Of a stretch of DNA of 64,000 nucleotides, positions 1 to 64,000 are shown piece by piece. Where the stretch lies: NCBI GenBank assembly GCA_003645255.1, contig QNES01000001.1, positions 1 to 64,000 of the forward strand, in the 5' to 3' direction. The notes beneath the pieces were generated by a model. The model did no database searches and was not told the DNA's origin. It saw nothing but the letters and a program-made list of their open reading frames with translations. The stretch is from Gammaproteobacteria bacterium (GTDB lineage Bacteria; Pseudomonadota; Gammaproteobacteria; Beggiatoales; Beggiatoaceae). The position numbers were made by a program, and so were the translations under genes. Position 1 is the stretch's first letter, and the number at the start of each line of letters is the position of its first letter.

Positions 1-1
1 C

Positions 2-265
2 TTGGAAATATTCAAGTTTTATGTCAATGCCCTATATGTTGCTATCACTCGTGCCATCTGCAATCTTTATTGGGTTGAAACGAATCCTAAACATCGTTTA
101 TTTAATCTCTTGGATTTGCAAGCGGTAACGGGGGATTTAGATAATTTACCTCAAAATGAATCGACTTTGGATGAATGGCGCAAAGAAGCCCATAAGCTAG
201 AAATGCAGGGCAAGCAAGAGCAAGCTTTCGTTGAATTCTTAAATCCGTTGTACTCATCTAGTTAA
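2..265 (+). CDS. C-terminal end of a superfamily 1 (UvrD-like) helicase, cut by the window edge
   Basis: This is the tail of a longer gene that begins before the window; the apparent start near base 2 is only where the frame enters. The peptide contains LYVAITRA, which matches motif VI of UvrD/Rep-type superfamily 1 helicases, where the arginine contacts ATP. About 70 residues follow to the stop at 263-265 and I recognise no further domain in them. Helicases of this type unwind DNA in repair, or act in defence modules. Without the N-terminal part I cannot say which. The motif VI match is fairly specific; the subfamily is unknown. Confidence 0.6.
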   Translation: MEIFKFYVNALYVAITRAICNLYWVETNPKHRLFNLLDLQAVTGDLDNLPQNESTLDEWRKEAHKLEMQGKQEQAFVEFLNPLYSSS

Positions 266-297
266 AGTTTATTTAGCGAACATTCATGTTATATTAT

Positions 298-326
298 AAA
301 TCCGATTTTTTGAAAAAATCGGATTT
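298..326. repeat. Palindromic repeat, family 1 (AAATCCGATTTTTT / AAAAAATCGGATTT)
   Basis: Two perfect 14-base arms around a single G, 33 bases after the helicase stop. The same palindrome recurs near 8385, 12205, 15681, 20778, 38013, 52003, 52060 and, with altered arms, 23203 and 54704. In RNA it would form a long stem containing a U-run paired with an A-run. It could act as a terminator or a processing signal, but function is inferred only. Confidence 0.85.
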
Positions 327-377
327 CTTCCTACACGAAATTTGACAAAACTAAACTAATCAAGGAACTTATTATTT

Positions 378-1142
378 ATGCGAGAGATATTAATTACTCT
401 TACTGTCGGATTTTTTTTAACCATTAGTGGTTTAATGATTGAAAAATGCTATTTTGACAAAGAGAACTGCCCCATTAGTTGGCTACAAGCCGATAATACC
501 AGCGACTCTGGAACGAAGCTGGTTACAGATGAATCAAAGGTGCTTAACCCTCTTGACTTCAAAATTAACTATATTTACCGTACAAATGGTGAAGGTGATT
601 TCAAACAGCTCAAAAGAAATAGCCAATTGCGGTCGGGCGATCATTACAAACTCATATTTGAGCCGAGTGGTGATGGCTATGTTTACATTTTCAAAATGGA
701 TTCATCCGACAAAGTTCTTCGCCTATTTCCTAGCACCGATTTTGAAAATGCTGATCACAACAATATCAATCCGGTCAAAAAAGGACAACGATATTTTGTG
801 CCGGCTGAAAGTGCGTCATTTAAACTGGATGACAACAGGGGAAAAGAAACTATCTACTTTGCTGTTACCAGCAAACCAGATACTCAACTTGAAAATGACT
901 ATCACACCCTGTTAGCCCAACAAGACACCAGTAGCATTAAGGAACTGAAAAATGCACGAAAAAACTGGCATACCATGATGAAAAAACGCGGTACCAAAGT
1001 CAATCTGGTTAAAGATACCAGCAAAATTGAGGCACTTATCAAATTTACTGAGCAAGAGCAACAATTTTCTTTAACGCCAAACTACCTAAAAAATGTTTGT
1101 GACGGTTGCGTGTATATTGTTAATTTCAAACATCGGAAATAA
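378..1142 (+). CDS. Membrane-anchored DUF4384 protein
   Basis: A 254-residue protein with one N-terminal hydrophobic segment (about residues 4-21) that could be a signal anchor, placing the rest outside the cytoplasm. Residues about 65-165 match the DUF4384 pattern: a 'sGDhYKLIFEPSGDGYVYIFKMDS' type core followed by a 'LFPS' strand, a beta-rich fold of unknown biochemical role. In Thiotrichales and cyanobacteria, DUF4384 is often found with caspase-like or kinase/regulatory domains. Here it precedes a giant sensor kinase on the same strand, so a sensory or partner role is possible but unproven. The C-terminal part has a CxxC pair (VCDGC). Confidence 0.7.
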   Translation: MREILITLTVGFFLTISGLMIEKCYFDKENCPISWLQADNTSDSGTKLVTDESKVLNPLDFKINYIYRTNGEGDFKQLKRNSQLRSGDHYKLIFEPSGDGYVYIFKMDSSDKVLRLFPSTDFENADHNNINPVKKGQRYFVPAESASFKLDDNRGKETIYFAVTSKPDTQLENDYHTLLAQQDTSSIKELKNARKNWHTMMKKRGTKVNLVKDTSKIEALIKFTEQEQQFSLTPNYLKNVCDGCVYIVNFKHRK

Positions 1143-1150
1143 ATGATGTC

Positions 1151-1200
1151 CCAACCCCTATCGGGGGTTGAATGTGAATAGCCACCGGTGGAACCGGTGG
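1151..1200. repeat. Left copy of an inverted repeat flanking the giant kinase gene
   Basis: The core GGGGTTGAATGTGAATAGCC plus ACCG at 1164-1187 is the reverse complement, with one mismatch, of 6195-6217 just after the kinase stop. The left copy also holds two nested palindromes, CAACCCC/GGGGGTTG and CCACCGGTGG. The pair brackets exactly one 5-kb gene. Confidence 0.8.
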
Positions 1201-1256
1201 TAACCAAAACGGGAAGTTATTTGGTCGCCATTCCTAACAACTTGAAACCCATAAAC

Positions 1257-4200
1257 ATGAAACTCAGAAGCAAGTTATTACTCACAGCAATGGCAATTGG
1301 TTTTATACCATTATTGCTTATCGGCAGTTTTGCCTTATTTGAAAGTCGAGATGCCCTGTTAAATCAAGCATTTTATCAGCTTGAAAGTGTCCGCGATGTA
1401 AAAAAAGCGCAACTTGATGGATTTTTTGCTGAACGCAAAAGCGATATGCACGTATTGTTGGATATGGTGACTAATCTCCGCCAAAATGCCTTTCAAAAAC
1501 TTCAAGCCGTTCAACAACACCAACGTTTCCAGTTAGAAGAATATTTTCAGGAACGCTTAAACAACAATCGCGTTTTAGCGATAAACAGTGTAATTGCTAA
1601 AGTCATAAAACAAATTGATGTCGCTATTCACACTGAAGAAGGTAATCATCACGTTAAAAATCATAGCTCTGATGAAAATGTTTGGCATACTTTTGAAACT
1701 CAATTTGGCAACGAATTGCAACAGTACCAAAAAGCGTATGGTTATGATGATTTACTGCTTATCGCTCCAGATGGTCATATTGTATATACCGTCGCAAAGC
1801 GGCGTGATTTGAAACAAAATGTCTTAAACGGGTTTTTAAAAGATACCCATTTGAATCAAGCCTTTCAAAAAGGCTTAAAAGGGGTAGCCATCCAAGATTT
1901 TGCCCCCTATCCGCCAGCAGATAACCAATATGTTGCCTTTCTGACAGCTCCTATATTCCATGACAATGAACTGGTAGGGGTTTGGGCTTTTAGTTTATTG
2001 CCAAATGCTATTAATGCCATTGTGCAGAAGCGTGAAGCTATGGGAGAAACGGGAGAAACTTACCTGGTAGGTAAATCAAATGGGCAGAACTCTTACCGTA
2101 GCAATCGTATTGTTAAAGGCAAAGAGGCGCAATTAGGCACTAAAAAAAGCGGTGCAGATATCGACAAAGCGTTGGCGGGGCAAACCGGTGGTGATATTAA
2201 GACTGGAAGTACCGGTGATTTAGAGATGACGGCTTATGCCCCCTTAAAAATCCCTGATCTTGATTGGGCTATTATCACGACTATGAAGTTAGAAGAAGTG
2301 TTGGTACCTAAATTGCTTGATAAAAAAGATGATTTTTTTACTCACTATATTCACCATTATAGTTATTACGATCTATTTTTAATTCATCCTCAAGGCAAAA
2401 TTTTTTACAGCGTTAGACATGAGCCTGATTATCTCACCAATATCCTAACCGGTCAATATGCTCATTCTGGATTAGGGCAATTAGTTAAAAAGGTACTCCA
2501 AACCAAACAGTTTGGCATAAGCGATTTTGCCACCTACGCTCCCAGTGACAATAAACCGGCTGCTTTTATTGCCCAGCCGTTAGTTTCTGATGCTCATATT
2601 GAACTGGTAATCGCCTTACAGTTTTCTGACAAAGCGACCAATACCATTATGCAACAAGGTTCAGGTATGGGTAGCACTGGCGAAACTTACCTCGTTGGTA
2701 GTGATAAACTCATGCGTTCCAATTCTATTCTTGATCCGACTCATCGTTCAATAATAGCATCTTTTGCTAATCCAAACAAGGGGACGGTGGATACGCAAGC
2801 CAGCCGCTCTGCGTTAGCTGGGGAAACAGGTAGCAGAATTATTCAAGATTACCGTGGTGAACCCGTTTTATCTGCCTATACTCCTATCGCCGTGGGAGAC
2901 ACTACTTGGGCATTGATTGCTGAGATTGATAAAACCGAGGCATTTGCCGCCATTAGCAGATTGAAATGGTTAGGACTCATTGCGGCGCTTGTTATTGGAT
3001 TTATTACCTTGATTTTTATTACTCGTGCGACTAAGCGTTTAATAACGCCATTATTATTGGTGAATGAACATTTGAAAACACTCGCTTTGGGAAAAGTAGT
3101 CGATGACGATATTGAATACCGTCACAATGATGAAATAGGTGAACTGGTTATATCCGTTCATATTTTAAGAGATGGCATGAAAACTTCCATTATCCAAGCC
3201 AATGCCATCGCTGCCGGCGATTTGAAGCAGGAAGTGAAACCGCTATCTGCACAAGATGAACTAGGTCAAGCTTTGGTGAATATGACTCATACTTTGCGTG
3301 AAACGACGGTGAAAAATTCGCGGGAAGATTGGCTCAAAACGGGGCAAGCTCAATTAAATAAATTAACCAGTGGAGAGCAGAATATCAATGAATTGGCAAA
3401 AAAGGTCATTACATTTTTAACCACTTATATAGAAGCAACGGTTGGTTTATTTTATTTGTTACAAAAGTCAAATTCCACTTTACACATGATAGCTAGTTAT
3501 GCTTATATTGCAAACAGCAATATTCCCAATAAATTCGCAATAGGCGAAGGCTTAATTGGTCAAGTTGCATTGGAGCAAAAAGTTTTGCGCCGTCACCATT
3601 CCCCAGCGGAATATACCGCTATAATTCAATCTGGACTCGCAACGGCTGTTCCAAGTCATGTCATCATTTTACCCTTTTTATATGAAAAGGAGGTGAAAGG
3701 CGTTATTGAAATAGGTTCCTCTCAGGAATTGACAGAAATTCAAGTGGCATTTTTGAAGCAAGTAATGGCAAGTATCGGTATCGCTGTCAACACTGCTGAA
3801 TCACGCACTCAAATGCAAGCTTTATTAAAACAGAGTCAGCAACAAGCCGAAGAATTGCAATTAAAACATAAGGAAATGCAGCAAACCAATGAAGAGTTAC
3901 AAAGCCAATCTGAAGAGTTACAATCCCAATCGGAAGAGCTGCAAACCCAACAAGAAGAATTGCGCCAAACCAATGAAGTCCTTGAAGAACGTACTCAAGG
4001 TTTAGAACAACAGAAAGCGGAAGTCCAAAAGAAAAATCGGACTTTAGAAGTTAATCGGATTGAGATGGAAAAAGCTCAAGCAGAAATGGAAAAAGCCCAA
4101 GCGGCTATTATATTGAAAGCAGAAGAATTAGAATTGGCTAGTAAATACAAATCTGAATTTCTAGCTAATATGTCGCATGAATTGCGTACTCCTTTGAATA

Positions 4201-6191
4201 GCTTGCTTATTTTAGCTCAACTGTTAGCAGGGAATAAACAAGGCAATTTGACTGAAGAGCAAGTTAAATATGCTGAAACCGTGCATAGTGCAGGCACTGA
4301 TTTGTTAACCCTTATCAACGACATTTTGGATTTATCTAAGGTAGAAGCGGGTAAAGTTGAAGTCCAATGGGAAGACGTATTGTTGGGTGACTTGCTGACA
4401 ATGGTTGAACAAAAATTCCGTCATGTTGCTGAAGATAAGGCGTTGGCATTCCAGGTCACGATTGCAGACAATATACCGTCAACATTATCTACTGATGGAC
4501 AACGTCTCAAACAGGTTATCAATAACTTGTTATCCAATGCCTTTAAATTTACCAATACTGGTGAAGTTAAAGTAATGGTCAAGCGCCCTGCTAATGTTCC
4601 TCTCTTTTCTGAAAATAACGTGCTTGAGGCAAGCAAAACAATTGCCATCAGTGTCATTGACAGTGGTATTGGTATTCCTAAAGATAAACAACAAGTTATC
4701 TTTGAAGCTTTTCAACAAGTGGATGGTACAACTAGCCGTCGTTACGGTGGCACCGGGCTTGGTTTATCCATTTCCCGCCAATTGGCGCGACTACTTGGTG
4801 GCGAATTGACATTAGAAAGTGAAGAAGGCAAAGGCAGCACTTTCACTCTTTATTTACCTATGAACTCGCCAAAATCCCAACCAAGTCATAACTCCATTTT
4901 GTCAAAAACGTCAGTTTTTAAAGATAATCAAGAAGATAGAACCCAAACTGCACCACAAGATTTCATTTCTCCCAAGGAGCCAATTGCGGATGACAGAAAG
5001 GATTTGCAACCCGGTGATAAATCCATTTTGATTATTGAAGACGATCAAAATTTTTCCAGTCTCCTAGTCGATTTAGCCCACAACAAAGGTTTTAAATGTC
5101 TAATTGCCGGGGATGGTATTACCGGTTTACAACTGGCAGAAGAATATAAGCCTCATGCCATTATCCTTGATGTTGGTTTACCCCAATTAGATGGTTGGAC
5201 AGTGATGGAAAAATTGAAAGACAATCCCGCTATCCGCCATATTCCAGTGCATTTTATGTCCGCGGCGGAACAACAAAATATGGACGCTCAAAAAATGGGG
5301 GCGATTGGCTATTTACTTAAACCGGTAAGTATGGAACAACTTGGGGAAGCTTTCCAAAAGATTGAACTGTTTTTGACAACAACCCTGAAAAATTTGTTGA
5401 TCATCAGCGATATTGAATTATACCAACAGAAAATTTTGGCATTGGTAACAGGTGAAAATATCAAAACCCAATTAGCAGCAACAATAAGCAATGTTTGCAA
5501 ACAAGTACAAACGACAACTTATGATTGTATCATTCTTGACATGGATGTAGAAAATGGCTCTGGTGGCAAGTTGTTAGAACAAATGCAACAGGAAAAAGGT
5601 ATCTGCCAAATTCCCATTATAGTTTACGCAGATCGTGACTTAACCCCAAACGAGGAGGCATTATTATTCAGATGTGCAGATGAACTTCCGATAAAATCCG
5701 TCAAATCACCGGAACGTCTGTTAGATGAAACCACCTTATTTTTGCATCAAGTTGAAGCTAACTTGCCAACCGAAAAACGCAACATGTTACGAATGGTACA
5801 TGATAAAACCGCTATTCTCAGGCAAAAAAAGGTTCTGATTGTTGATGATGATGTGCGTAATACTTTTGCATTAGCAACGGTATTAGAAGATCATGATATG
5901 GAAGTTGTCACTGGCTCAGATGGTAAAGAAGGACTTGCCGTGTTGGAACAAAATGATGATGTTGCGATTGTCTTAATGGATATTATGATGCCTGAAATGG
6001 ATGGCTATGAAGCCATCAGAAAAATTCGTGAACAACCACGCTATCGGCATTTTCCAATTATCGCCCTGACTGCTAAAGCCATGAAAGGCGACAAAACTAA
6101 ATGTATTAAAGCCGGCGCTAATGATTATTTGGCTAAACCGGTAGACACTGACAAATTGTTATCATTAATGCGCGTGTGGTTGCATCGGTGA
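1257..6191 (+). CDS. Giant hybrid sensor histidine kinase (2x cache, HAMP, GAF, HisKA, HATPase, three REC)
   Basis: I start the gene at ATG 1257, because the upstream GTG at 1188 lies in an inverted repeat and the membrane segment follows directly. Order along about 1644 residues: TM1 (about 8-27); a periplasmic region with two cache-like sensor units, each with a 'GETYLVG' strand; TM2 near 590; HAMP; a GAF domain (about 710-860); a Q/E-rich coiled coil; HisKA with His974 in SHELRTPLN; HATPase with N, G1 (DSGIGIP) and G2 (GGTGLGLS) boxes. Three receiver domains follow. REC1 has Asp1305 and REC3 Asp1575 as phosphoacceptors; the middle one looks degenerate. The family senses small ligands and phosphorelays internally; no output domain is present, so a separate partner must act downstream. 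Confidence 0.92.
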
Positions 6192-6230
6192 AATCGGTGG
6201 CTATTCACATTTAACCCCTTCTGGGTTGAA
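6192..6230. repeat. Right copy of the inverted repeat flanking the kinase gene
   Basis: CGGTGGCTATTCACATT then AACCCC at 6195-6217, inverted relative to 1164-1187, immediately after the kinase stop codon. The following AACCCCTTCTGGGTT can form a small stem of its own. Confidence 0.8.
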
Positions 6231-6269
6231 AATTCATAACCCCGAACAATTGATAACTGAATATAAAAA

Positions 6270-6824
6270 ATGACAAAAAGCGAAAAACGACTTTCATACA
6301 TTGCGCTGGCAATATTTATCGGCTATATATTACCGTTTCATTTCATACCGATAATTTATAAAGTTTATGATAATTATCGCCAATCTATTGAAAGATTGCA
6401 GAATAATATTTCAAAACGTGAAAAACTGGCAAGACGTGCCGAATATTGGAAAGCTGAAAATCAACGCGCTAAACAAGAACATGAAAAAATTGAAGTAGGC
6501 TTATTACAGGGCAATTCCCGTGAGTTAGAGGGTGCAAATTTGCAACGTCTCGTAAACGAATTGGCTGAAAAAGTGGGTATCACACTCAAATCCGTTGGCT
6601 CGCCTGATACCTCATTTAATACGGATAAATGGGTATTAGTCATTCAATCTCTGCAATTTGAAGCCAGCTCAAAAACACTAATGGAATTTTTAAAGGCTGT
6701 CAAAAATAATCCAGTGAAACTCGAAATAGTTAGTTTAGAAGTGCGTAGTTCTCGAAAAAAATTAACGGGCACGATAAAAATAACCGGCTTTGGTTTGGTG
6801 CCTATCGAACCAGAAAACTTATAA
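6270..6824 (+). CDS. gspM: Type II secretion protein M, subtype b (GspM-like inner-membrane protein)
   Basis: A 184-residue protein with a short cytoplasmic start, one membrane helix (about residues 9-30), a coiled coil (about 35-80) and a C-terminal ferredoxin-like periplasmic domain ending in 'GTIKITGFG'. This layout is that of GspM subtype b and also resembles PilO. The adjacent GspE-type ATPase favours type II secretion. GspM helps couple the cytoplasmic ATPase platform (GspE-GspL) to the pseudopilus. A TAACTGA heptamer lies at 6254-6260, 9 bases before the start, and there is no clear Shine-Dalgarno. The other gsp genes are not in the window, so the secretion genes are dispersed. Confidence 0.65.
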   Translation: MTKSEKRLSYIALAIFIGYILPFHFIPIIYKVYDNYRQSIERLQNNISKREKLARRAEYWKAENQRAKQEHEKIEVGLLQGNSRELEGANLQRLVNELAEKVGITLKSVGSPDTSFNTDKWVLVIQSLQFEASSKTLMEFLKAVKNNPVKLEIVSLEVRSSRKKLTGTIKITGFGLVPIEPENL

Positions 6825-6844
6825 AGAATGAGTGAAAATATTCT

Positions 6845-6880
6845 TATGTAGGCTGCACACCCTTGTGGTTGCCCTGAGTA
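6845..6880. repeat. Dispersed repeat, family 3 (TGTAGGCTGCACACC...GGTTGCCCTGAGTAG)
   Basis: A short element between gspM and gspE resembling the 'GTAGGGGCRAACCYGTGTGTTCGCCCTG' repeats near 9353, 38560, 40628, 40677, 43619, 43982, 49296 and 59210. It forms a weak stem GGGCAACC/GGTTGCCC type. It separates two genes expected to be cotranscribed. Confidence 0.5.
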
Positions 6881-6899
6881 GTTACTACTTACATAAATT

Positions 6900-8354
6900 A
6901 TGAACAATCTAACCTTACTGTTATTTACTCAATTATTATCTAAAAAAGGCGTTGCCCCGGTTGAAAATTTTCCAAAGGAAAGTTGCTTAAAGTTTTCAAC
7001 TTTACCCGATATTGAAGATCGGGCTAAAATCCGCTTTATGTTAGGTCCAAATATTCGCTTTGAATTAGGAAAGGAAGATGAGGTTGCGCGGTTAATAAAA
7101 CATTGGCGGGCTAAATTATCACCAGAATTAGATGGGGCAGATGAAGCAGGTGGAGTTGATCAATTAGATAATGAATATCTCAAAGATATAGCGTCTGATG
7201 CCCCTATTATTCGTATGGTGAATCATCTAATGGAACGAGCCTTGGACTCAAATGCGAGTGATATTCACTTTGAACCGGAAGAAAAATATTTAAGGGTACG
7301 TTGTCGGGTTGATGGCGTGATGGTCAATATTGACAATTTACCGGCTTCAGCGATTGCAGCGGTGTCTTCTCGTGTTAAATTGATGGCTCGTTTGGATATT
7401 GGTGAAAAACGTTTGCCCCAAGATGGGCGCATTCAATATCAAATGGGGGAACGTACCCTGGATATGCGTGTTTCAACGCTGCCTGGTGTACATGGGGAAT
7501 CTATTGTACTGCGTATTTTAGATCGGGGCGATGTTCATGTGAATTTAGAAAAACTCGGGATGCCAGCCGATGTTCTGAAACCCTATTCGCGAATTATCCA
7601 ACAGCCGCATGGTATCGTGCTAGTCACAGGTCCGACAGGGAGTGGAAAAACCACCAGTTTGTATGCAACGCTGGAAAAAATTAATACGGGACAACAAAAA
7701 ACTATCACAGTTGAAGATCCGGTGGAATATCAGTTAGAAGGTATCACCCAAATTCATGTCAATGCGAAAATCGGCTTAAATTTTTCGGCTGGATTGCGTT
7801 CTATTGTGCGACAGGATCCGGATATCATTATGATTGGGGAGATTCGTGACCGCGAAACGGCTGAAATTGCAATTGAATCGGCTTTAACCGGACACCTCGT
7901 TTTTTCTACTTTACATACTAACGATGCAGCCGGCGCGATTACTCGTTTGCAAGATATGGGAATTGATTCTTATCTAATCAGTTCCAGTGTAATAGCCATT
8001 ATGGCACAACGTTTAGTCCGCAAAATTTGCAAGAATTGTGCTGAAGAAGTGTCACTCACTGAAGAGGAAGCAGACTTATTAGGTATTAGCTTAGAAAAGC
8101 ATCCTAAAATAATACGTGGAAAGGGTTGTGAACGGTGTGCGAAGACGGGTTATCGGGGACGTATTGGTTTATATGAATTACTCCAAGTTTCCGATAAAAT
8201 TCGCCATGTGATAGGGAGTGGTGGAGATGCTAATCAAATTCGCCAAAAAGCGGTTTCCGAAGGGACACGGACGCTACGAATAGATGCGCTGCAAAAATTT
8301 TATGATGGCAAAACGACACCTGATGAAATTGTACGGGTTACACGGGCGTTTTAA
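6900..8354 (+). CDS. gspE: Type II secretion ATPase GspE
   Basis: A 484-residue secretion ATPase that powers assembly of the type II pseudopilus at the inner membrane. Residues 1-75 form a short N-terminal domain. The catalytic part shows Walker A GPTGSGKTT (from residue 244), an Asp box (ITVEDPVEY), Walker B IIMIGEIRD (about 308) and a His box (STLHTND). A zinc-binding loop typical of GspE/PilB follows, with CKNC (about 377) and GCERC (about 409). The zinc loop and the preceding gspM gene favour GspE over PilB or PilT. The N-terminus is slightly shorter than usual; no better upstream start is visible because a dispersed repeat lies directly before it. Confidence 0.88.
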   Translation: MNNLTLLLFTQLLSKKGVAPVENFPKESCLKFSTLPDIEDRAKIRFMLGPNIRFELGKEDEVARLIKHWRAKLSPELDGADEAGGVDQLDNEYLKDIASDAPIIRMVNHLMERALDSNASDIHFEPEEKYLRVRCRVDGVMVNIDNLPASAIAAVSSRVKLMARLDIGEKRLPQDGRIQYQMGERTLDMRVSTLPGVHGESIVLRILDRGDVHVNLEKLGMPADVLKPYSRIIQQPHGIVLVTGPTGSGKTTSLYATLEKINTGQQKTITVEDPVEYQLEGITQIHVNAKIGLNFSAGLRSIVRQDPDIIMIGEIRDRETAEIAIESALTGHLVFSTLHTNDAAGAITRLQDMGIDSYLISSSVIAIMAQRLVRKICKNCAEEVSLTEEEADLLGISLEKHPKIIRGKGCERCAKTGYRGRIGLYELLQVSDKIRHVIGSGGDANQIRQKAVSEGTRTLRIDALQKFYDGKTTPDEIVRVTRAF

Positions 8355-8384
8355 ATGTTAAATCTTGTGTGGTTTTGGTCTAAA

Positions 8385-8417
8385 AGAAATCCGATTTTTT
8401 GAAAAAATCGGATTTCT
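8385..8417. repeat. Palindromic repeat, family 1
   Basis: AGAAATCCGATTTTTT, a central G, then the perfect reverse complement. It lies 31 bases after the gspE stop and 30 bases from the converging small gene, so it could serve as a bidirectional terminator. Confidence 0.85.
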
Positions 8418-8446
8418 AGCTTTTGCCAAGTCTCAAACTTAACTAT

Positions 8447-8813
8447 TCAAAGTCCAATTTTAGCCCTTCTTTCCTTTGGATATCGGCTACAGTCAGGGTC
8501 TAAAAAATCAATCAGTTCAACTAGAGCATGTTGAAGTTGTTTTAACTTATCAGCATGTTTATCGAAATCTTTTGCTAACAAGTCAATATGCTTCCGTAAG
8601 GGTTCAAACCAATTTAGCACTTCACCTAATCTGGAATCTAAAAAAAGATTACATATTTGATCTTGAAGGGTTGAAAGTTTTTGAGTCGTTTCCAGTTCAC
8701 CTAGATCTAAAAATTGGATATCCTGCCGAATAATTTCAGTCCAAAATCGTGAAACCAGAGGCAATTAAAGCGGCAAAAGCTGAAAAAAGAGCAATGATGA
8801 GTTCAATATTCAT
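8447..8813 (-). pseudogene. Small membrane-anchored coiled-coil protein, apparently frameshifted
   Basis: Starting at ATG 8813 (minus strand) the frame encodes a hydrophobic anchor (MNIELIIALFSAFAALIASG) and then stops after about 25 codons. A second frame, open from about 8764 to 8447, continues with WTEIIRQD and a helical, coiled-coil-like region of about 100 residues. Removing one T from the TTTT run at the junction (ACGATTTTGG) would join the two parts into one protein of about 121 residues with an N-terminal membrane helix and a cytoplasmic or periplasmic coil. So this is a real frameshift, a sequencing error in a homopolymer, or slippage. I recognise no family. It lies downstream of the FNR-box gene, on the same strand. 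Confidence 0.45.
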
Positions 8814-8832
8814 ATCTTTTTCTAAAATGGGT

Positions 8833-9234
8833 TCAATGTGATGGACCAATAATTGGATAATGGAACATTTGACCTGCCATCGCTTTAACTAAAGCAATGA
8901 TCCCTAAAATGACTAAAGTAGAATGGCAAATAGTAAAATACAATATCACAATAACCCAAATGTAGGGCGAGTTATATCCCCCAGCCATAATAATAATTCC
9001 ATTGACTAAGAGCAGTAGTAAACCCGCCCATATACTCGCTGAAAAGGCTTGCCTTAAATGACAGCCTGCCAATTCTGAATAATTTTCGTATTTAAGGTAA
9101 AGCCACATCAATACTAAAAAAGCAAAACCAGGAAGTACTAAGAGATTAATCAGATAGAGAGATTCAGCGATAATTGCCAAAGATTGACCTGGCACGTTGG
9201 CAGATTCTTGAACAGCCTTAGATTGCATAATCAT
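8833..9234 (-). CDS. Small three-helix membrane protein, probably FNR-regulated
   Basis: A 133-residue protein with about three membrane helices (residues about 25-48, 66-86, 91-118) and a polar segment YSELAGCHLRQA between the first two. The C-terminus AGQMFHYPIIG resembles the end of DUF4870-type membrane proteins, which are of unknown function; I am not certain of that family. An exact FNR/Anr consensus, TTGATTTAGATCAA, lies 67-80 bases upstream. This suggests the gene is switched on when oxygen is low. ATG 9234 is preceded by a weak GTGAG ribosome site; the in-frame ATG at 9228 is an alternative. Confidence 0.7.
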   Translation of the reverse strand: MIMQSKAVQESANVPGQSLAIIAESLYLINLLVLPGFAFLVLMWLYLKYENYSELAGCHLRQAFSASIWAGLLLLLVNGIIIMAGGYNSPYIWVIVILYFTICHSTLVILGIIALVKAMAGQMFHYPIIGPSH

Positions 9235-9300
9235 TGTCTCACTTTTAAGTACGCTAAAATTTAATTTAAACCATTGTCTTAAAAATAAAAAATGTCTTCA

Positions 9301-9314
9301 TTGATTTAGATCAA
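9301..9314 (-). promoter_or_regulatory. FNR/Anr binding site, exact consensus
   Basis: TTGATTTAGATCAA matches TTGAT-N4-ATCAA in all ten defined positions. Read on the minus strand, a GACAAT element at 9278-9273 sits where the -10 box of a class II FNR promoter should be if the site is centred at -41.5. The target would be the membrane protein gene starting at 9234. The motif is seen directly; regulation is inferred. Confidence 0.7.
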
Positions 9315-9352
9315 GTGATGAATTTAGGCTATTCCTAAAAAATAATACCAGT

Positions 9353-9390
9353 CAGGGGCAAACCCATACGCAAGCCCTGAGTAGTCACAT
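9353..9390. repeat. Dispersed repeat, family 3
   Basis: CAGGGGCAAACCCATACGCA then AGCCCTGAGTAGT, between the FNR-box region and the end of the HAD-UbiA gene. It is similar to the copies at 6845 and 59210, including the GAGTAGT ending. Confidence 0.5.
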
Positions 9391-9394
9391 TTCC

Positions 9395-10813
9395 TCAAAC
9401 AAAATTAGCTAGCAACATAAGAAAAATAATACAAGCGACACTTAGCCAACTGACTTTATCAGTGAGGGCAAATTGGACGGGATCGTCTAACATTTGATGA
9501 CGATGAGCTAAAAACCAAATCCGACTTATCCAATATAATAAAACGGGGCAAATTAGCGAGAGAATATAGGGTGAGCTATACAGTACGCTAACGGTTTCAC
9601 TGTTGATATATAGTGCAAATACTAATACCGCAAGATAACCATTTGTGGGTCCCATACTGGCTATCATTTCTATATCACCCATTTCATAGCTACGGCGTTT
9701 AATGACTTTTTGCTTTGTCAAATGTAATAATTCTATATAACGTTTGAGGAAGGCTAAACTCATAAACATAAACATGGAAAAAACCAGTAACCATGAAGAA
9801 ATAGGAACCAAGACGGCGATACCACCTGCCAAGATACGATGGGTATATAAACCCGCCAAGACAAGGACATCTATAATAAGTTTTTGCTTGAGGTAAAATG
9901 AATAAGTCATGGTGATTAATAAATATAAACTCAACATGCCTGTAAAATTAAGAGGTAACCACAATAATGAAATGGAAAAACTTAACAGGATTAACCCCAA
10001 AAATAATGGTAAACCATATTGTATTGGCACACGTCCAGATGCAAAAGGACGAAATTTTTTTGAGTGGTGGGCGCGATCCGCCGCTAAATCTAATAAATCA
10101 TTTAAGATATAGCCGGCTGATGCAGTGAGACTGAAAGCAATAAAAGCTAATAGGGCAGTTCCCAATTTAGTTAGATCAAATAATTGGTGAGATAATACTA
10201 AGGGCAAAAAAATCAGTATATTTTTAACCCACTGATGGGGGCGCAGTGCTTTTAACCAATCCCATAAGGTGCTTTTCGGGGTAGAAAATATCTTATCGGG
10301 TGGACAGTGGAACTGTTTGAGTAAGGTAGGACTAGGGGCAACTAAAAATCCTTCATGGGCTGCTTGTAAAATAGGTAAGTCCGCACTGGAATCACCAATA
10401 TAATCATAAGTCGTAAAACGTTTTTTCAGGGCATCGCGTTTAGTTGCCCCTTTCATATTAAGCTGTGCATCGCTGGCGATAACCTGATCAAATAATTTTA
10501 AATGATCAGCAACTGCCTGGGCAATGCTTTGATGAGCGGCTGTTGCTAATACCAAAATACGCCCTTGTTTTTTTTCATGCTGCAAGAAAGTCAAAACACT
10601 TTCATGGTAAGGAAGAGTTTCTACATCTAGTGTAACCTGTTGAGCGATTTTATGTTTTAAATAAGCTCTACCCCGTATGAGCCATAAAGGTAGAAAAAAA
10701 ATCAGTAATAAATTATGTCTTAACAATAATAAGACACTTTCCCATAGGGTATCTGTGGCAATTAAGGTACCGTCTAAATCGACGCATAAAGGTTTTGAAG
10801 TCGTATTGTTCAT
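9395..10813 (-). CDS. HAD phosphatase fused to UbiA-family prenyltransferase
   Basis: A 472-residue two-domain membrane protein. Residues about 8-200 are a HAD hydrolase with motif I DLDGTL, a threonine motif II region (LATAA) and motif IV GDSSADLPIL. Residues about 190-470 are a UbiA-type polytopic domain with the first prenyl-diphosphate motif NDLLDLAADR (N-D-x2-D-x3-D). The family includes decaprenylphosphoryl-phosphoribose synthases, and such HAD-UbiA fusions are common in proteobacteria. It may transfer a phosphoribosyl or prenyl group to a lipid phosphate and then remove a phosphate, but the substrates here are unknown. The gene stands alone between repeats. Confidence 0.8.
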   Translation of the reverse strand: MNNTTSKPLCVDLDGTLIATDTLWESVLLLLRHNLLLIFFLPLWLIRGRAYLKHKIAQQVTLDVETLPYHESVLTFLQHEKKQGRILVLATAAHQSIAQAVADHLKLFDQVIASDAQLNMKGATKRDALKKRFTTYDYIGDSSADLPILQAAHEGFLVAPSPTLLKQFHCPPDKIFSTPKSTLWDWLKALRPHQWVKNILIFLPLVLSHQLFDLTKLGTALLAFIAFSLTASAGYILNDLLDLAADRAHHSKKFRPFASGRVPIQYGLPLFLGLILLSFSISLLWLPLNFTGMLSLYLLITMTYSFYLKQKLIIDVLVLAGLYTHRILAGGIAVLVPISSWLLVFSMFMFMSLAFLKRYIELLHLTKQKVIKRRSYEMGDIEMIASMGPTNGYLAVLVFALYINSETVSVLYSSPYILSLICPVLLYWISRIWFLAHRHQMLDDPVQFALTDKVSWLSVACIIFLMLLANFV

Positions 10814-10910
10814 TTTTGAAATGAATAAATAGTTGATTTATGGGCGAACCGGTATATTTACCCGGTAAAATTATTTTTCGTAGAAACGATAGATTAAAGA
10901 AAATAAGATG

Positions 10911-10916
10911 TATAAT
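10911..10916 (+). promoter_or_regulatory. Possible -10 box for infA
   Basis: TATAAT at 10911-10916, preceded by GT, about 130 bases before infA. I see no good -35 hexamer at 16-18 bases upstream, so this is a weak call based on the -10 match alone. Confidence 0.3.
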
Positions 10917-10997
10917 GCTCATTTATAACAGTTATACTGAGCACGCTTATAAATGAAATTTTTGAGTGATGCAAGAAACCCAGTTTTTTGAAAAATT

Positions 10998-11039
10998 TAA
11001 CTGATAACTGATAATTAATAACTAATAACTGATAACTGA
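10998..11039 (+). repeat. TAACTGA heptamer array before infA (six units)
   Basis: Six consecutive 7-base units: TAACTGA, TAACTGA, TAATTAA, TAACTAA, TAACTGA, TAACTGA. The array ends 4 bases before the infA ATG, so it occupies the place where a Shine-Dalgarno sequence would be; none is visible. TAACTGA arrays have been described as abundant in marine Beggiatoaceae genomes. A regulatory role is inferred. Confidence 0.9.
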
Positions 11040-11043
11040 CAAA

Positions 11044-11262
11044 ATGGCTAAAGAAGAAAGTATTGAAATGGAAGGTATCATCTCCGAGACGCTACCTAAT
11101 ACAATGTTTCGAGTCAAATTGGAAAACGGTCACAGTGTGACCGCTCATATTTCCGGGCGGATGCGTAAACATTACATCCGCATTTTAACCGGTGATAAAG
11201 TCACCGTGCAATTGACACCTTACGACTTGACAAAGGGTCGTATTACTTATCGATCTCGTTAA
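11044..11262 (+). CDS. infA: Translation initiation factor IF-1
   Basis: A 72-residue protein that matches IF-1 along its whole length: [11 protein letters not shown] start, the OB-fold strands with '[20 protein letters not shown]', and the basic end [11 protein letters not shown]-1 occupies the A site of the 30S subunit during initiation. The start is fixed by the conserved MAKEE. The gene is monocistronic here and follows a TAACTGA array with no Shine-Dalgarno, so initiation of this essential mRNA may be unusual. Confidence 0.97.
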
Positions 11263-11379
11263 CTTTTAGCGTGTGAAGAACTCTCAGAACAGATTGGCCC
11301 AACTCAGCCCAGCTAAAGCAATCGACATACGTCGCGTCAACGGACCGACTAACTGTAGCTGTATATATCTTTGATAGTC

Positions 11380-11430
11380 AGGTAGATCGGGTTATATTTT
11401 TTTGCGCGGCAACGTAACCCGACATTTACC
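11380..11430. repeat. Interrupted dispersed repeat, family 4 (GGTAGATCGGGTTA...TAACCCGACATTTACC)
   Basis: Arms AGGTAGATCGGGTTA and TAACCCGACATTTACC match the shorter elements at 26181-26212 and 26222-26250, but here about 20 bases separate the arms. The rest of 11263-11511 shows nothing I can assign. Confidence 0.5.
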
Positions 11431-11511
11431 TTTTATCTAGGGTCCCTAAAGTCTGTGCAACGGTTGCCTCATTGAAAAAAGTTAAGTTTGTTCCCGCGTT
11501 GAGTATATCAA

Positions 11512-12153
11512 TTAAGAAAGTTTTTGCGCCCGCAAATATTCATCTAAATCCATTTTGCGCCCTGAGCGATAAGAATCGTTCACAATTAACCATAGCCCTC
11601 CCCGTTCAATAACCTTGAGATAGCCAAAAAAGGAATTTTCTTTATCCCCTGTTTTATAAAGAATATCCACATAAACAACCGATATCTGAGGCTTTTCCCA
11701 TACCAAAATTGCACTTTTGAGATTCATGCTGTCTATCTTATAACAGCGCTCTTCAGTATAGCCCGGTCTTAGTTGAGCGGCTTTAGCACAGTTCCTTTCA
11801 GAAATGGCTTGATAATATGCCTGCACAACCTGTTTTGGATCCGACAGTGCTTGGGAAGGCAAGGTTTCAAAGTAACCTGACATGGGGGGGCGTATTGATG
11901 GTGAATCCTGTTCAACAGGCGTTTCATCATTAGCAGTTGCCGGTTGGTAGGCTGACGGATGAATAGATGAATCTATTTGAGCGTTACCAGGTTGGGGTTG
12001 GGCAGTTGGTGGATAGGTAGAAGACACCGTTTCAGGGTAATTTACGGTAGTTGGTGTTGCTGCCGGTGGACTCGCCTTTTGGCTAGTTGAAACACAACCT
12101 GTCGTTGCAACCGTTATGATAGTGGCTAAAAAAATGTTGGAATTGATTTTCAT
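11512..12153 (-). CDS. Putative outer-membrane lipoprotein of unknown function
   Basis: A 213-residue protein with a lipoprotein signal: charged start MKINSN, hydrophobic core, and a lipobox ending TTGC, giving lipidation at Cys20. Residues about 21-100 are rich in proline, threonine, serine and glutamine and probably form a flexible linker. The folded C-terminal part (about 105-213) contains 'VVQAYYQAISERNCAKAAQLRPGYTEERC', which resembles NTF2-like domains that follow a linker in envelope lipoproteins, and it ends in a strand-rich region. I cannot name a family with certainty. It lies downstream of recX on the same strand, with a family 1 palindrome between them. Confidence 0.6.
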   Translation of the reverse strand: MKINSNIFLATIITVATTGCVSTSQKASPPAATPTTVNYPETVSSTYPPTAQPQPGNAQIDSSIHPSAYQPATANDETPVEQDSPSIRPPMSGYFETLPSQALSDPKQVVQAYYQAISERNCAKAAQLRPGYTEERCYKIDSMNLKSAILVWEKPQISVVYVDILYKTGDKENSFFGYLKVIERGGLWLIVNDSYRSGRKMDLDEYLRAQKLS

Positions 12154-12204
12154 ATTTGAGAATTTATATTTGATGTTATCAAGAAGAAGTGTGAAAATAA
12201 TAAA

Positions 12205-12236
12205 AGAAATCCGATTTTTGAAAAAATCGGATTTCT
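12205..12236. repeat. Palindromic repeat, family 1, overlapping the recX stop codon
   Basis: AGAAATCCGATTTTT then GAAAAAATCGGATTTCT. The last two bases of the element are part of the recX stop codon (12235-12237 on the minus strand), so it abuts the coding end directly. Confidence 0.85.
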
Positions 12237-12681
12237 AAGACGCTAACGCAGCCTTAATCTGAGAAGGGGTAAATCCCCGATATTGTAAAAAACGGACTTG
12301 TTTGCCAAATTCGCGCTCTCCCTGCCAATTTTGATCAAAACGTTTTTCCCGTGCTTTACGGGCATAAGTTATCCAAACAGGATCATGAATATTTAAATGC
12401 TCTGTTTGTAATTCGCCGGTAATACCACGTTCCCGTAATTCTTGTTGAATACGCAATGGTCCAAAACCCCTTTTAATTCGACTATGAACATAAGCTTCAA
12501 CAAAACGCTCATTGCTTAATAAGTTATCGATTTGTAGTTGGCTTAATACCTGAGCAATAATACTGGCTTCAAAACCTTTATGGGTTAATTTATGGCGCAA
12601 TTCTAATTCGGAATGTTCACGTTTTGATAGATAGTTTATGGCACTAGAACGTGCTTGCGTGAGTGAAGAAGGGTTGATCAT
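12235..12681 (-). CDS. recX: Regulatory protein RecX
   Basis: A 148-residue all-helical RecX. Recognisable features are 'AINYLSKREHSELELRHKL' near the N-terminus, 'RIKRGFGPLRIQQELRERGI' in the middle, and the C-terminal 'QVRFLQYRGFTPSQIKAAL'. RecX binds RecA filaments and limits their activity. The gene is directly downstream of recA, as in many bacteria. A family 2 palindrome lies in the 89-base gap and may attenuate readthrough, much as the recA-recX terminator does in E. coli. The stop codon merges with a family 1 palindrome. Confidence 0.93.
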   Translation of the reverse strand: MINPSSLTQARSSAINYLSKREHSELELRHKLTHKGFEASIIAQVLSQLQIDNLLSNERFVEAYVHSRIKRGFGPLRIQQELRERGITGELQTEHLNIHDPVWITYARKAREKRFDQNWQGEREFGKQVRFLQYRGFTPSQIKAALAS

Positions 12682-12709
12682 ATCAGTTATATTCGAGCTA
12701 GTATACTAT

Positions 12710-12742
12710 AAACCTGTCAGGTATTCAAAACCTGACAGGTTT
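12710..12742. repeat. Palindromic repeat, family 2, between recA and recX
   Basis: AACCTGTCAGGTATT / CAAAACCTGACAGGTTT, a member of the CCTGNCAGGTTTT family also at 42902, 47070, 57398 and 62961. In the recA-recX message it would form a hairpin followed by few U residues, so attenuation is possible. Confidence 0.8.
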
Positions 12743-12770
12743 TTGGGAAGTTATTTACCTGCTCAGGTAT

Positions 12771-13832
12771 TTAACTAGATTTCCTAGTGCTAGTCTTCTT
12801 AGGAGAGGTTGTTTTTTCCGGGGCGGAAGGTGTTTCAGATGCTTTATGCAGCAATTTATCACGTATTTGCTGTTCAATGGTTTTAACCATTTCTGGATGT
12901 TCTTTCAAATAGGTGCGGACATTTTCTTTGCCCTGACCAATTTTATCGCTCTTGTAGCTATACCATGCACCTGCTTTATCAATAATCTCGTACTTAACGC
13001 CTAATTCAATCAGTTCACTCTCCCGGGAAATACCCTCGCCATAGATGATGTCAAATATGACTTCTTTAAATGGCGGTGCCACTTTGTTTTTAACGACTTT
13101 AACCCGGGTTTCATTACCAATGACTTCATCACCCCGTTTCAGTGCCCCAATGCGGCGTATCTCCATACGTATTGTGGAATAAAATTTTAGCGCATTACCC
13201 CCGGTTGTCGTTTCCGGTGAACCATACATCACACCAATTTTCATACGGATCTGGTTGATGAAAATGACTAAGGTATTGGTGCGATTGATGTTAGCCGTGA
13301 GTTTACGCAATGCTTGTGACATTAAACGGGCTTGTAATCCCATGTGTGAATCGCCCATATCACCTTGAATCTCAGCTTTCGGTGTCAAAGCCGCAACGGA
13401 GTCAATCACAATAAGATCAAAGGTGCCGGACCGTACTAAAGTATCGGTAATTTCCAAAGCTTCTTCACCATCATTGGGTTGTGCCAGGTACAACTCACCG
13501 ATATCGACACCAATTTTTTCAGCATAGCGACTATCCAGGGCATGTTCAGCATCTACGAATGCAACTAACCCCCCTTTTTTCTGCATTTCAGCTGCTACTT
13601 GTAACGTGAGGGTCGTTTTACCGGAAGCTTCTGGTCCAAATACTTCTACAACACGTCCCATTGGTAATCCACCCACACCCAGGATTATATCTAAACCTAA
13701 AGAGCCTGTTGAAACCGTTTCAACATCAAGGGCAGCACCCATATCACCTAATCGCATAACGGCACCTTTGCCAAATTGTTTTTCAATTTGTTTGAGTGTA
13801 GTCATCAAGGCTTGTTTTTTGTTATCTTCCAT
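12771..13832 (-). CDS. recA: Recombinase RecA
   Basis: A 353-residue RecA, the strand-exchange protein and SOS co-protease. It shows the N-terminal polymerisation helix with '[15 protein letters not shown]', Walker [10 protein letters not shown] (about residues 66-74), Walker [11 protein letters not shown], the L1/L2 DNA loops ([26 protein letters not shown]) and an acidic to Lys/Ser-rich C-terminal tail. Start, length and all motifs are canonical. It is followed by recX. I saw no convincing LexA box upstream; the likely sigma-70 promoter is given separately. Confidence 0.99.
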
Positions 13833-13871
13833 CTATATTAACTCGCTTCTTTTATAGGATATTGTGGTATT

Positions 13872-13900
13872 ATTATCTCATAAAATACTTGATTTTACAA
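13872..13900 (-). promoter_or_regulatory. Probable sigma-70 promoter of recA
   Basis: On the minus strand, TTGTAA (13900-13895) and GATAAT (13877-13872) are separated by exactly 17 bases, about 40 bases before the recA start. Both hexamers match the consensus at five of six positions. Spacing and distance fit recA. Not tested. Confidence 0.5.
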
Positions 13901-14288
13901 GCATTTTTTGCCCTGAAACGCGACTTAAATTAAAAATTTTTACCCATTGCGATAACCTAATGATAACTTGAGGATTTTTAGCTTATTTTCACTGTATAAT
14001 CAAAGACTTAGTGACTTTGTTTTCTAAGTGATTTTATTTTATATTTGAAAAATTGAAATTTGAGTATATTATTGTGTATAATATGATTTATTTATTAGAA
14101 TAATATTTCATTTTGTTTTTATGGCTAATATAATTCATAATTAATTAGCTAATGAAATTAATATATTGGTTAATATGAATTTTCAATACAATTTTAGTGC
14201 TTTCTATTTTCAAATAAACTACCCTTTTTTTGTTAGGTTGAAGTATAATACAAACAAACGTGACTAATTTTATTGAGGTATGTCTATA
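13901..14288. other. AT-rich intergenic region between divergent recA and the paralogue cluster
   Basis: No coding signal is visible. The stretch is very AT-rich. TATAAT at 14244-14249 lies 40-45 bases before the first paralogue and could be its -10 box, but no clear -35 accompanies it. A second TATAAT occurs near 13993. No known palindrome family is present. Confidence 0.4.
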
Positions 14289-14708
14289 ATGGTTATTTCA
14301 GAATCGGTAAAAAAGCAATTCGTTGAGCACATTATGCTTCAAGTATTTGATGATCAATATATTGATCGTCAAGAAGAAAAAAGTATCCTTGAGGAAGGCA
14401 TAAAAAAAGGAATCAGTGTCGCTGAAGGTATATCTATCATACGACAAGTGGCTTCAGAAAAAAATCTGGTGATTGAAAGAGATGTAGAAGATCGTGCGAC
14501 AAATGTTCTTGAACAATTCGCTTTAAATGATGGTGTGATTGATCAAAAGGAATTTGGACATGCTTTAACTCTTTTTAGAACTTCTTGCAAGGGACGAGTT
14601 CCAGAGCCTGAGTTGAAAAAGCGGCTCAAGCAAATTATATTAAGTCACGGATGGAAAGTTAAAGAAGGTGGTTTTTTTGGTTCAAAGTGGTTTACGGCGA
14701 TTTCTTGA
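14289..14708 (+). CDS. Two-acidic-loop (TerB/EF-hand-like) protein, paralogue 1
   Basis: A 139-residue soluble helical protein, first of three tandem paralogues. I prefer ATG 14289 to 14280 because it aligns with the starts of copies 2 and 3 and leaves GAGG about 10 bases upstream as in those copies. Two acidic loops, FDDQYIDRQEE (about residues 20-30) and LNDGVIDQKEF (about 78-88), have the spacing of degenerate EF-hand or TerB-type metal-binding motifs. The C-terminus carries a conserved aromatic tail, GWKVKEGGFFGSKWF. I do not recognise a named family. Metal or calcium binding is an inference from the loops. Confidence 0.75.
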   Translation: MVISESVKKQFVEHIMLQVFDDQYIDRQEEKSILEEGIKKGISVAEGISIIRQVASEKNLVIERDVEDRATNVLEQFALNDGVIDQKEFGHALTLFRTSCKGRVPEPELKKRLKQIILSHGWKVKEGGFFGSKWFTAIS

Positions 14709-14775
14709 ATGGAACTGAATCAGGTTTCAGTTGTTCAGTTTTTTTAACCTGTACAAATATAAGGAGTTATAATCT

Positions 14776-15195
14776 ATGGCTGTTTTAGAACAGATTAAAA
14801 ATCAATTTGTTGAGTTTATCACGCTTCAAGCGTTTGATGATCAATACATTGATCGTCAAGAAGAAAAGCGAATTCTTGAAGTGGGGGTTAAAAATGGCAT
14901 CAGTGTGGAAGAGAGTCTTACCATTATTCGCGAGGTAGCTTCACAAAAAGGCTTGGTTGTCGAAAGAGATGCCGAGGAGAGAACAAAAGATTTTCTTGAA
15001 AATGCAGCGACTAATGATGGGAAGGTGACTAAAAAGGAGTTTGAACAAACCGTTGCGTTATTCAAGAAGGCTAGTAAAGGTATGATATCTGAACCGGATA
15101 TGAAACGTCGGTTAAAGAAAATGATGGAAGACAATGGTTGGAAAGCCAAGGAGGGAGGGTTATTCGGCTCAAAGTGGTATTCTGCTATTGAGTAG
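14776..15195 (+). CDS. Two-acidic-loop (TerB/EF-hand-like) protein, paralogue 2
   Basis: A 139-residue paralogue of the preceding gene, 67 bases downstream, with AAGGAG 9-10 bases before ATG. It keeps FDDQYIDRQEE and TNDGKVTKKEF and the tail GWKAKEGGLFGSKWYSAI. The middle helix (ISVEESLTIIREVASQKGL) is similar in all three copies. Residues between the loops differ enough that this is not a recent duplicate of copy 1. The function is unknown; its own strong ribosome site suggests independent, efficient translation within a tandem transcription unit. Confidence 0.75.
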   Translation: MAVLEQIKNQFVEFITLQAFDDQYIDRQEEKRILEVGVKNGISVEESLTIIREVASQKGLVVERDAEERTKDFLENAATNDGKVTKKEFEQTVALFKKASKGMISEPDMKRRLKKMMEDNGWKAKEGGLFGSKWYSAIE

Positions 15196-15228
15196 TTTTT
15201 AAAAACAGATTTTGGAGTATTATCAATT

Positions 15229-15645
15229 ATGGCAGTTTCAGAAGAATCCAGAAAGGCATTTGTTGAACACATTATGCTTCAAGTATTTGATGATCAATAT
15301 ATTGATCGTCAAGAAGAAAAGAAAATCCTTGAAGAAGGGGTTAAGAAGGGATTAGGTGTGGAAGAAGGGCTGGCTATCATGCGGCAAACCGCCCAGGAAA
15401 AGGGGTTAGGGCTTGAAAGAGATGCTGAAGAGCGCACTAAAGATATGTTGGAAGCTTTTGCAAATAATGATGGCAAAGTAGATAAAAAGGAATTTGAGGA
15501 TGCCATGGCGATTTTCAAAAAGCACAGCAAAGGTAAGATACATGCGGATGAAATGAAGAAGCGCATGAAAAAGATGATGGTGGAAAATGGCTGGAAAGCT
15601 AAAGAGGGTTTTTTTGGCAAATGGTTTTCTGCCATTGAAGGTTAA
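15229..15645 (+). CDS. Two-acidic-loop (TerB/EF-hand-like) protein, paralogue 3
   Basis: A 138-residue third paralogue, 33 bases after copy 2, with GGAG about 11 bases before ATG. It carries FDDQYIDRQEE and NNDGKVDKKEF, the best EF-hand-like loop of the set (D-G-x-V-x3-E, but lacking the first Asp), and the tail GWKAKEGFFGKWFSAIEG. About 55 bases spanning the first loop are identical at DNA level to copy 1 but not to copy 2, which suggests gene conversion between the outer copies or a recent duplication. The cluster ends at a family 1 palindrome. Confidence 0.75.
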   Translation: MAVSEESRKAFVEHIMLQVFDDQYIDRQEEKKILEEGVKKGLGVEEGLAIMRQTAQEKGLGLERDAEERTKDMLEAFANNDGKVDKKEFEDAMAIFKKHSKGKIHADEMKKRMKKMMVENGWKAKEGFFGKWFSAIEG

Positions 15646-15680
15646 GTTTTGTTGGGGATTGGGAAATACTATTGTATGCA

Positions 15681-15712
15681 AGAAATCCGATTTTTTCAAA
15701 AATCGGATTTCT
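15681..15712. repeat. Palindromic repeat, family 1
   Basis: AGAAATCCGATTTTTT then CAAAAATCGGATTTCT, 35 bases after the third paralogue. Its position fits a terminator of the tandem unit. Confidence 0.85.
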
Positions 15713-15763
15713 GATTCCCTCCTTTATAAGCGATAATTTAAAAATGGAGTTAATTAACTGATA

Positions 15764-16354
15764 ATGAAGTTACTTAAACGTATTATTTTTACTTTGCAGA
15801 TGATGCACCGTTATCGCCTTCTTCTAGCAAAAATTGTTCGCACCAGTTCTCCCAATCATCAATTATCTCACATTTCACCTTCCCGCCTGAAGCTTAAAGG
15901 AATTACAGTTTTAGTTTTGGATTTTGATGGCGTGTTGGCAGCGCATGGTGAACGGCATCCCGTCCCAGAGTTACAATCGTGGTTGCACGAAGCTGTTAAG
16001 ACGTTTGGTTCAAACCATTTATTTATTTTATCAAATAAACCTTTACCGGAACGAATAAGTTATTTTAATCAGCATTATGCTGGAGTGCAGTGTATTGCTG
16101 ATGTCAAAAAGAAACCTTATCCGGATGGTTTACAAAAAATCATAAATCTAACGGGGCAATCCCCAGAAGCGGTCATGTTAGTAGATGATCGGCTATTGAC
16201 GGGGTGCCTGGCAGCTAGTATTGCTGGTATATCGGTGACTTATATTACTCGCCCTTATATACGCCTGTCTAAGCGTCCATTACAGGAATTGTTTTTTATG
16301 ACATTGCGGTTTTTGGAACGTTATATGATATTGGGGTATGCTCGACTATTCTAG
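15764..16354 (+). CDS. HAD-family phosphatase, YqeG-like
   Basis: A 196-residue HAD superfamily hydrolase. After a basic N-terminus it shows motif I VLDFDGVLA (about residues 48-56), motif II FILSNKP (about 87-93), Lys in KKKPYP (about 112) and motif IV MLVDDRLLTG (about 136-145). The set and length resemble YqeG/class IIIA HAD phosphatases, which act on phosphorylated small molecules; the substrate is unknown. The C-terminal basic helix may sit at the membrane. A single TAACTGA (15755-15761) ends two bases before ATG and no Shine-Dalgarno is evident. Confidence 0.75.
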   Translation: MKLLKRIIFTLQMMHRYRLLLAKIVRTSSPNHQLSHISPSRLKLKGITVLVLDFDGVLAAHGERHPVPELQSWLHEAVKTFGSNHLFILSNKPLPERISYFNQHYAGVQCIADVKKKPYPDGLQKIINLTGQSPEAVMLVDDRLLTGCLAASIAGISVTYITRPYIRLSKRPLQELFFMTLRFLERYMILGYARLF

Positions 16355-16364
16355 TGCAAAAATA

Positions 16365-17033
16365 TTATTCAAATAAATATTCAATTTCATTTAAATGTCT
16401 TTCCAAAGATAATGATAACATTGAAGAGATTGTAAACAAAGTCGCCAAGACGTTTAAATTGGAATCTGCATCACAGGCGGCGCGAATGCGTTCTAAAAAA
16501 TGATAGTTTAAAGTTTGCATTTCTTTAAAACGATTTTTTAAGCCTTCAAATTCTAAATCAAATTGCCCACTCTTTTTATAAACATAATATTGCTGCAATA
16601 AATAAGAAGAAGTCATGCGAAAAACAGTTTCATCCAAAGAAGCGAATGGCAAATGATAATATGCCATACCACGCATGTGGGACAAAACTGGACATGCACT
16701 ACTAGCCATCACAAATCCAATCAAGGCTCTTAAACCGGTTTGAGCGTCCGTTCGTTTAAAATATGCCCGTTCCGGCGTTATCACATGAATATCGACTTCT
16801 TTACAGGAAAGAATTTCCTTAAATCCCAACACAATTTCATGGGCATCAATGGCAACAGGGCAATGTGAATATTCCTCAATTTTTAAAGGGCAATTTGTAC
16901 ATTGGTGAAAATCTAATTGAGCCCAATTAGGATAGTGCTTTTCATCTAAAGTATGTTTACGTGTTCTATCAAAATCTATTTTGTACTGTAAAACTTTTCC
17001 ATCATCCTGGGTAAAAATATATTCAATAAACAT
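16365..17033 (-). CDS. Conserved hypothetical protein with N-terminal Cys cluster
   Basis: A 222-residue protein converging on the HAD gene with a 10-base gap. Residues about 3-35 form strands (EYIFTQDDGKVLQYKIDFD), then CTNCPLKIEEYSHCP (about 45-59) gives three cysteines that could bind a metal. A hydrophobic helical region and a C-terminal helical bundle follow. I recall similar proteins annotated only as domains of unknown function, possibly DUF6901, but I am not sure. No membrane helix or signal peptide is obvious. No function is assigned. Confidence 0.6.
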   Translation of the reverse strand: MFIEYIFTQDDGKVLQYKIDFDRTRKHTLDEKHYPNWAQLDFHQCTNCPLKIEEYSHCPVAIDAHEIVLGFKEILSCKEVDIHVITPERAYFKRTDAQTGLRALIGFVMASSACPVLSHMRGMAYYHLPFASLDETVFRMTSSYLLQQYYVYKKSGQFDLEFEGLKNRFKEMQTLNYHFLERIRAACDADSNLNVLATLFTISSMLSLSLERHLNEIEYLFE

Positions 17034-17145
17034 AACTAAGACACCCGTTAGTACGAGTTTGTTAAAATGGAAATTATTATTTATCTTAAAGGTGAATATT
17101 GAGTAGGCAATTATTATACCAAGTGTTTTAAAATTTTTAGGAAGG

Positions 17146-17177
17146 AAAAAAATGATGCACTGAAAAAACAGTGCATC
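17146..17177 (-). terminator. Intrinsic terminator of tRNA-Leu
   Basis: On the minus strand GATGCACTG, a TTTTTT loop and CAGTGCATC form a perfect 9-bp stem followed by ATTTTTTT. It lies 54 bases beyond the CCA end of the tRNA. Confidence 0.8.
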
Positions 17178-17230
17178 GAAATGCCACCAAAAGGGAAGGG
17201 GAGGAGAAAAAATTATGAAAATTTAAAAAA

Positions 17231-17317
17231 TGGTACCGAGGGTCGGAATCGAACCGACACGGTGTCACCACCACTAGATTTTGAGTCTAGCGCGTCTACC
17301 AGTTCCGCCACCCCGGC
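17231..17317 (-). tRNA. tRNA-Leu, anticodon CAA
   Basis: An 87-nt class II tRNA on the minus strand with encoded CCA. The acceptor GCCGGGG pairs with CCTCGGT (two G-U pairs). The anticodon arm CTAGA-CTCAAAA-TCTAG gives anticodon CAA, reading UUG. A long variable arm and the T-loop GGTTCGATTCC are present. The long variable arm and GCGG D-arm fit tRNA-Leu. A TAACTGA-type array lies immediately upstream, ending at the mature 5' end. Confidence 0.95.
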
Positions 17318-17351
17318 TATCAGTTAACAGTTAACAGTTATCAGTTAGCAG
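17318..17351 (-). repeat. TAACTGA heptamer array touching the tRNA-Leu 5' end
   Basis: Read on the plus strand: TATCAGT, TAACAGT, TAACAGT, TATCAGT, TAGCAG; that is, variants of ACTGATA on the minus strand. The array abuts the first base of tRNA-Leu, so it would be part of the leader of the precursor tRNA. Confidence 0.85.
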
Positions 17352-17462
17352 AATAACTTGAAAAATACTAATTCTTCAATTATAAATAAAAAATATTTTT
17401 TTTACTTAAGAGCAATCTTTTATGGTTGCACTTAACTTTACCTACTTATGACATTGCTATTT

Positions 17463-18482
17463 ATGCCACGTTCTGATTATTCCTTTGATTTACCACAGCA
17501 TTTAATTGCCCAACATCCCTTGGAATCGCGAACAAGTAGTCGTTTACTATATATGAACGCTTCTACTCAATTTCAAGATTATTTTTTTATTAATTTTCCA
17601 AATTTGTTAAATCCGGGTGATTTATTAGTATTTAATAACACCCGTGTTATCCCTGCTCGACTATTTGGGCATAAAGCAAGCGGGGGCAAAATCGAAATAT
17701 TTATTGAACGGGTGCTTGATGAAAAAAGGGTATTAGCACAATTACGTGCTAGTCAATCACCAAAACCGAAAACACAATTATACCTTGAAAAAAATATTAA
17801 TGCAACTGTTTTACAACGTCGGGATAATTTTTTTGAAATACAGTTTAATGATCCACGTTCAGTATATGACATCTTGGAAAGCATTGGACATATCCCTTTG
17901 CCCCCTTATATCAAGCGAACAGATACAAAAATGGATAGTGCCCGTTATCAAACAGTATATGCTCAACAGCCTGGGGCAGTCGCGGCACCCACGGCTGGAC
18001 TTCACTTTGATGGGGACATGCTTGAAAAAATTAAAACCCTTGGTGTAGAAATAGCATTTATCACCCTACATGTGGGTGCTGGGACATTTGCACCTATACG
18101 TGTAGATGACATTCGACAACATACCATGCATGCTGAACGTTTACACGTTACCTCCCAGGTTTGTGAACAGGTTAAAGCGACACGCGATCGGGGTGGGCGT
18201 GTCATTGCAGTTGGTACGACCAGTGTACGCGCTTTAGAAACGGCTTCTACTGAAGGTGTTATTAAACCTTATGACGGTGAAACTCGTTTATTCATCACAC
18301 CTGGCTATCGTTTTATAAGTGTCGATGGCCTATTAACCAATTTTCATTTACCCGAATCCACCTTACTAATGCTGGTGTGTGCATTTGCTGGAAAATCTCA
18401 AGTTTTAGCCGCTTATCAACATGCCATTGCACAAAAATATCGCTTTTTTAGTTATGGTGATGCAATGTTTATGGTAACATAA
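17463..18482 (+). CDS. queA: QueA, S-adenosylmethionine:tRNA ribosyltransferase-isomerase
   Basis: A full-length QueA of 339 residues. It transfers and isomerises the ribosyl part of SAM onto 7-aminomethyl-7-deazaguanine in tRNA, giving epoxyqueuosine. Conserved blocks include YSFDLPQHLIAQHP at the start, VFNNTRVIPARL, the 'GAVAAPTAGLHF' segment and 'TLHVGAGTFAPI'. ATG 17463 aligns with the usual QueA start; ATG 17448 in the same frame would add five residues. Neither has a good Shine-Dalgarno. tgt and yajC, common neighbours, are absent; lysC follows after a TAACTGA array. Confidence 0.95.
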   Translation: MPRSDYSFDLPQHLIAQHPLESRTSSRLLYMNASTQFQDYFFINFPNLLNPGDLLVFNNTRVIPARLFGHKASGGKIEIFIERVLDEKRVLAQLRASQSPKPKTQLYLEKNINATVLQRRDNFFEIQFNDPRSVYDILESIGHIPLPPYIKRTDTKMDSARYQTVYAQQPGAVAAPTAGLHFDGDMLEKIKTLGVEIAFITLHVGAGTFAPIRVDDIRQHTMHAERLHVTSQVCEQVKATRDRGGRVIAVGTTSVRALETASTEGVIKPYDGETRLFITPGYRFISVDGLLTNFHLPESTLLMLVCAFAGKSQVLAAYQHAIAQKYRFFSYGDAMFMVT

Positions 18483-18489
18483 GATGAAG

Positions 18490-18517
18490 TAACTGATAAC
18501 TGATAACTGATAACTGA
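18490..18517 (+). repeat. TAACTGA heptamer array before lysC (four perfect units)
   Basis: Four exact tandem TAACTGA units, ending one base before the lysC ATG and starting 7 bases after the queA stop. No Shine-Dalgarno is present between queA and lysC, so the array replaces it. Confidence 0.95.
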
Positions 18518-18518
18518 C

Positions 18519-19742
18519 ATGGCATTGATTGTGCAAAAATACGGTGGCACCTCACTTGGTTCTACTGAGCGTATTATCGCTGTTGCTGAAAAAGTGATGG
18601 CGACTCGTGCCCAAGGACATAATGTCGTTGTAGTCGTTTCTGCCATGAGTGGAGAAACTAATCGCCTAGTAGCACTTGCTAAAAGTGTCGCTGAATCGCC
18701 TAAAGCTCGTGAATTTGATGTTCTTTTAGCGACCGGTGAACAAGTCACGATTAGCTTATTAAGTATGGCACTTTCAGCGCGTAAATGTCCCGCCCGTTCT
18801 TATACCGGTGCTCAGGTACATATACTGACAGATAGTGCCCATACTAAAGCACGTATCCTTGAAATTGATGACCAACGTATCTATGCTGATTTGGTACAAG
18901 GCATTGTAGTTGTCGTGGCAGGTTTTCAAGGTATTGATACGGAAGGTAATATTACGACTTTAGGTCGAGGCGGTTCAGATACCACCGCCGTTGCATTAGC
19001 GGCTGCCCTTAAAGCTGATGAATGTCAAATTTATACGGATGTGGATGGCGTATATACTACCGATCCTCGTGTTGTATCCCAAGCTCGTCGTCTTGAAAAA
19101 ATTTGCTTTGAAGAAATGTTGGAAATGGCAAGTTTGGGATCAAAAGTCTTGCAAATTCGAGCGGTAGAATTTGCCAGTAAATACAATGTACCAATACGTG
19201 TGCTATCCTCTTTTAAAGAGGGCCCAGGCACTTTGATTGCGCCAGAGGATGAAACCATGGAAAAAGCCCTTATTTCAGGTATTGCCTTTAATCGTGATGA
19301 AGCCAAATTAACCCTATTGGGGGTACCAGATAAACCTGGGATTGCTTATCATATTTTAGGTCAAATTGCGGATGCTAATATTGAAGTAGATATGATCATC
19401 CAAAACATCGGGGCTGATGGAACAACGGATTTCACCTTTACGGTGCATCATAATGACTACAAAAAAGCCCTAGATATTTTGCACGACATTGCCAAAGAAT
19501 TAGGTGTTCGTGAAGTGCAAGGGGATGTGAGCATTGTTAAAATTTCATTAGTCGGTGTTGGAATGCGTTCACATGCAGGCATTGCTAGTACGATGTTTAA
19601 GGCGTTGGCGGATGAAGGCATTAACATCCAAATGATTTCGACTTCGGAAATTAAAATTTCCGTGGTAGTCCACGAAAAATACCTTGAATTAGGAGTCAGA
19701 GCATTACATGCGGCTTTTAACTTGGATAAAGCAGCTATTTAA
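18519..19742 (+). CDS. lysC: Aspartate kinase
   Basis: A 407-residue monofunctional aspartokinase of the LysC alpha-chain type. It phosphorylates aspartate at the head of the lysine, threonine, methionine and diaminopimelate pathway. It has the kinase signature VQKYGGTSLGS at residues 5-15, 'GFQGID' and 'TLGRGGSDTTA' nucleotide-binding loops, and two C-terminal ACT domains (about 265-400) with allosteric 'GVPDKPGIA' and 'GVGMRSHAGIAS' loops. Length and motifs are complete. It precedes csrA, an arrangement seen in many gammaproteobacteria. No lysine riboswitch is visible; the leader is a TAACTGA array. Confidence 0.97.
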   Translation: MALIVQKYGGTSLGSTERIIAVAEKVMATRAQGHNVVVVVSAMSGETNRLVALAKSVAESPKAREFDVLLATGEQVTISLLSMALSARKCPARSYTGAQVHILTDSAHTKARILEIDDQRIYADLVQGIVVVVAGFQGIDTEGNITTLGRGGSDTTAVALAAALKADECQIYTDVDGVYTTDPRVVSQARRLEKICFEEMLEMASLGSKVLQIRAVEFASKYNVPIRVLSSFKEGPGTLIAPEDETMEKALISGIAFNRDEAKLTLLGVPDKPGIAYHILGQIADANIEVDMIIQNIGADGTTDFTFTVHHNDYKKALDILHDIAKELGVREVQGDVSIVKISLVGVGMRSHAGIASTMFKALADEGINIQMISTSEIKISVVVHEKYLELGVRALHAAFNLDKAAI

Positions 19743-19829
19743 AAAAAACCGATATCTCAAGATGTACCTGATATCACAGAAAATACAGTTTTTGAGCTTG
19801 AAACTAGAAAGGAAAAAAGGAGAACATCT

Positions 19830-20039
19830 ATGTTGATTTTGACAAGGCGTGTTGGTGAATCACTGATGATAGGAGACGAAATCGTCGTCACGGTGTTAGG
19901 TGTCAAAGGTAATCAAGTACGAATTGGAGTCAATGCACCTAGGGAAATTGCGGTTCATCGTGAAGAAATTTATCATCGGATTCAACAGGAGAAAGTTCAA
20001 GCCGAAGATCCTGAAGAACCCGGGAATTATAATTACTAA
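19830..20039 (+). CDS. csrA: Carbon storage regulator CsrA
   Basis: A 69-residue RNA-binding dimer. The start [20 protein letters not shown] and the '[17 protein letters not shown]' segment, including the RNA-contacting Arg at residue 44 region, are canonical. CsrA binds GGA motifs in mRNA leaders and controls translation of carbon and motility genes. Its own leader holds AAAGGAAAAAAGGAGAAC with two GGA triplets, one in the Shine-Dalgarno, 10-20 bases before ATG; autoregulation is therefore plausible. It follows lysC by 87 bases. Confidence 0.97.
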
Positions 20040-20040
20040 A

Positions 20041-20066
20041 AATTGTGAATTGTGAATTGTGAATGG
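20041..20066. repeat. Heptamer array AATTGTG (three units), with an inverted counterpart at 20139-20186
   Basis: Three perfect AATTGTG units start two bases after the csrA stop. The complementary CACAATT type occurs at 20145-20160 and 20173-20182, close to the end of the converging DUF2062 gene, so the two arrays could pair across about 80 bases. Confidence 0.75.
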
Positions 20067-20184
20067 AGCTAACAACAGAACACTTCCTAAAATAACAAAA
20101 AATAATGGGCTTCTCAATAAACCTAACGGGTACTGCGTTTCACAATCCACAATTCACAATTACGCAGTGAAACAATTCACAATT

Positions 20185-20748
20185 CTACAATGGCAAGTTT
20201 TCTAACTTGCCAAATTTCCGTTTTTTGCCAAATTTTTTAATTCGTTTTTTGCGCCGATCCTGCCATAAACGACTCACTTGTAAACGCCATAAAATATTAA
20301 TCAACAAATAGCCACTCAAAGCACTAAAACTAGCCAATACAAAACACCCAAGTAACAACGGTTGCCATATATTTCCCAACGAATTGAATAACCATTCAGA
20401 AGACAAAGTAAATTCAACCGGTTGAATAGACAATCCTAATAGAATGCTACCTAACTTATAAGCAAAATAAAAGGCGGGCGGTATCGTAACCGGATTGGTC
20501 ACCCATACCAAACTTACTGATAAAGGTAAATTGACGCGAAACGCAATCGCCAATGCCGCCGCCAATAACATTTGCATAGGAAAGGGTATAAAAGCTATGA
20601 ACAAACCAACTGCCGTCCCCCCAGTTAATGATCGCCTATTTAAATGCCACAAATTGGGATCATGAAGAAGCTCTCCAAAAAATTGAAGTCTGGGGTGAGA
20701 TTTAACATGAGAGACATGTGGTAACGAACGCTTAAAAAAATTTTTCAT
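20185..20748 (-). CDS. DUF2062 membrane protein
   Basis: A 187-residue inner-membrane protein of the DUF2062 family. Signature features are 'FFGELLHDPNLWHLNRRS' before the first helix, 'VGLFIAFIPFPMQML', and the conserved 'WVTNPVTIPPAFYFAYKLG'. Three to four membrane helices are predicted by eye, and the C-terminus is strongly basic (RRKKRIKKFGKKRKFG). The function of the family is unknown. In gammaproteobacteria it is often next to comEC, exactly as here, in divergent orientation. Confidence 0.88.
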   Translation of the reverse strand: MKNFFKRSLPHVSHVKSHPRLQFFGELLHDPNLWHLNRRSLTGGTAVGLFIAFIPFPMQMLLAAALAIAFRVNLPLSVSLVWVTNPVTIPPAFYFAYKLGSILLGLSIQPVEFTLSSEWLFNSLGNIWQPLLLGCFVLASFSALSGYLLINILWRLQVSRLWQDRRKKRIKKFGKKRKFGKLENLPL

Positions 20749-20764
20749 AATTGGGATTGGGAAA

Positions 20765-20810
20765 TTTGAACATTACAAGAAATCCGATTTTTGGAAAAAA
20801 TCTGATTTCT
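20765..20810. repeat. Palindromic repeat, family 1, with shared upstream flank
   Basis: AGAAATCCGATTTTTGG then AAAAAATCTGATTTCT. The preceding TTTGAACATTACA also occurs before the copy at 38013 (CTGAACATTATA), so the mobile or conserved unit extends to the left of the palindrome. Confidence 0.85.
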
Positions 20811-20875
20811 GGCACACCGGTTGAAACCCGTTAAAAATCCGTTTTTTTCGTAAAGAAGTTGTTTTTCAATATAAA

Positions 20876-23188
20876 ATGCGTTTAGGTACAATCGCCTTTC
20901 TTTTGGGTATCGTCTTTTGCCAAACACTTCCATCTATACTAAATAATGCCTGGATAATTTTACTATTTATCATCTTAACCTTTTCAGCTTTTTTTATATT
21001 AGCACGTTATTATTGGCTATTTTTATTGATATTAGGATTTCTTTGGGCTTCCTTACATGCCAACTTCATATTAGCACAAAAATTACCCAATCATCTTGAA
21101 GGGCAAGAGATAAAAATAACCGGCACTATCATTCATTTACCCTCGCGACGGCAATATCGACACAATTCATTTTACTGGCAATTTGATTTTGCTCCCATAC
21201 CCTCCCAAGCCTGGGCTAACCCTGGCAATATACGCTTAAATTGGTTCGGCGATCCGCCACTGGAACTACGCCCCGGACAAAAGTGGCAATTAACAGTGCG
21301 ATTAAAACAGGTGCATGGTATGCTCAATCCAGGGACTTTTGATTCTGAAGCTTGGTTGTTTCAACATCGCATACGGGCTACAGGTTCAGTGCGTACTAAA
21401 AGTGAACAGCGTCTATTAAATGAACCTTCACCCTTTAATATAGATAATCTACGTTACCGTTTAGCACAAGCCATACGAAAAGATTTGGGTGAAATGCCAA
21501 GTACGGGCATCATTATTGGTTTGGCAGTTGGCGACAAGCAATGGATTACCCGAAAGCAAAAAGAAGTTTTGCAACAAACTGGCACCGTGCATCTGATAGT
21601 GATTTCAGGTTTACATATTGGTTTTATTGCTTGGCTAACTTTTTGGATAGCTCGTCGATTGTGGGGTTATATTGGTAAAGCGAATTTATGGTTGCCAGCA
21701 CCCTATTTTGCTGCTTTTTCGAGTTTCTTCGCGGCATTTTTATATGCACTATTAGCTGGATTTTCTATTCCAACACAAAGGGCTTTAATTATGGTGGCTA
21801 TAGCTCTTTTTGGAATAGTATTTGCTAGAAAAACCGCTAATTCACATATTATAGCCCTTGCTCTATTATTCGTATTATTATGGGACCCATTATCAGTTAT
21901 GTCAGCGGGATTTTGGCTATCTTTTGGGGCAGTCGCAGTGATTGCGTATGCTTTAAGCAATAGGCGTGAACCAAGCATTTCAGCTTTAGGCAAGTGGGGG
22001 CTAGGTGTATGGAAAATACAATGGGCAGTCACATTGGGTTTCTTCCCCATCACATTAGTGGTATTTGGCTACGTATCACAAGTATCGCTGTTTGCTAATT
22101 CAATTGCCATCCCTTGGGTCAGTTTTGTCGTTGTACCATTGACTTTACTGGGTAGCGCACTGATTTTAATTTTGCCGACAATCGGCAGTGTACTACTGCA
22201 CCTAGCAGCGTACATTATTGATGCACTTTGGATATCTATGGACTGGTTAGCTCATTTTGATTGGACCGTATGGCAACAACATAGTCCACCATTATGGACT
22301 GTCATCGTAGCAATAATAGGCGTTGCTATTTTACTATTGCCACGCGGTTTTCCCGCACGGTGGATAGGTATTTTATGGCTTTTACCTATTTTCTTTATAC
22401 CAGCGCCCCATTCTGAATCAGGTGAAGTTTGGTTTACCTTATTAGATGTAGGGCAAGGTTTAGCCGCAGTGGTACGTACAGAAAATTATGTATTGATCTA
22501 TGATACGGGTACAAAATCTAAGGGTAGATCGGTCATCTTGCCTTTTTTGCGTAATAAAGGAATACAACACATTGATAAGCTTTTGATCAGTCACGATGAT
22601 AATGATCATAGTGGTGGTGCAGAAAGCGTGTTAAAAAATTTCACCGTAGAAGAATTACTAGCCAGTGCGCCTGCAAAATTTAAGGAAGAAAACGGAAAAT
22701 TAGAAAACCTGCGCTTATGTCAAACGGGGCAACATTGGCGCTGGGATGGGGTTGATTTTCAGATTTTACATCCTCCCCTCAACTATAAAGCCAAAGATAA
22801 TAACCTGAGTTGTGTATTAAAAGTCACCACTGCCGGAGGTACCCTATTATTGACGGGAGATATTGAAGCCAGGGTAGAATATCGTTTAGTTGGACGCTAT
22901 CCCCTTGATTTAAAAGCAGATATTCTTATTGTGCCTCATCATGGTAGTGGCACTTCGTCAACTAAAACTTTCATTGACACGGTGCAACCCAGAATGGCTC
23001 TATTTTCTGCCGGTTATCGTAGTCGCTTTGGACATCCTAAAAAATCTATTGTGCAGCGTTATCAAGATCGTCAAATTGAAGTATGGAATACTGCCGAAAC
23101 CGGGGCTATTTCAATTCGATTATCAGATGACGGGATTTCGACACCTATTTTGGCGCGTGAACAGATGCGCCGCTATTGGCATCAATAG
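20876..23188 (+). CDS. comEC: DNA internalization competence protein ComEC/Rec2
   Basis: A 770-residue polytopic protein that forms the channel through which single-stranded DNA enters during natural transformation. N-terminal helices and an OB-like DUF4131 part (about 1-190) are followed by the Competence domain (about 215-480), which contains VISGLHIGFI. The C-terminal metallo-beta-lactamase-like domain (about 510-760) has 'SHDDNDHSGG' and 'VPHHGSGTSS' metal motifs. Length is normal. DUF2062 is divergent upstream and exbB follows. It suggests transformation ability, as long as the type IV pilus genes exist elsewhere. Confidence 0.93.
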   Translation: MRLGTIAFLLGIVFCQTLPSILNNAWIILLFIILTFSAFFILARYYWLFLLILGFLWASLHANFILAQKLPNHLEGQEIKITGTIIHLPSRRQYRHNSFYWQFDFAPIPSQAWANPGNIRLNWFGDPPLELRPGQKWQLTVRLKQVHGMLNPGTFDSEAWLFQHRIRATGSVRTKSEQRLLNEPSPFNIDNLRYRLAQAIRKDLGEMPSTGIIIGLAVGDKQWITRKQKEVLQQTGTVHLIVISGLHIGFIAWLTFWIARRLWGYIGKANLWLPAPYFAAFSSFFAAFLYALLAGFSIPTQRALIMVAIALFGIVFARKTANSHIIALALLFVLLWDPLSVMSAGFWLSFGAVAVIAYALSNRREPSISALGKWGLGVWKIQWAVTLGFFPITLVVFGYVSQVSLFANSIAIPWVSFVVVPLTLLGSALILILPTIGSVLLHLAAYIIDALWISMDWLAHFDWTVWQQHSPPLWTVIVAIIGVAILLLPRGFPARWIGILWLLPIFFIPAPHSESGEVWFTLLDVGQGLAAVVRTENYVLIYDTGTKSKGRSVILPFLRNKGIQHIDKLLISHDDNDHSGGAESVLKNFTVEELLASAPAKFKEENGKLENLRLCQTGQHWRWDGVDFQILHPPLNYKAKDNNLSCVLKVTTAGGTLLLTGDIEARVEYRLVGRYPLDLKADILIVPHHGSGTSSTKTFIDTVQPRMALFSAGYRSRFGHPKKSIVQRYQDRQIEVWNTAETGAISIRLSDDGISTPILAREQMRRYWHQ

Positions 23189-23202
23189 AAGTCCAAATGG
23201 TT

Positions 23203-23266
23203 TGAAAGAAATACCCTTTTTTAAAATTAGAAATACCCTTTTTTAAAATTTTCAAAAAAGGGTATT
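23203..23266. repeat. Palindromic repeat, family 1 variant, partly duplicated
   Basis: AGAAATACCCTTTTTTAAAA occurs twice in tandem, followed by one right arm, CAAAAAAGGGTATTT. The arms differ from the common form (TACCC in place of TCCGA) on both sides, so pairing is kept. Located between comEC and exbB. Confidence 0.8.
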
Positions 23267-23293
23267 TTTAACATAACGAAGTATAATTAAAAA

Positions 23294-23902
23294 ATGTTAG
23301 AAATTATTAGTGCCGGTGGCTGGATGATTTGGCCAATTATTCTATGTTCTATAGTTGCTATGGCTATTATTGGTGAACGTTTTTGGAGTTTGCAAAAAAA
23401 ATATGTGGTGCCAAAAGGTTTAGTGGCGCAAGTGTGGAAATGGATTAAAGAAGATAAAATAGACAAACAACACCTGAATGCTTTGCGTATTAATTCTCCC
23501 CTGGGCAAAATATTAGCGGCGGGCTTAGTTAATAGATACCATGATCGTGAAATGATGAAGGTAAGTATTGAAGAAGCCAGTAACCAAGTGATACATGAGC
23601 TTGAGCGATATTTGAATACTTTGGGTACTATCGCTGAAATAGCACCCTTATTGGGATTATTAGGTACAGTAACGGGAATGATTAGAATGTTTTCCGCCAT
23701 TGGTGAAGTAGGATTAGGCAATCCTATGGTTTTATCAAGTGGTCTTTCTGAGGCATTGGTAACAACGGCTGCGGGTTTATTTGTGGCTATTCCTGCCTTT
23801 GTATTTTATCGTTATTTTCGAGGTGTTGTGGATGAATTGGTTTTGTCCATGGAACTGGAGGCTTTAAAAATGATAGATATTTTGCATGGTGCTCGTGAAT
23901 AA
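23294..23902 (+). CDS. exbB: ExbB/TolQ/MotA-family proton channel protein
   Basis: A 202-residue inner-membrane protein with three helices: about 10-30, 115-140 and 155-178. The conserved TM2-TM3 core 'IAEIAPLLGLLGTVTGMIRMF' and 'SEALVTTAAGLFVAIPAFVFYRYF' is diagnostic. It forms a pentameric motor with the next gene product and uses proton flow to energise an outer-membrane or TonB-like partner. The comEC-exbB-exbD-lpxK order is common in gammaproteobacteria. No tonB is adjacent, so the energised partner is unknown. Confidence 0.9.
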   Translation: MLEIISAGGWMIWPIILCSIVAMAIIGERFWSLQKKYVVPKGLVAQVWKWIKEDKIDKQHLNALRINSPLGKILAAGLVNRYHDREMMKVSIEEASNQVIHELERYLNTLGTIAEIAPLLGLLGTVTGMIRMFSAIGEVGLGNPMVLSSGLSEALVTTAAGLFVAIPAFVFYRYFRGVVDELVLSMELEALKMIDILHGARE

Positions 23903-23981
23903 TAATACTCATCAGGTATTATGGTGGGCAAAAAAATACTTGCACACCCTACTACTATATATTGTACTATAATAATGAATT

Positions 23982-24416
23982 ATGAATTTCCGTCGTCGTC
24001 AAAGCCGTGACAACCTAAAGGTTAATTTAACACCTTTGATTGACACCGTTTTTTTATTATTGATTTTTTTTATGATGACTACCACTTTTAATAAGGAGTC
24101 ACAACTTAATATTGATTTGCCCGAAGCAAAAGGGGAAAGCCCTACTACGCCACAAATGGAACTCATTAGAATTATCGTTGATGAACAAGGAAAGTATGCT
24201 ATTAATGATATGGACCATCGTTTAATTAATTCTCAATTAGATACGCTTAAACAGGCTTTGAAAAAAGCGGCTGGGAACAAGGAAAATCCTCCGTTGGTGA
24301 TCAGTGCTGATGAAAACGCACCGCATTATGCAGTCTTGAAAGCGATGGAAGCGATACGCGATTTAGGATTTGCCCGATTAAGTTTTGAAGCGCAACAACG
24401 ACCTGATCAAGAATGA
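23982..24416 (+). CDS. exbD: ExbD/TolR-family biopolymer transport protein
   Basis: A 144-residue protein with a short cytoplasmic start, one membrane helix (about residues 18-38) carrying the functional Asp in 'NLTPLIDTVFLLLIFFM', and a periplasmic domain with 'VISADENAPHYAVLKAMEAIRDLGFARL'. It partners the ExbB-like protein 79 bases upstream. The stop overlaps the lpxK start by four bases, so the two are translationally coupled. Confidence 0.92.
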   Translation: MNFRRRQSRDNLKVNLTPLIDTVFLLLIFFMMTTTFNKESQLNIDLPEAKGESPTTPQMELIRIIVDEQGKYAINDMDHRLINSQLDTLKQALKKAAGNKENPPLVISADENAPHYAVLKAMEAIRDLGFARLSFEAQQRPDQE

Positions 24417-25405
24417 AATTCAATAATATTTGGTACGGAAAACACCCATTAGGATTAGCACTGGCTCCAGTCGCTTGGTTATTTTGTGCTGTCGTGCGGA
24501 TTCGCAGACTAGCTTATAAACATGGCTTATTAACCAGCCATCGGGTGCCGGTGCCGGTTATTGTCGTCGGCAATATTACCGTCGGCGGGACAGGTAAAAC
24601 CCCCTTAGTCATTTGGCTGGCACAGTTTTTTAAAAAACAAGGTTTTAAGCCCGGTATTGTCAGTCGCGGCTATGGTGGACGTGCTATAAAATGGCCACAA
24701 CCGGTGTATCCCAATAGTGATCCACACATAGTGGGTGATGAACCGGTCTTATTGGCACGACACTGTGGTTGTCCAGTTGTTGTGGCACCTAAGCGCATTA
24801 AAGCGGTGCAAAACCTATTAGAAAATAATGACTGTAACCTAATTATCAGTGATGATGGCTTACAACATTATGCTCTGTACCGTGATTTAGGGATTGCGGT
24901 GCTTGATGATGTTCGCCGCTATGGAAATAGGCGTTGTTTACCCACAGGACCTTTGCGCGAACCGGTGAGCTACCTAAAAAAAATAGATTTTCTTGTGACT
25001 AAAGGGGCTGCCCTTCGCAATGAGTTTTCCATGCAATATGATCTCAAACCTTTACGGCATGTGATGGATGAAAATATTTCAAAACCTTTGGCTGTTTTTC
25101 GGGGTCAGACGGTACATGCGGTTGCCGGCATTGGTCATCCGGCAAAATTTTTTACCCGATTACGTAATAGTGGGTTAAAACTGCTTATTCACGAATTTCC
25201 CGATCATCATTATTATAGCCAAACAGATATTCAGTTTCAGGATAACTTGCCGGTGATTATGACTGAAAAAGATGCTGTTAAATGTGTGCATTTTGCAGGT
25301 ATCCAACATTGGTATTTGCCAATTGAAGCCCGTTTACCCAAAATATTTGCTGACTCTTTATTGCAAAAACTTAAAGGAATCGAAAATGGACAAAAGATTG
25401 CTTGA
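24413..25405 (+). CDS. lpxK: Tetraacyldisaccharide 4'-kinase LpxK
   Basis: A 330-residue inner-membrane-associated kinase that adds the 4'-phosphate in lipid A synthesis. The P-loop [14 protein letters not shown] (about residues 52-65), SRGYGG, and the '[15 protein letters not shown]' loop with catalytic Asp are intact. One N-terminal membrane helix is present. It overlaps exbD by four bases and trm112 by 20 bases. The gene shows that the organism makes a conventional lipid A. Confidence 0.96.
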
Positions 25406-25589
25406 TATTTTAGTTTGCCCGGTGACTAAAGGTCCCCTGATTTACGATAAAGATAATCAGGAATTACTTTGTACTGGTTCACGGCTGGCTTATCCTATTC
25501 GTGATGACATTCCGGTTATGCTGTCTGATGAAGCTCGCCATTTAACACTTGAAGAGATTGAAAAGTTAAAGAAAACTCGCCATGGTTAA
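25386..25589 (+). CDS. Trm112 family protein (YcaR-like)
   Basis: A 67-residue protein starting [18 protein letters not shown], with a single N-terminal Cys of the zinc-type pair and '[18 protein letters not shown]', typical of bacterial Trm112/YcaR. I use ATG 25386 rather than an upstream in-frame start, because the family begins here and AAAGGAATCG precedes it. It overlaps the end of lpxK by 20 bases. Eukaryotic Trm112 activates methyltransferases; the bacterial role is uncertain. kdsB usually follows but is absent. Confidence 0.92.
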
Positions 25590-26055
25590 AGTACTATTAG
25601 TTTGTATGGGCAATATATGCCGTTCCCCCACTGCCGATGGGGTATTGACCGATTTGGTCGAAAAAGAGGGACTTCGTGAGCAAATTGACATTGATTCTGC
25701 TGGTACACATGCCTACCATATTGGTGAACCACCTGATTTACGTTCACAAGAGGCTGCTTTTAAACGCGGTGTTGATTTAAACGAACTACGGGCTCGCCAG
25801 GTTAAAAAGGATGACTTTGTCCAATTTGATTATGTATTAGCAATGGACAAAGATAATTATAAGCATTTGCAAGCAATTTGTCCGCAAGATCAGGCGCATA
25901 AACTGCGTTTATTCCTTGACTTTGCACCCCATTTAAAGGTGCCAGAAGTACCTGATCCTTATTTTGGGGGAGAAAAAGGCTTTGAATATGTACTTGATTT
26001 GGTAGAAGCGGCGAGTAAAGGGCTGTTGGCTGATATACGCCAACGTCTTAATTAG
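25582..26055 (+). CDS. Low-molecular-weight protein-tyrosine phosphatase
   Basis: A 157-residue cytosolic phosphatase. The P-loop CMGNICRSP (residues 8-16, C-x5-R-S) holds the nucleophilic Cys and the C-terminal VPDPYFGG supplies the general acid Asp. Length and order are normal. It overlaps the trm112 stop by eight bases, so it belongs to the same unit. Family members dephosphorylate tyrosine kinases of exopolysaccharide synthesis, or arsenate in some lineages; the partner is not in the window. Confidence 0.93.
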
Positions 26056-26093
26056 TGGCTGAATGAAATCCTATTTTGCAGTTTCCCACTTTA

Positions 26094-26147
26094 GCAAAGC
26101 TATGTTATGCACACATCATCTGCCTTAAAATTTATTCTAAGGCCGAT
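26094..26147. repeat. Dispersed repeat, family 5 (GCTATG...CACACATCAT...CTTAAAATTTATTCTAAGG)
   Basis: Matches 33755-33800 (GCTATGCACACATTATGAACC then TTATAATTTATTCTAAGGC). The CCTTA and TAAGG ends form a short stem. Both copies sit just downstream of a gene end, flanking the 26-34 kb accessory region. Confidence 0.6.
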
Positions 26148-26177
26148 AGGGGTCTATGTAAAGGAAGTATGGTAGTA

Positions 26178-26251
26178 TGGTAGGTCGGGTTAGTAACCCG
26201 ACATTTACCTGACGAAATAGTATGGTAGGTCAGGTTAGCTAACCCGACTTA
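26178..26251. repeat. Two tandem copies of dispersed repeat family 4
   Basis: TGGTAGGTCGGGTTAGTAACCCGAC at 26181-26205 and TGGTAGGTCAGGTTAGCTAACCCGAC near 26222-26247. Each is a small hairpin with GGGTTA/TAACCC arms, and both are preceded by ATAGTATGGTAGG-type sequence. Confidence 0.7.
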
Positions 26252-26334
26252 CTTGGTTTTCACCTTTCAAAATAAATAAATTATATCATCGTTTCTAAAA
26301 ATTAGAGCCTGACCCCTTTTCTAGGATAAATATC

Positions 26335-26808
26335 ATGTCAAGTCATTTAGCAGAAGTTGCCCGTGCGAAAAAACAGCTGTGGATCAATTTTCAGAAAGAA
26401 ACCCATTGTCATCGGGAAAATTGGAAAAAAGAGGTTCATGAACTTTACCGTCAAATCAAACAATGGCTCTTGCCTTTAGAGTCCGATGGCTTATTGCGTT
26501 ATCAAGAAGATAGTCTTCCCATGAACGGTGTTTCTCCGACCGGTGGTCCGGAAGAACAGAACAATTTGACGATTGAATTTTTTAACGGAGCAACGATTAA
26601 ATTGGAATCGGTGGATTTAGAGGTTGTTGGCGCTTATGGAAGAATTGATATGCTGCTAGGATTGCGTCGAATCATGATCCTACTCATGGAAAAAGAGGGT
26701 GAATGGATCTTGACGGAACGGTATGGTTTAGAAAAAAGCCCAACCTACGAGTTTAATCAAGAGACTTTTGAGCAAATCGTCACGGAATTTGTTGAGAGTT
26801 TTTTATGA
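26335..26808 (+). CDS. Unknown protein, first gene of a candidate toxin-antitoxin pair
   Basis: A 157-residue soluble protein with AGGAT about 8 bases before ATG. The N-terminal third is helical and charged (ARAKKQLWINFQKETHCHRENWKKEVHELY type). The centre and C-terminal part look like beta strands with 'TIEFFNGATIKLESVD' and 'EWILTERYG', ending in a helix. I recall similar cyanobacterial proteins without assigned function. Its stop overlaps the start of the next gene by four bases, and that product has a HEPN-type motif. The first-gene position suits an antitoxin. This assignment is inferred only from arrangement. Confidence 0.6.
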   Translation: MSSHLAEVARAKKQLWINFQKETHCHRENWKKEVHELYRQIKQWLLPLESDGLLRYQEDSLPMNGVSPTGGPEEQNNLTIEFFNGATIKLESVDLEVVGAYGRIDMLLGLRRIMILLMEKEGEWILTERYGLEKSPTYEFNQETFEQIVTEFVESFL

Positions 26809-27362
26809 CATTTTTATCTTGTGATTCGATTATCCAGCATTTTCTATTTTTGCAGCAAATCATTAAGGAATTAGATAATGATTACTTTGAGTTTTTGACT
26901 GAACCGCAAATTCTCCAAGAAAAAAGGTTGATAATAGATGATTTAGAATTGGATACGGTGTTTAAACTGTTGACAAAGTTAGAGGCAGAAATTAAACAAG
27001 ACTATAACTACACCATCAGTCAGAAAAAGAAAGATGATTTATCCAAAAACTATTTATCATTGTGCAAACGTTTTAGGGAACGCATAAAAGAATACAACAA
27101 ACCACTTGAGAAAGTTTGTCGCAAAGTGCCTTTAGATGATATTTTGGATGAAGTCAAGTCCTTTTTTCAGGATAATCACCCAAGCTTTTCTAAAAAGGTG
27201 TCTATCTTAAAGGGTTATTTTAAGTTCAGACATTGGTATGCACATGGCAGATATTTTCAAAAAACGCCACCCATACCGGCTCTTCAACACATACAAATTA
27301 TTTGCAACGAATTTAATAGCAACGTCTTTTTGAGACAAAAGCAAATCCACCAGGTCAATTGA
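26805..27362 (+). CDS. HEPN-like protein with R-x4-H motif, candidate RNase toxin
   Basis: A 185-residue, mostly helical protein. The segment 'KFRHWYAHGRYF' near residues 138-150 contains R-H-W-Y-A-H, an R-x4-H motif in the position expected for HEPN-domain RNases, close to the C-terminus after a long helix. Similar 'RYRHWLAHGRYW' sequences occur in uncharacterised cyanobacterial proteins that I recall but cannot name. HEPN proteins cleave RNA in toxin-antitoxin and anti-phage systems. The four-base overlap with the upstream gene means coupled translation, as usual for such pairs. An alternative is a non-toxic HEPN accessory protein. Confidence 0.6.
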   Translation: MTFLSCDSIIQHFLFLQQIIKELDNDYFEFLTEPQILQEKRLIIDDLELDTVFKLLTKLEAEIKQDYNYTISQKKKDDLSKNYLSLCKRFRERIKEYNKPLEKVCRKVPLDDILDEVKSFFQDNHPSFSKKVSILKGYFKFRHWYAHGRYFQKTPPIPALQHIQIICNEFNSNVFLRQKQIHQVN

Positions 27363-27513
27363 GAAAATTGGCTTGAGCGAACTTTAGCTTTTAGCCCCCA
27401 ATTGATTATGAGGCATTTACTGAATTTGCAATCGTATAATGAGGGCAAATACTGAGGGCAAAATTGGAATTAATAATTACAATGTTGATATTCAATTAGA
27501 CCTGTCACATTTT

Positions 27514-27783
27514 TTAAAGGGCAAAATTAATAGAATTGAAGTGCCTAGACAAAATACCAAAAAAAGACAAGAAAAACAATTTAATTTGATTAAAAACTTT
27601 TCCTTTGAATGTGCCCACCTTTTGACTCTGGGCAAAAAGTTGACGTTCTACTCGTGAAAGTAGCTCAGCGCAATCGTCCAACGCTTCCAAAACCGTATCT
27701 GGCTGGTTCTTCAGACGAGTTTGATAAGTGCTAATTGGTACTTCGCTCGTACTTTGTTTAGATTTTCTCGCTTTTTGGCTCAT
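27514..27783 (-). pseudogene. Remnant of an IS605/IS1341-type TnpB gene (N-terminal part only)
   Basis: The minus-strand frame gives 'ISTYQTRLKNQP', 'LDDCAELLSRVERQLFAQ' and 'SFFGILSRHFNSINFAL', which match the N-terminal region of one TnpB lineage (TYQTRL ... VERxLF ... ITxRxFNSI). The next expected LKG and the RuvC nuclease parts are missing: the frame shifts at CCCTTTAAAAAATG and the following sequence is not TnpB-like. It is therefore a decayed transposon gene with 89 codons left. It marks the boundary between the HEPN pair and the DUF6079 locus. Confidence 0.65.
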
Positions 27784-27837
27784 GGTTTTGATCTATTGAT
27801 AATTGGTGCTTATTTTTTATAAATTATAAATTGATAA

Positions 27838-27936
27838 TCATGTCAACTAAATATTTGTCGAATTACCAAAATCACACAAAATATATATATTTATAATAAG
27901 TAGATAATACTGATATGTCAACTAAATATTTTTGTG
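27838..27936. repeat. Direct repeat of ATGTCAACTAAATATTT, 75 bases apart
   Basis: ATGTCAACTAAATATTTGT at 27840-27858 and ATGTCAACTAAATATTTTTGT near 27914-27934, both upstream of the decayed TnpB start. They may be remains of a transposon end or of its target region. Confidence 0.6.
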
Positions 27937-28025
27937 GACTCTTATGGATACGTATCAAATAATATCACATAGTATAAGATAGTAATAGATTTCTCAACAC
28001 TGTTATTAACCCTAGATACTTGTCT

Positions 28026-28253
28026 ATGGATTTATCATTTGGAAGATCATCCCATTTACCAAAAGATGTTTTTGCCCTCAATTCTGAAGAATTTATGGTG
28101 GTTTGGCAAGCAGAAACGCAGGAATGGGTTCCCATTGCTGAACAAACCGTCGCCGTTATCAAGCATTTACCGGATAACGTTGCCAAGGAAGTATTAGATT
28201 TTGCTTGTTTTTTGTCTTTAAAGCATCATTTGCGCCCTCAAATAGCTGGATAG
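28026..28253 (+). CDS. Small DUF2281-like antitoxin-type protein
   Basis: A 75-residue reading frame. The end 'VIKHLPDNVAKEVLDFACFLSLKH' resembles DUF2281 antitoxins, which share an 'LP...EVLDFxxFL' helix. The first half (FMVVWQAETQEWVPIAE) is not familiar. There is no clear ribosome site before ATG 28026, and the opposite strand is also open, so it may be a remnant. It lies just before a hairpin and the DUF6079 gene. Confidence 0.4.
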   Translation: MDLSFGRSSHLPKDVFALNSEEFMVVWQAETQEWVPIAEQTVAVIKHLPDNVAKEVLDFACFLSLKHHLRPQIAG

Positions 28254-28300
28254 ATCATTTTTTTGCAAAAAATAGGATTTCTGATCTACGAATAACTGAT

Positions 28301-28344
28301 TTTCACGCAAACGTTTTTGCAGCCGCAAAAACGTTTGCGTGAAA
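28301..28344. repeat. Perfect 44-nt palindrome before the DUF6079 gene
   Basis: Arms of 20 bases (TTTCACGCAAACGTTTTTGC and its exact reverse complement) around the loop AGCC. It sits between two pieces of TAACTGA-type sequence and ends 12 bases before ATG 28357. Its inner part AACGTTTTTGC resembles AAAGTTTTTCC of the palindrome at 60330, with matching changes in both arms. It could sequester the start region in mRNA. Confidence 0.95.
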
Positions 28345-28356
28345 CTGATAACTGAA

Positions 28357-31300
28357 ATGCACTATTCCGAATTAATCCAATTTGAATCTTTAGAATCTGT
28401 CATAGAAATTAAGGATGCTGATGTAATCGCCAGGGCAAAACAATTAGTATCAAGCTATGTGATTTCTAACGAAATGGCAGAGCGATTAATTAATTTAGCC
28501 CTTGTTCAGTTGCAGTTTAATAATCTCAGTGATAATAAAGGTTTACTTATTGTCGGTAACTATGGCACCGGTAAATCCCATCTGATGGCTGTTATTTCTG
28601 GTATCGCTGAATATGCCGAATTAGTTGATGACTTGAAGCATCCTAAAGTTGCAAAAGCGGCACAAAATATTGCCGGGCAATTTCAAGTATTACGCACCGA
28701 AATAGGGGCAACCACTCAATCGTTACGCGATATTCTAACTAAAGAATTAGAAACTTATTTAGAAAAAATTGGGGTGCATTTTAAATTCCCTAGCATCGGC
28801 AGCGTGACAAATAATAAGGGGGCTTTTGAAGACATGATGGCGGCTTTTGAAGCGCGTTATCCAGGAAAAGGCTTACTCATTGTTGTCGATGAACTGCTTG
28901 ATTATCTCAGGGCGCGTACTGATCAAGCTTTAATACTGGATTTGAATTTTTTACGTGAAATAGGCGAAGTTTGCAAAAATTTACGCTTTCGTTTTATCGC
29001 CGGGCTACAAGAAACTATTTTTAATAATCAACGATTTGAATTTGTAGCCAATATTTTGCGGCGCGTTAAGGATCGTTTTGAACAAATACTCATTACTCGC
29101 AAAGATATTAAATTTGTCGTCGCAGAACGCTTACTGAAAAAAACGCCTTCTCAAAAATCAAGCATTGAAAATTATTTAAGTCGCTTTGCGCCCAATTATG
29201 GCAATATGATAGAACGCATGGCAGAATTTGTTTCCCTGTTTCCAGTGCATCCCGATTATATTGAGACTTTTGAACGTATCACCATTATTGAAAAACGCGA
29301 AATCTTAAAAACGCTGGCGCGAGAGATACAATTGAAAATGGCTTTATCGCTTCCAGACACCTATCCGGGTTTACTGGCTTACGATAGTTATTGGCAAACC
29401 TTGCGAGAAAATCCCTCTTTTCGTGCCATTCCTGAAGTGCGTGAAGTGATTGAATGTAGTCAGGTGTTAGAAAGTCGGATTCAACAAGCTTTGACGCGCC
29501 CCGCTTATAAACCAATGGCATTGCGAATTATTCGAGGCTTATCAGTTCATCGTTTAAGTACCCATGATATTGATGCGCCTGTGGGAGTCACCGCACAAGA
29601 ACTACGAGATAGTTTATGTTTATCTCAAGCAGACATTGAAACATTGGATGGCAACCCCGCGGAAAATTTACTCTCCTTAGTTGAAACGGTATTACGAGAA
29701 ATACTGAAAACCGTTAATCGTCAATTTATTTCGCATAATGCCGAAAATGGACAGTATTATATTGATTTTAAAAAGAATTATGATTTTGATGCCCTGATTG
29801 AAAAGCGGGCAGAAAGCTTAGACATTCATCAATTAGATCGCGACTACTATGCTGCCCTCAAACAAGTTATGGAAGTCTCTGATATACCATCTGGAAAAAG
29901 CCAAAGTTTTAGCTGGATGTATGAATTAGAATGGCGTTCCCATAAAGTAACGCGCCAAGGCTATTTAGTATTTGGACTACCCGATAAGACAACCAGTGCC
30001 TTTTCCACCGCCGACGAAGGTTTTCTACTCTATTTCCTACCCCCTTATCAGTGTTCAGTGATCAGTCATCAATTACCCGTTATCAGTTCTAAAAAAGAAG
30101 TCTTTTTTCGGCTCACTAAAACAGATGAAATCTTCAATCGAATTCTTCGTCTCTACAGTGCAGCAATAGACTTAGTTTCTAGTTCATCGGGGCAACCAAA
30201 ATCCGTCTATGAAGCAAAATCACAAATTTATTTGCGCGAACTATTGCAATGGTTACAAGAACATAAACCCACTGCTTTTGAAGTCACCTATCAAGGGCGA
30301 ACACAATTATTATTAGACTGGTTGGCAGAAGTGAAAAAAAACGATTTTCGCGTCACTCAAGATCCCGCCCTTTTCAATCCGCATCCTTTACTATTAGCAA
30401 ATTTCCGTGATTTAATTGATTTAGTCGCTGATGTTTGTTTGGAGCAATATTTCTCAGAATTGGCACCAGAATATCCTATTTTTTCCATTCTAATTAGCTA
30501 TGAAAATCTAGCACAAACTGCCCAGGAAGCCTTACGAGGTATAGCGAACCAAAAACGTAGTCAACAAGCGCAAGAAATCTTAGCCGCTTTAAACTTATTA
30601 GAAGGAGAACAACTTGCGCCTTCTCGTTCCAAATATGCTCAAGCAATCCGCAAACAATTATATAAAAAACCAACTGGGCAGGTGCTGAATCAAACAGAAT
30701 TATTCTCAGAAGGTTACTTTGCCCCCACCACTTACCATTTAGAACCAGAATTAGTCATGATATTAATTGCCGCTCTGGTTTCTACCGGCGAGCTAGTATT
30801 AGTCACATCAGGGCAATCTTATGATGCAACTCAGCTTACACCTCTTGCTGCCACACCTATCAAGGATTTACTGACATTTAAATACTTAGAGCGCCCCAAA
30901 GCATTTAATTTACCTGCATTAAAAGCACTCTTTGAATTATTAGCCTTACCCAATCATTTAGAAATCGCATTAACGAAAAAAGAACCCGCCGCAGTACAAC
31001 AATTACAACATAAAGTGAATGAAACGCTTAACATTCTGGTACGAGCGCAACCAAGTATCAGCCGCGGATTCATCTTTTGGGGAAAACCGGTACTCAGTCA
31101 TATTGAAATAAAGTACTATCGGGATAGCTTGGCACAAACTAAAACCTTTTTAGAATCACTCCAATCCTACTCTACCCCATTGAAATTTAAGAACTTTCGC
31201 TACACAGCCGGCGAAATTACCGCACAATGGAGTGGTCTCAAAATATTACAAAATGTCACTTATCTACAAACCGTCTTAACCGACTTAAGCCAACCTGTCG

Positions 31301-32106
31301 CTTACTTAACAGCCGCAGAAGCCAGCTTACCACCTCAACAAAATTGGCATAAAGACTTGCAGCAAATGCGCGAAACCTTATTATCCCAATTAAGCGATGT
31401 ACGGCAACGCAATAACCCCGGCTTTAGTTACCACGCTCAACAACAATTGAAAACTTTACAAACTACCTATATTAAAACCTACCTCTATTTACACCAACAA
31501 GCGCGTTTAGGCGTGCAAGATGATCCGCTTAAACAACAATTATTACACGATAACCGCCTGTTAAACTTAAAAAAATTAACCCAAATCGCCCTGCTCCCTC
31601 GTCAACAATTAACCCATTTTGAAAATCGCCTCACTCAGTTACGCACCTGTCATGCCCTCACTGAAAATGATCTAACAACACAAATAATTTGCCCCCACTG
31701 TGGCTATATACCCATCAAAGAACAAATAATCGCACACTCAACACTTACCCAACTCAGCCGATCCTTAGAACACCTTTATCAGCAATGGACACAAACCCTA
31801 TTAACCGAACTAGAGAATGCTGCCCCACAGCGAGAATTACTCGCCGCCGCCACCCGCATCCAATTAGAAACTTTTGTCACACACCGCACTTTACCCGATA
31901 ATATCACCCACACCTTTATTAAAGCAGTACAAGAAGGCTTATCAGGGTTAACTAAAGTCACTGTCAAACTAGAAAAATTACAAAAAGCATTGCAAGCAGA
32001 CGGCTCACCCATGACAATAAAAGAAATGCAAAAACGCTTTAATGATTATCTCTTAAAATTAGCAAAAGGGCAGGAAATGAACAAAGTACGAATTGTGTTA
32101 GAATAA
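28357..32106 (+). CDS. DUF6079 family ATPase (PglY/BrxC-like), probable phage-defence protein
   Basis: A protein of about 1249 residues. I use ATG 28357; the GTG 18 bases earlier lies in repeat sequence. Residues about 67-74 are Walker A GNYGTGKS and about 174-184 are Walker B LLIVVDELLDY, followed by a sensor-like 'FRFIAGLQETIF'. The C-terminal third is helical with a CPHCG knuckle. The whole resembles DUF6079 proteins, which are related to PglY/BrxC ATPases of BREX systems and often annotated as phage resistance proteins. Other BREX genes (pglX, pglZ) are not present, so a different or reduced system is possible. Residues near 564-577 (YQCSVISHQLPVIS) are encoded by a heptamer array invading the gene. 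Confidence 0.75.
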   Translation: MHYSELIQFESLESVIEIKDADVIARAKQLVSSYVISNEMAERLINLALVQLQFNNLSDNKGLLIVGNYGTGKSHLMAVISGIAEYAELVDDLKHPKVAKAAQNIAGQFQVLRTEIGATTQSLRDILTKELETYLEKIGVHFKFPSIGSVTNNKGAFEDMMAAFEARYPGKGLLIVVDELLDYLRARTDQALILDLNFLREIGEVCKNLRFRFIAGLQETIFNNQRFEFVANILRRVKDRFEQILITRKDIKFVVAERLLKKTPSQKSSIENYLSRFAPNYGNMIERMAEFVSLFPVHPDYIETFERITIIEKREILKTLAREIQLKMALSLPDTYPGLLAYDSYWQTLRENPSFRAIPEVREVIECSQVLESRIQQALTRPAYKPMALRIIRGLSVHRLSTHDIDAPVGVTAQELRDSLCLSQADIETLDGNPAENLLSLVETVLREILKTVNRQFISHNAENGQYYIDFKKNYDFDALIEKRAESLDIHQLDRDYYAALKQVMEVSDIPSGKSQSFSWMYELEWRSHKVTRQGYLVFGLPDKTTSAFSTADEGFLLYFLPPYQCSVISHQLPVISSKKEVFFRLTKTDEIFNRILRLYSAAIDLVSSSSGQPKSVYEAKSQIYLRELLQWLQEHKPTAFEVTYQGRTQLLLDWLAEVKKNDFRVTQDPALFNPHPLLLANFRDLIDLVADVCLEQYFSELAPEYPIFSILISYENLAQTAQEALRGIANQKRSQQAQEILAALNLLEGEQLAPSRSKYAQAIRKQLYKKPTGQVLNQTELFSEGYFAPTTYHLEPELVMILIAALVSTGELVLVTSGQSYDATQLTPLAATPIKDLLTFKYLERPKAFNLPALKALFELLALPNHLEIALTKKEPAAVQQLQHKVNETLNILVRAQPSISRGFIFWGKPVLSHIEIKYYRDSLAQTKTFLESLQSYSTPLKFKNFRYTAGEITAQWSGLKILQNVTYLQTVLTDLSQPVAYLTAAEASLPPQQNWHKDLQQMRETLLSQLSDVRQRNNPGFSYHAQQQLKTLQTTYIKTYLYLHQQARLGVQDDPLKQQLLHDNRLLNLKKLTQIALLPRQQLTHFENRLTQLRTCHALTENDLTTQIICPHCGYIPIKEQIIAHSTLTQLSRSLEHLYQQWTQTLLTELENAAPQRELLAAATRIQLETFVTHRTLPDNITHTFIKAVQEGLSGLTKVTVKLEKLQKALQADGSPMTIKEMQKRFNDYLLKLAKGQEMNKVRIVLE
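30045..30086 (-). repeat. TAACTGA-type heptamer array inside the DUF6079 coding sequence
   Basis: Six 7-base units in register: TTATCAG, TGTTCAG, TGATCAG, TCATCAA, TTACCCG, TTATCAG, which are rotated reverse complements of TAACTGA variants. The 42 bases equal 14 codons, so the frame is kept. It codes for a Ser/Val/Ile/Gln-rich peptide unlike its surroundings. Confidence 0.7.
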
Positions 32107-32154
32107 AAACCGTCGTCCTTTTCCCTGTTTAAAATGAATTTTTAACGAAAAAAT

Positions 32155-33753
32155 ATGAAAACAACCCATTATGATGAAATTCCTTATACAAAACACATTT
32201 ATAAACAGACTCAACCTGACTATTTGGCAACACTTGCCACATTATTTGGTATGTCGCCGCCGCCCGTTGAAACTTGTCGGGTATTGGAATTAGGGTGCGC
32301 GAGCGGTATTAATACGCTTGCAATGGCGCAAGCTATCCCAAATGGGGAATTTATCGGTATCGATAATTCGCTACTACAAATCAAGGAGGGGCAAAATAAT
32401 ATCCGTTTACTGGGATTGCAAAATATCCGTCTTGAAAAAATGGATATTTTGGATATTTCTACTCACCTCGGTTTGTTTGATTATATTGTGGCACATGGCG
32501 TTTACTCTTGGGTGCCACCTGTGGTACGCGATAAAATTCTACAAGTTTGTCGCCATTATTTACAGCCTAATGGTGTCGCTTATGTGAGCTATAATATTTA
32601 TCCAGGTTGGCATAGTGATCATACGCTACGGGAAATGCTTTTATATCACACACGAAATGTGAGTGATTCCAAAGAAAAACTGGCGCAGGCTAAAATATTG
32701 CTCAAATTTTTCCTTGATGCCATCAAAGATAAATTTGATGCTTATAGTTTGTCGCTGAAAAAGGAATTACAACATATTGCTCAGTTAAATGAAAATTATC
32801 TTTTCCATGAATATTTGGAAGAGCATAACGAAACCATTTATTTCCATGAATTTATGGCGAGGGCAAATCAAGAGGGCTTACAATATGTGACGGATGTGAG
32901 AAATCCTTTCGTCTCCACGGAACACTTTTTTTCGCAACAAACGAAAGATTTGGCACCGAGCTTGGTTGAAAAAGAACAGTATATGGATTTTTTGCGCAAT
33001 AATGCTTTTCGGGAGACGTTATTATGCCATCAATCTATTTCCCTCAACTATAACTTAGTTCCTGATAAGATTAGCGATTTTTATATTGCCGCTCCCCTTA
33101 AAACAGCCGTTTCCCAGACTCCTTGGGATTCAGAAAAGTTGAAAATGGGGAAATTAGAAAAATTTGAAAATCTGGCTGGACAAGCAGTACTTTCTGTTGG
33201 TTCACCCCTTCTCAAAGCCGTGTGTTTATGTTTAGGCGAAGTTTGGCCTCAAAGTTTGTCTTTTGAGCGTTTGATGCAGCGCGTTTATAAATTGCTCACG
33301 TTGACAGATAGAGCAGCTTATCAAAATATTCTCTCACCAGAAAATATTAATGAAGTCAAAACGCTACTGTTAGAGTTTTACCTGAAAAAAATTGTTGAAT
33401 TATCTCTTTACCCACCGCAATTGACATTAAATATCAGTACGCGTCCGATAGCGAGTCCAATAGCACGTTTGCAAAGCGAGCAAGGTAAATCGGTGACTAA
33501 TTTACGGTGCGAAGTGTTTACGTTGAATTTTTCGACTCGTCTCATTTTGAGACACTTAGATGGAAAACATGAAGAGGCGGATCTGATTAAGATTCTGCAA
33601 AAAAGTATTGAAAATGGGGATGTCCTTTTGTATAAAGGTGAAGAGAAGCAAATGCCGATAGATATCAATGCAGAAGAATTACATCAGTATATTGCTGATC
33701 AGGTTGAAGATATCTTGCAAAGTCTTGCTAAGAAGGCTTTTTTGGTTTCGTAA
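32155..33753 (+). CDS. SAM-dependent methyltransferase with methyltransferase regulatory domain
   Basis: A 532-residue protein. The N-terminal class I methyltransferase has motif I 'VLELGCASGIN' (about residues 43-53), 'FIGIDNS' (motif II) and 'FDYIVAHGVYSWVP' (motif IV region). Residues about 215-300 match the methyltransferase regulatory domain (PF10119 type), and the C-terminal 200 residues are helical with a winged-helix feel. Such proteins occur in cyanobacteria and proteobacteria; substrates are unknown and they are not DNA methylases. It lies 48 bases after the DUF6079 gene on the same strand, so co-expression is likely. Confidence 0.8.
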   Translation: MKTTHYDEIPYTKHIYKQTQPDYLATLATLFGMSPPPVETCRVLELGCASGINTLAMAQAIPNGEFIGIDNSLLQIKEGQNNIRLLGLQNIRLEKMDILDISTHLGLFDYIVAHGVYSWVPPVVRDKILQVCRHYLQPNGVAYVSYNIYPGWHSDHTLREMLLYHTRNVSDSKEKLAQAKILLKFFLDAIKDKFDAYSLSLKKELQHIAQLNENYLFHEYLEEHNETIYFHEFMARANQEGLQYVTDVRNPFVSTEHFFSQQTKDLAPSLVEKEQYMDFLRNNAFRETLLCHQSISLNYNLVPDKISDFYIAAPLKTAVSQTPWDSEKLKMGKLEKFENLAGQAVLSVGSPLLKAVCLCLGEVWPQSLSFERLMQRVYKLLTLTDRAAYQNILSPENINEVKTLLLEFYLKKIVELSLYPPQLTLNISTRPIASPIARLQSEQGKSVTNLRCEVFTLNFSTRLILRHLDGKHEEADLIKILQKSIENGDVLLYKGEEKQMPIDINAEELHQYIADQVEDILQSLAKKAFLVS

Positions 33754-33754
33754 G

Positions 33755-33800
33755 CTATGCACACATTATGAACCTTATAATTTATTCTAAGGCTCATAAA
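33755..33800. repeat. Dispersed repeat, family 5
   Basis: GCTATGCACACATTATGAACC then TTATAATTTATTCTAAGGC, similar to 26094-26147. It follows the methyltransferase stop directly. The two copies bracket the accessory genes at 26.3-33.8 kb in the same orientation. Confidence 0.6.
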
Positions 33801-33805
33801 TATTA

Positions 33806-35026
33806 TCAATTATCAGTTGTCAAAACGACTGGAAAATCAATTTTAAATAGAACACCTTTACCAATGGCACTTTTGCAATTGATTGTACCATGCAATTGGC
33901 TGGTAACAAGATTATAGCAAATATACATTCCTAACCCACTACCACCGTGAGCCCGGTGGGTGGTAAAAAATGGCTCAAATATTTTTTCCAGATTTTCAGG
34001 TGCAATGCCTATGCCGTTGCCAGAATACTCTAAATGTAAAAACTCTTTGTTAAGTTGGGCTTTAATTTTAATAATCCCTGCATTTTTGCCTTCATTAAAA
34101 CCGTGTATGAGGCTATTCATCAGCAAGTTAGTCAGGATCTGTTCTAAGGCACCTGGCAAACTTATTACCTTCAAGTCTTGTGGACAATCCACCAAAATTT
34201 CAATGTTGGTCTTTTTGAAGCGATTATGTAACGTGTTAATCGTGTCGTTAATCACTTCTTTAACATAAAATGACAACACATTATCAGAGGTTTGGTCCAC
34301 GGCAGTACGCTTGAAACTGCTGACTAAGTTAGCGGCTCGTTCTAAATTGGATAACGTTAAATTGAAGCCTTTATCAATAACATCCAACGCCGACAACAAT
34401 TCATCCACATCGACTTCTTCTTGTTCCATTATGTTATTAATTTTTTTTGCTTCACTTTGTAAAGTGGATGCACTGCCAATGGCGACACCAAGCGGTGTAT
34501 TCAGTTCATGGGCAAAGCCTGCAACCAATCGCCCAAGCGAAGCCATTTTTTCACTTTGTATCAATTCTTGGCGGGTTTGTGTTAATTCTTCCACTTTGGC
34601 ATTCAAGTGAATTGTTAAATCTCGAATGCGTAAATGTGTGGTGACACGCGCCAATACCTCTTCGTGCTGGATGGGTTTGGTGATGTAATCTACTCCACCG
34701 ACGGCAAAGCCTTTAACCTTATCTTCAGTACTGCTTAAAGCCGTCATAAAAATAACAGGAATGTCTTTCGTCTTTTCATCTGCTTTTAAGCGGCGACAAG
34801 TTTCAAAGCCATCTATACCAGGTGGCATCATCACATCCAATAAGATAAGTGCCGGTTGGATACGCTGCGCCCGTTGCAATGTTAAATCACCATTAGTTGC
34901 CACTCGCGTTGTAAAGCCACAACCCTCTAAATAGTCTACAAGTACGCTTAAATTAGAAGGATTGTCATCAACAATTAAAATGAGATAGTCTCCAAAAGTA
35001 GCCATATTTTCTGATGCGATATTCAC
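33806..35026 (-). CDS. Response regulator-histidine kinase fusion (REC-HK)
   Basis: A 406-residue cytoplasmic protein, last gene of a three-gene signalling operon. Residues about 15-130 are a receiver domain with '[17 protein letters not shown]' and phospho-Asp in ILLDVMMP. A coiled coil leads to a HisKA-like segment with His in '[11 protein letters not shown]' and a HATPase domain with N box '[12 protein letters not shown]' and G2 box GGSGLGMYI. The G1 box reads YSGNGIGI, where the usual Asp is Gly (codon GGC, one base from GAC). That Asp contacts the adenine base, so ATP binding may be weak. It overlaps the preceding gene by four bases. Confidence 0.9.
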
Positions 35027-37044
35027 TTATTTTTCTCTTTAAATTCTTCAATGAGTGCCAAAATTTGTTTTTCTTGAAAACTTTTCGCTAATTTTTGTAG
35101 TTTGCGAGCAAATGGGATCAATTCTGGTGTTTGTTCCATAAGAGATGCCCGTTTCCGAATGCCACGCATATCTCCATCCATTGCCAATTCAAACAAGTTC
35201 GCTATTTCTTCGGGGGGCGGTGGCACAAGTTGCCCTTCTTCACTATTTTTTTCAATCGTTTTACTTTCTTCATAAATCCATTCCAATTTCAAGAGTTTCT
35301 CCATCAAGCCAAAGAGTTTATCAACTTCTATTGGTTTAGGCAGAAAGCTATTAAACCCGACTATTTTGCATTTCTCTTGATCGGCTTCAAAAACACTGGC
35401 TGATACCGCAATAATGATAATCCCTTTTAATTCAGGTATTTGCCTTATCTTTTGTACGGCTTCAAATCCCGTCATGACAGGCATTACCAAGTCTGTCAAA
35501 ATAATATCAGGTTTAATTTCTTTGGCTTTTTCAACTTCTTCTTTACCATTCACGGCTTCTATCACTTCAAATCCAAGCGGTTCAAGCATACCGTGTAATA
35601 CTAAACGGTTTTCGTGTTTGTCATCTACCACTAACATTTTCCGCCGTTTTCCTTTGTAACCCATAATTTTATCCGTTTTGGCTGATTTTAATTCAGTCTT
35701 TGCTGTCACCACTGGCAAGGTTAAATCAAACCAAAAAGTACTCCCTTTTTCCAATTCGCTTTTAACCTGTAGTTGACTATTCATCAATTCAACTAATTGC
35801 CGACTAATCGCCAAGCCTAAACCGGTACCAGTTGCACGACGTTCAGTATCTCCAACTTGCTCAAAAGGCAAGAATATTTTTTCTAGTTGCTCTGGAGTCA
35901 TTCCTACGCCTGTATCTATGATTTCAAAACGGATTTGTTTGGGGCTTGGGGGGGTGTCGTTTAACACACTGACTTGGAGCGTAACCGTACCTTGATCAGT
36001 AAATTTAACGGCATTGCCTAATAGGTTGATTAAAACTTGCCGTAGCCGCTTTTCATCGGCTTCTACTCCAGATGGCAAAGAATTATTATGTTCATAGACA
36101 AAAGTCGTTTCTTTTTCTTGTGCCCGCATATTGATGATGCCAGCAAGACTCTCTAAAAAATTAGGCAAATGAAATGCAGTGGCATAGAGTTCCATTTTAC
36201 GCGCCTCAATTTTGGACAGATCTAAAATATCATTAATGAGGGTTAATAAATGTTGACCGCTTTGTTGGATAATGTTCAAGCCATCAGATTGCTGAGTGCT
36301 TAATTCTTTATCTCGCCTAAGAATTTGGGCATATCCCAAAATGCCATTAAGGGGGGTTCGCAGTTCATGGCTCATATTAGACAGAAAATCACTTTTAGCA
36401 CGGCTGGCGAATTCGGCAACTTCTTTAGCTGTTTCTAATTCTTGAGTACGCTCAAATACCAGTTGCTCTAAATGATCACGGTGTTGCCGAATTTCTTCAG
36501 TACGCTTGTTAATCTCTCTTTCCAAAGGAATGAGTGCGATCTTAGTGAGCGTTATCCACAAAATGAAACCGAGCAATGCCATAATAATTGAAAAAATGAG
36601 CAACAGTTGCCAATTTAACTTTTTGATGATTTTTTCTATTGACGCACTATCATCTATTATCTCTAAATCAAGATAGTTACCTTGTGAAAATAATACGCGA
36701 CGCTTAAGCGAATGAGTTTTTTTAGCAGGATTTGGGCGGGTGTAGTTCAAAAACTGAAAGCCATTTTTTGCGGTGGCTGTCAAAGCCACAATATGCTCAC
36801 GTTTTTCGGACCAATCCTTTAGAAATTGCTGCACCACTGCATAGTCATTTTTCAAAAATGACTCCGAAATAAATTCGCCTATTAAATCAAATTCTAGATT
36901 ATCACGTTGTTTTTCATTATCCAGTAGTAAATTGCGTTGCTGAGATGCAATCAACCAAGTTGCAAAAACAAAAAAACTGAGTAAAATCAAGATAAATAAA
37001 AAAAATAAACGCCCTTGTTGTGGTGAGATATTTTGTTTGGACAT
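35023..37044 (-). CDS. Membrane hybrid histidine kinase
   Basis: A 673-residue kinase with TM1 (about residues 12-33), a periplasmic sensor of about 105 residues, TM2 (about 145-168), a coiled coil, HisKA with [13 protein letters not shown], HATPase (DTGVGM, GTGLGLA) and a C-terminal receiver with '[14 protein letters not shown]' plus a helical extension that resembles a phosphotransfer region but lacks an obvious His motif. It lies between a PhnD-like binding protein and a REC-kinase. Such triplets suggest that the binding protein presents a ligand to the periplasmic sensor. Stop and next start overlap by four bases. Confidence 0.92.
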
Positions 37045-37077
37045 TTTGGGTTCTACTCCATTAGTGGTTGCCCTTCT

Positions 37078-37962
37078 TTATGGTTGCCCTGAATCAAAAA
37101 TGTTTGGTTTCTTCTGCGATTTCTTTTTGTGGGCTAACTGTTCAACAGTTTGTAAAATATGCCGTAATTTGTCATAATCTTTATCTTTTGCCTTTGTCAC
37201 TCCAGTAATAGAACTTTTGATTGACGTTAAAATAGTTTCACCATTGGAGTTCGCGTTGATATTTAAAAAAAGCGTTCGCAATTTATCAAGCTTTTGTGAG
37301 GGAAAACGCTGAGTTGCGACAAAGACATGCACTGTAATAGGAGGTGTCCACGTTAATACTTTGATGCCGGTTTGTGCGTATCGGTTAAAAATATCTTTTT
37401 TTATAGCCCCCGCTTCAAATTCACCGAGCAATACACCCAAAACGACATTTTCATGGTTTTTTATAAATTTATAATGACTGAGTTGCGGCACCGTAATGCC
37501 CGCTTTCCATAAAATAAAGCGAGGAACAAAATGACTCATGGTAGAATTTGGAGAACCAAAAGCAAAGCCTTTTCCTCGCAAATCCGCCAAAGTTTTAATG
37601 GGGCTATTTTGAGCGACAATAATAGCACCGCGGAAAGTGGATTTGCCCAACACTTGAATTTTTGCGAGTAGGGGTTTATGTCCGTAGTTTTTGACCAGTT
37701 TAACATAAGGTGCGGGTCCCATATAAGCAATATCTACTTTATTTTTACCGACGAGTTCAATATGACTTTTGTAAGTTTTAGCCACTCGTAAAATCACGGG
37801 CTTGTCGAGTTTATTAGACAGATAATTAAGCAGTGGGCTAAATCGCTCTAAAAGCTCTTTGGCTGTTAGATAAGGATGAACTCCAAAAACATAAGGTGTC
37901 TGTTTCGCTATTGAAATCGGAGCGAATATAAATAAAAAAATGTATAGAAAAATTTTTAGCAT
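37078..37962 (-). CDS. PhnD-like periplasmic substrate-binding protein
   Basis: A 294-residue protein with a signal peptide (about residues 1-19, cleavage near SIAKQ) and a PhnD/SsuA-type type 2 periplasmic binding fold: 'FGVHPYLTAKELLERFSPLLNYLS', 'DIAYMGPAPYVKL', 'RGKGFAFGSPNSTMSHFVPRF'. PhnD members bind phosphonates, phosphate or other oxyanions. There is no ABC permease or ATPase next to it; the neighbours are two kinases, so it is probably a sensor subunit and not a transporter subunit. Ligand unknown. First gene of the operon. Confidence 0.87.
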   Translation of the reverse strand: MLKIFLYIFLFIFAPISIAKQTPYVFGVHPYLTAKELLERFSPLLNYLSNKLDKPVILRVAKTYKSHIELVGKNKVDIAYMGPAPYVKLVKNYGHKPLLAKIQVLGKSTFRGAIIVAQNSPIKTLADLRGKGFAFGSPNSTMSHFVPRFILWKAGITVPQLSHYKFIKNHENVVLGVLLGEFEAGAIKKDIFNRYAQTGIKVLTWTPPITVHVFVATQRFPSQKLDKLRTLFLNINANSNGETILTSIKSSITGVTKAKDKDYDKLRHILQTVEQLAHKKKSQKKPNIFDSGQP

Positions 37963-37999
37963 GGGTTATTAATTTATCTTGACACAAACGTCTTTCCAA

Positions 38000-38045
38000 T
38001 CTGAACATTATAAGAAATCCGATTTTTGGAAAAAATCTGATTTCT
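38000..38045. repeat. Palindromic repeat, family 1, with shared upstream flank
   Basis: AGAAATCCGATTTTTGG then AAAAAATCTGATTTCT at 38013-38045, preceded by ATCTGAACATTATA as in the copy at 20765. It lies upstream of the PhnD-like gene, so here it is in a leader or promoter region and not at a gene end. Confidence 0.85.
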
Positions 38046-38627
38046 ACTGATTCTCAACAAAACATGAAAAAATTTATCCAAATCCTGAAGCTTCTGGTGT
38101 AATATACTCACGTATTTCTATCATTATTATGTTAATTTACTTTTTTTTTGAACAAGATTACACTTCTTTACGGATAGACAGGATGAATTTTAGGTGAAAT
38201 AATGGGATCAGAGTAACATTAATTGATTAACTTCTATTTCTGATAGGCATTATTATACCATATTATTTTTACTTTGAACCAAATTATTCCAATTATTCTG
38301 CGTACAGGATTTAAGGATTAACCGGATAAAAACCAAACCACGCTACTCATCCTGAAAATCCTAAAATCCTGATTCAGACTATTTTTGAACAGGATTATAC
38401 ATTGCACACAACTTGCTTGAAAATTATCTAACTAACTCTATCTAAAGTAGAATACAGAATTATTTCATGAGGGTTTTGCGTTAATGATAACTGTTCAACC
38501 TCTTTAATCTGATATTCAGTATATAGCGTTTCCAGATGGCTATCAGCACATTATTCGTAGGGGCAAACCTGCGTGTTTTCCCTGTATTTAACCAAAAAAT
38601 CAAGTTGGTCATTAATGCAGGCTGTAT
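38046..38627. other. Repeat-rich intergenic region, no gene seen
   Basis: No supported coding sequence. Visible pieces are CAGGATTTAAGGATTAACCGG and TCCTGAAAATCCTAAAATCC-type fragments (38306-38370), the left copy of a 59-base direct repeat (38465-38523) and a family 3 element at 38559-38590 (GTAGGGGCAAACCTGCGTG). It looks like accumulated decayed repeats. Confidence 0.5.
38465..38523. repeat. 59-base direct repeat, left copy (right copy 39381-39439)
   Basis: TCATGAGGGTTTTGCG...CTCTTTAATCTGATATTCAG, matched at 53 of 59 positions by 39381-39439, exactly 916 bases away. The two copies flank the DUF4160/DUF2442 pair in direct orientation. On the minus strand both can be read as TEYQIKEVE-type peptide, so they may be remains of one duplicated gene. 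Confidence 0.8.
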
Positions 38628-38870
38628 TTAAGCCGCTTTTTCTAATGAAGTAACAATCATCATACTTTCAATACTCAAATGATAATCAAGCTCTTCCCAT
38701 TCAATCCCACTACCATGACAAATAAATCGATAATTGGATAGTTGATTAAGAGAAGCTTGTTGTAACTCTTTATACCATGCCATTGGCGTTGAGATGATTC
38801 TTTCATCTTCCAGTTCAACGTGAAGATAGTGATCGTCAAAATGAATCATTTTACCCTTTAAAAAATTCAT
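38628..38870 (-). CDS. DUF2442 protein
   Basis: An 80-residue protein of DUF2442 type: 'DDHYLHVELEDERIISTPMAWYKELQQAS' with a C-terminal helix 'GSGIEWEELDYHLSIE'. DUF2442 genes usually lie next to DUF4160 genes, as here, and the pair is often regarded as a possible toxin-antitoxin system, without firm proof. The start overlaps the DUF4160 stop by 20 bases, so translation is coupled. Confidence 0.85.
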   Translation of the reverse strand: MNFLKGKMIHFDDHYLHVELEDERIISTPMAWYKELQQASLNQLSNYRFICHGSGIEWEELDYHLSIESMMIVTSLEKAA

Positions 38871-39081
38871 TCCACCTCCTTACAAATTCATCTTGATAAA
38901 TTTCAGTAATTTCAAGTGCTTTCTTGAGTTCTTTAGGCTTTAAATAATTATACACGACTTCTAAAGTAGATAATTCAATTTTCGCAAAATCGGAACATTT
39001 CATAACATGGATATGTTTTGGTTCATGTTCATTGGCATAAAAGAAAAACTTAAAGCCTTCTTTTAAAAGTAATGTTGGCAT
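38851..39081 (-). CDS. DUF4160 protein
   Basis: A 76-residue protein of DUF4160 type: 'GFKFFFYANEHEPKHIHV' is the family signature (the HEPxHxHV element). I use ATG 39081, which has AGGAG six bases upstream; the longer frame from 39108 has no ribosome site. It forms a two-gene unit with the overlapping DUF2442 gene. The family is small, widespread on mobile DNA, and of unproven function. The unit is flanked by 59-base direct repeats, in line with recent transfer. Confidence 0.85.
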   Translation of the reverse strand: MPTLLLKEGFKFFFYANEHEPKHIHVMKCSDFAKIELSTLEVVYNYLKPKELKKALEITEIYQDEFVRRWNEFFKG

Positions 39082-39380
39082 TATTTCTCCTCTATAGAAG
39101 ACGTTCAAAAAAATAAATTCTTATCATCCTTGAAAAAAATTTAGTTTCCGTGAAACACAAACTAACCATTAGGTTCAATTGTTTATCTGAAAAGCAGTAA
39201 AATGTTAATTGAAATGTTTTAAAATGTAAAGTTTGATAAGAGCGAAAATGAAACCCGTGAAAAAAATAAGATTTTTGGAGAAAATCGGATTTATAAACTT
39301 GAAAGATAGATGATGGTGGGTGCAACATAGCTCTACCCACCCTGCGCTCGCTAGCATTGGAACCTATATTTGGAGGTATC

Positions 39381-39439
39381 TCATAAGGGCTTTGCGTCGA
39401 TGATAACCGTTCTACCTCTTTAATCTGATATTCAGTATA
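39381..39439. repeat. 59-base direct repeat, right copy
   Basis: TCATAAGGGCTTTGCG...CTCTTTAATCTGATATTCAG, paired with 38465-38523. The reading frame that spans it (39092-39460, minus) is made of repeat pieces and is not called as a gene. Confidence 0.8.
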
Positions 39440-39522
39440 ACAGATTAACGCCATAAACAATCCCTTTATTGAAATCTCATCAAATCATCAACATTGCTAT
39501 CGTTCCACTCATTAGTTCCCAT

Positions 39523-39556
39523 AAAAAAAGCCCCAAGTCAAACGACTTGAGGCTTT
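39523..39556 (-). terminator. Intrinsic terminator of the DUF928 gene
   Basis: On the minus strand AAAGCCTCAAGTC, loop GTTT, GACTTGGGGCTTTTTTT: a 13-bp stem with one mismatch-type pair and a T tract, 31 bases after the stop codon. An opposite T tract at 39561-39569 would let it work in both directions. Confidence 0.85.
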
Positions 39557-39586
39557 CAGTTGTTTTTTTGTTTTGAAGTGGTTTTG

Positions 39587-40540
39587 CTAATTGACTTGAT
39601 CATAACGTGCCACATTAGGCATCGCTACTTGTTTACTTAAAGAAGCTCTATGCATCCGGAGTACCTGGTTAGAGGGTTGTTTTTCAATTTGGATACAGAG
39701 GTTTTCCATGGCATCATACCAAATGCCCTCCTTAGCATAGACTTTGTACCATTGTTTTTTCGGTGTTCGGCTTAGTTGCTTAACTAGCTTTTCCGAAGGT
39801 TTAATATAGCGAACTGTACCACTCGCTAGCCAATCACTTGAACGCTGTTCTGGATCCGGTACAATGACAATAAACCATTCATACTCTTTTTTTGGATTGA
39901 GATGAACATTATAATCTGCTAATCGTAAATGATGCATGCCAGCCATATGTGTATCACGGTCAAATGGCAACCCAATAGTGAGTTCTAAAACAGGCTCAAT
40001 CGTTCCCACTTCGTTTAAGGTAAACTCAAAATGAGCAGACCAGGGTTCTGATATATACCAATAAAAGGTGGGCTGTGTCGTGACAGTCAAACCGGTGTGC
40101 TGTGGTACAAGCGGTGCCATGATTTTCGGCAATGGTATTATTGTATTGACCACTGATGAAATTCCCTGCGGGTTTACCGATTCTATTTCCTTATCGGACA
40201 CGCCTCTGCTCACACCACGAGATACGCCTCTGCTCACACCACGAGATACACCCCTGCTCACACCACGAGATACACCCCTGCTCACACCACGAGATACACC
40301 TCTGCTCACACCACGAGATACGCCTCTACTCACACCACGATTTACACTACCGCCTTCGTTATATACTAAACCAGCCTCCCTTCTTCGCAACGGTGCGTTT
40401 GGTATTATTGGCTGATAAAGCACACCCTTTGTCAAGCCGCTTTTAATATTGACAGATTGGGTATCACCAGCTATAACAATGCTAGTTCCCAACAGGGTGG
40501 TAAGAAAGTAGGCACTCAGAAGTATTTTTAATTTATTCAT
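39587..40540 (-). CDS. Secreted DUF928 protein with (RGVS)n repeat
   Basis: A 317-residue exported protein. ATG 40540 is chosen because AAGGAG lies 8 bases upstream and a signal peptide follows directly (MNKLKILLSAYFLTT, cleavage near VIAGD). Residues about 70-113 are eleven consecutive RGVS units. The rest is a DUF928 domain with 'QHTGLTVTTQPTFYWYIS', 'RLADYNVHLNPKKEYEWFIVIVPDPEQRSSDWLASG'. DUF928 proteins are typical of cyanobacteria and Beggiatoaceae, often near CHAT-TPR and two-partner-secretion genes, which are also in this window. The function is unknown; an envelope role is likely. Confidence 0.85.
   Translation of the reverse strand: MNKLKILLSAYFLTTLLGTSIVIAGDTQSVNIKSGLTKGVLYQPIIPNAPLRRREAGLVYNEGGSVNRGVSRGVSRGVSRGVSRGVSRGVSRGVSRGVSRGVSRGVSRGVSRGVSDKEIESVNPQGISSVVNTIIPLPKIMAPLVPQHTGLTVTTQPTFYWYISEPWSAHFEFTLNEVGTIEPVLELTIGLPFDRDTHMAGMHHLRLADYNVHLNPKKEYEWFIVIVPDPEQRSSDWLASGTVRYIKPSEKLVKQLSRTPKKQWYKVYAKEGIWYDAMENLCIQIEKQPSNQVLRMHRASLSKQVAMPNVARYDQVN
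40200..40343 (-). repeat. 24-bp tandem repeat encoding RGVSRGVS
   Basis: About six 24-base units in DUF928. Each encodes two RGVS tetrapeptides with different codon sets (CGTGGTGTGAGC and AGAGGCGTATCT), so the repeat unit at DNA level is 24 and not 12 bases. Units differ by a few synonymous changes. Copy number may vary between cells or strains by slippage. Confidence 0.95.
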
Positions 40541-40608
40541 CAAAATTCTCCTTTGATTATGCACTGAAATTCTGCAAAGTTAAAAAACGAATGTGTATAC
40601 TCCAATTT

Positions 40609-40724
40609 GTCAATTTTTCGGATTTTCGTAGGGGCAGACCTATGTGTCTGCCCTGGCTTTCATAGCTCAGGATCCTCAGGGCGAACACACAGGTTCGTCC
40701 CTACAAAAATCCGCAAAAATTGAC
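40609..40724. repeat. Large inverted repeat built from two family 3 elements
   Basis: Left arm 40609-40656 starts TGTCAATTTTTCGGATTTTC and continues GTAGGGGCAGACC; the right arm 40677-40724 is its inverse with about 8 differences. About 20 bases separate them. It lies between DUF928 and recD, upstream of DUF928 on the minus strand. Confidence 0.85.
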
Positions 40725-40901
40725 TGCTCGGACTATAACTAATTATATAGACAATCCTACACCATTTGTCAAGTTTTTTTATATAAAACTATAAAAAAAT
40801 GATAAACGAGATTAAATTTTTGACAGGCAAAATTTAAACCATAATAACAATTTTATTATGTGTTCGGCTCGTTGACGTATTTTTATAAGCTATACTCTTT
40901 T

Positions 40902-42842
40902 CTAATCCGCAACTGTGTTACTGGGAGATTTGTCCGAAAATAAATTCAAAGGCTTATTTTCGGACAAGTCTTCACCATTTTCATCTTCTGTTTTCATTAT
41001 TGGCATTAACTGCTCACACAAACCGGATGAGCGATTGATTTTCTGTGATATTGCAGAAGAAAAAACTTGCTCATTTCCCCATATATCCACGCGCTGCTTT
41101 GCACGGGTAATGCCTGTATAGACTAACTCACGAGTCAATAATGTGGAAAATTGCTGGGGTAATAAGATCAAAACTTTATCAAATTCTGAACCTTGACTTT
41201 TATGAATAGTCATGGCATAAACTGTTTCATGTTTAGGTAAACGATGGGGCCAAAATATGCGGATTTCCCCTTCTAGTGATGGAAAAAAGGCTTGCAATTC
41301 ATTACGATTGACTGGGTTTCTGAGTATGATGCCAATGTCACCATTAAATAGTTTCAAGGTGTAATCATTGCGAGTAATCATAATTGGCTGTCCATGATAG
41401 CAACGACTAATTGCTCGTACTATTCCTTTCTTGTTTAATTCGTCTTCTATTTGGCGATTGATAGCTTCTACACCATAAGGACCCCGACGAGTCGCGCATA
41501 AAATTCTAAACTGTTCAAATAGTTGTAGTATTTTGACAGGTAATTTTTCTGCTAAACAACGAGAAAAATTAATCATAATTTGCTCTATCAACACCGAGGG
41601 CAAGTCTTCTGAAAGTCCTAAATGATGCCAATTCACATCAGGATAATTTTTAGAATTAAGAATACGCAAAACCTTTTCACTTTGCCCTTGCTTTACAGCT
41701 TGTGCTAATTTCCATATCCCACTGTTTTCCCCAAACCGGTAACTTTTATCAAGTAATGCGATGTTATCTTGAAGGGGATTGGGAAACTTCGTTCCCGCTA
41801 GCTTCATTGTGAATTGGGAAACTTCGTTAGGTTCATTATTATTTTCGATTTGTCCTTTATATTTATCCAGGAAACTAGCCTCACAAATATCACCTAGCAC
41901 CGTGCCTGCTTCTACTGAAGCTAATTGATCTTTGTCACCTAATAAAATCCAACGGGCGGATTTGGGTATTGCTTGCGCTAATTTAGTCATTAAGGCTAAA
42001 TCAACCATTGAAGCTTCATCTACTACTACTACCTGATATGCTAAAAGATTACCCGCATGGCTGCGAAAATAGGGTGAATTCGTTCGGCTACCCAGTAGAC
42101 GGTGTATTGTATAAGTTTCTTGTGGAATAGCCGATTTAATTTTTTGGGTACAATTTAAATGAGGCAAAGTTTGTATTATTGATTCCTGTAAGCGTATCGC
42201 CGCTTTGCCAGTAGGTGCAGCCAAAGCAATATTTAAATCTGGGTCTTGTGAAAGTAATAATGCTAAAATTTTAATAACGGTAGAAGTTTTACCGGAGCCT
42301 GGACCTCCTGAAATGATACAAAAATGGCGTTGTACTGCGGTTTGCGCCGCATATTTTTGTTGATCCATTGAGATACCAGACTGGCTAGGAAACAAGCGTG
42401 ATAAGCCTTCTTCCAAGATATCATGGTTGACATCACGACATAGCTGGCTACTGCGTAAACGAATTTGTATAGCCAATTGTTGTTCATAATAAAAGTAGCG
42501 ATAGAGATATAAACGGTGTGTATCAAGAATTAATGGCGTATAATCTCCAGGTGAACCAACAATGTGACAATTTCGTAATGAACTTTGCCAATTAGATAAA
42601 GTAGGACAGGGTAGCTTATTTATACCTGGTTCACTTTGTAATGGAAATGAACGGTTAGCTAATATACTTAAATCCACACAAGAAGAGCCAAGATTCGTGA
42701 AATAACTAGCTAGTACCGCCCCTAGCAATGATGCTTCATCAAGATCATTTGATAGGGAAAGCATCAATTTAGCAAAATGTATGTCTATATCAGTAAAAAT
42801 TCCTAGATCACGCAAGTGTTCAATGTTTTTTAATAAATTCAT
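40902..42842 (-). CDS. recD: Exodeoxyribonuclease V subunit RecD
   Basis: A RecD of about 646 residues, the 5'-3' helicase of the RecBCD enzyme. I start at ATG 42842 (MNLLKNIEHLRDLGIF), as the longer frame from 42890 is not typical. Motif I GGPGSGKTSTV (about residue 178), 'VVVDEASMVD' (motif II), 'LGDKDQLASVEAG' (motif III) and the C-terminal 'YAMTIHKSQGSEFDKVLILLP' and 'YTGITRAKQRV' motifs are intact. recB and recC are not adjacent in this window, as they would be in E. coli. The C-terminal tail is longer and polar. Confidence 0.93.
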   Translation of the reverse strand: MNLLKNIEHLRDLGIFTDIDIHFAKLMLSLSNDLDEASLLGAVLASYFTNLGSSCVDLSILANRSFPLQSEPGINKLPCPTLSNWQSSLRNCHIVGSPGDYTPLILDTHRLYLYRYFYYEQQLAIQIRLRSSQLCRDVNHDILEEGLSRLFPSQSGISMDQQKYAAQTAVQRHFCIISGGPGSGKTSTVIKILALLLSQDPDLNIALAAPTGKAAIRLQESIIQTLPHLNCTQKIKSAIPQETYTIHRLLGSRTNSPYFRSHAGNLLAYQVVVVDEASMVDLALMTKLAQAIPKSARWILLGDKDQLASVEAGTVLGDICEASFLDKYKGQIENNNEPNEVSQFTMKLAGTKFPNPLQDNIALLDKSYRFGENSGIWKLAQAVKQGQSEKVLRILNSKNYPDVNWHHLGLSEDLPSVLIEQIMINFSRCLAEKLPVKILQLFEQFRILCATRRGPYGVEAINRQIEDELNKKGIVRAISRCYHGQPIMITRNDYTLKLFNGDIGIILRNPVNRNELQAFFPSLEGEIRIFWPHRLPKHETVYAMTIHKSQGSEFDKVLILLPQQFSTLLTRELVYTGITRAKQRVDIWGNEQVFSSAISQKINRSSGLCEQLMPIMKTEDENGEDLSENKPLNLFSDKSPSNTVAD

Positions 42843-42901
42843 TTCATTAAATAATTTTTTTGAGTGGATAAAATAATACTTAGTTACCACCTCGAATACT
42901 A

Positions 42902-42934
42902 AACCTGCCAGGTTTTTTAAACCTGGCAGGTTTG
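42902..42934. repeat. Palindromic repeat, family 2
   Basis: AAACCTGCCAGGTTTTTTAA then ACCTGGCAGGTTT, in the gap between recD and the divergent coiled-coil gene. Copies also at 12710, 47070, 57398 and 62961. Confidence 0.85.
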
Positions 42935-43096
42935 GCTTGAAAGTTTTTTCAGTTCTTAAAATCTCATTCCTTAGTAGTATATAATAATGTGGTATTGTTT
43001 TTACTCATTTGATTAACCAAATCATAAAATACTCCCTTATGAGTGCTTTCCCCTTTCAGGAAATTGCCACTAAGACTGCATAAAAGGAGGTTTTTA

Positions 43097-43597
43097 ATGA
43101 AAAGTCAAGACCATGAACTGAAACAACGTTTAGAAGAACTAGAAATTGAGCAAAATCGTCTTAACCAAGTACTCAATGATGTGGAAGAATTGGATGTAAA
43201 AATCCACAAACTCAATGCAAAATTACCTATGGATAATATAACAATCCCATTGGTATTGAAAAATAATGAGGAAATAGCTAACCACAAAAAAGATAAGGAA
43301 ACAACTAACAAGCATTTAGACTGTGTGTCGAAACTTAATAAAGGTATATCTGATATCTATGGGTATGATATTTATGGGTATGTAGTTTGCTTAATGTTTA
43401 ATCCACAGTCACCACCGGAATGGTCCGGAAAAGAATGGCATATACCTGGTAAGGGTAAATGTTATCATGATCATGAACAAGCTTATCAATGTCTGCAACA
43501 ACTTCAAGAACGGTGGCCTAATTACCCTTTTCAAGTTTTGGAAAGAAATTCGTTATCTTCAGTTAAGCCTGATTTTTCAGTAAGAGGGCAACCATAA
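43097..43597 (+). CDS. Unknown coiled-coil protein with C-terminal WSGK domain, paralogue A
   Basis: A 166-residue protein. ATG 43097 has AAAGGAGG 6-7 bases upstream, clearly better than the frame start at 43043. The N-terminal half is a coiled coil (QDHELKQRLEELEIEQNRLNQ type). The C-terminal 60 residues, 'VVCLMFNPQSPPEWSGKEWH', '...YHDHEQAYQCLQQLQERWPNYPFQVLER', are shared with the gene at 44108. I do not recognise the domain. The pattern is a short alpha-beta unit, perhaps for binding a small ligand or a protein partner. No signal peptide. Confidence 0.65.
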   Translation: MKSQDHELKQRLEELEIEQNRLNQVLNDVEELDVKIHKLNAKLPMDNITIPLVLKNNEEIANHKKDKETTNKHLDCVSKLNKGISDIYGYDIYGYVVCLMFNPQSPPEWSGKEWHIPGKGKCYHDHEQAYQCLQQLQERWPNYPFQVLERNSLSSVKPDFSVRGQP

Positions 43598-44107
43598 TAC
43601 AACAGTATATAACATAAGGGCAAACCTGTGTGTCTGCACTTTTTATATTATTTATTTGACAATTTTAGCTTTGAAATAAATTGATCGAAGCTGGATACGC
43701 TGTCGCTGATACCACCCTACATTATGTTCAACATCAATCTGATCACTACACAATTTCCAAAAATCTGTCTGGTATACTCAGCGTGACCATAAATTTAACT
43801 TTTTAAATGAGTTTTTTTTGTAGGGCGGGCAAGGGGGTTTTCTTTCTTGTTTGATCTAGTGGGCAGCAAAAATAACCCACCCTCGTGTTCGCCCTCATTG
43901 TGAAATTATTTTTCTGAACGTCTATATATATACTGAACGCACTTGAAATTTATGACATTCAGAAACACCGTTTTTTAAAAGTTGTAGGGGCGAACCTTTG
44001 TTATCGCCCTGCTTAACTTAATGGCATTGGCCCTACTATACTGTACAATAAGTGATTATTAACAACACTTAATATAAAAATGACGTATCCCCAATAGGAT
44101 GATTATA
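43598..44107. other. Repeat-rich intergenic region between the two WSGK paralogues
   Basis: No gene seen. It holds family 3 pieces at 43615-43645, 43830-43895 (GTAGGGCGGGCAAGGG ... GTGGGCAGCAAA ... ACCCACCCTCGTG) and 43982-44012, and a copy of the GAAATTATTTTTCTGAACG element (43902-43921) also found near 46758, 57378 and 59341. The remainder is unassigned. Confidence 0.5.
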
Positions 44108-44641
44108 ATGACAGAGATTAGCCTAGAACAGCGTTTGAAAAATCTGGAAATAGAACAAACAACTCAGAATGTGGCATTAGATGAACTGAATGATTTTGGT
44201 GAAGAAATTCGCAAACTTGAAGCCGTCTTAGCCAAAATAGATAACTATGAAGTCAAACAACATCAAGAAGTAAACTTCAGTAAACTGCGCGATTTGAAAG
44301 AAACCGAAAAACTCGAAAAAAGATTAGCACACATAGATGAAGAATACGTTATAGATACGCACGATGCCAAGAATAACCCTCAATCCCAAAAGCTGTCTGA
44401 ACATCTAGATAATACCGTCCCCTCAGTACAGCCAGAACTGACAAACGCATCAAATACAGTGAAGCATAGCTATGTCATTTGTTTAGTGTTTAATCCAAAA
44501 TCACCCCAAGAATGGTCTGGAAAAGGATGGTCTAGAAAGGGCAAGGGCATAAGCTATAAAAATCCTGAACAGGTTAAACAAATTTTCCAAAAGCTGAAAA
44601 AACAATGGCCTGATTACCCTTTGAAAATCTTCAAAAGATAA
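44108..44641 (+). CDS. Unknown coiled-coil protein with C-terminal WSGK domain, paralogue B
   Basis: A 177-residue paralogue of the gene at 43097. I use ATG 44108, which has AGGATG 6 bases before; ATG 44099 is in frame. It has the same N-terminal coil (EISLEQRLKNLEIEQ) and a variable middle, then 'YVICLVFNPKSPQEWSGKGW', 'GKGISYKNPEQVKQIFQKLKKQWPDYPLKIFKR'. The two copies share about half their C-terminal residues, so the duplication is old. Residues kept in both (FNP, SP, EWSGK, GKG, Y, EQ, WP-YP, R) define the domain. Function unknown. Confidence 0.65.
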   Translation: MTEISLEQRLKNLEIEQTTQNVALDELNDFGEEIRKLEAVLAKIDNYEVKQHQEVNFSKLRDLKETEKLEKRLAHIDEEYVIDTHDAKNNPQSQKLSEHLDNTVPSVQPELTNASNTVKHSYVICLVFNPKSPQEWSGKGWSRKGKGISYKNPEQVKQIFQKLKKQWPDYPLKIFKR

Positions 44642-44743
44642 TTTTAGTCAAATTGCTCTATAACTTATGTCGTCAGTCAAGAGCATAATTTTTTAATTTT
44701 GGTTAATATAATACCCAAAAAAATTAGGGTTTAGCTTGGTTTA

Positions 44744-44774
44744 GAGCTCTGATGTTTTTAAAACCTCAGAGCCC
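44744..44774. terminator. Hairpin after paralogue B
   Basis: GAGCTCTGATGTTTTTAAAA then CCTCAGAGCCC: arms GGGCTCTGAGG/ CATCAGAGCTC with two mismatches, about 100 bases after the stop codon. No strong T tract on either side, so termination is uncertain. Confidence 0.4.
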
Positions 44775-44786
44775 TAAGTTAAAAAA

Positions 44787-44888
44787 ATTATAAACCTATC
44801 AACTCAGCATGAAGCCCTTGGTCCTTGACACGCTGAAGAATATCAGCTGATTTAGTTGTTTCAGGATTGTATGATGGACACGCAGTAT
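44787..44888 (-). pseudogene. Short C-terminal gene fragment after ccmI
   Basis: On the minus strand, starting about 10 bases after the ccmI stop, an open frame encodes YTACPSYNPETTKSADILQR, then VKDQGLHAELIGL and a stop. It reads like the natural C-terminus of a soluble enzyme, but nothing upstream belongs to it, because ccmI occupies that DNA in another frame. It is probably a fragment left by a deletion. I cannot name the parent gene. Confidence 0.35.
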
Positions 44889-44898
44889 ACAATAAAAA

Positions 44899-46167
44899 TT
44901 ACGGCACAACCTGATTAATTGTTACCGCTACCTTATCCTGTTGAGCAAAAATAACAGAATTGATTTGCCCTTGTAAATCGCCAGATTGTACCATAGCAGC
45001 ACCACTACTGGATATTCTGGCAAATATCATCACTTCTTCAAAATGCGATAGTTTCATAGAAGGTATCATAGCCATACTATCGTCAAGCACCACTGTGATG
45101 GGTAATTCGCTAGCCGATTTTTTAATAATCGCTAATGGCATAGCCGAACCTGTTATTGCACGCGCATAAATAAATAAGCTATCCCCAGATTTAACTTGCT
45201 TTTGTAAAGCTGGTGCTAAACTGACATGCACCTCAATTTGGGTAACATTGGAAGGAGACGAAGCGTCATTTTTATCAATCGGCATAATTGCCGGGGCTGG
45301 TTCTACAACTTGTGCTGCAATATCATTTTGAGCTAATTGCCGACGCGCTTCTGCAATATGCGTTTCTAACATTTCCCGGGTTTCAAGTTCGCTTGAAGGA
45401 ATTTGTGGCAAAAGACGTTGCCAATGCCTAATAGCAGCATTATATTCTTCTTTTTGCACGGCGGCTAAACCTGATAACCAGAGGGCTTCTTGATGATCAG
45501 GCTCTAACTCTAAAACCCTTTTTAGCAAGATCGTAGGTTGCCCTGAAAATTGACCGTCATTTGATAAAACTAATACGGATGCCAAATCGGTTAGCAATTG
45601 TGGCTCCTGTTCGCCAACTATGGCTAACAATTTGTTATAAGCATGCACCGCATCACTATAGCGTTTAAGAAAAGTGTATGAACGAGCTAACATGCGCCAG
45701 CCTTTATCATCATCCGGCTGTTCTTGTAAACGGACGACTAATTTTTTCACCATTTCATCAAAATCAGAAGGCACTTTTTGTTGATGGGCTACCTGGGGAG
45801 CTTCACTGGATTGTCCAGGCGCGAGTAAGTGCCAAGTACCTAATTTCCAATACCATCCAATCGTTAAAGCGGGAAGACAAATTGCCACAACGATACTTGC
45901 CCAACGTACAGGTGGCTGAATACTCGGTTTTGTCGTATCATCTAAATCTTGTGCAAGCGTTTTATCTAACTCTTGCTGAGCCTGTGTCCGTTGTTCAGGA
46001 GTCAGATTGTCTTGCTCTAATTCAGCCAAACGTTCTTTGTAAATAGCAATATTCATCCGGTTAGGATCAATATCGCCTACCTTTGAATTTTTTTGCCACA
46101 GGGTTGGCACGACAAAGGCAAGGGCAAGTACAATTAGCCCAGCGGCGATGCTCAAAAATATCATCAT
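44899..46167 (-). CDS. ccmI: Cytochrome c biogenesis protein CcmI (CycH)
   Basis: A protein of about 422 residues. I place the start at ATG 46167, 4 bases after ccmH, with AAGGAAAATTAAG upstream; a TTG at 46188 would overlap ccmH. It has two membrane helices (about 2-22 and 86-105), a cytoplasmic leucine-zipper-like loop (NIAIYKERLAELEQDNLT), a periplasmic TPR region (about 140-270) and a C-terminal beta domain. CcmI binds apocytochrome c and delivers it to the CcmF-CcmH heme lyase. Here it follows ccmH, as is normal. The rest of the ccm operon is not in the window. Confidence 0.88.
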   Translation of the reverse strand: MMIFLSIAAGLIVLALAFVVPTLWQKNSKVGDIDPNRMNIAIYKERLAELEQDNLTPEQRTQAQQELDKTLAQDLDDTTKPSIQPPVRWASIVVAICLPALTIGWYWKLGTWHLLAPGQSSEAPQVAHQQKVPSDFDEMVKKLVVRLQEQPDDDKGWRMLARSYTFLKRYSDAVHAYNKLLAIVGEQEPQLLTDLASVLVLSNDGQFSGQPTILLKRVLELEPDHQEALWLSGLAAVQKEEYNAAIRHWQRLLPQIPSSELETREMLETHIAEARRQLAQNDIAAQVVEPAPAIMPIDKNDASSPSNVTQIEVHVSLAPALQKQVKSGDSLFIYARAITGSAMPLAIIKKSASELPITVVLDDSMAMIPSMKLSHFEEVMIFARISSSGAAMVQSGDLQGQINSVIFAQQDKVAVTINQVVP

Positions 46168-46171
46168 GTTC

Positions 46172-46630
46172 TTAATTTTCCTTATCAAGCATTTGCTTGA
46201 TTTTATGACGTTCTTCTTCAGTTAAAGATGGCGGCGTAGAGGTGATTTGCGCATGGCGGCGGATAAAGTACACCAGTACGATTAAACCTATTAACACCAG
46301 CACCAAGGGTCCTAACCATAATACATAAGTTTTTGGTTTCAACGGCGGATTATACAAAACAAAATCACCATAACGCTCTACCATAAAATCGGTGATTTCT
46401 TCATCTGTTTGACCTTCGTGAATCTTATTGCGAACTATATCACGTACATCTTGAGCTAATTCGGCATTAGAATCAGCGACCGATTGATTTTGACAAACAA
46501 CGCAACGCAATTCTTCAATCAGTTCAGAAAAACGTTTTTCTTGTTCAGCATTAGCAAATTCTATGGGATTTCTATCTACCGCATAGAGATGAATAGGAAA
46601 AATCAATAGCACCAAAATTATTTTTTTCAA
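46172..46630 (-). CDS. ccmH: Cytochrome c biogenesis protein CcmH
   Basis: A 152-residue membrane-anchored thioredoxin-like protein of the CcmH/CycL type. Signal peptide (about 1-16), redox motif 'LRCVVCQNQSVADSNAELAQDVR' with the C-x2-C pair at about 43-46, one membrane helix (about 104-126) and a short cytoplasmic tail. It reduces apocytochrome c for heme ligation in the periplasm. It is followed by ccmI with a four-base gap. The expected upstream gene ccmG is absent; instead there is a 560-base repeat-rich stretch. Confidence 0.93.
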   Translation of the reverse strand: MKKIILVLLIFPIHLYAVDRNPIEFANAEQEKRFSELIEELRCVVCQNQSVADSNAELAQDVRDIVRNKIHEGQTDEEITDFMVERYGDFVLYNPPLKPKTYVLWLGPLVLVLIGLIVLVYFIRRHAQITSTPPSLTEEERHKIKQMLDKEN

Positions 46631-47192
46631 TTTGCATACCTAATATCTATAGATGTACTTCAAACAGCTGAAATTTGGAATTTTATGTCGGGTGTGCTTT
46701 CATCTTTGCTCACCAGCGTTTCAAAAAAAAGTCCAAAAATGACCCATTAGTCGTATATTCAGAAAAATAATTGAACCGTTATAGCGTTTCCAAAATGCTT
46801 TACGGAAGGTTTCCAAAACGCTTCACGGTTTGTTATGTCGTTTATTCAAACGGGAAATGCTATATTATTGTCAAAATAAAAACTTGAACATTGAGTTTAA
46901 AAAAATGCCCTGTACAAAAATATTATATATTAACTGGATTCATGTTTTTCTAGGTTGTGTTCATCATGAAATTGTTTTAAAAATTCTGACGCTATAGTGA
47001 AGAACTCCAATATACCTTGTAGTTCTTTGTTTTTGATATAGATATTAAGATAAATATTTTGGTTTTAAGACCTGCCAGGTTTTTAAAACCTGGCAGGTCT
47101 GATAACTTTTATTTTCCTGAAAAACTATAGCGGCAAAATAGAAATACGCTCTTTTTCTAAATTACCGTGAAAATGGGAACGCGCCCATAGTT
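46631..47192. other. Repeat-rich intergenic region
   Basis: No supported gene. It contains a tandem GTTTCCAAAA[T/C]GCTT[T/C]ACGG pair at 46788-46830, the TTCAGAAAAATAATT element at 46759-46773, and a family 2 palindrome at 47070-47101. A minus-strand frame of about 40 codons (46934-47060) has a protein-like helix but no start. Confidence 0.5.
47070..47101. repeat. Palindromic repeat, family 2
   Basis: AGACCTGCCAGGTTTTTAAA then ACCTGGCAGGTCT, about 90 bases after the end of the exoprotein gene. Position fits a terminator. Confidence 0.85.
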
Positions 47193-49112
47193 CTATTTGC
47201 CATGAGGGAGATAAGTTTGTAAGTCATCAGGCGCATTGGGTAAACCACCCCGTCCTTTAATGAAAAAACTGCTAGAGGGTGTGTTTGTTTGCGCTGTACA
47301 GTGTTTTTTAATTATCGTGTTGGCATCCAGAAAACTGATGGGTAAGGTATTGAGATCAACATTGTAAATATTGTTGATTTGAACTTTTCCTTCCAAACCG
47401 GTATCTGATGAGGCGGTTATTAAACTACCCTGTAAATCTTTGGGGGTACCCGTGATAATTAAAATATTGCCACCTTGCCCACCAATGGCATTGGCAATCA
47501 CTTTGCTATCAGTCAAGCGAAAAAAACGGGGACTGCCTATAGCTAGATTTCCACCATTTCCGATGCCACCTTGGACGGTTGCACTCAAAAAGCTATTGTT
47601 CATCAAAAAGCGAGTGTGGGCATTGATAATAATATTTCCACCATCAGCGTTATCAGTTGCAGTGGAAATGGTTCCCCGATCCATGCTTAAAGTAGTGGTA
47701 TTTACATAAATATTACCAGCATTGCCTAATCCCAAACTGTCGGCTGAAATGGAAGTATTATTATTTAAGTATAAATGGTCACGAATATCAAGGGTTATAC
47801 TGCCGCCTTGTCCAGTGCCGGTAGTACTATTATCAATACTGGCAGTGTTGGTTAAGCTTAAATTTCGCGCACGGATAAAAATGCGTCCCGCATCGCCTGC
47901 ATCAATATGCTCTATTTTAGGTTTTGAACTAGCGGCAATCGCTGCCGGAAAATCGCTTGAACCAATCAGATTGAGGTGATACTCAACTTCAAGAGTGATG
48001 TTTCCGCCGTGTCCAGCTCCTAAAGTCACCGTACTAATATTGCTATTGAGTAACTCTAAATATTGGCTCGTGATGAAGATATTGCCGGCATCACCTGCTT
48101 CTGGATCACTACTCATTGAAGTGGTTTGAATATTACTCCCGCCTTCTAACGTTGTTTTTCCTGCCACGGAAATGTTGATTTGACCACCTTGTCCTGGTCC
48201 AAATGCGCGGCTATCTATATTGGCATCGTTCAGATGCAGTTCATTGACATCAATGCCAATGACACCGCTATTTTTATCAATTTCCGTGCTGGCGATAATG
48301 CTGCTTGAGTCCAAGAAAAATTGTCCCCCTTGGATATAAATATCACCAGCACCTAGTTTACCAACATCAATGCTACTATTATTTTCTAAAACAATTTTGC
48401 CCAGTTGGGCGTTGGCATCCAGTTCTAAACCGGTTACTGTACTTCTCAAATGCTCCGCTTTCGTTATCGCAGCTAGGTTAATGCGTCCGGAAGTGGCTAT
48501 TAAATGTCCACTATTGATATGAATTTCACCCCCTAAGATTGATAAAGTTTGATAGTCTCGCGTTGCCAATTGGCTACCTTTGATTTCAATCGAAGCCGGT
48601 TTATCTAAAAATCCATAGGCAGAAGGCGGCGCACTGAGCAATAGACTGTTTTGGAGATAACGTGTTTCAAAGGTGCCAGCATCACCTAAATGGAGTTGGG
48701 TGGCGGTGCTGATATATAAGGAGCCTTGAAGATCAAGTTTGGCATTGGGTCCAAAAATAAAGCCGTCTGGATTTAAAAGATATAAATTGGCCCGGGGGAT
48801 ATTAGAAATTAATTGACCATCAATGATTGAATGTTCACCGCCTGTGATACGAGTAATGATATTTTCGATACCTTGGAAACCTGAAAAAGTCGCGGTTTCT
48901 TCTTTATTCAAATTGAACCATTTAAAACTGTGAAATAGATTACCACCATATTGCAGCCCCAGTTCCGCATTAATGTCAAAATGGGGACCCTCTAGGGCAA
49001 CCGCCGCACCTAAAGTTCCATCAAGTACGACTTCAGCTTGGGAATGAAGCGCGTAAAGGGGCAATAATAGGGCAATGAGTGGGAAAAGTTTTTTGATTGG
49101 GCTTGTTTTCAT
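47193..49112 (-). CDS. Two-partner secretion exoprotein with filamentous hemagglutinin N-terminal domain
   Basis: A 639-residue secreted protein. A signal peptide (about residues 1-26, ending SQAE) is followed by the TPS domain: 'GGNLFHSFKWFNLN', 'ATFSGFQGIENIITRITGG', 'NLYLLNPDGFIFGPNAKLDLQGS'. The rest is a beta-helix of repeated 'GGNIxI' and 'AGNIFI' units, ending with a Cys and 'SSFFIKGRGGLPNAPDDLQTYLP', an ending I associate with cyanobacterial and Beggiatoa exoproteins. The TpsB/ShlB-type transporter it needs is not in the window. It is upstream of nothing on its strand except the ccm pair and downstream of a CHAT protease gene. Confidence 0.9.
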   Translation of the reverse strand: MKTSPIKKLFPLIALLLPLYALHSQAEVVLDGTLGAAVALEGPHFDINAELGLQYGGNLFHSFKWFNLNKEETATFSGFQGIENIITRITGGEHSIIDGQLISNIPRANLYLLNPDGFIFGPNAKLDLQGSLYISTATQLHLGDAGTFETRYLQNSLLLSAPPSAYGFLDKPASIEIKGSQLATRDYQTLSILGGEIHINSGHLIATSGRINLAAITKAEHLRSTVTGLELDANAQLGKIVLENNSSIDVGKLGAGDIYIQGGQFFLDSSSIIASTEIDKNSGVIGIDVNELHLNDANIDSRAFGPGQGGQINISVAGKTTLEGGSNIQTTSMSSDPEAGDAGNIFITSQYLELLNSNISTVTLGAGHGGNITLEVEYHLNLIGSSDFPAAIAASSKPKIEHIDAGDAGRIFIRARNLSLTNTASIDNSTTGTGQGGSITLDIRDHLYLNNNTSISADSLGLGNAGNIYVNTTTLSMDRGTISTATDNADGGNIIINAHTRFLMNNSFLSATVQGGIGNGGNLAIGSPRFFRLTDSKVIANAIGGQGGNILIITGTPKDLQGSLITASSDTGLEGKVQINNIYNVDLNTLPISFLDANTIIKKHCTAQTNTPSSSFFIKGRGGLPNAPDDLQTYLPHGK

Positions 49113-49344
49113 ATTTTTTAAAACGTGATGGGTTGCAAACTGTTACCCAATTATTTCAACAATGCTGAAACCTGTTTCACAATTTTTTTGATTAACACCA
49201 GAGATGATATTATAATGATATTATTGCTCAGAATTCCTGTCGTTCATATCGAATAGATTTAGAGTTTTGCAAAAACCTCTGATTATTGGAGATTGTAGGG
49301 CAACCCCACGCGCAAGCTCTGAATAAATTTAACAAGGTAATTAA

Positions 49345-49602
49345 ATGGCATTTACAGACTTTAAATCTATCCAACAAGTACAAAAAGCATTCAATATCAG
49401 ATATGCAGAAAAAAACTAGATTGAATTTGATGAAATAAGCCCTTCCAAAGCCTTTTTGGAAGAGTATTATTTTAGCCGCAAAAATATTGATGTTTTTTCA
49501 TCGGAAGCGGCTCGTTGTGAAAATGTGATCTATCCGATTATTCTGGATATTTATAAACATTACGGGGAAATGTGGCATTTTGGGAAACTCATTGATGATT
49601 TA
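49345..49602 (+). pseudogene. Remnant of a cyanobacteria-type nuclease-like protein gene, with in-frame stop
   Basis: From ATG 49345 the frame reads MAFTDFKSIQQVQKAFNIRY, then TAG at 49417-49419, then continues in frame with IEFDEISPSKAFLEEYYFSR and 'VFSSEAARCENVIYPIILDIYKHY'. I recall intact cyanobacterial proteins of this type that continue with a restriction-endonuclease-like EAK core. That core is missing here because the sequence changes after about 49600. So it is a truncated gene with a premature stop. Confidence 0.6.
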
Positions 49603-49660
49603 TTTATAAAAATAGTATTTCTAAGTGCTGCATTTCTAAATTCAAATAAAAATTCAATTT

Positions 49661-51988
49661 TTACCTCCAATCCCCTATCAGCAAAAATGATGCCCAATAT
49701 GCGGGATGTTGGTAGCGAGGCTGTTTTAGCAAATATTGTTGGGCAGCTTGCAAAGCCTTTGCTTTAGATAGGGCATTTTTTTGCCATTGTTGGTAAAATT
49801 TTTTCATTAAATGGCTTGTTGCTTTATCATCAATAAACCATAAGCTTGCCAACGCACTTCTTGCACCCGCTTTGAGAGCAATACCTGCTATTCCCAGTGC
49901 GGCTTTATCATCACCGACTGCCGTTTGGCAAGCACTTAAAGTTAATAATGTCAGGGGTTCTTGACGACGTTCACTCAGCCTAATTAATGCTTCCAAATGA
50001 TTCATAGTGAGTTTTCCATCATAAGTCAATAAAAAAGTTTTTTCGAGATTGCTTTCAAACTGACTATGTGAGGCAATATGGACTATAGAATAAAGAGTTT
50101 GTTTTAAAGCATCAGCAAAGTGTTCAACCGTAAAATCTTGATCTAATAATTGGGTTACCTGATGATATGATTTAGCAATGCCTTCCATTTCATCGGGTAC
50201 ATGATACAAAGCGGAATGCCCTTGCACACTTTCTGATAATCCACTTAACAAAATTTTGCTTTCGCGCAGTGAATGGTTATTAAATTCGGTAAAGGTTAAG
50301 CCTGGCATAGTAACGAGCGCATATTGAGAAATCAGAAATTGTTTGCCATCATGTAAAGCCGCAAAGGGAATAGTGCGTAATACACCATCGGGAACAATAA
50401 TCAATGTATCAACTGTGTGAAGTACACCCAGTAGGGGTGCTATAAGCCAACGATATAAGCGTTTTGCATAAGGCAAAAATTCATTCTTATATTTGGCTTC
50501 TAGCTCAAAACGAAATTCATTAACCTCATCTGTCAATTCAGTTGCTCTAATAGGTACCGTAAATCGTTGTATACCCTGGGATAGATTTAATAATATTTCT
50601 ATGCGATCAGGCAATATAATGGGATAGACTACCGCAGTATGGGGTGCGACACCTTGGTGTAATAGCGTTCGTTTAAATTGTGTCACACAGTCATCTTGAA
50701 AATAATCTTGTAATTCAGCCGTTTTAAAACGTTCTATCGTATTAATTGCTTCCTTTAAATTGCCTTCATTAAAGTTTGCCGTTGGTTGTAATAATAAATC
50801 CGCTAATTCAAAATAAACGGGACCGACTTGTTCACGAAAAGATTGTGAAGTATTGCGATAGCCAATAGCGATTTCTTGACGAACGGGTTGTAAACTTTTC
50901 ACGGCGGTTTGATAAGCTTCAATGGCTTTATCTTTATGATGTAAAGCTTTGAATAATCGCCCTAATTGCCATTGCCAACGATAAAGAATTTCTGAAGCTT
51001 GATTTTGCTCAGTAAAAAAGGAGTCTGTATCAAGTTTGGCATAAAAAATGGCTCGTCGCGTTAATGGCAAAGCATCGGAATAACGTTGTCTCGTTTCATA
51101 TAAATGCCCTAAAAATCCATAAGCATAAGAAATTAACCGGGGATTATCTATAGCTTTTGCTATATTAAGTGCCTTATTGAGGCTTTGATAGGCAAGATTT
51201 TGAAGGGTTGCGGATATTTTTTCTAAATTTTCTGGAAAAAACCTGTCAGGTTTGATAGTGAATAAACGTTGTGCTAATTCGCCAAGACTGATCAATCCAA
51301 AGGCTTTAGCATAACTTAAATCCAGCGACTCAAATTGTTGCTGTGCGCCTGATAATGCCTCCACTGCTGCCAATCCTTGCCCCTGTTTCAAATGAGCGTG
51401 TGCCATATTGATAAATGCACGCCCACCAAGAATAGCATCACCTGCTGATTTTGCCAATTCCACACAACGGGCATAAGCTTTCACCGCCTTAGTATAATAA
51501 GCTTCGACTGTCAAGACATTACCTAAATTATTGAACACTGTCGCACGAATTAAGATAGGCGCATTTGGGGGTAATATCTTTAAGCTTTTATTTGCATAAA
51601 AACGCGCTTTGATATCTTCCCGCCTAACTAGGAAAATATCGCTTAAAGATAAAAATAATTTAACCCATATCAAAGTATGATTTGAAATCTGATATTCCAT
51701 TGATAACGAATTAGCAAGAGATTCAGCTCGCAATAATGTATCCAATGCTTGTTGAGATAAACCTAACGCTTGATAAGCTCTTGCTAACGGTATTAGGATT
51801 TCAATCGTTTGAGGAACTTTTAAATGGTTAATTTCTAATAACGCTTCCCAACCATGTATAGCTAATTCAAAATGCCCTCGTTCATATTCCGCCTGTGTTT
51901 GTTCAAAAAGTGTTGTAATCGGTGTGGCAAATACGGGAAAAATATTGAATAAACATAATATGAAGCACAGCTTTTTTATTAAAAACAT
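49661..51988 (-). CDS. TPR-CHAT protein (caspase-like peptidase)
   Basis: A 775-residue exported protein with a signal peptide (about 1-21). Residues about 30-400 are TPR repeats ('ALDTLLRAESLANS', 'AVKAYARCVELAKSAGD', 'ALPLTRRAIFYAKLD'). The C-terminal 370 residues form a CHAT domain (clan CD, caspase-like). The likely catalytic pair is His641 in HIASHSQF and Cys687 in LSACQTA, followed by 'GIAGIALKAGARSALASLWFIDD'. TPR-CHAT proteases can be RNA-guided effectors (as in Craspase) or envelope proteins; the signal peptide here points to the envelope. It is upstream of the exoprotein gene on the same strand, so processing of that protein is a possible job. Confidence 0.9.
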   Translation of the reverse strand: MFLIKKLCFILCLFNIFPVFATPITTLFEQTQAEYERGHFELAIHGWEALLEINHLKVPQTIEILIPLARAYQALGLSQQALDTLLRAESLANSLSMEYQISNHTLIWVKLFLSLSDIFLVRREDIKARFYANKSLKILPPNAPILIRATVFNNLGNVLTVEAYYTKAVKAYARCVELAKSAGDAILGGRAFINMAHAHLKQGQGLAAVEALSGAQQQFESLDLSYAKAFGLISLGELAQRLFTIKPDRFFPENLEKISATLQNLAYQSLNKALNIAKAIDNPRLISYAYGFLGHLYETRQRYSDALPLTRRAIFYAKLDTDSFFTEQNQASEILYRWQWQLGRLFKALHHKDKAIEAYQTAVKSLQPVRQEIAIGYRNTSQSFREQVGPVYFELADLLLQPTANFNEGNLKEAINTIERFKTAELQDYFQDDCVTQFKRTLLHQGVAPHTAVVYPIILPDRIEILLNLSQGIQRFTVPIRATELTDEVNEFRFELEAKYKNEFLPYAKRLYRWLIAPLLGVLHTVDTLIIVPDGVLRTIPFAALHDGKQFLISQYALVTMPGLTFTEFNNHSLRESKILLSGLSESVQGHSALYHVPDEMEGIAKSYHQVTQLLDQDFTVEHFADALKQTLYSIVHIASHSQFESNLEKTFLLTYDGKLTMNHLEALIRLSERRQEPLTLLTLSACQTAVGDDKAALGIAGIALKAGARSALASLWFIDDKATSHLMKKFYQQWQKNALSKAKALQAAQQYLLKQPRYQHPAYWASFLLIGDWR

Positions 51989-52002
51989 ATATAGAATTAG
52001 TA

Positions 52003-52092
52003 GAAATCCAATTTTTGAAAAAAATAGAGTTTATTTTCGGATAAAAAAATAAAATCAGTAGAAATCCGATTTTTGAAAAAAATCGGATTTCT
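52003..52092. repeat. Two palindromic repeats of family 1 side by side
   Basis: A degenerate copy, AGAAATCCAATTTTTGAAAA (52003 on), and a nearly perfect copy, AGAAATCCGATTTTTGAAAA plus right arm (52060-52092), separated by 25 bases. They lie between the divergent CHAT and miaA genes, so they cannot both be terminators. Confidence 0.8.
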
Positions 52093-52114
52093 TGCCACTT
52101 CGAGTTTCATAACA

Positions 52115-53050
52115 ATGACACAGCCTTGCATTTTTTTAATGGGTCCCACAGCTTCTGGTAAAACTGATTTGGCAATAGCCCTTGTTAAACATTTACCTTG
52201 TGACATCATTAGCGTAGATTCTGCTATGGTATATCAAGGGATGGATATAGGCACCGCTAAACCCAATGCTGATATATTAGCTCAAGCACCCCACCATTTG
52301 ATCAATATTCGTGATCCAGCTGAAATTTATTCGGTGGGGCAATTTTGCACCGATGCAATAACTGAAATCGAAAAAATCCAGGCTACCGGTCGTATTCCAT
52401 TATTAGTAGGTGGTACGATGCTCTATTTTCATAGTTTACAACAAGGCTTATCAAAATTACCGCCGGCTAACCATCAAATACGGCAACATTTAAATAATGA
52501 AGCGGAACAAGTGGGTTGGGCAGCCATGCATCAACGCTTGACTCAAATTGATCCACAAACAGCACAACGTATTCATCCTAACGATGCCCAGCGCATTCAA
52601 CGGGCACTTGAAGTTTATGAAGTATCGGGTGAGACTATGACAGCTTGGTACGCTAAATCTCCTACACAACCCTGGTCCTTTCCAACCATTAAATTAGTGA
52701 TAGCTCCGGCAGAGCGAAGCGTTTTACATGTTAAAATAGCACAGCGTTTTCATGTTATGCTTGAACAAGGATTAATTGAAGAAGTTCGTGGTTTATTTGA
52801 ACGCGGCGATCTTAATTCCGATTTGCCTTCAATGCGTTGTGTGGGGTATCGTCAAGTTTGGAGCTATTTAGCGGGTGAACTAGATAATGCGAGTTTATCG
52901 GAAAAGGCTATCATTGCCACCCGACAATTGGCAAAACGACAAATGACTTGGTTGCGTACCCAAATGGACGCACATTGGTTTGATAGTCTTAAACCCAATA
53001 TGACACAATCGGTGTTGAAATTCCTTGCAAAAATTCATAAACTGTTTTAA
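52115..53050 (+). CDS. miaA: tRNA dimethylallyltransferase MiaA
   Basis: A 311-residue enzyme that adds a dimethylallyl group to A37 of tRNAs reading U-initial codons. The start at ATG 52115 (MTQPCIFLMGPTASGKTDLA) is chosen because the upstream part of the frame is in a palindromic repeat. P-loop GPTASGKT, 'ISVDSAMVYQGMDIGTAKP' and 'GGTMLYFHSLQQGLSKLP' are all canonical. It begins the miaA-hfq-hflX-hflK-hflC set, typical of gammaproteobacteria. Confidence 0.97.
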   Translation: MTQPCIFLMGPTASGKTDLAIALVKHLPCDIISVDSAMVYQGMDIGTAKPNADILAQAPHHLINIRDPAEIYSVGQFCTDAITEIEKIQATGRIPLLVGGTMLYFHSLQQGLSKLPPANHQIRQHLNNEAEQVGWAAMHQRLTQIDPQTAQRIHPNDAQRIQRALEVYEVSGETMTAWYAKSPTQPWSFPTIKLVIAPAERSVLHVKIAQRFHVMLEQGLIEEVRGLFERGDLNSDLPSMRCVGYRQVWSYLAGELDNASLSEKAIIATRQLAKRQMTWLRTQMDAHWFDSLKPNMTQSVLKFLAKIHKLF

Positions 53051-53096
53051 TTGTGAATTGATAACTAACTACTGATAACAAATAGGATAATAATTT

Positions 53097-53351
53097 ATGA
53101 ATAAAGGGCAATCACTACAAGACCCTTTTTTGAATGCATTACGCAAAGAACATGTACCGGTTTCAATTTATTTAGTCAATGGTATTAAGCTACAAGGACA
53201 AATTGATTCATTTGATCAATTCGTGATACTACTCAAAAATTCTGTCAACCAAATGGTGTATAAACATGCTATTTCTACTATTGTACCAACCCGTTTGGTC
53301 ACAATTCCTGAAATAGCACCACCCAATGACACACCCGCGGCAAATAAATAG
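53097..53351 (+). CDS. hfq: RNA chaperone Hfq
   Basis: An 84-residue Hfq. Sm1 '[21 protein letters not shown]' and Sm2 '[14 protein letters not shown]' (YKHA) are exact family features; the C-terminal tail is short. Hfq hexamers pair small RNAs with mRNAs. It lies 46 bases after miaA, and the gap holds degenerate TAACTAA/CTACTGA heptamers before AGGATAATAATT and ATG. Confidence 0.98.
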
Positions 53352-53393
53352 TTTAGAAACCCTGTTTTTAAAAAAATAAAAAAGATCACACTA

Positions 53394-54677
53394 ATGTTTG
53401 AACGACCACAAGCTGGCGAATGTGCTATTTTAGTTTCTATAACAATAAATCGCCTAATCGATCCGGCATCGTTAGATGAATTTGCGGAATTAGCGCGTTC
53501 TGCAGGCGTGATGATTGGGGCGACGCTGACCGGAACACGCGACACCCCTGATCCCCATACCTTTGTTGGACGGGGTAAACTTTCAGAAATGGAAACATTA
53601 GTCCAGGAATATGGCGCAGAAGTCGTATTGTTTAATCATGCACTCACGCCTGGACAAGAACGTAACTTGGAACGTGTTTTACAATGCAGGGTGGTGGACC
53701 GCACAGGTGTTATTTTAGATATTTTTGCAAAACGTGCTCTCTCCTTTGAAGGAAAGTTACAAGTCGAATTAGCACAGCTCAAACACCTAAGTACGCGCCT
53801 AGTGCGGGGTTGGACTCATTTAGAACGGCAAAAAGGTGGTATTGGTTTACGTGGTCCTGGTGAAACTCAGTTAGAAACTGATCGCCGCTTGATTGGTGAA
53901 CGTATTAAATCTATTAATAAGCGTTTGGAAAAAGTCATCCAACAACGCCATTTAAGTCGAAAAGCGCGACAACGTGCACAATTACCAATGGTATCACTGG
54001 TAGGCTATACAAATGCGGGTAAATCTACCTTATTTAATCGTCTTACCCATGCTGGCGTTTTTACAGCCAATCAATTATTTGCTACCTTGGATGCTACCTT
54101 GCGCCGTGTCACTTTACCGGATAAAACGGTGCTGATTTTGGCTGACACCGTGGGTTTTATCCAACAATTGCCATACGACTTAGTTGCCGCATTTCGTGCC
54201 ACTTTAGATGAAACACGTTTAGCCACTTTATTATTGCTTGTCGTTGATGCCAGTGATACTTCACAACGACAACAGCACATTCATCAAGTGAATCAAGTAT
54301 TAAATGATATTGGGGCAGCCGATGTACCGCAGATTATCGTTTATAATAAGATAGATCAATTAAAAAATGCTACCCCCCGTTGTGAACGCGATGAAACCGG
54401 GCGAGTGACTCAAATTTGGCTATCGGCAAAAAGCGGTGCCGGTATTGATTTACTTTATAATGTTTTAATTGAACAATTAAGTCTGGAAAAGGTACAATGC
54501 TGGGTAGGTGTGCCGGTACTCGCGGGAGATTTACGCGCCCGCCTGTTTGCAGAAGCAGTCGTTTTACAAGAAAAATATAGGGAAAATGGTGATAGCTTGA
54601 TTGAAATACAAATGCCGGCACCCTATTTTAATAAGTTGGCTAAAAGTGATTCCAGATTAGAAATAATTGAAGAATGA
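53394..54677 (+). CDS. hflX: Ribosome-associated GTPase HflX
   Basis: A 427-residue GTPase that binds the 50S subunit and rescues stalled ribosomes under stress. It has the HflX N-terminal domain ('GATLTGTRDTPDPHTFVGRGK', 'FNHALTPGQERNLE'), the helical linker with 'GPGETQLETDRR', and the G domain with G1 GYTNAGKST, G3 DTVGF and G4 NKID. Start and length are normal. It follows hfq by 42 bases and precedes hflK. Confidence 0.97.
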   Translation: MFERPQAGECAILVSITINRLIDPASLDEFAELARSAGVMIGATLTGTRDTPDPHTFVGRGKLSEMETLVQEYGAEVVLFNHALTPGQERNLERVLQCRVVDRTGVILDIFAKRALSFEGKLQVELAQLKHLSTRLVRGWTHLERQKGGIGLRGPGETQLETDRRLIGERIKSINKRLEKVIQQRHLSRKARQRAQLPMVSLVGYTNAGKSTLFNRLTHAGVFTANQLFATLDATLRRVTLPDKTVLILADTVGFIQQLPYDLVAAFRATLDETRLATLLLLVVDASDTSQRQQHIHQVNQVLNDIGAADVPQIIVYNKIDQLKNATPRCERDETGRVTQIWLSAKSGAGIDLLYNVLIEQLSLEKVQCWVGVPVLAGDLRARLFAEAVVLQEKYRENGDSLIEIQMPAPYFNKLAKSDSRLEIIEE

Positions 54678-54703
54678 ATTTTAGATAAAGACTAGCGCAA
54701 TCA

Positions 54704-54765
54704 AAGAAATACCATTTTTTCAAAAAAGGGTATTTCTAGCGCAATTAACAATTAACAATTAACAA
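54704..54765. repeat. Family 1 variant palindrome followed by a CAATTAA heptamer array
   Basis: AAGAAATACCATTTTTTCAAAAAAGGGTATTTCT-type palindrome at 54704-54737 (one unpaired position), then three perfect CAATTAA units at 54742-54762, ending 14 bases before hflK. The array is followed by ACAGGAG, so here a Shine-Dalgarno is kept. Confidence 0.8.
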
Positions 54766-54776
54766 CAGGAGCACAC

Positions 54777-55967
54777 ATGGCTTGGAATGAACCAGGTAGC
54801 AGTGGGAATCAAGACCCATGGGGTAACCGTAAAAAAGAACAAGGCGGTCCCCCGGATATAGATGAACTTGTCCAAAAAATGGGGGATAAATTGGGAAAAA
54901 TATTTGGCGGCAATGCTAGCAATGATAAACGCGGCGGTGGTGATAATCGTGGTGGAAGCGATAGTAGCAATAATAATGGCAATGAAGGCATCAGTTGGTC
55001 CGGAATCAGCCTGATTATTATTCTTCTTTTAGCAATATGGTTCGCTTTCGGGTTTTATATTATCCAACCCGCCGAACTGGGTGTCGTTACACGCTTTGGA
55101 GAATACAATAGTACAACAGAGCAAGGTTTAAACTGGCATTTGCCTTCTCCCATTGAACAAGTTCAAAAGGTCAATGTTGAACATGTGCGATCCCTCACGC
55201 ACCGTGCCTTGATGTTGACCCAAGATGAAAACATCGTTGTTATTGAATTAGAGGTGCAATATCTGGTTAAAGATGCAAAAAATTACCTATTCAAGGTGCT
55301 AGACCCCGACAACACATTACATCAAGCGACCGAAAGTGCTTTACGTGAAGTGGTTGGTACCAGCAATATGGATGGTGTTTTAACCAGTGAACGGACTCGT
55401 GTCGCTTTAGAGACTAAAGTCTTGATTCAAGACATTGTGGACCGCTATCAAACCGGCTTGATGGTTACCAGTGTGAACATGCAAAACGCGCAACCGCCTG
55501 ATGCGGTACAAGCCGCATTTGCTGATGTTATTAAGGCACGTGAAGATGAAGAACGGAGTAAAAACCAAGCGGATGCTTATTCTAACCAAATTGTGGAAAG
55601 GGCAAAAGGTACATCAGATAGGCTGCGACTAGAAGCTTTAGCTTATAAAGCCCAAGTCACTGCACGATCTGAAGGTGAAACTAAACGCTTTTTAAGTGTA
55701 TTAAAAGAATATGAAAAAGCCCCGGCGATTACGCGCCAGCGTTTATATTTGGAAAGTATTGAAACGGTACTCTCCAACACAAGCAAAGTTATGGTTGATA
55801 TCCAAGGAGGCAATAATTTGATGGTGTTACCACTTGACCGACTATTAGGTCAAACGACGAATCTGGAACAAACTGCACCTAATCAATCGCCATCTGCTTT
55901 ACAATCTGCTTCACGTTTGAGATCAGCAGATAGAGGCGATGATTTACGCACTAGGGGAGGACGCTAA
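54777..55967 (+). CDS. hflK: HflK, FtsH protease modulator
   Basis: A 396-residue SPFH-domain protein. A Gly/Asn-rich cytoplasmic start (WGNRKKEQGGPPDIDEL) precedes one membrane helix (about residues 78-100). Then comes the SPFH/PHB domain: 'YIIQPAELGVVTRFGEY', 'LNWHLPSPIEQVQKVNVE', and a long helical region ending near 330. HflK and HflC assemble into a cage around FtsH and control its proteolysis. A Shine-Dalgarno AGGAG lies 7 bases before ATG. hflC starts two bases after its stop. Confidence 0.97.
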   Translation: MAWNEPGSSGNQDPWGNRKKEQGGPPDIDELVQKMGDKLGKIFGGNASNDKRGGGDNRGGSDSSNNNGNEGISWSGISLIIILLLAIWFAFGFYIIQPAELGVVTRFGEYNSTTEQGLNWHLPSPIEQVQKVNVEHVRSLTHRALMLTQDENIVVIELEVQYLVKDAKNYLFKVLDPDNTLHQATESALREVVGTSNMDGVLTSERTRVALETKVLIQDIVDRYQTGLMVTSVNMQNAQPPDAVQAAFADVIKAREDEERSKNQADAYSNQIVERAKGTSDRLRLEALAYKAQVTARSEGETKRFLSVLKEYEKAPAITRQRLYLESIETVLSNTSKVMVDIQGGNNLMVLPLDRLLGQTTNLEQTAPNQSPSALQSASRLRSADRGDDLRTRGGR

Positions 55968-55969
55968 TA

Positions 55970-57037
55970 ATGGCTGCTAATAAAATGATCGTTTTGTTAA
56001 TCACAGTGATTATCTTTTTCGCCGGCTTAATGTGTCTTTTCACGGTTAAGGAAACGGAGCTGGCTTTAAAGTTGCGTTTCGGAAAAGTCGTTAGTGGGGA
56101 GTTTGGTCCGGGATTGCACTTTAAGCTCCCCGTTTATCATACGATTCGTAAATTCGATAGGCGTATTCAAACGCTTGACGCGCCTGCGGAACAATTTTTA
56201 ACCAGTGAAAAGAAGAACTTGATTGTTGATTCTTTCATTAAATGGAAAATTGTTGATGTAATCAATTACTACATCGCTGTTGGAGGTAGCTCAAAAATTG
56301 CCAACAGTCGTTTGTCTGTTACTATTGCTGATGGGCTACGCAGCGAATTTGGTAAACGCACTATTAAAGAAGTGGTGTCTGGTGATCGCGCCAAAATTAT
56401 GGATATCATCACTGAACATGCGAATGCACGTGCTAAACAGTTTGGCATTAAAATTATTGATGTGCGTATCAAACGAATTGAATTACCCACAGAAGTGAGT
56501 AGTTCCGTATATAGTCGCATGGAGGCAGAACGTGAACGGGATGCGAAACAATTACGTTCGCAAGGTGAAGCAGAAGCCGTGCGTATTCGTGCCAATGCTG
56601 ATCGCGAAAGCGTTGTATTAGTTTCTTCCGCAGAGCGGGATGCCTCACAAATTCGAGGTGAAGGGGATGCTACTGCGGCTGATACTTATGCTAAGGCTTA
56701 TAACCAAAATCCTGAGTTTTATGCTTTATATCGCAGTCTTAATGCTTACAAGCAAACCTTTAATAGTCGCAGCGATATTTTGCTGATTCAACCGAATTCT
56801 GATTTCTTTCGTTATTTCAATAACTTAAATGGCAATCAGTTCCGATCCCCGATGGTTGAGCCCTTTTCTCAAAAGGGGGAAGTCACTTCTGATGATGAAG
56901 TCATTATTTCTGAGGAAAAAGAGGCACCTTCGATTGAACCGAGTGAAACTGCTCTTTCTCAAAGCAATGAGATATTGCCTGAACCGGAAAATAACCCTCA
57001 TCAGGATAAGCTTCTGGAAGAAAATAAAGCTGAGTAA
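55970..57037 (+). CDS. hflC: HflC, FtsH protease modulator
   Basis: A 355-residue SPFH protein with an N-terminal membrane helix (about residues 5-25), 'KLRFGKVVSGEFGPGLHFKLP', and the C-terminal 'DATAADTYAKAYNQNPEFYALYRSLNAY' helix that is typical of HflC. It extends about 60 residues past the usual end as a Glu/Ser/Pro-rich tail, which is unusual for the family. It forms the HflKC complex with the preceding product. Confidence 0.97.
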   Translation: MAANKMIVLLITVIIFFAGLMCLFTVKETELALKLRFGKVVSGEFGPGLHFKLPVYHTIRKFDRRIQTLDAPAEQFLTSEKKNLIVDSFIKWKIVDVINYYIAVGGSSKIANSRLSVTIADGLRSEFGKRTIKEVVSGDRAKIMDIITEHANARAKQFGIKIIDVRIKRIELPTEVSSSVYSRMEAERERDAKQLRSQGEAEAVRIRANADRESVVLVSSAERDASQIRGEGDATAADTYAKAYNQNPEFYALYRSLNAYKQTFNSRSDILLIQPNSDFFRYFNNLNGNQFRSPMVEPFSQKGEVTSDDEVIISEEKEAPSIEPSETALSQSNEILPEPENNPHQDKLLEENKAE

Positions 57038-57054
57038 AAGATTAGGCTAACATT

Positions 57055-57240
57055 ATGTGGGAAGAACTTTGGATTGCTTTTGCCCTGATATTGGTGATTG
57101 AGGGTGTTATGCCTTTTCTTAATCCGACTGGTTGGCGTAAGACTTTGCGACAAGTGAGCGAAATGGATGATAAAACATTACGCATTATTGGCTTCTCAAG
57201 CATGATATTGGGTGTGATAGTATTATATTTGGTACATTAA
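57055..57240 (+). CDS. DUF2065 membrane protein (YjeT-like)
   Basis: A 61-residue protein with two membrane helices (about 4-22 and 43-60) and 'IEGVMPFLNPTGWRKTLRQVSEM' between them, which is the DUF2065/YjeT signature. It normally lies between hflC and purA, which marks where the ancestral order is broken here by a 4.4-kb insertion. The function is unknown. Confidence 0.92.
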   Translation: MWEELWIAFALILVIEGVMPFLNPTGWRKTLRQVSEMDDKTLRIIGFSSMILGVIVLYLVH

Positions 57241-57595
57241 TATTGGAATATTGGTATCTATCTTTGACTGGTTTATTTGATGTAGCTTAAACAGTTAAAG
57301 CTTTGACTTTTATGTAGGGTGGGCAAATTTTTGCCCACCCAATTTTAAAAAAATTTACCATTAGTAATATATAGATGTTCAGAAAAATAATTTCTTACCT
57401 GCCATGTTTTGGAAACATGGCAGGTTTTGTGAAGTTATTGATGTGAAAAACTATACATAAAAAAGCAAGCTGTTTATATTGTTATAAAGCTGAAATAACG
57501 CTTGATAAATGGATAGTAAGCTAGGCAATGTCCCCATCATAGTTCATCCTAACATTTTGAAAAATTCGTTCCTCAATCCATTGTACTTTTAAAAA
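57241..57595. other. Intergenic region with several dispersed repeats
   Basis: No gene seen. It contains a hairpin GTAGGGTGGGCAAATTTTTG/CCCACCC at 57314-57340, which could terminate the hfl operon, the ATTAGTAATATATAGATGTTC AGAAAAATAATTT element (57360-57393), and a family 2 palindrome variant at 57398-57427. It is the left boundary of the island before purA. Confidence 0.6.
57398..57427. repeat. Palindromic repeat, family 2 variant
   Basis: ACCTGCCATGTTTTGGAAAC then ATGGCAGGT: both arms carry the C-to-T / G-to-A type change relative to the family (CCATGTTTT), so pairing is kept. Confidence 0.8.
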
Positions 57596-59179
57596 ATGCA
57601 AAAACAACTTTCACTCAAAGAGGCAAGCTTATGGGCTTCAAAATATTTGAATAGGGAAATAACCATTTCTAATATTTATTACCTGGTTCAATATGGAAGA
57701 ATTCCAAAAATAGATAAGAACGGTAATATTCTGCTCAATAAAACCGATTTAAGAAGATATTATAGTTCACATCTGAAAAAAGAAACCCTCTTGAAAAAAC
57801 AGTTAGGCGAAGGCTTGAATTGGGATTTATCTTTTTCGCAATATAATGAATCACAAACAACAAAGCATGTTCATCGCTTACATCCTTATAAAGGAAAATT
57901 TATCCCCCAATTGGTTGAATATTTTTTAGATGAGCATACTGATCACTTCAAAAAAGAAGTGTTTTTTAAGCCAAATGATATTGTTTTCGATCCCTTTTGT
58001 GGCAGTGGCACAACATTGGTGCAGAGCAATGAATTGGCTATCAATGCAATAGGTGTGGATATTTCCACCTTTAACGCGCTCTTGAGTCATGCAAAAATTG
58101 ATCATCATGACATCAATGATATTCAGCGGCATCTTGTAACCATCACAAACGAATTAAAAGGGTTTGTAACAACTCAAAAACACAGTATAGTAGAGTTTGA
58201 AGAAAAACTACTTTCTGAACTCCAAACATTTAATGAGCGTTTTTTTCCAACCGCCGATTTTAGATATCAGGTTCGTCAAGGAAAAATAGACGAAAACGAA
58301 TATGGTTGTGAAAAAGAAACCGAGTTTTTGCGGATTTATGATGATTTGATCAAGACTTATCAAATCAGATTAAAACAACAATCTAAAGACTCATTTCTTG
58401 ATAAGTGGTTTTTACAGTCGGTTCGAGATGAAATTGATTTTGTTTTAGAAATGTTTAAACAGGTTAATAACCAAAATACAAAAAATATTTTGGCGGTTAT
58501 TTTAAGTCGAACCATTCGCTCTTGTCGGGCAACCACTCATGCGGATTTAGCCTCATTAAAAGAACCCATTACCGCGACTTATTATTGCAAGAAACATGGC
58601 AAAATTTGTAAACCCATTTTTTCCATTTCAAGTTGGTGGGAAAGGTATAGCAAAGACACATTAAAAAGATTGCTTCAGTTTCAAGAGCTAAAAACGGATA
58701 CCTTTCAAATGTGTTTAACGGGTGATAGTAGAAATATTAATGTGTTTTCAGAACTGGATAAAAAATATCCAGAATTTGGTGCTTTAGCAAGAAAAAACAA
58801 AATCAGAGGTATTTTTTCTAGCCCGCCTTATGTTGGATTGATTAATTATCATGAACAACATGCTTACGCCTACGATTTATTTCACTTTGAGAGAAAAGAT
58901 GAGTTGGAAATTGGTCCTTTATACAAAGGACAAGGTATTGAAGCCAGGAAATCTTATATAAAAGGCATTGCTCAGGTATTATTAAATAGCAAGCAATTTA
59001 TGCAAGATGACTATGATGTTTTTTTGGTTGCCAATGATAAGTATGATATTTATCCTCAAATTGCAGAATTAGCGGGGATGAAAATGGTTAACCAATACAA
59101 AAAGCCAGTCTTAAATCGCACAGAAAAAAATCGTTCTACTTATGCTGATAGCATATTTCATTTTAAAGAAAATAAGTAG
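57596..59179 (+). CDS. DNA methyltransferase (N4-cytosine or N6-adenine), orphan
   Basis: A 527-residue DNA methylase. The N-terminal about 60 residues (SLKEASLWASKYLNREITIS, ...GRIPKIDKNGN) look like a small helix-turn-helix domain. 'LHPYKGKFIPQLVEYFL' precedes SAM motif I FDPFCGSGTT (about residue 131), and catalytic motif IV is SPPY (about 409). The order motif I, long insert, motif IV resembles the alpha class; SPPY is commonest in N4-cytosine enzymes. No restriction endonuclease gene follows, only a broken AAA gene, so it is an orphan enzyme or the remains of a restriction-modification system. It lies in the island between DUF2065 and purA. Confidence 0.85.
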   Translation: MQKQLSLKEASLWASKYLNREITISNIYYLVQYGRIPKIDKNGNILLNKTDLRRYYSSHLKKETLLKKQLGEGLNWDLSFSQYNESQTTKHVHRLHPYKGKFIPQLVEYFLDEHTDHFKKEVFFKPNDIVFDPFCGSGTTLVQSNELAINAIGVDISTFNALLSHAKIDHHDINDIQRHLVTITNELKGFVTTQKHSIVEFEEKLLSELQTFNERFFPTADFRYQVRQGKIDENEYGCEKETEFLRIYDDLIKTYQIRLKQQSKDSFLDKWFLQSVRDEIDFVLEMFKQVNNQNTKNILAVILSRTIRSCRATTHADLASLKEPITATYYCKKHGKICKPIFSISSWWERYSKDTLKRLLQFQELKTDTFQMCLTGDSRNINVFSELDKKYPEFGALARKNKIRGIFSSPPYVGLINYHEQHAYAYDLFHFERKDELEIGPLYKGQGIEARKSYIKGIAQVLLNSKQFMQDDYDVFLVANDKYDIYPQIAELAGMKMVNQYKKPVLNRTEKNRSTYADSIFHFKENK

Positions 59180-59475
59180 AGACACAAAAGTTTTTTTATA
59201 ACGACTCAGGGCAATCTTCAGTGCAAGCAATCCCTTGCTCAAGCCCTGAGTAGTTACCGTTTTTTACATTTTATTCACAGACGTTTTTTGGAAAAACTTG
59301 GTTTTTTACAGGTATATTATTTTTTTTTGCTTTTATAGTTGTTCAGATAAATAATTTCACAAATATTGTTTGACTTTAAAAATTAGAACACCAAATTTAT
59401 AATAAATCCCTTCTTTTAAATCCCTTCTTATATACAATCCTTGTAGTTATTGTTGGAAGAATAAAAACGCCGATG
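59180..59475. other. Intergenic region after the methyltransferase
   Basis: Contains a family 3 element (ACTCAGGGCAATC ... AAGCCCTGAGTAGTTACC, 59203-59258) whose ends are inverted, CTCAGGGC/GCCCTGAG, and a TTTTTTGGAAAAACTTGGTTTTTT region at 59286-59310. A TTCAGATAAATAATTTCAC element is at 59342-59360. No gene seen. Confidence 0.5.
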
Positions 59476-59509
59476 AGAGAAAAAATTATGGCTAAAAATC
59501 TTGTAGTCA
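59476..59509 (+). repeat. 34-bp direct repeat, left copy: duplicate of the purA start
   Basis: AGAGAAAAAATT ATG GCTAAAAAT CTTGTAGTCA matches 61645-61678 at 32 of 34 positions. The right copy contains the real purA ribosome site and first codons. The left copy supplies the start of the broken AAA gene. Confidence 0.9.
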
Positions 59510-59945
59510 AAAGCTTGAATATAGAAAATTTTACGCTTTTTGAAAAGGAAAACTTAAATTTTTCGAGTGGTTTGAATATCATTATCGGTGAAAATGATAC
59601 TGGCAAAAGCCACCTACTCAGATTATTATATTCTTTAATTGAAAGTAATAATTTCGTTATCCTAGAAAAAGCTGATAATAAAAGGTACTTGTTACAAAAG
59701 TCTATTCCACAAAAATTAATTGATATTTTCAAAACTGAAAAATTAGCGCATTTAATTCAAAATGGGCAAGACAAGTGTCATATAAAAATTAACTTGACTA
59801 AATACAACATCAAGTTTAATTTTACCCAAAAAACTAAAATTCAAGTCAATATTAACAAGAATGATGTACCAGCGAGATTCATTAAACAGTTGACATTACA
59901 AACCAAAACCCCTAAAATAACAAAAACGATCAAAAAGGTTATTCG
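59488..59945 (+). pseudogene. 5' part of an AAA ATPase gene, interrupted by an IS607-family element
   Basis: From ATG 59488 the protein reads MAKNLVVKSLNIENFTLFEK and continues with 'LNIIIGENDTGKSHLLRLLYSLIE', a Walker A motif (GENDTGKS) of the SMC/RecF/OLD-type ATPases. After about 135 residues (NDVPARFIK, near 59890) the sequence runs into transposon DNA, and the frame stops at 59970. The other part is seen at 61351 (SLFIPTKEMLSFYEG). ATPases of this type, often with a TOPRIM domain, are common in defence systems. The first eight residues copy the start of PurA, so the present start was probably gained by recombination. Confidence 0.75.
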
Positions 59946-60548
59946 ATGTATAAGTCAACTGGTTTTTTAGCAAAAGAATATTCCGTCACAAATGAAACTA
60001 TCCAAAATTGGATAAAGGAGGGTAAATTTGACAAAATCAAGAAGACAAAAGGAGGGCATTACCGGGTATGGATTGAAGAACCAATTGTCACTATTCTGTA
60101 TGCAAGAGTCTCAAGTGCCAAACAAAAAACTTCTCTGGCAAGACAAGAACAATTACTCAAAAACAAATATCCAGAAGCAACGTTTATCTCTGACATTGCC
60201 TCCGGCTTCAACCAAAGTAGACGAGGTTATAAAACCATTTTGGAGTCCACTATCAACGGTAATCCACAACATCTTGTGGCAACCACATCAGATAGAATTA
60301 CCAGAACCGGCTTTCAACTCATCAAATGGGATCGAGGATAAAGTTTTTCCGTTGGAAAAACTTTATCCTCGATCATTGAATTACCGGGTGGAAGTGTCGA
60401 ACTTTTGGAAGAAGCAGATAATTCCGAACAATTTGACACCAAAACCCTTATTGCTTTCATTACAAGCTTCATCAACTCCCACTATGGAAAGCGAAGCGCA
60501 AGTAAACGTAATAACAAGCAAAAAAATAAGAATTTACCCAAAATATGA
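59946..60548 (+). pseudogene. tnpA: IS607 TnpA serine recombinase, interrupted in frame by a palindrome
   Basis: An N-terminal MerR-like DNA-binding domain (STGFLAKEYSVTNETIQNW) is followed by the serine recombinase domain with the catalytic Ser in 'LYARVSSAKQK' and 'DIASGFNQSRRGYKTIL', 'TTSDRITRTGFQLIKW'. After TGG at 60327-60329 a 45-nt palindrome follows, giving DRG and TAA. Directly after it the frame resumes with IELPGGSVELLEEADNSEQF and runs to TGA 60546-60548 (end LPKI). Without the 45 bases the protein would be 185 residues, normal for the family. So it is broken by a precise in-frame insertion. Confidence 0.85.
60330..60374. repeat. Perfect 45-nt palindrome inserted in tnpA
   Basis: Two 21-base arms, starting GATCGAGGATAAAGTTTTTC and exactly complementary, around loop GTT. 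It interrupts tnpA between Trp and Ile codons. Its length is 15 codons, so the frame is kept, but codon 4 is TAA. The inner part AAAGTTTTTCC resembles AACGTTTTTGC of the palindrome at 28301. Confidence 0.97.
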
Positions 60549-61350
60549 AACTTTATGGTTTGATTCTCTTAATTTATATCGTCGAGCTTATAACTTGACA
60601 ATTGAATTTAGAACTCAAATCTGTGATTGGTGCAGAATAGAATGTGAAGATAATGACGTTACATTCAATTGCAATTTGATTCAAGCGGCTTATCGTAAAG
60701 CTTGTGACACTCGTACTACTGTTATCAAAAAAAGAGTTAACGGTGAAAAAGCTGAGTTATCATTTATGTCAAGAATGGCTCCTCATCAATATTTTGTTGC
60801 ACCAAGATTATCAGCTAAAAAACAAATTTTCCCAAATATATTAAAGGGTTGCACTTGGACTGAAAAAGTCCCAGAAGATGCGATTGGTAAGACCGTAATT
60901 GTTACTTATACCAACGGCCAATGGTTTGCAAATGTTAAATTTATTCAACCAATACAACAAGTAGCAACTAAAAAATTATCTATGGTAAAAAAAAGTGACG
61001 AGACTCGGAAACGATTCATTAGGCGTAAAACTGTAAGGGGCATGTTAGGTTTAGCTCACTATAAATTTAAACAAACTTTAAAGTGGATGGCTAAGAAATA
61101 TGGTAAAACTGTAGTGGATGTTAATGAATCTTATACTTCTAAAACTATGTGGAATGGTTCAATTCTCAAAAACTTGGGTGGGAAAGCTTCAATTCTTTTC
61201 CAAGGTAAGAGAGTGAATCGAGATATACATGGTGCTAGAAATATTTTGATTCGGTTTTTAACCAAGGTGATAGAAATTTTATCACCCCGGGGAGCTTACC
61301 CCCTAGACATAACCAAAGCCGAATTTTGTGGTTTTGGCGTTTTTCAGTAA
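60484..61350 (+). pseudogene. tnpB: IS607-type TnpB with the central RuvC segment missing
   Basis: I start it at ATG 60484 (MESEAQVN), overlapping the tnpA end by 65 bases as is usual. The 288-residue product has the N-terminal TnpB part ('YPKYETLWFDSLNLYRRAYNLTIEFR', 'APHQYFVAPRLSAKKQ', 'NGQWFANVKFIQP'). After QQVATKK it jumps to 'SDETRKRFIRRKTVRGMLGLAHYKFKQ' and 'VNESYTSKTMWNGSILKNLGG', 'NRDIHGARNIL'. The stretch with the first RuvC motif (ALDPG type) and the acidic second motif is absent, so only the last Asp (RDIHGARNI) remains. The Cys of the TSKTC motif is Met. It is most likely an inactive nuclease; about 120-150 residues are lost. Confidence 0.75.
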
Positions 61351-61571
61351 GAGGATAGTTTATTTATTCCAACTAAAGAAATGTTATCTTTTTATGAAGG
61401 CTTAGATGATTTAGTCATTTTAGATGAAAATTTAGATCAAAGTGATAGATTTATGAAGAAGACTTAAACGACATGCAGATCATTGAGGGAAAATTAACAT
61501 TTCATTTTGATGCACATCCTAAAGTTGTGTCTAAAGACAAATTACAAAATTTACCTTGGATGGTAGAATAA
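61351..61571 (+). pseudogene. 3' remains of the interrupted AAA gene, frameshifted
   Basis: Right after the tnpB stop, DSLFIPTKEMLSFYEGLDD is typical of the region that follows the Walker A part in OLD/AAA-type ATPases. The frame ends at TAA 61465. From 61452 another frame reads YEEDLNDMQIIEGKLTFHFD and 'KVVSKDKLQNLPWMVE', stopping at 61569-61571. The middle and the Walker B parts are missing, so the gene has suffered deletion and frameshift besides the IS insertion. Confidence 0.6.
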
Positions 61572-61629
61572 AATGTCTTAACATGTTAGAAATAGTTTTC
61601 TATTTCAAAAATACATTAATATTCAATAA

Positions 61630-62943
<1,314 letters not shown>

Positions 62944-62960
62944 GAAGCGTTCAAGTTGTT

Positions 62961-62992
62961 ACAAACCTGACAGGTTTTAAAAACTGTCAGGT
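62961..62992. repeat. Palindromic repeat, family 2, overlapping the end of the GGDEF gene
   Basis: AAACCTGACAGGTTTT then AAAAACTGTCAGGTTA, 18 bases after the purA stop. Its right end supplies the last codons and the TGA stop of the converging GGDEF gene (62987-62989). Confidence 0.85.
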
Positions 62993-63946
62993 TAATATCG
63001 CTTTTTTTTTCGTTTTTGCATCGTACATATCTGAATCAGCCATTTTTATTAATTCATCTGGGGATAATGTATCCCCAACACGAAACTGAGAAAATCCAAA
63101 ACTAAAATCAATAGGGAAACCATTTATTTTTTGTTGACACAATTTGTTCCTCAGTCTTTTAATTAGGTTATCAGATTCTTGGAGTTTCGCTTGTGGAAAA
63201 AGGAGCAAAAATTCATCACCTCCCATACGAAAAATATAATCTGATGTTCTAATAACCTCTTTAAAGGAATTGACTACTGTATTAATGAGTATATCGCCCT
63301 CCGCATGACCATAAGTATCATTAATTATCTTTAAATGATCTATATCTACATAACAAACAATAAAACTAGAACCTTCCCTTTTAGCTATTTCAATTTGTTT
63401 GACTAAAATTTCATAAGCCCATCTTCGATTAAAAACACCCGTCATTTCATCCGTTACTGACATTTTTTTTAATTGCTCCATAGCCCTTTTTAATTCGATA
63501 TGGATATTTATCCTGGCAAGCACTTCCTCCGGTATAAACGGCTTAGTCATATAATCAACACCTCCAGCCTCAAAAGCTTTTAATTTATCATCTGTCCCTG
63601 ATAAAGCTGTAATAAATATAACAGGTATATTCCTGGTACTTTCTTTTTTTTTAAATTGCCGACAAACCTCTATCCCATCTATACCGGGCATCATAATATC
63701 CAGTAGAATCAGATCAGGTTGTTTCTTTTGTACAAAATCCATTGATGGTTGACTATTTTGTGCCCGCGCCGTTTGATATTCACCTTTCATATATGTTTTC
63801 GGTTGTACAAAATAATCCATTGCTTGCTGACCATTATGTAGCTGCACCGTTTTATAACCACCTCTTTTCAGCATATGTTCTAATACTTGAAGGTTCAGTG
63901 GATTATCATCCACGATCAAAATGAGTGATTGTTGTTTATCGTTCAT
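62987..63946 (-). CDS. Response regulator with GGDEF output (diguanylate cyclase)
   Basis: A 319-residue REC-GGDEF protein of PleD/WspR kind, making cyclic di-GMP on phosphorylation. Receiver: 'LIVDDNPLNLQVLEHML' and phospho-Asp in LILLDIMMPGIDG, Lys in TKPF. Diguanylate cyclase: 'DEMTGVFNRRWAYEIL', 'DIDHLKIINDTYGHAEGD', active site MGGDEF and an inhibitory RTSD I-site five residues before it. The receiver carries about 26 extra residues (from NGQQAMDYFVQ to TARAQ) ahead of the phospho-Asp strand, derived from an internal duplication at 63729-63845. The C-terminal codons and stop are formed by a family 2 palindrome. Confidence 0.93.
   Translation of the reverse strand: MNDKQQSLILIVDDNPLNLQVLEHMLKRGGYKTVQLHNGQQAMDYFVQPKTYMKGEYQTARAQNSQPSMDFVQKKQPDLILLDIMMPGIDGIEVCRQFKKKESTRNIPVIFITALSGTDDKLKAFEAGGVDYMTKPFIPEEVLARINIHIELKRAMEQLKKMSVTDEMTGVFNRRWAYEILVKQIEIAKREGSSFIVCYVDIDHLKIINDTYGHAEGDILINTVVNSFKEVIRTSDYIFRMGGDEFLLLFPQAKLQESDNLIKRLRNKLCQQKINGFPIDFSFGFSQFRVGDTLSPDELIKMADSDMYDAKTKKKAILT
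63729..63845 (-). repeat. Diverged internal duplication in the receiver domain of the GGDEF gene
   Basis: TTGTACAAAATCCATTGATGG (63729 on) and TTGTACAAAATAATCCATTGC (63813 on) begin two related segments about 84 bases apart. At protein level they read NSQPSMDFVQKKQP and NGQQAMDYFVQP. The second copy explains the long insertion before the phospho-Asp. Confidence 0.65.
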
Positions 63947-64000
63947 TATATTTTTTGACAGTTAAAGTTTGGGAGTCGGAAAATAGTGTCCATCCGGAAA

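Follow-up and report, generated by a model that had tools for sequence, protein, structure and literature searches.

The window analysed here, 64,000 nucleotides of DNA from a member of the Beggiatoaceae, contains a decayed copy of an IS607 element whose tnpA gene is interrupted by a perfect palindrome (Table 1). The part of tnpA upstream of the in-frame stop matches Pfam Resolvase (PF00239, E 7e-13), and the gene shares approximately 30% identity with plasmid-borne annotated IS607 transposases, which places it in the IS607 family; a Resolvase-type catalytic domain followed downstream by tnpB, with its Cas12f1-like TNB domain, is the arrangement expected of that family. The gene has no second copy in this draft genome (G000, 4.41 Mb), in which tnpA is probably dead or dying.

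Table 1. Features of the interrupted IS607 copy and its surroundings in the window
Feature	Position	Strand	Remarks
Open frame with the 5' portion of the AAA-ATPase gene that the IS607 copy interrupts	59473..59970	+	
Decayed IS607 copy, approximate extent	59885..61354	+	inserted in AAA-ATPase gene
IS607 tnpA (serine-recombinase transposase), interrupted	59946..60548	+	in-frame TAA 60339-60341; frame reopens, TGA at 60546
+1 frame continuous with tnpB, open across tnpA and palindrome	60028..60483	+	reads IEDKVFPLEKLYPRS at palindrome
Perfect palindrome, GTT loop	60330..60374	.	CGAGG-hairpin family member; 39-nt core 60333-60371 plus 3 paired bases per side
Net insertion, 42 nt more than in empty sites	60330..60371	.	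one-base (G) boundary ambiguity
tnpB (Cas12f1-like TNB domain)	60484..61350	+	internal deletion of ~320 nt, without DPGVRTF region, relative to L170-L176

A preliminary description of this DNA had reported a 45-nt palindrome with 21-base arms and a GTT loop lying in frame within tnpA and containing TAA. An inverted-repeat check returned exactly these coordinates, with arms at 60330-60350 and 60354-60374 that are complementary at 21/21 nt (100%) and separated by 3 nt (GTT); the feature ranks first among the close inverted repeats of the 64-kb window. With up to 3 mismatches allowed the arm has two matches in the window and none in 100 shuffles, and the palindrome with its surroundings (111 nt), folded as RNA, reaches -46.7 kcal/mol (z = -6.1). 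Position 60330 begins a codon in the tnpA frame read from 59946 onward, and the stop falls at codon 132. An assembly artefact, the alternative raised at the time, is excluded because two independent assemblies have a palindrome at the identical site.

Empty and filled alleles of the tnpA site

Homologues of tnpA were taken from the same bacterial family and aligned. The empty allele, found in an intact tnpA of Thioploca sp. CSMAG_545 (L100/L061/L170), reads AAATGGATTATTG-AA at the site, and several Thiomargarita and Parabeggiatoa copies have this sequence or one near-identical to it. The ATC at 60372-60374 is the host trinucleotide and the GAT at 60330-60332 is its reverse complement. Three of the 45 palindromic bases are already present in the empty sites, which brings the net gain down to 42 nt. 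The insertion is precise, as originally proposed, while the proposed length of 45 nt has to be given up; removal of 45 nt would cost one native Ile codon.

Comparison of tnpA alleles, which had been suggested as a check, also revealed filled sites in two Thiomargarita relatives. A 42-nt insert lies at exactly this position in Candidatus Thiomargarita nelsonii (L091/L171) and in Thiomargarita sp. RS_2_10 (L101/L175). The hairpin might have been a normal part of intact tnpA genes; instead it recurs only in copies that carry a stop, and the intact close copy is without it. The arms of the RS_2_10 insert (GGAGAATG..CATTCTCC) differ from those of the window (GGATAAAG..CTTTATCC) by a concerted change in both arms. 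The 7-nt loop of RS_2_10, reversed, is CCGTTGT as compared with CCGTTGG in the window, and is absent from every other copy in the catalogue of 131. Since the reversed window loop is unique to the RS_2_10 tnpA copy, the two inserts probably represent a single ancient insertion. The RS_2_10 tnpA contains three palindromes in total.

The phylogeny of the element is less decisive. The IS607 tree gave a support of 83 to a topology requiring one loss or two gains, with L170 not firmly placed, and the tree of tnpA alone leaves the position of this insertion-free copy unresolved, such that monophyly of the insert-bearing IS607 copies is not established by the IS607 tree. These copies occupy different loci in three species; they therefore moved by themselves or in trans, or else insertion into the site happened repeatedly, and both movement in trans and recurrent insertion at the tnpA site are possible.

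Other tnpA copies of T. nelsonii (L090, L092, L093, L094, L098, L173 and L176) have additional short inserts of a 21-nt type (CAACCGAAGGTCAGCGAAGCT), a 27-nt type (CTTCGTTACGTTACTTCGTTT) and, nearby, 42 nt. These inserts, which have lengths divisible by three and often introduce stops, group at LIK-W-IIE and EQF-DTK.

A dispersed family of CGAGG hairpins, between and within genes

The window hairpin is one of dozens to hundreds of copies across Thiomargarita and related giant sulfur bacteria. A genome search allowing up to 3 mismatches found related arms at other sites, one of them within a tnpB gene, and the family consensus is TTTCGAGG-(5 variable)-GTTTTT-loop-AAAAAC-(5 variable)-CCTCGAAA. 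Copies were counted in 58 genomes with a covariance model trained on 22 of them. This genome has at least ~60 distinct places (118 matches, since nearly every place is counted once per strand). High copy number is found here and in six further Beggiatoaceae genomes, with at least ~100 matches each in G000, G001, G002, G018, G019 and G034 and 73 in G036. Eight genomes of the family have 2-18 matches, for an overall 15 positive of 37; among the matches listed, none fell in the 22 remaining family genomes or in the 21 genomes of other families in the same class. An exact-pattern scan of IMG/VR for viral spread of the palindrome gave no match. The copies lie mostly between genes and some within genes, and across 131 catalogued copies the pairing runs on for three bases past CGAGG and breaks off abruptly at the next. 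The search of this genome and related Beggiatoaceae that had been recommended therefore yielded both relatives of the 21-base arm and covarying versions, and the many dispersed copies and precise insertion agree with the earlier idea of a mobile-like hairpin class in this family.

Together the results make it likely that the hairpin is a dispersed palindrome of ~43 nt that entered an ancestral IS607 tnpA, adding 42 nt, and that TnpA now ends at codon 132. The family would have multiplied in Thiomargarita and related Beggiatoaceae.

Additional palindromes were observed in the window. A second dispersed family (AGAAATCCGATTTTTT..AAAAAATCGGATTTCT) occurs at 298, 8385, 12205, 15681, 20778, 52060 and 54705, and a third, AAACCTG(A/C)CAGGTTT, at 12710, 42901, 47068, 57397 and 62964, often with CGAGG hairpins directly adjoining. 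A further palindrome (TTTCACGCAAACGTTTTTGC..GCAAAAACGTTTGCGTGAAA) at 28301-28344 of the window and at 882-925 of L009 has a CGAGG-like architecture with a different arm sequence.

Genic copies were classified by hand, with gene names read from translations and the window's own genes identified by family search. Insertions that are in frame and open were found in IscB (L034), a methyltransferase-like gene (L037), an IS5-type transposase (L107) and at L203:768, L204:658 and L215:1298. Those in frame with a stop are tnpA sites 1 and 2 and tnpB (L006), and those out of frame are L108, L112, L202, L203/L204/L206, L215:1004 and the N-terminal insert of L175. A universal in-frame rule is rejected, since six of the genic copies shift the reading frame. 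Lengths divisible by three account for 9 of the 15 genic insertions and for 6 of the 29 non-genic ones (Fisher P = 0.012, a small, hand-classified and post hoc comparison). This bias fits the survival of tolerable insertions, as with Rickettsia palindromic elements (RPEs), in that surviving genic copies would be biased to tolerable lengths and frames. IscB-like genes in two genomes hold a CGAGG hairpin, in frame as VSRFKFFEEKLKPR(K) in one (L034, 7-1047) and out of frame in the other (L112).

At the window locus a second frame is affected by the insertion. The tnpB frame, which is +1 relative to tnpA, is open for ~150 codons upstream of the tnpB start in 9 of 9 close copies, L170-L176 among them; in this set an 8-nt indel changes the register of L176 at its beginning, and L177 is incomplete. 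About 7 stops are expected from codon usage in that stretch, and none of 5000 simulations and none of 209 control segments was free of stops. A candidate TTG start at 60028 follows a Shine-Dalgarno-like AAAGGAGGG. All inserts leave the +1 frame open, even where tnpA gains stops. Among the copies examined the frame is also open in several relatives of 40% identity and in a Trichormus copy, and L082-L085 and L221 are further loci that show it; it is not open in the IS607 elements ISChh1, Peptoclostridium and Methanocaldococcus. The 42-nt insert in tnpA likewise leaves the overlapping frame open, and the +1 frame may be what made the insertion acceptable. It could encode an extended TnpB or an overlapping gene. 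In L176 (2491-4249), the N-terminal helix-turn-helix of TnpA is joined to the tnpB frame by an insertion of 8 nt, which creates a single open frame of ~586 codons.

RPE-like insertion into genes had been offered as a precedent, and it is seen in the IscB, methyltransferase-like and IS5 genes. The corresponding explanation, that the window hairpin is a coding palindrome tolerated as a translated extra peptide, here in the overlapping tnpB frame and not in the tnpA frame, is possible although doubtful. It draws on the open in-frame insertions in these and other genes, the excess of genic lengths divisible by three, the RPE precedent itself (PMC10969869) and the opening of the tnpA insert in the tnpB frame. 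Yet the insert has a stop in the tnpA frame, six genic insertions disrupt the frame of their gene, the majority of copies are intergenic and translation of the tnpB extension is only putative. Furthermore, the size and peptide-ORF features of RPEs are not found in this 43-nt palindrome, in which five arm bases vary.

Insertion, upkeep and the fate of tnpA

The arms of the hairpin change in concert. In an alignment of 22 sequences, 95.9% of cells were paired and covariation was 0.333, as opposed to 0.070 in shuffled alignments and no more than 0.118 in slid ones. The pattern used for the 131-copy catalogue leaves five arm positions free, and these variable positions pair in 120-131 of the 131 copies, with 0-1 G-U pairs each. 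The loop occurs in either orientation at the same flanks (L187/L205, L207/L213, L189/L194 and L183/L186), and in L105/L180 a base change in both arms took place at the same site. Template switching between inverted repeats is documented to yield homogenised arms and inverted spacers (PMC8604942). Polymerase template switching between the arms would likewise keep the complementarity and flip the loop; the near absence of G-U pairs suggests such a process at the DNA level rather than selection on RNA.

Pairs of filled and empty sites contained no direct target duplication, including the target-site duplication typical of MITEs with terminal inverted repeats. The net gain equals the core plus 3 in 16 of the 29 non-genic pairs (+40 for the common 37-nt core), and the tnpA insert has the same geometry (39+3 = 42). 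The flanks of the 131 copies have TT at -1/-2, mixed bases at -3 and G or C at -5 (77%). The hairpin might insert after being captured in single-stranded form, or through a switching event, without a dedicated enzyme; none was identified when the Y1 transposases of G000 and relatives were examined. We propose, as a speculative and rather improbable extension, a mobile hairpin free of any transposase, which would spread by single-stranded capture or polymerase switching and be kept perfect and flipped by template switching. Genes would accommodate its core+3 inserts, with one host trinucleotide complemented, in any frame that stays open, which at this locus is the overlapping extended tnpB frame.

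Mobilisation as a REP/BIME-type element by a RAYT (Y1) transposase is very unlikely, and we reject it. The palindromes are dispersed, and G000 does have three Y1 genes, one of which is an E. coli-type RAYT adjoining a GTAG-type REP. However, no GTAG or GGAG tetranucleotide lies beside the CGAGG hairpins in the flanks of 131 copies, no CGAGG palindrome lies within 2.4-3.3 kb around the three Y1 genes, and Y1 presence is uncoupled from palindrome presence, with 7 Y1 matches and no palindrome in G003. Classical GTAG-type REP-like sequences were observed at 26225-26252 and 57308-57349 of the window and at 901-943 of L169, the last adjoining the E. coli-type RAYT gene.

The insertion had been thought either to have killed tnpA or to be bypassed. 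Of these outcomes the first has gained and the second has lost: most likely, the hairpin truncates TnpA instead of being skipped by translating ribosomes. Truncation is the better reading because the changes private to the window tnpA look neutral and the hallmarks of bypass are absent. Pairwise dN/dS in the tnpA frame among the insert-bearing copies is low (0.14-0.23), downstream of the stop too, which we attribute to shared history preceding the insertion, although the insertion-free L170 has no firm place in the IS607 tree. Private changes were counted at the nucleotide level, where neutrality predicts ~75% nonsynonymous. The ratios of nonsynonymous to synonymous changes are 8:4 in the window tnpA and 16:7 in RS_2_10, both neutral-like (from small numbers), and 5:7 in the intact Thioploca tnpA. 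T. nelsonii L171 has 6:15 upstream of the stop, which is constrained, and 7:5 downstream, which is not clearly so. A codon-level count gave a constrained-looking 2:6 for the window, but that count retains only those codons on which the other three copies agree, and the nucleotide-level count is preferred as less biased.

For bypass to operate, ribosomes would have to jump from TGG onto ATC, or the transcript would have to be processed, so as to make full-length TnpA, as in T4 gene 60 or the yeast mitochondrial byps. The in-frame length of the insert, the tnpA frame intact on either side, the low dN/dS downstream of the stop and the presence, in three species, of IS607 copies that carry the insert and lie at different loci are all consistent with this. 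In T4 gene 60, take-off and landing codons match and a stop adjoins the take-off (PMC5009743). Here the take-off TGG does not match the TCG that precedes the resume codon, and the TAA lies three codons past the take-off. Moreover, other copies of the family frameshift genes, the RS_2_10 copy has N-terminal frameshifts as well, and the private changes of the window are neutral-like. Bypass is rejected as highly improbable on the codon mismatch, the frameshifting siblings and the private changes, branch-wise counts having removed most of the support from dN/dS. A conserved RNA element or terminator selected within tnpA, for which the very stable stem could speak, is the least credible alternative and hardly conceivable, given that an Rfam search of the palindrome returned nothing at gathering score, the U-run after the stem is missing, G-U pairs are nearly absent and the nearest intact tnpA has an empty site.

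Comparison with known systems

The probably truncating insertion of a dispersed hairpin resembles several described systems in part. Like T4 gene 60 and the Magnusiomyces byps, it is a hairpin-forming insert within a gene that contains a stop; unlike them, it has neither matching take-off and landing codons nor an adjacent stop, and it is known here from sequence alone. An in-frame hairpin with a stop thus need not mean ribosome bypass. REP/BIME elements with RAYT are likewise short dispersed palindromes in a gammaproteobacterium, but they have a 5' GTAG/GGAG and a bulged stem, whereas the CGAGG hairpin has a perfect stem and no associated RAYT was found.

Short palindromic repeats are already known in the same group of organisms. 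For Candidatus T. nelsonii, the repeat section of Flood et al. (2016, PMC4853749) describes RepeatModeler consensi as 'typically palindromic', with 15-55 copies each; the likeness to our family is drawn from that description. Insertion into genes, arm covariation and empty sites, which we found for the CGAGG family, do not figure in that repeat description. With a site shared inside a gene, arms that change in concert and a characteristic insertion geometry, the CGAGG family looks like a novel form of a type already described, the distinction from the earlier repeats being drawn from how these are described there. The palindromic elements of organelles (those of Volvox, the yeast GC clusters and the double-hairpin elements) are described as short selfish hairpins without an encoded transposase (e.g. 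PMC2670323, PMC4478555); they differ in residing in organelles, and the likeness is again drawn from their description.

The presence of filled and empty alleles, loop flips and concerted arms in many copies makes the family usable for measuring how palindromes are kept up and enter genes in free-living bacteria. The CGAGG hairpin strikes genes of RNA-guided nucleases (TnpB, IscB) and of their transposases. Hairpins within genes are already established by RPEs, which are ~150 bp in length with a conserved peptide ORF (PMC10969869), and our results would extend the phenomenon of hairpins tolerated within proteins beyond the Rickettsiales. Both kinds of palindrome are dispersed and can lie in frame within protein-coding genes, where they may be translated; for the CGAGG hairpin this concerns part of the genic copies, such as those in IscB and IS5, but neither tnpA nor the frameshifted genes. 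In contrast to RPEs, to which it is likened by description, the CGAGG hairpin is a near-complete palindrome of only ~43 nt, with variable, concerted arms and a mostly intergenic distribution.
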